18,556 bases of DNA from Amoebophrya sp. AT5.2 (lineage: Eukaryota; Sar; Dinophyceae; Syndiniales; Amoebophryaceae). The translations under genes were made by a program, and so were the position numbers. The stretch spans positions 1 through 18,556 of the forward strand of contig RXOD01004761.1 in assembly GCA_005223375.1 (NCBI GenBank). Reading direction: 5' to 3'. Below, piece by piece: positions 1-18,556 of this stretch (position 1 is its first letter; every line of letters starts with the position of its first letter). A model generated the notes under the pieces. The model saw only the letters and a list, made by a program, of their open reading frames with translations, made no database searches and had not been told where the DNA came from.

Positions 1-2
1 GG

Positions 3-1670
3 ACAAATTTCCTCTGCATACTGCTGATCTCCTGCGACTTGCGGGCGGCCGACCTGGAGCACGCACTGGTGGTGATCACCAAGCTGTACGACGAGTGCCT
101 CCGCCACGAAGCGCTCGCGACGGCGCACGAGGACGAGGAGGCGGAAAGCATCGACCCCGACAGCAGCCACCAGGCGCGGATGGGGCGCAACAACATCCTG
201 CGCGAGGTTTTGGAGTTGGAGCGCGTGGTCTTCGCGCCACAGATCCTGAAGCTGGTGCTGCAGATAATCGAGGTCGCGGGGAACGAGAGTCCCACGTTCG
301 GCTGCGTGTACCCGCACTCGCTGCTGCAGAACGTGCCCCCCGCCCGCGTCGCGGGCAACCCCGTGCTGGAACGGGAAGAGCTGCGGCTGAAGGGCGAAAC
401 GGAGGAAGACGAGGCGATGCCGCACCTGGGAGTTCTGTCCGAGGCAGACGAAAGAGCACGGGCGGAGAGGCAGCGCGTTTTCGACCGAGCAGAAAACGAG
501 TTCGCGAAGGAAGCGGCAGGTGGAGGTGGGGAAGCAGAAGGAGTTGCGGAAGATCCTGGAATCGTCTCGGAGAAGGAACAGCTGAGGAAAATTGCGCTGG
601 GAACGGTAGCCGGCCTCATGGGGAAAGGGAAGAAGAAGGGAAAGGGCATAAAAGGCAATTTACCCCTGCTAAAGGGAATGAAGAAAGGAGAGGCGAAAAA
701 AGGAAAGGGAATGAAGGGAAAAGGCAAGGCTGCAGCGCTAAAGGGCAAAAAGAAAGGAAAAGGCGATGCGAGCCCGAAGGGCGGCAAAGCAGCTAAAGCA
801 GGACCAGCTAGTCCCTCGCCGAGTCCTCCTCCTCCGCGCCAGAAGATTACCTTTACTGGGCTCGTGCGCGAGCGCCACAGGGTTCTTCAGGAGAGCGGCG
901 CGGGCGCAGGCTCTCCTGACGGCAAGCCGGACACGGCGGGCGCGGCCGGGGGCAAAGGCAAGAAGCAGCACAACGTGCAGGTGAACGTGGTAAGGGGCAA
1001 TCTGGTGGAAGGCCACCATCGCATGGAAGCGCCACAGGACCAAGAAGCGGGTGAAGAGGCCGCGGACCCCGTCCCACCTGCGCCTCCTGTGGCTGCAGAG
1101 CAGAGCTTCGACCAGGAGGGGAATCCGATTCCGCCCGACGCCGAGGGGGCTGGTGCAGAATGGGACGATGCTGCTGGTGCGGAACAAGGAGAAGAAGGAG
1201 TTGTAGAGGGAGGCCAAAATGTTTTGGGGCACATTCAGGACTTTGTAAGTGGAGTTGTGGATAAGGTCCATTCGGCGGTTAGGGGCGATGAGGATGTTGC
1301 GGACTTTGACGAAGTCGACGGCGCAGCTGACGTTGGCGCCGCCTCGGGGGAATCTTCACTATCCGACGAGGACCAGTCCCTCGCCCAAGTTGAGCGGCAG
1401 AACAAACTCGGGCTCGCGGCCGCCCTACTGAACGCTGCCGACGAAGGTGACGAGGGTGACGTCGAATTGAATCTCGCAGATCCCCACTATATCAGCCCGC
1501 AGCAGATCAGCGAGAGGCCCTTTGCCAAGTGGACGCCGTGGAACTACCTGTTTTCCACGCACTGCAGTCTCCAGCTGTTCAGCGAGGACGACTACTACGC
1601 ACGGCACCTGGAGTACATTTTCGGCGTCCGGCAGAATTTAACCGCAAAGCACCTCGCGGCGATGAGTTAA
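3..1670 (+). CDS. Giant multi-PDZ protein, exon 1 (5' partial, hypothetical)
   Basis: The frame is open from the left edge, so the true start lies upstream; there is no ATG start here. It begins with a helical segment (about 3-400). An acidic/Glu-rich stretch follows, then a strongly basic Lys/Gly tract (about 616-800, repeated KGKG/KKGKG), a VNVVRGNL box (981-1004), a GVVD...SAV...DE box (1251-1319) and an aromatic region with WTP...LQLFS...YYAR (1530-1622). The last three recur in the exon at 5650-16649, which ties the two together. The frame stops at 1668-1670, and this TAA lies inside an inserted element (1667-2112). Deleting that element with one ATGAG copy fuses the frame in phase to the one at 2113, giving ...LAAMSRHWTYID... 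across the joint. It is therefore best read as an exon whose apparent stop is intronic. No family is recognised. If the element is not spliced, this would be a truncated protein. Confidence 0.75.
   Translation, partial: TNFLCILLISCDLRAADLEHALVVITKLYDECLRHEALATAHEDEEAESIDPDSSHQARMGRNNILREVLELERVVFAPQILKLVLQIIEVAGNESPTFGCVYPHSLLQNVPPARVAGNPVLEREELRLKGETEEDEAMPHLGVLSEADERARAERQRVFDRAENEFAKEAAGGGGEAEGVAEDPGIVSEKEQLRKIALGTVAGLMGKGKKKGKGIKGNLPLLKGMKKGEAKKGKGMKGKGKAAALKGKKKGKGDASPKGGKAAKAGPASPSPSPPPPRQKITFTGLVRERHRVLQESGAGAGSPDGKPDTAGAAGGKGKKQHNVQVNVVRGNLVEGHHRMEAPQDQEAGEEAADPVPPAPPVAAEQSFDQEGNPIPPDAEGAGAEWDDAAGAEQGEEGVVEGGQNVLGHIQDFVSGVVDKVHSAVRGDEDVADFDEVDGAADVGAASGESSLSDEDQSLAQVERQNKLGLAAALLNAADEGDEGDVELNLADPHYISPQQISERPFAKWTPWNYLFSTHCSLQLFSEDDYYARHLEYIFGVRQNLTAKHLAAMS
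1662..1666 (+). repeat. Left ATGAG direct repeat (putative target-site duplication)
   Basis: ATGAG abuts the left terminal inverted repeat and matches 2113-2117 abutting the right one. It encodes part of the Met-Ser at the exon joint. Five bases alone could match by chance; position at both ends of the inverted repeats is what makes it meaningful. Confidence 0.65.
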
Positions 1671-1690
1671 GGGTTGAAAAAATTCAGGAC
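1667..1690 (+). repeat. Left terminal inverted repeat of the inserted element
   Basis: Pairs with 2089-2112 at 19 of 24 positions. Four of the five mismatches are transitions occurring as two adjacent pairs, as in diverged repeat ends. The apparent stop TAA of the upstream frame (1668-1670) is part of this repeat. Confidence 0.7.
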
Positions 1691-1701
1691 CTACAACTAA
1701 G

Positions 1702-1776
1702 TACATCGACGCGTACGTGAAGCGGATCACGGAAGATCCGATCTTCCGTGATCCGCTTCACGTACGCGTCGATGTA
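1702..1776. repeat. Near-perfect 37-bp palindrome (1-nt spacer)
   Basis: Arms 1702-1738 and 1740-1776 are exact reverse complements around a single C at 1739. The structure could extrude as a cruciform or fold as a long RNA hairpin. The left arm repeats exon sequence 2131-2163 in direct orientation. The right arm, extended to 1783, is its inverse. It is therefore made from neighbouring coding DNA, not from the terminal repeats of the element. It may be genuine fold-back duplication or a library/assembly artefact. Confidence 0.9.
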
Positions 1777-1783
1777 GGTCCAG
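1744..1783 (-). repeat. Inverted 40-nt copy of downstream exon 2124-2163
   Basis: These 40 bases are the exact reverse complement of 2124-2163, the coding stretch for WTYIDAYVKRITE just after the insertion point. A direct 33-nt copy lies at 1702-1734. The same short coding block is therefore present three times within about 460 nt, in two orientations. Confidence 0.9.
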
Positions 1784-2088
1784 GTCTAGGCTTGCCGTGT
1801 CTGGGTCACAAGAACACTCGTAGGAGATTGCAGCTCCCCGCCCTCCCTTAAGGGACGAGGTCTGGACTCGGCAGTAGGACAAGAATCCGACTGCTACGCC
1901 CCCACGGCCCATCGGAGAAGGCTGCGGCGTTCCACCTGTGACGTGCTGGGTCCCACCTCAGCAAATTGCAGCCATAGGAAGCTGTTAACGACCGTTCTCA
2001 GTCGAATATCACTGCGTGATAACCATTACTGATCAGAAGGAAGGTGACAGACGGGAATTCCTAACGGCGACGCCTAAACCTGAAGCAC

Positions 2089-2112
2089 GACCTGGGTTTT
2101 TTCAACCTCTAA
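2089..2112 (-). repeat. Right terminal inverted repeat of the inserted element
   Basis: Inverted partner of 1667-1690. On the plus strand it reads as a T-rich stretch (TTTTTTCAACC at 2097-2107), which would double as a polypyrimidine tract before the 3' exon. Confidence 0.7.
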
Positions 2113-2117
2113 ATGAG
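2113..2117 (+). repeat. Right ATGAG direct repeat (putative target-site duplication)
   Basis: This is the second copy of ATGAG, directly after the right terminal inverted repeat. It also provides the only ATG at the head of the following frame (weak context, T at -3), so that ATG is probably an internal Met codon rather than a start. Confidence 0.65.
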
Positions 2118-5100
2118 CAGACACTGGACCTACATCGACGCGTACGTGAAGCGGATCACGGAAAGGCGGCGCACCGTCACCGTCAACATGCGCACGGGGC
2201 GGCTGTCGTTCGAGCACCGCAACAAAACCATGGAGCGGCAGGAGGCGCTGTTCTTCGCGCAATGGCGGTGGCGGCGGTCGAGGGTTCTGGATCTGGCGTA
2301 CGCCCTGCTGCCGCGGATCATTCCATGGACGAGCGCAGCCATGAACGTCCCGCCGTCGCCGGTCCCGGGCGAAGTCGCAGCGCTGCTCACCAGCCTGGGA
2401 AACCTGGCGAAGGGACACGCGCGGACACACGTACAAGCCGCGGCGGAGCGAAAGAGCCAAAGAACTGGAGGTGGCCAAGAACAAGGCAGCAATTTTAACG
2501 ACGCGCAGGACCTGGACGAAGCCGCGGGCCAACATCCGTTTCTGCCGCCGCTGCTGGCGAGCGCAAAAACGCTGAAATCGTACGGGATGACGGGGTGGCG
2601 GCAGACGGTCGAAGCGGACGTCGCCGAAAAGATGCTGAACTACACCCTGGAGGACGCAGGCTCGGCCATTCGCGATCTTTTCGGATTCACGTTGGACTAC
2701 GAGAACTTTCCGAAAGTCGTCGTGACGCAGGTCGAAAAGTACTCCACCCTCCAGCAGCCGAAGTCCGACAGCAGTAAAAAAGTGAAACCCCCGAAGACGG
2801 AGGCGTACAAAGCTGGCGTTGCGGTGGGCGACATGCTGATCTCGGTTTGCGGCGCGCGCATCACCGATTTGGAACACTGGTCCGGCAACACCGCCGACGA
2901 CGCACTGCTACGCAGGGCGCTGCGACGGCGGCCGGCGAAGGAGGTCGGATTCGCTTTTTTGAGGGAGAAGTACTTCAGCCGCTACCTGCAGCTGGTTGCG
3001 GACGAGAAAACCGCGGATTTGGGGCTGAAAACCGAGAAGTGCAAGATCAAGTCCGTCGCGGCCGGGGGCTGGGCAAAGCTGTGCGGACTCCGCAAAGGCG
3101 ACTACATCGTCGTCGTGAACGACATATTCGCGGAGAAGGCTCGGGTCGTCGCGCGCGACAAGATAGCCGCCCCTGCCGCCACCGGCGCGCAACAAGTAGA
3201 GGAGGTGAAGGTCACCGAAATCGACGTCTTGTGCGAGCGGAACGGGCCGCGGCCGCTGCACATGCTGGTGCGGCGCGACGCCGGCGCCTTCGACGAGGGG
3301 TCGCGACAGCGCGCCGAGGATGGGTCCCGGTTCCGCACCCTGCCCGCGCGGTGGACGAAACGGATCGTCGAATTGAACACGGGACTAAACATCGCGAAGC
3401 TGGCCGTGAAGACCCGCGAGCGCGAGCAGCGTCGCTACCTCGATATCCCCCGCGCGAAGGCACTGGGACTAAAATTGCGGGTCGTCGACGACGCCGGGGG
3501 TGAACGGGGGGCGCGGGGCGGCGGTGAACGGAGTGACCAGCTGCAAAGGAAAATAAACCGCCCGCGCAGTTGGGCAGGGAGCTTGACTCTAGAGAGAAAT
3601 CTCCTCGGGCGGGTGAACAGGAACGCGTTGCGGCAGTGGTTTCTGGACCGGCGGGCATCCAGCATGGACGAGGTGATGGTGAAGATTCTCGCTACCACTA
3701 CTCCAAACAGCACTAAAAACTCGAAGTTCGCGCCGAGCGGTTCTTCGTCCCACCTCGAGGTTCGCACGGTTCTGAAGCGAATCGCCGACCACCGGGACAG
3801 CTACGAAGCGTGGAAACGGACAAAACTCTCATCCACCTCTTCTGCTTCCGAAACGGAGAACCAAAGCCAAACCGAAACCACGACTTCTGCGGGAGGAACT
3901 ACAAGCACCGTGGTCGACGACGACATGATGAGCGACGGCACCATCGATGAGATGGCACTGCAAAAACACTCGTTTTTCTACCGCTTGAGCGACGCTAAGT
4001 TCTACGTGGCCCACCCGCGGGCGACCGACTTCGACGCGGCGAATTCTGTCGCCACGACCGTTGAGCGCGTTCCGCTACCTGCCGACCGTGGCACGACGAA
4101 GGTGCTGCCACCGGTGAATCTCGGCTACCTCGACCGCGGGCCGCATGAGCAGAAGGTCGTGAACGCGGAGCGGCAGCACATGAAGAAAAAAATGGACGAG
4201 ATGGAGCTGCAGTACATGCGATCCAAAAAGCAGCGCATCAAGGACATCGTCGCGGAAGAACAGGCGACGGACGAGCAAACGAAGAAAGTGGACCGCTACG
4301 TGGCGAAGATACGCGAGTTTCTGCAGCAGACTGGGCTGCGGAACAGCGAAGTCGAGTTCGTGGCGGTGAATCTTTGGAAGACAGTGGTCTTGTACAGCGA
4401 AAAACTGCGGAGGTTCGATCGGAAACTCGCGAAAAATGCAGACAAGGACAAGCGGGACACGCTTTTACGGGACGCTTTCAGCGGTGGGGGGGGTGGACGC
4501 GGTACTAGCGCTATGGGCGGTGTTGAGCGGGGTGCACTTGGTGCACAACCAGGTGAGGGAGCAAATCCTGTTACTGCAGCCCCTCCGCCCGATCTTGCCG
4601 CCCGTCCGTTTCTCTTCTCCACAGACGCCGAGGAAGGGGAGGAGGCGGAAGAAGAAGAAGAAGGAGAAGACCAGGACGACGACGAAGCCGGTTCTGATTT
4701 AGACGAACAAGATGCGGATTCGAATGCTGAGAACGAGAGTCCACGTTCGGCGGGAGAAAATGTTGACGACCAGGACGGCACAAACCGTCGTGTCCGTTTC
4801 GACGACGAGAACGCCCGTGACAGTGACGGAGATTCACCACAAGAAGATGCCCGCGGGCGCGCCAGATCTAGGTCAAAATCGCGCGGAGCAAAAGCGAGCA
4901 AAAACCGGCGCAAGGCCAAGCTTAGTGGCCCCCCCCCAAAACCCCCGCCACGGCCGCCTCTCCAAAACTTTCCGCCCCACGCCGAGGAGTTTTTTCGCAT
5001 CGTTCAGCCTTCGGTGCGCGCGTGTACGCAAATGCTCTCCCTCCATTTCCCTGCCGACCCCGAAACGCAAACGGCTGCCGAGCTTCGCTTGCTGAAGAAA

Positions 5101-5538
5101 TGCACGGACTTCTGCGTCGATCTCGACGCTTCTTTAGAGGCGAGCATGGAATCGCTGGAAGCTGACGCGCGGCGGGACTTGGCCGCCATCGAGGAGGAGA
5201 GCCAGGCAAACGCGAAAATCTGGGAGTATTTCACCCACGCCGCGGCGACGGAAGCGAAAGAAAAAATGGAGGCAAAGTTGAAGGAGCTGGAGACGCAAAA
5301 GAAACAAACGAAACTGCGACTCTTGAAAAAGCGGTACAATCTGGGAGGCGAGCTCGGCGAGCGGACCGACGAAGAGCTGGGGACAATGGATTTGGAAGTG
5401 GATGACATCGTGGTGAACGTGGCGCTGGCATGCCGAGCGCCCTTTTTCGAAGTGGCTACAGTGGCTACGGAACCGAAAAAACCGACGGAGGACGGGGACG
5501 GCAAGAATGCTCCTGAACAACAAAAATCTGGTGTATAA
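2113..5538 (+). CDS. Giant multi-PDZ protein, exon 2 (first PDZ-like pair)
   Basis: An uninterrupted frame of 1,141 codons. Residues 1-75 are helical and rich in Trp/Arg. Residues 157-163 hold a YGMTGW box. Residues ~187-275 form a first PDZ-like domain (FGF loop at 190-192, VVVTQV strand, AGVAVGDML). Residues ~278-388 form a second (ADLGL, GLRKGDYIVVVND). Residues 675-790 are charged and likely coiled coil. Residues 840-935 are acidic and then Arg/Ser/Lys-rich (RARSRSKSRG), likely disordered and possibly a nuclear-localisation-like patch. Residues 939-950 are proline-rich, and 985-1080 are a second coiled coil. The ATG at 2113 has weak context and lies in the target duplication of the upstream element, so a continuation from the frame at 3-1667 is preferred. 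The 3' end can splice at 5531 into the next exon; otherwise it stops at 5536-5538. Role is inferred as scaffold; no ortholog is recognised. Confidence 0.82.
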   Translation: MSRHWTYIDAYVKRITERRRTVTVNMRTGRLSFEHRNKTMERQEALFFAQWRWRRSRVLDLAYALLPRIIPWTSAAMNVPPSPVPGEVAALLTSLGNLAKGHARTHVQAAAERKSQRTGGGQEQGSNFNDAQDLDEAAGQHPFLPPLLASAKTLKSYGMTGWRQTVEADVAEKMLNYTLEDAGSAIRDLFGFTLDYENFPKVVVTQVEKYSTLQQPKSDSSKKVKPPKTEAYKAGVAVGDMLISVCGARITDLEHWSGNTADDALLRRALRRRPAKEVGFAFLREKYFSRYLQLVADEKTADLGLKTEKCKIKSVAAGGWAKLCGLRKGDYIVVVNDIFAEKARVVARDKIAAPAATGAQQVEEVKVTEIDVLCERNGPRPLHMLVRRDAGAFDEGSRQRAEDGSRFRTLPARWTKRIVELNTGLNIAKLAVKTREREQRRYLDIPRAKALGLKLRVVDDAGGERGARGGGERSDQLQRKINRPRSWAGSLTLERNLLGRVNRNALRQWFLDRRASSMDEVMVKILATTTPNSTKNSKFAPSGSSSHLEVRTVLKRIADHRDSYEAWKRTKLSSTSSASETENQSQTETTTSAGGTTSTVVDDDMMSDGTIDEMALQKHSFFYRLSDAKFYVAHPRATDFDAANSVATTVERVPLPADRGTTKVLPPVNLGYLDRGPHEQKVVNAERQHMKKKMDEMELQYMRSKKQRIKDIVAEEQATDEQTKKVDRYVAKIREFLQQTGLRNSEVEFVAVNLWKTVVLYSEKLRRFDRKLAKNADKDKRDTLLRDAFSGGGGGRGTSAMGGVERGALGAQPGEGANPVTAAPPPDLAARPFLFSTDAEEGEEAEEEEEGEDQDDDEAGSDLDEQDADSNAENESPRSAGENVDDQDGTNRRVRFDDENARDSDGDSPQEDARGRARSRSKSRGAKASKNRRKAKLSGPPPKPPPRPPLQNFPPHAEEFFRIVQPSVRACTQMLSLHFPADPETQTAAELRLLKKCTDFCVDLDASLEASMESLEADARRDLAAIEEESQANAKIWEYFTHAAATEAKEKMEAKLKELETQKKQTKLRLLKKRYNLGGELGERTDEELGTMDLEVDDIVVNVALACRAPFFEVATVATEPKKPTEDGDGKNAPEQQKSGV
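2575..3279 (+). other. PDZ-tandem module 1 (YGM box + two PDZ-like domains)
   Basis: YGMTGW is followed by a helix, then FGFTL...FPKVVVTQV...AGVAVGDMLISVCG (PDZ-like, canonical carboxylate-loop-type FGF). Next come a linker strand FAFLREKYFSRYLQL and a second PDZ-like fold ending GLRKGDYIVVVND...PLHMLVRR. The order recurs at 11604-12668 and 13923-15110. Assignment is by eye from PDZ strand/loop pattern. Confidence 0.7.
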
Positions 5539-5649
5539 AACTAGTACCAATGCAGGAGCTATGGCTAGTGTTCCACCGCTTTTCCATGATGTTCATGTTG
5601 CAGTTCATCTAGTTTGTGCGAACACAATTTCAATACATTATACATACAG
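5531..5649 (+). other. Putative 119-nt GT-AG intron between giant-gene exons
   Basis: Starts GTGTAT and ends CATACAG. The upstream exon ends in phase 1 and the downstream exon supplies the other two codon bases, so splicing joins ...EQQKS to APRTSASAKED in frame. The segment is AT-richer than its flanks and carries stops in both neighbouring frames (5536-5538 and 5610-5612). There is no strong pyrimidine tract. The alternative is a very short intergenic gap with a new start at ATG 5688, whose context (A at -3, G at +4) is good. Confidence 0.55.
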
Positions 5650-8600
5650 CGCCGCGCACCAGCGCCAGTGCCAAAGAGGACAGGACGATGGCGGCGCGGG
5701 CCCTGATTTTCGGCGCTGGCGGCATGGCGAGAGCTGATGCGGTGGACGCCGTGTGGACTCCGGACCGGTGTTGGCGCAGTGTTGGGTACTGCGACGCGCT
5801 CGAACTCTTCTCGGCGAAATCGTACTACGTGCGGCGGCGGAAGCGGCGCTTCACCCCCGCGCTGGAGGCGTTTCAGGAGGCTGGCCAGGAGGTCTCGGCC
5901 TTCAGCTTCATCCCGCCAAGATCGCGGGAGGTGGTCACCCAGTGCACGCTGTTCGTGCTCTTCGCGACGCTGCAGCCGCTACTGAACTCAGCTCTCATTC
6001 TCGAAGAGACGGACGGACTTGCTTCATCTTCGGGGAGCACCGATCGGGGAGGAGGAGCATCGGCGCCGGAGGCTGGAGCAGCTGGTGTAGGAGGCAAAAA
6101 AAATGAGCCGAGTGTCTGCTGGAACACGAAGGCGCTTCGGCGATCTCCCATCGCGAAGTCTGTGCTGTGGGAGTGCTTTCTGCTGGCTTCGGCCATTGTT
6201 CGCACGAGTTGGGGGGCCGGCCGCGCGGAGGACGGCCGCGGTGGAAGCAACGGGCTCAAGGACCTCCTCTCGCGGTGGGAGCAGCACCCCCCGGGCGTGT
6301 TCCTTCCGATCGTTGGCGCGGGGGACGAGAGAGGCATTTTCGGCCGGCTCGCGGACGCCGCCACCAACGCCGCGCAGGGCGTCGTCGATTTTCTCGGCGG
6401 CGTTTTCTCCGCCATTTACGGCGCGGACGGCGCAGACAACCTGGACGAAGCGCTGGACCCCAGCGACATCCGCGGCATCAGCCTGGCGGAGATGCGGAGG
6501 GACCCTGACAAGTTTCGGCTCTCGGGGGACGGGGTCTCCGGGCTGTTGCCGGAGACGCCGCAGCACGTGCGGAGCCGAAACGCGCTGGCAAGGTTCCGCA
6601 TCTGGAACCTGCTGGCCAACTTCTTCGTGGTGCCGGGGTTGGACCGAAGGTGCAAACTCCTGATTGCCGAGGACATGCTGGCCATGCTCAGCCTGGACCG
6701 CGCGGTTTTTCCAAGAGGCACGCGGCTCGTCGTGGGCAGGGGATTCCTGAACGTGCTGCTGGACACGCTGGAGGAGCCGGAATTCTTCCTCGACGAAATC
6801 GACTGGGACGCGCCGCTGCGGGGAGGTGGAGAAAAAGATGGGACGAAGGGTGCTGGAGGAGGGGGCGATCTAGAGACAGGAGCCAGCGTGCTGCAGAAGA
6901 TGAAGGATCGCCATCGCGCCCGCGCCGCGGCGACGGCGAAAGCGAAGGCCAGACACCGGGCTGCTGCGGAAAACGAAAAGCGGAAGGAGGTGGTGCGGCA
7001 ATACGCAAACACCCCCACTGCGGACGGCGTGTTCCAGCGAGAAATTTCCGCGCTGATCGGTGCCGACCCCGACGAGGCGCTCGCAACCGCCGACAAGCTC
7101 CAGACGGCCCTCCTGCACCTGTGCACCTGGTTCTTCCGCGCCTTCCCCCGCGGCGCCCACCAGAAGCTGTACCACCTTGCCTTCCGCATGCTGTTCTTCA
7201 GCCGGGTCGAGCCGTCGTTCCGCCGGAAGCAGCAGTGCTTGTCCCTGATTCGCATCCTGCTGCTCGCGGGCTACGTGCCGCTCACGACCGATAGCGACCG
7301 TTCCTGGTTCGCGCGCCACGCCACCCTGCAGCACGTCAGCCTGAAAGCGAACTACTTCTCCTTCGAGGCGTTCGTGCCGAAGCTGCTGCTGGTGTGGGGC
7401 GAGGTGAAGTGGCTGGAGCTGTTCGCAGACACGCTGGCAATCACCGCGGTGTCGAGTGAGTACATGCTGGAGGGCGTTGGGGGCGGAAAGGACGTCTACC
7501 GGATCGGCACCACCGCAGCGAAAAACGCGCAAACCCGCGCCGACTCCGGCCTGTGGGTGTACGTGACGGCGCAGGAACTCTTCCGCGTCGTGTTCCACGG
7601 GCTGTCGACGATCGCGATGGAGATAGCGGAGTGCGTGCGGCACGCGAAACAACACGCGCACGAGGAGTTCAAGTTTCAGCACGACCCGGAGCTCGCGGGG
7701 AACCAGCGGGCCGCGGCGAGAAGAGACAGACGCGCGAGAGCGGCAACAGCAGCGCCGTTAAAAGCGAAAACCGCACCCGCCGCGTCTGGTGGTGGAACAG
7801 GAGGCAGTAAACCGAATAAAGCCGCGCCGCCTAAAATAAACGACCCGAACGCTAAGGCGAGCGCCACCTACCCTCTGCTGCTGGACGAGGAGGTTCTGCG
7901 CCGGTTTCTCGATTGCCTGTACCTGAGTTCGTGCGTCGCGGGCGCGTGGTACCGAAATGCGAAGTGCAGCGAAGACGAGCTCGAGGCCTTCTGCGTCGCG
8001 ATTTCGGCGTATGTGTACGAAGTAGAGCTCGACTTCACAGCCGACGACTGGGGCAAGCTGTTCGCGCCGTGCGTGACCACGAAGGAAATCGGGATTCTGG
8101 GCGTGAAGAAAGGAGACTTTTTGCTGCCGACGGGGTACGAGAACGCGGGATTTTTCTCCCGCATGATCGGCTTCGAGAAAGCGTGTCGCCGGGCCTTTTC
8201 CCTCAAAATGGTCCGCGTGGGGGGAGGCGGGGTTACGGTTGGGGGGCTGAACGCTTGGGGTGGTGGTCGTGGAGGAGGTGGCGGTGCTAAAAATGCTAAA
8301 AACGCGGCATCAGGGGGCGCTGGTGGTGGTGCGGGGGCAGTTGATGAAACCGACACTGAGAGACGAGCGCGGCAGGACCACGAGAAGGAAGCTGCGGTGT
8401 TGGAGCGATACAATCGTACGTACCGCGAGCGCGAGGCTCTGGCGAGAGCGAATCTCGACGCGGCGAAGGAGCAGGCGCAAAGACGCCTGGCTGGAAAAGC
8501 CACGGAGACCGCGGGCGGTCTAGTTGGCGTGGGAGCCTTTGGGGGCGTGTCCACCACTTCCGTCGACGAGCTGCCCCTCTCCGCGCTCCACAGCACCGAC

Positions 8601-11600
8601 AGCAACCCCTATCCGGTGGGTTTACTCGCGGGCGGCGAGACCGACGTAATTTCCGCGTTCGATAACATAAGCGATCGGCCCGAACTCGAAGCGATGGCCC
8701 CGAACGGGTCCTTCGAGGATACGCAGTTGGTGTTCGGCTACGAGAGCAGCCTGCAGCTGAGCAAGGCCCAGCGCGTGTTCAACGTCCCTGACGAGTGCTG
8801 GCAGATCCAGCAAGCGGAAGTCGCTGCGGCAAACGAAGACGCGGAACGCCAGCGGCGGGGCGCGCGACTCCGCAGGAAGGCGCCGAAGGTTGGCTTTGAT
8901 TTGCAGCGACCTGCTGGCTTGCGAGTGGACGGGGTGGGATCTTCTGGAGTTGGGGGAGGAGGAGGTGGGGGTCGTGGAGGTGGGGGTGCTGGACCACAGG
9001 AAGTTGGACCCCAGGAAGTTGGACCACCTCCAGGAGGACCTGGACTTGAACCAGGGGAACGTGGCGGGCCCGAAGCTGAAGCTGGACCGCCAAAACTGTA
9101 CTACAGCGAGCCTCCATCCTCTTGGTACGAGGAAGACGGGCCGCAACGCGAACGCCTCCTGCGACGAACAGCGCATACACATCAACGGCAGCCTGTTATT
9201 CTCTTCGCCCCAGAAGACGAGGCCGTGGCGAATACTGACGACAACCAGAAGCAAGGAGCTCCGGCGGAAGCCGCAGTCGAGGCTGCCGGGGACGAACAAC
9301 AGAAAAAGCAGGCAGACGGGGCGGTTGGTTCCGCCGATCAAGTTCAGGACAAGGACGGCGCCCTTCCGGAACAAGAGCTGCACGCTGCCGAAGATCATGA
9401 CGCAGAGGAGATTGAGCTCGCAATGGAATTCGCGAGACAGAATCGGGATCTCGATGCCGAGGCCGAGGAGTTCGACATGGCAATGAAACAAGGCGTGAAA
9501 GCAGAGAGACGGAAATTTGTCCAGGTCCTCGGCGGCGACCGCATCGCCACAAACGCATCCGCAGAGAAGCAGCTCTTGGAAGGGGGAATCGTCGGGGTCG
9601 CCGGTGGAGGCTTTGCCACAGGAGGTCGAGTAACGACCGACGCCTCTGCTACAGGATCAAGTGCAGACCCGGCCGGAGCTTCTGCGAGGATCGCTGGCGG
9701 CACGCAGGGCAGTAGTTTCCTCGTGCTCAGCTTCTACCACCCGAAACACCTCTACACGGGCTCGCCCATGGACGACTTCTGGCCCGTCGCGCTCAAGACT
9801 GCATCCGAGGCGATACGCCTACCCTCCCTTCTCGCGGCCGAAGAACAACAGACTGCTGAGGAAGCTGCGGAACATCAAGCTAAGGCCTCTACTGGAGATT
9901 CATCCGACAGCGACGACACCTCCTCCAACACCATCGCGGAATTTACGGAGGAGCACGAGAGTGCGGGGTTTCGGGCGGCGCAGCGCTACTTTTACCGGTA
10001 CGAGCACGCGCTGATCTGGCGGCCGCTGTCGCACCACATCTCGCCCGTACCTTGGGAGGACGAGTACGCGCTGCACAAGGTCGGTTTGCGCAAGTTCGCG
10101 CAGCTGACCCGCGCCTTCGCGGAGGCCGGGCACCTGCGGGGGCGGCGGAGCGAAAAACTGCTCGAAATCGAGGGCGGCGCGGCGCTCGCGCAGTTCGCGG
10201 ACACACGATCGGGCGATATGGAGGTGGCGGACGTGGAGGACGAGGCAGAAGGTGACGGGTCATTGGGGGAGGACGGTGTCCTCCGACAAAGCGAGGCCGA
10301 CCGGGAGGCGGATGAAGGATTCGCGGATCTGCTCGACGCGACGGCGAGACTGATCGCGAAAGATGGCAATAAAACGCGTTTTCAAAATAATGATCCTACG
10401 AACCGCCGCCGCATGGTTCGGTTTGCGCCCGGCACAGGCCTGTTCTCCCCGACCACGGCGGGGCCCAGCAGCCCGCCGTCGATCGTGGTGGTGAACTTGA
10501 TGCACCTTTGCCCGGACATGGATACTTCGAAGAGCCGGCGCAGCAACAGACTCGCGGTGCTGCGCAGAGCATTCACGGCTGCGGTGATGGTGGCGTCGTA
10601 CAAGATCGAGGCGGACCTTCGGCGCGCGAACTGGTGCACCCGCAACGTCTGGCGCCACTGGATCGTGCCCGACGTCGGGGACAACTTCTTCTACGAGGAC
10701 GAGGTCGCAAGACAAGCGGCGGAAGAGGCGCAGGCCGCCGACAGAGCGGTAGACGATCTGCATAAACTGGGGGTGGAGAAGAAGCGCAAGCACAAGAAGA
10801 AGGCGGGTAAAAGTGGACTGACACTGAGGGAGCTGCTTGCCGTTTCTCCAGTAAGAGGGACGAACAAGAAGATGAACAAAACAACGACATCTTCGAGCAG
10901 TGCTGCCTCCAGCCAAGTTGGCTTCCGATTGGAAAGCCTGGTGACAGACAGCACCCTCGCAGCTGCGGCTCCGCAGGCAGTTGCGGCTGCGCTGCGGCTG
11001 GTGTTGCGGAACGGACGCTCGCTGGTGCTGAAGTCGATCAACGCCGAGGATCTGGACAGAGAGCGCTTCTCGGGCTACTTTTGCTTCCGGCTAAGCCGCC
11101 CGCTGCACGAGCAGGGCCTGCTAGAAAGCAAAACGGATGGGGAAGTACAAGTAGAAGTAGGAGTAGAAGGAGCAGGCACCGGCGAAGGTACAACTACTAC
11201 TAAATCAAAATCTAAAGCTGCCAGGGATAGAGCGCTCTCAGACGCACGGGGCGGACTTCAGACGCTCGGGGTTGTGGGAGCAGCTAGTGCTAGACGAGCA
11301 GAGGGCGAACAGGACTTCAGCGATATGTCAGAAGATTCCGATGACGGAGACGACGACAAAGATGATACGACCTACGACTCCGGTTTCGCGAAGGCAAAAA
11401 GTCTGCAGAAACGTCCAAAGGTCAAGGAGGTCGCTCTGGCGGCCGATGAGTTCAACATGGTGAAAACAGCAAAACAACACCTCCCGGAAGACGAGTTTGC
11501 ACTTGACAGCGACGACGGGACGGATTCGCTCTCGAAAGTGAAGTATCCCCCATACCAGCTTGCCCACATGGCGCACGTCGTGGTCCAGCGCGCGCCTGGC

Positions 11601-14600
11601 ACTCTGAAGCGGTATGGAATGATGTCGTTTCAACTAGAAGTGGGGCACGGCTTTCGTCCTGCGGATGTGAAGAGGCTCGCGAGAAGGTTTGCGGCTGCGT
11701 GGCAGGCAAGGGCGGAGAAGATGATTGCAGCCGTTTCCAGGTGGATGCTGAAAAACGAAAATCCGCCCAACAGAATGCTTGACTCCCCCGACGACGACGA
11801 GGACGAGGAGGCGCCGGAGGTGGGAGGACCAGATTTTGAATTTGCGGAAGATGACAACGCCGCGTGGGAGCAGCTGAAGAGCCAGCTTCGGAACGCGGTG
11901 GGGCTCGGCCAACTCCGGCTGGACTGGTCCCGTTTCCCGCGAGTGGAAGTGACGCAGAGCAGCTTCCCCGCGCCGAAGTCGAAGTCCGACCCCAAACCTC
12001 CGGTCGCGGGGGACGTCCTGCTGCTCGTCGCCAACCAAAGAATCACGAAGCTGACCAGCTGGCTCCCACTGGCGCGCGGCGGAAGTGCGCCGCCCCTCCC
12101 GGGAGGCAATGATGTGCTGCCTCCTCCGGTAGCGGCGGCCCTGGTCGAGCGGTGCGAATTCGAGCCGGAGGCAGCACTCCTCTACTTCCTCGCCGAGGCC
12201 GTCCTTACGTCGCAAGAGTCTGGCGCAAAACCGGCCACACACCGTCGCCAGAAAGTCCAGCTGCCAACGCTTGTCTTCCTCCAAGAAAAGTTCAACGCGC
12301 GATTCGCGCAGGTGGGCTACAGCCAGGAAGCAGAAGCGGGGGGGAAATATGCCGCTCTCGGGCTCGACGCTGAAGAAGGTCTCGAGTTCGGCGGCAAGCG
12401 CCTCAAAATTACGACTGCTCCACAGAAGCCGTCTTGGGCGCGGCACGTTGGCATCAAGAGGCGCGACGAGATACTCGTGGTGAACGATCTAAGTTGCCTG
12501 GAGCCGGAGGACCCCGAAGTACGCAGACGCGTGCTCAGGTACTTCGGCGCGGCGGAACCGAGACGAGCGGAACCTGTTGAGGCGCTGCAAGATTCTCCTG
12601 CCACCGCGCCGGTCGAGTCCGAAGATGAAGTCGAAGCGAAGCCGCTGTACCTGCTACTGACGCGGCTCAGCGAGCCCTTTCCCCTGAAGGTGCGGCAGAG
12701 GGAGGCTGCTATCGACCGCAGTCTAAAGTTCGACGTCTCGGCGTTGACAAAGATCGTGGACGAGCGCGTACTGCGCGGAACCGGTGGGCCGCGAAGAACT
12801 TCTAGAGGCAAGACGGGTGCTGATGGTGGTCGGCATGTGGATGTTGAAAAAAATCCTGCGCCAAAACGGGACGCACGCAGTCCTACTCAGGCAAAGGGGG
12901 AATCCGAGGCGGCACAAAAAGCAAAAGAAAGACGCGAAAGCCCGAGCGCAAAACCAAAAGCTGGCGCGGCCTTTCTCTACGCACCTGAAGACCGCAAAGC
13001 AGGGCAGGAGGCGGACGATGGGGAACATCAAGAGGCGGCAGAGGAGTTGTCTGATGAGTCTGTAACGATCGACGATGAGGACCACCACGACGCACCGACC
13101 GAATCGGACGAAGACGTCGAGCCTCTCGCTCCTCTTCCCCAGGATAATGTCGGCGCCGCGCTACAACCAGGCCGCGGTCCTTTCGGCGTGCCCCCCCCAT
13201 CTGGTGCGCGGACACCCCCACCACCACCGCCACCAAAACCCCCCAAGCCTCCGCTTCCGTGGTACCAGCAGCCCAACTGGATCGAGGCGAAGAACTGCCG
13301 CACGCTGTATCTGCTCGACCACCTGAAACGGCTGAACCGGGACCAGAAGGTGCTTGAGCAGCTGCAGGCCCTTGCAGACCGCTGGCGTGCGTGGGAAGAG
13401 GCCCAGGAACAAAAAGAGCTCGTCGGCATGATGCTCGCGGACCTCGAAGCGAAGCGTTGCAACGCCGTGTGGCGGATTGAGGACCGCAACCGCAGCAGCA
13501 TGTACAAGCAGGACGTGTTGTCCCACTTCGCCCTGAACGGACGGGACATTTTCATCGACGACCTGATCCGGAAGCGGCGCAAGCGGGAGGCGCAGCTGGG
13601 CGTCGTCCGCCCGCCGCCGCCCAAGACGTGGCTCGTGGACACCGGCGGCGACCTCGGCTTCCCACCGAGATTGGCGGAGAAACTGAGCGACGCCGAAAAC
13701 GCAGCCGACGCCGAGAACGCACCAGACGACGAAGAGGACCTTTCGGAGCTCACCGCGACGGATGAGCTGGAGGACCCGGACATGACCGGCATGGAGCGGG
13801 CCTTTCACCACGTGGCGGTCGCCGAGCGGGGGAGGGATTTCTTCCGCCGGCAGCAGAGGAAGACTTCCTCGCGGTACTACATGGTGGAGGAGCTGGGGTT
13901 GCTCGGGCCATCTCAGTACCAAAGGTACGGACTGGTCGGGTGGCGCGACTGGAAGCTGGACGAGGCCGCGTTGAAGATCGCGGTGCGGAAGCTGAAAGCG
14001 ATGAAACGCAACGTCGAGGCGAGGAAGCGGCAAGCCCGCATAGCACGTCGAGCGAAGGGTAAAGAGAAGCCAGGCCGGAGGGGCGCGGTTGGAGCTTCGG
14101 ATAGTGACGGAGACGATGAGGTGGACACCCAGCCGCGAACAATGAAGCGCAAGGGGAAGTACAAAGGCGGGGGCAAAATAAAGGGCGGCAAACCGAAGGA
14201 GCCCAAGGTGAGTCCAAAGGCGAAGGCAAAAGGAAAAGGCCGGGCGAAACTACAACGCGCCGTGCGTAGCATCAAGGAAGGATCACACGCCGCGGAGAAT
14301 GATACTGATAGCGACGAGACCACGAGCAGCTACCGCACATCTTCAAGCGGCGACGACATCGAGCTCCACTCGCGCGACCCGCTTTTCTCCGCGTTCGGTT
14401 TCGCGCTCAGTTGGGCGGAGTTTCCAAGAGTCGTCGTGACGCAGGTGCGAGAAAATTCCCTCGCGGCACAGCACGGCCTCTCCAGGAATGATCGGCTCTT
14501 GCGGATTCTAGACGTGCCGGTGTCGCAGATTCCCGTGAAGGCGGTGGACCTCGATTCCTTCGACCTCACCAGCGTACAGGAGGCCATCCTCCTGCGCGCC

Positions 14601-16649
14601 GCGCGCATGCTGGAGGTCCCAGATTCTGTCGTGCTGGGTGCAGCTGGGGGCGAGCAGGGGGGCTCGTCGCCAACTTCCGGTGAGCAGCGTGCTGGGGAGG
14701 CGGGAGGAGACCTTCCTCTCGCGGCCGCTGCCGCTTTAGCACATGATAACGTTCGCAATCCGCTCGCGAAAGGCAGCGGCTTTGGCTTTGTCTTCCTGAC
14801 CGAGGCCTTCCACGACTCGTACTTGCAGCTTTCCGCGTCGAGTTTTGCGGAGTTTTCCTGGGGCCTCCAAGTGGACGCGACGCCGTCGATAAAAGTGCGG
14901 CTGGCCAGAGTCGAGAAGCGGAGCTGGGCGGCGCTGCACACACTCAAAAGGGGCGACTCCGTGCTTGCGATCAACGACAAGTTCTTCTACAAGACGTCGG
15001 TGCCGGACGACGGCAGTGGAATTTACGTGGCCACGCGCGGCCATGACTTCCGCCTGAAGGGCAACAGGCCGGGCGTAGACCAACTGGAGCAGTTTTTCGT
15101 GCTGCCGGGCAGTGCTGGCGCTGACCTACTGGGAACGCCTGTGGACGGCGTGGATCTAGACGGTCCGGATAAGGCTCGTTCTGATGAAACTAGTAATGTG
15201 GAGGCGGAAGATGTTGAGCACGACACGCTACACCAGATTCTAGTGGAGCGAATAGCGAGCGGACGACAGAATCAATCGCTGGCGACCGCGATTGAGACTC
15301 GCGTCAAATGCGATTTTCCGGCGAACTGGATGCGGTTCGAGCGGCGCCGGTTGGGCCTGCCTCTCGAGGCCTCCTCTTCCGAAGAATCGGACGCCAAAGT
15401 GCTCAGCGCGTCCGTGTCCGAGGAGGAGCCGGTGAAGAAGAAAGGCAAGGGCAAAAGACGACGTCCGAAAAAGAAGCCGGCGCCGCGACTGTCTTTCATA
15501 CGACGAATGTTGAGAAAGTTGGGCTTGCTCTACCCGGAACCGCGGCTCGAGGGAGAAAGAACGTCGTCGTCCTCCTCTTCCAGCAGCAGGAGCGGCGCTT
15601 CGGCTACTTCAACATTGGCGAGTATGAAGATCCTGGAAGAGCGCTCCCCAAGAACATTCAAGAAGGGGGGCTCGATCGAGCTGCTGCAAGCTCCCTTTCT
15701 GTTCATGCCCGAGGCACGACAAGCCCGACCACCTGTTGTCGTCGATGAACCGCCTGTATCCCCGAAAAGCAAGAACAAAAGTAGAAAAACTACACCAGCG
15801 AATGCGAAGGACGAGGACCACCACCGCGGTCCTCGCAGAAAAAGAAGTCCATCTCCGGGGCCTAGAACGGTGGTGATTGGGGAGGAGGTTGGTCCGGTGC
15901 AGCAGGAGGAGGACTTCTTGATGGGGGCGTTTGACGGGGGCGGGCAGGAGGGCGACGGGTTGGACCAGACCCTGGACCAACTGGACGCGCCGCAGCCGCC
16001 CGCGGTGCCGGCGGCCTATGATTTCGACTACAACTACTTCGTGCTGAAGGACGACCCGCGGCACGCCGCGTGGGAGTTCGACCGGGTCGACAGGCTGGAA
16101 ACGGAAAAAATCAAACGCGTGTTCCAGCCCCTGTATCGTCCGACCAGAGGAGGTGCCGACGACGAGAATTGGGAACTAGATGACGAGCTGCAGGCGATGG
16201 TGGAGGCGGAGGAGGAAAGGGAAGAAGCGTCGAAAGAAGTGGAAGTCGTCGTGAAGACAGCAAAAGGAAAGAACTCGAGGGATGCAGAAGTAGTTGATGC
16301 CGTCGTGAAAGCAGAAAAAGGAAAAAAGGAGATGCTTACCGTCGTCAAGACAGAAAAAGGTAAACACTCGAAGGAAAAGAAGGGAAAAGGCAAACGAAAA
16401 GCAGGAGGCGATCAGGACGAACAAGAAACCGTCGTGAAGACGGTGCGTGGTCGAAAAGCAGGAGGCGATCAGGACGAACAAGAAACCGTCGTGAAGACGG
16501 TGCGTGGTAAAAAGGCCAGAAGCAAGAGTAGGAACTCTTCTGGAAGAGAGGGGAGCTCAGGCAGAAAAAAAGCAAAACCAAAGCAAGTGGTAAAGGTAAA
16601 CGTGGTTCGAGGCAATTTGACTGCGGGACACAGTCCTTCGCCTAAATAA
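5650..16649 (+). CDS. Giant multi-PDZ protein, 3' exon (two further PDZ-like pairs)
   Basis: A single open frame of about 3,666 codons without introns; if it is a separate gene, the start is ATG 5688. In order: a WTP...LELFS...YYVR box (5754-5852); a hydrophobic helix (about 5940-6000); a GVVD...DE box (6378-6458); a large helical region (to about 8200); a Gly-rich spacer and a Glu/Arg coiled coil (about 8240-8510); Gly/Pro repeats (8940-9070); acidic linkers; and a helical block with NVWRHWIVP (about 10650). PDZ-tandem module 2 lies at 11604-12668. A polyproline stretch follows (about 13185-13260), then a helical region, module 3 (13923-15110), basic KGK tracts, and a C-terminal tail of VVKT..GK repeats ending in VNVVRGNL. 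The stop is TAA at 16647. No catalytic motif is visible. Many modular binding domains suggest a scaffold; the function is unknown. Confidence 0.85.
8991..9020 (+). repeat. 15-nt tandem repeat (GPQEV x2) in Gly/Pro-rich coding tract
   Basis: Two 15-nt units, 8991-9005 and 9006-9020, differ at one base and encode GPQEV twice. They sit within a glycine run and a GPPPGGPG stretch. In-frame coding repeat, likely slippage-generated in a disordered linker. Confidence 0.9.
11604..12668 (+). other. PDZ-tandem module 2
   Basis: LKRYGMMSF box, helix, acidic insert, then LGQLRLDWSRFPRVEVTQ...VAGDVLLLVANQRIT (PDZ-like). A linker with FLQEKFNARFAQV follows, then GGKRLKITT...VGIKRRDEILVVND...PLYLLLTRL. The FPRVEVTQ strand lines up with FPKVVVTQ in module 1 and FPRVVVTQ in module 3. 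It is longer than module 1 because of two inserts, one acidic and one Pro/Lys-rich. Confidence 0.68.
13185..13260 (+). other. Polyproline tract in the giant protein
   Basis: Encodes PPPSGARTPPPPPPPKPPKPP just before WYQQPNW. Such runs are typical ligands for SH3, WW, EVH1 or profilin-type domains. Binding is not shown by the sequence. Confidence 0.85.
13923..15110 (+). other. PDZ-tandem module 3
   Basis: RYGLVGW box, basic helix and Lys-rich insert, then FGFALSWAEFPRVVVTQ...HGLSRNDRLLRILD (PDZ-like, FGF loop intact). FVFLTEAFHDSYLQL follows, then WGLQVDATPSIKVRLARVE...LKRGDSVLAINDKFFY...EQFFVLPG. Closest in pattern to module 1. Confidence 0.72.
16395..16508 (+). repeat. Perfect 57-bp tandem duplication in the C-terminal tail
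   Basis: Units 16395-16451 and 16452-16508 are identical and in frame (19 codons each, containing KAGGDQDEQETVVKTVRG). Upstream are diverged copies of the core (VVKTAKGK, VVKAEKGK, VVKTEKGK). Identity at synonymous positions indicates a recent duplication. Confidence 0.95.
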
Positions 16650-17053
16650 GCGAAGAGATGAAACCGCGGCTGGTTGTCCATCGATCGAAAACTGCTGACA
16701 AACCTTCGCCATCGGCTCACGAACCCTCGGCATCGAGTCGGTATTGCTAGAAAAAAATGCTCCCACTCCTACTTGCGGCGTGGCTTCTCAACAGTGTGAA
16801 GAGTCAGCCCTCGTTCGTGTGTTGGTTCATGGCGACACCTGCTGGAGCCCCTGAGAGATGACAGAGTTGTACTCTCCAACAAGAGAGAGTAGAGGCGAGA
16901 AAAGCAAGAACAAGTATGTATGACTTTGACTGTCATCATGCCAGCCTTAATAAAATAGACTTTACTTCTACTCGGTTCGTCGTTATCAATCGCACGAAAG
17001 TACAAGTAGTAGTTTGTAGTGCTCGCCATCGCGGCCTTCAAGAAATTATAAAG
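16650..17053 (+). other. Intergenic / UTR stretch between the giant gene and the small coiled-coil gene
   Basis: About 400 nt, AT-richer than the flanks, with no convincing gene. It contains a pyrimidine-rich stretch ending CAACAG near 16797, which could be a splice or trans-splice acceptor. It also has a 7-bp hairpin (16870-16891), an AATAAA hexamer (16949-16954) and an ATG at 16916. That ATG is in frame with the next gene and would add 46 residues, but its AT-rich composition argues for leader sequence. Confidence 0.5.
16870..16891. repeat. Small hairpin (7-bp stem, 8-nt loop)
   Basis: TACTCTC at 16870-16876 pairs with GAGAGTA at 16885-16891. It lies in the gap after the giant gene. A role is not evident; a short GA-rich chance stem is possible. 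Confidence 0.5.
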
Positions 17054-17737
17054 ATGCCGGGTAAAAAGGACTTGGGTGCCCAGGTCCACAAGACCGGCAC
17101 TGATGCCGGCGCCATGATGGGCAAACTCGAAGAAGGTCTGAAGAACCTTGAGCGAGAAATAAACGCCGACAAGACCGGCCTCATCGAAATGAACACCCAC
17201 CTCATCGCACTCAGGAAAGAGGTACTTATACTTACGAAAAGAAAAACGAAGATGTAGTTGCAGTATTGAATTTATTTTTTTCCAGCACCTAATAATCGTC
17301 CACTGCAGAAAGCGGACCTGGAGGCGAAGATCCAGAGTATGCAGGACTATTGTGACAGTTTGGTGAGTGAGGCGAGCATCGGTGGCGTCTTGAAGCAGTT
17401 CGACGCGATGGAGGGCTATTTGAAAAACGCGTACGGAAAGGTGCGCGAGGGCCACGCAAAAGGCATCGATATGCTCAAGAAGGAATTCGGGTACCAGTGC
17501 TCTGTCGATGTAAGTAGGTAAAGTAGGTGTAGCTGTAGCTGTAAATGAGCAGCAACGACACCGTCGAGCGCTGTCATGTATTAAATGATAATAAAGCGCA
17601 TGATGGTGCCACTCGCGAACGTGCCCTACTACCTCCACCTCAGGTACCACCCGGCGTACAAACGCGGGCATGCCAATGAGTTCTCTGCTTCCTACTTCAC
17701 ACCCTGCAGCGATCCGAACAACCCGAACAAGAGGTAA
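17054..17737 (+). CDS. Small coiled-coil protein, three exons (hypothetical)
   Basis: Proposed exons are 17054-17221, 17309-17509 and 17597-17737, giving 169 residues. The start ATG has A at -3. Residues about 20-75 are a heptad-like coiled coil (KLEEGLKNLEREIN..., RKEKADLEAKIQ). The remainder is helical, and the C-terminus reads YHPAYKRGHANEFSASYFTP...DPNNPNKR, which looks like a conserved motif. Both introns are GT-AG, 87 nt and in phase 0; the second donor is GTAAGT. A second splice choice (donor 17491, acceptor 17643) uses a GGTACCA repeat and also stays in frame, giving EFGYHPAYKR and 147 residues. The GC-rich 17597-17643 stretch favours the longer form. The size and Tyr/Pro-rich tail resemble small flagellar/axonemal proteins, but I cannot name a family. 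Confidence 0.75.
17222..17308 (+). other. Intron 1 of the small coiled-coil gene (87 nt)
   Basis: GTACTT donor, CAG acceptor, AT-rich interior with a T-run and CCTAATAATC as a likely branch region. The AG directly after the T-run (17285) would break the frame; the AG at 17308 keeps it (RKE joined to KADLEAK). Confidence 0.8.
17510..17596 (+). other. Intron 2 of the small coiled-coil gene (87 nt, best model)
   Basis: GTAAGTAG donor and ATAAAG acceptor, with composition dropping to AT-rich exactly between them and several stops in frame. The competing model is 17491-17643, with a better pyrimidine tract but a weaker donor. Confidence 0.6.
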
Positions 17738-18556
17738 AAGTCTGGACATGAAGTTCAAGTTTTGCTCAAGAAGATGCTGCCTTTCGAGGATGGACGTCTT
17801 CAACATGTTCTTGCCCCCCCATGAAAGCTGAGTTTTGCGATCATTGGAGCACTTCTACTTTTGGAGAAGAATCAAGAAAGATGAATCAGGGCACATGATG
17901 ATGTTGACGAGTAGCAGATACCAGCCTGCTCAGCCCTTGGCCGTGCGGGTAGGGGTACCTGCCATAGAAATAGATATCGATATGCATACACGCAGACCAC
18001 TTCCATGTAAAAATGTTTTCTGGCCCGACAGACTGGAATTGCGGCCATGCAAATCCACGCCCACCGCATTCGCATGTGGTTGTAAAAATGCATTGCAGTA
18101 TTAAGCCCCTTGGCTTAATCGAGGGACTCGGATGGTGGGTCTTGTCCTGCCACTGCCTGCGGCTCCGAATCCCATCTTGCGGACTGCTCTCGCCGCGACC
18201 GTGTGAATTTGTGTCCACGAGGGGTTTTGTTTTCTTTGCGTCTGCGTCCCCGTGCTAGTGAAGTAGATAGATCATCGAACTAATGCGCTTCGTTCTTCTG
18301 CGTGCTGTTCATTGCAACGACATTCGTGCAGAATCGGTCTTGCGCTTATCCTGGGCTTTTTTCCACCACGAAAGAATAAATCTTCGACCCCTCATCATCA
18401 AATAAACTTCTAGACTATGATCCCTCTCCTGCTCAAAACATTGACATTCAATGAAAAACAATCGGGGTCGCTGTTTGCCATCTCGGATTCTTTCCTGCAG
18501 CTGCTGGTGCGGCCCCTGCCCGTGGAATGCTTTTGTAAGCGATAAATCGTAATGTG
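17738..18556. other. No supportable gene; 3' flank with short repeats
   Basis: About 820 nt downstream of the small gene. Frames of 80-90 codons exist on both strands but show no protein-like composition. Visible items are two copies of TGTAAAAATG (18006-18015, 18081-18090), a short hairpin (18100-18119), a palindromic GATATCGATAT stretch near 17976, and AATAAA at 18375-18380 and 18401-18406. The right edge (CTGCAG ... TTTTGTAAGC, about 18495-18539) could hold a small exon of another gene, but this is unsupported. Confidence 0.5.
18100..18119. repeat. Short hairpin (8-bp stem, 4-nt loop)
   Basis: ATTAAGCC at 18100-18107 pairs exactly with GGCTTAAT at 18112-18119. It sits just after the second TGTAAAAATG. 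It may mark the end of a small dispersed repeat or a 3'-processing structure. Confidence 0.6.

Follow-up and report, generated by a model that had tools for sequence, protein, structure and literature searches.

The question raised by this locus is how one protein can be encoded across a segment whose first bases already stop the reading frame. In the window, as the whole analysed stretch of 18,556 nt is called here, the upstream coding exon of a host gene (3–1666; the gene start lies before the window) belongs to an open frame at 3–1670, which ends at a TAA in the first bases of an element of 446 bp (1667–2112). The downstream coding exon (2118–5538) contains a PDZ domain (PDZ_6, E 8.2e-8) and lies in a second open frame, 2113–5538, that joins the first one in phase after removal of 451 nt. 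The element is bordered by ATGAG at 1662–1666 and at 2113–2117, the left and right copies of a 5-bp target duplication, and carries just inside of them the left terminal inverted repeat TTAAGGGTTGAAAAAATTCAGG (1667–1688) and the right terminal inverted repeat CCTGGGTTTTTTCAACCTCTAA (2091–2112). Between these repeats a palindrome (1702–1776) and the core shared with the sister copies (1775–2090) are located, all features being given on the plus strand. Over the 22-nt core of the two ends 18 Watson-Crick pairs, three G-U pairs and one mismatch were counted by eye. An earlier note on this DNA had placed the duplications and the ends at these positions, had described 24-nt inverted ends with 19 of 24 positions pairing and had proposed that the two frames fuse upon loss of 451 nt, whereas a strict GT-AG cut would shift the frame. 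All of this could be reproduced: the fusion follows from the ORFs 3–1670 and 2113–5538, and a cut from the GT at 1666 to the AG at 2117 takes out 452 nt, whereby the frame is lost. We assign a probability of about 0.87 to the reading that the element is an introner, i.e. a MITE-like, non-autonomous DNA transposon which inserted into a coding exon and now behaves as a non-canonical intron.

The element of the window is confirmed as one copy of a repeated element, far above chance. A search of the window's own assembly (50.7 Mb in 2759 contigs) revealed 39 further places which match its interior with 72–87% identity, this number being a lower bound since 40 of 156 candidates were scored. With up to three mismatches allowed, the left-end pattern gave 304 genome matches compared to a single one for the reversed-pattern control, and the right-end pattern gave 411 matches compared to 23, which leaves, after subtraction of the controls, ~300 left ends and ~390 right ends. 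The earlier note had made its reading dependent on further copies of these ends, and they are evidently present in large number. One hundred loci were examined, comprising the window, the 39 sisters found by interior homology and 60 left-end places taken from 79 additional ones among the 100 listed of the 304; the 19 places left out were situated near contig ends (7) or had one mismatch (12), and the sample covers the minor part of the 304 left ends. Both ends were present in 92 of the 100 loci, while eight loci without both ends were dropped (L030, L040, L042, L064, L078, L082, L096 and L100), four of which (L030, L078, L096 and L100) run off the contig end. The 92 elements have a median length of 381 nt (range 268–527 nt) and their interiors all fall into one homology group upon interior clustering, the sole inverted interior match of at least 60 nt being the window's own palindrome. 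No long element with these ends was seen by eye among the 100 of 304 left and 100 of 411 right ends listed. Two sets of copies are used in the following: the 92-copy set, oriented by interior homology where possible and with an end slack of up to three bases, and an 86-copy set oriented by the ends alone, in which at least L011 and L042 are reversed.

With corrected orientation and the slack of up to three bases, a perfect 5-bp duplication was found in 60 of 92 copies and a duplication matching in four of five bases in another 25. Without end slack the values were 55 and 24 of 92, and with strict ends in the 86-copy set 55 and 21 of 86, compared to a chance level from swapped pairs of 0.3% and 1.9%, respectively. 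Base matching drops sharply beyond the five duplicated bases, and the duplicated 5-mer varies among the copies, so that the sisters with 5-bp duplications of their own which the earlier note had anticipated are indeed found in the genome. The family thereby combines terminal inverted repeats with a target duplication of fixed length, the structure of MITEs and cut-and-paste transposons. Together with the many sisters at other gene positions, these features support the introner-type origin suggested in the earlier note.

In order to follow the reading frame across the insertion sites, the sense and frame of each flank were called by a codon model trained on two window ORFs, which assigned 83–92% of the frames per flank correctly on held-out 150-nt coding pieces. 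An initially considered test based on ORF length was dropped in favor of this model, since long open frames occur in every phase of this GC-rich genome and the test was consequently uninformative. Frames could be tested at 90 of the 92 loci (L047 and L054 were dropped for short flanks); the training ORF covers the right flank of the window's own copy, and one locus of the 90 is therefore not independent. With 150-nt flanks, removal of the element plus one copy of the duplication brings sense-oriented flanks into phase at 77 of 90 loci, compared to 76 at 120 nt and 72 at 210 nt; without end slack 69, 70 and 65 of 90 are in phase at 120, 150 and 210 nt, respectively. The 13 loci not in phase are divided into six shifted, five mixed and two antisense cases. 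With respect to the held-out accuracy of 0.83–0.92 per flank, this miss rate is about the classifier's own error, and the data would be compatible with all copies being in phase, although real exceptions among the 13 are possible. Read-through is no option, because 91 of 92 elements are stopped in all three frames and the element plus duplication is divisible by three in only 28 of 92. The insertion phase is uneven: among 67 in-phase copies, 32 insertions follow codon position 2, 14 follow position 1 and 21 fall between two codons.

For genes with known relatives, the flanks were joined by script and the resulting products were compared with related proteins. All five conserved proteins tested align without a gap across the junction with the best solved relative, namely MCC-beta (L053), an arsenite-methyltransferase-like protein (L087), Der/EngA (L104), a ClC channel (L101), whose junction lies inside GGVLFAVEE, and NTF2 (L013). 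For NTF2 the junction is gap-free in comparison to two solved NTF2s and also in the seven best-scoring relatives, including that of Amoebophrya A25 at 82%. The weaker junction alignments are gapped elsewhere, the nearest gap being about six residues away from the junction. A Pfam scan of ten junction products, three of which are genes already contained in the junction alignments, unveiled a best domain stretch spanning the junction in nine cases, that of TruD (L041) crossing it by four residues only; in L070 the domain stretch stops before the junction. The window's own junction is without comparative proof, since none of the 7993 candidates scored, which had 0.55–1.75 times the length of its downstream exon (1141 aa), proved to be a relative; in Pfam the host gene matches PDZ domains only. 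Following the host gene, an uninterrupted frame of 11 kb (5613–16649, 3678 aa) with weak PDZ matches was observed, which has the motif FP[RK]VVVTQV in common with the host gene and is perhaps a paralogous neighbour.

Another explanation is that plain transposon insertions have turned the affected genes into pseudogenes, so that no introns exist at all. The structural marks of MITEs and the stops in all three frames of nearly every element would fit such insertions, yet the interrupted core genes include NTF2 and MCC-beta, and for these two, the ones checked of the five, no second, uninterrupted copy was found in the assembly. The orientation bias described below likewise argues against broken genes, as do, to a lesser extent, the frames open over at least 20 codons on each side in all 67 in-phase copies, an observation that is weak alone as the genome is GC-rich. 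We regard this explanation as extremely improbable. No full-length NTF2 protein of this strain was present among the matches listed in the protein search.

The direct repeat in which the intron ends are situated allows six different cuts with one and the same product. Nevertheless, a GT-AG cut giving the exact product is available in none of the 60 copies with a perfect duplication, and GC-AG or AT-AC is possible in three of them; the GT...AG borders with frame-exact product that characterize a spliceosomal intron are thus not observed. A removal in exact frame without GT-AG, as the earlier note had proposed for the element of the window, is supported over many copies of the family.

For comparison, ordinary introns of the same genome were delimited in two HSP90-family genes (L118 and L119). 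All ten introns have GT-AG solutions with a fitting protein, nine of them being among the options given by the script and the tenth being found by eye. Six of the junctions were judged from what we take to be the HSP90 family sequence. The other four belong to the first gene and are corroborated by an Amoebophrya protein deduced from a transcript (MMETSP0795, taxid 88552, Amoebophrya sp.), to which the product of the joined exons is 100% identical over 689 aa. All ten introns start with GTA, and nine of them precede an exon starting with GT, so that most are located between short direct repeats, one of which is GTAC. The HSP90 introns indicate that the genome has ordinary GT-AG splicing, an option which the element copies lack. 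A search for snRNAs in the genome revealed U6 with its ACAGAGA box; U1 was not found, but U2 was likewise missed by this search.

A canonical mechanism could still apply if the elements were ordinary GT-AG introns with splice sites a few bases off the ends, at the cost of small gains or losses of codons. A frame-preserving GT..AG pair within −9 to +14 nt of the ends does exist in 23 of 55 perfect copies, and the element itself offers an internal GT (TTAAGG/GTTGAA). GT..AG pairs near the ends are, however, missing altogether in 14 of the 55 copies and are all frame-breaking in 18, and the use of the internal GT retains TTAAGG, whose TAA is read in frame when the insertion follows codon position 2. 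This phase is the most frequent one (32 of 67 in-phase copies) and is also that of the window copy. Furthermore, no residue is gained or lost at the junction in any of the five conserved proteins. With the GT..AG pairs in 23 of 55 copies, inexact canonical splicing can be dismissed for single copies only if their junction is pinned down by a conserved protein; for the family we consider it very unlikely.

The orientation of the elements is strongly biased. At the 90 testable loci (150-nt flanks) 83 copies are sense with respect to both flanks, two are antisense to both and five are mixed, which suggests that the removal takes place at the level of RNA. The bias is difficult to reconcile with an excision from DNA before expression, in analogy to the internal eliminated sequences of ciliates, by which the element would never appear in RNA. 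Precise DNA excision has indeed a like anatomy, with inverted ends, a short direct repeat and one copy of the repeat being kept, yet excision by symmetric ends should ignore the orientation of the gene. Dinoflagellates are not known to have a DNA-elimination system. In A25 and A120 such introns were moreover mapped by RNA-seq, according to the accessible sections of PMC7789003. Overall, DNA excision is left with a slim chance.

Under the introner reading, the element would insert into an Amoebophrya coding exon with formation of the 5-bp target duplication, and the element would subsequently be removed from the pre-mRNA together with one copy of the duplication. The two RNA ends would pair, for the window copy at 21 of 22 positions with G-U counted, and this pairing would juxtapose the two identical 5-nt repeats. 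Cuts at equivalent points within the repeats, made by a modified spliceosome or by other machinery, would rebuild the original exon whatever dinucleotides are found there, and the removal would thus be independent of GT-AG, unlike that of the ten HSP90 introns. The right terminal repeat may in addition serve as a pyrimidine tract, as suggested in the earlier note. RNA folding predicts pairing of 15 or more of the 22 end positions for 84 of 86 copies, and the fold of the window copy has a z of −10.9, a value which is inflated by the palindrome; as inverted ends pair by construction, such pairing is no independent proof of a role in RNA. Arm mismatches in 79 copies comprise 174 G-U compared to 91 A-C, mostly at fixed positions of the family consensus. 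The G-U excess was set aside as proof of RNA pairing, because these fixed positions dominate.

The palindrome, which had been missed in the earlier note, follows the left end and consists of two 37-bp arms (1702–1738 and 1740–1776) originating from copies of the downstream exon: 1702–1734 is a direct copy of 2131–2163, and 1744–1783 is an inverted copy of 2124–2163. It is absent from 32 aligned sisters, and the longest inner palindrome in the other copies of the 86-copy set measures 16 nt. Exact copies of 25–43 nt of the own flanking exon were, however, also identified near one end of L065, L076 and L084, so that including the window four of 92 elements carry own-exon copies, inverted or direct, near a terminal repeat. 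A 20-nt word common to the element and its own flank was thereby found in 4 of 92 elements, compared to 1 of 8372 pairs of an element with another locus. These exon copies look like filler DNA formed by template switching in gap repair, as after cut-and-paste transposition; the palindrome, and this one case alone, may be an assembly artefact.

Elements of comparable anatomy are known from other systems. Huff et al. are said to have described TIR/TSD introners of Micromonas, Aureococcus and Symbiodinium in 2016. The present family is, by its sequence features, of the same kind as the non-canonical introners of Amoebophrya A25 and A120, and this kind itself was already known: the consulted part of Farhat et al. 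2021 (PMC7789003) reports for both strains non-canonical introns which occur in multiple copies and have inverted ends as well as 3–5-nt repeats. As described there, the A25 introners resemble the present family in being repeated, in having inverted ends capable of forming a hairpin and in lacking fixed splice dinucleotides. According to section 11 of that paper, A25 introns start with TTA plus two purines and finish with G, which is also true for TTAAG...CAGG; the repetition at many intron positions corresponds to the ~300 left and ~390 right ends, and the direct repeats of 5 bp fall within the 3–5 nt of A25. The inverted ends of 22 nt are slightly longer than the 8–20 nt given for A25, and the median length of 381 nt exceeds the reported average of 120 nt for the A25 non-canonical introns. 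The non-GT-AG borders are deduced here from DNA and protein, whereas the same source gives RNA-seq support for A25. A U1 snRNA is described as not detectable in A25; in the present genome neither U1 nor U2 was found by the search, while U6 was. The published Amoebophrya families are strain-specific, and the likeness to A25 refers to described features. Among the literature matches listed, in which subscription papers are largely missing, no report of such introns in another Amoebophrya strain was noticed.

The TIR/TSD introners in the available text of Gozashti et al. 2022 (PMC9860276) likewise have the anatomy of non-autonomous DNA transposons, and in most of their families insertion and splicing keep the mRNA length, as would be the case here. 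They use GT/GC/GA...AG borders, however, whereas a GT-AG cut with exact product was found here in 0 of 60 copies. The nonconventional introns of euglenids and diplonemids, as far as the accessible passages of PMC4770533 and PMC12621601 describe them, likewise have variable borders and short direct repeats, pair end to end and coexist with GT-AG introns. Euglenid introns mostly carry CAG/CTG near their ends (+4..+6 and −8..−6) according to the sections available of PMC4770533, a motif for which the present family has no place: depending on which of the six equivalent registers is chosen, +4..+6 reads NNT, NTT, TTA, TAA, AAG or AGG. Furthermore, the pairing in the present family comes from a 22-bp transposon end common to the copies, unlike in the euglenid and diplonemid introns.

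The 15-mer which we take to be the dinoflagellate spliced-leader motif has 34 exact copies in the genome compared to none for the control. The HSP90 of this genome is 94% identical to that of A120 and 92% identical to that of A25. A relation to Amoebophrya, at which the earlier note had hinted, is corroborated by the HSP90 that is 100% identical to the transcript-derived Amoebophrya protein and by ends which fit the A25 rule in the accessible part of PMC7789003. The GC content of the fetched loci, a non-random sample, is 55.8%; a review, in the part available, gives 55.9% for AT5.2, 51.2% for A120 and 47.8% for A25, although a table in the consulted portion of another paper gives an AT content of 54.5 for AT5. 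According to the accessible text of two papers, 99.98% of the AT5 introns are GT-AG, and a paper from 2025 infers, in the sections available, that such odd introns occur in some members of the genus only. The EukProt protein g15190.t1 is 100% identical to the NTF2 of this genome but lacks exon 1, its start being the first ATG that is in frame beyond the introner. Similar truncations may affect further gene models that meet an introner. Whether the genome belongs to AT5 or a near-identical strain, the canonical picture being partly an artefact of gene prediction and introners being wider in the genus, is in our estimate evenly balanced.

If the genome is that of AT5, the view of odd introns as confined within the genus needs revision. 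Mobile-element introns can escape gene-finding software, and because the public NTF2 model has lost an exon at an introner, claims of canonical-only Amoebophrya strains merit a recheck. The removal of introns without GT-AG is an open problem in Amoebophrya as well as in euglenids, for which the family offers a clean test set, with near-identical ends, 5-bp duplications, NTF2 and MCC-beta as reporters and a GT-AG control within the same genome.
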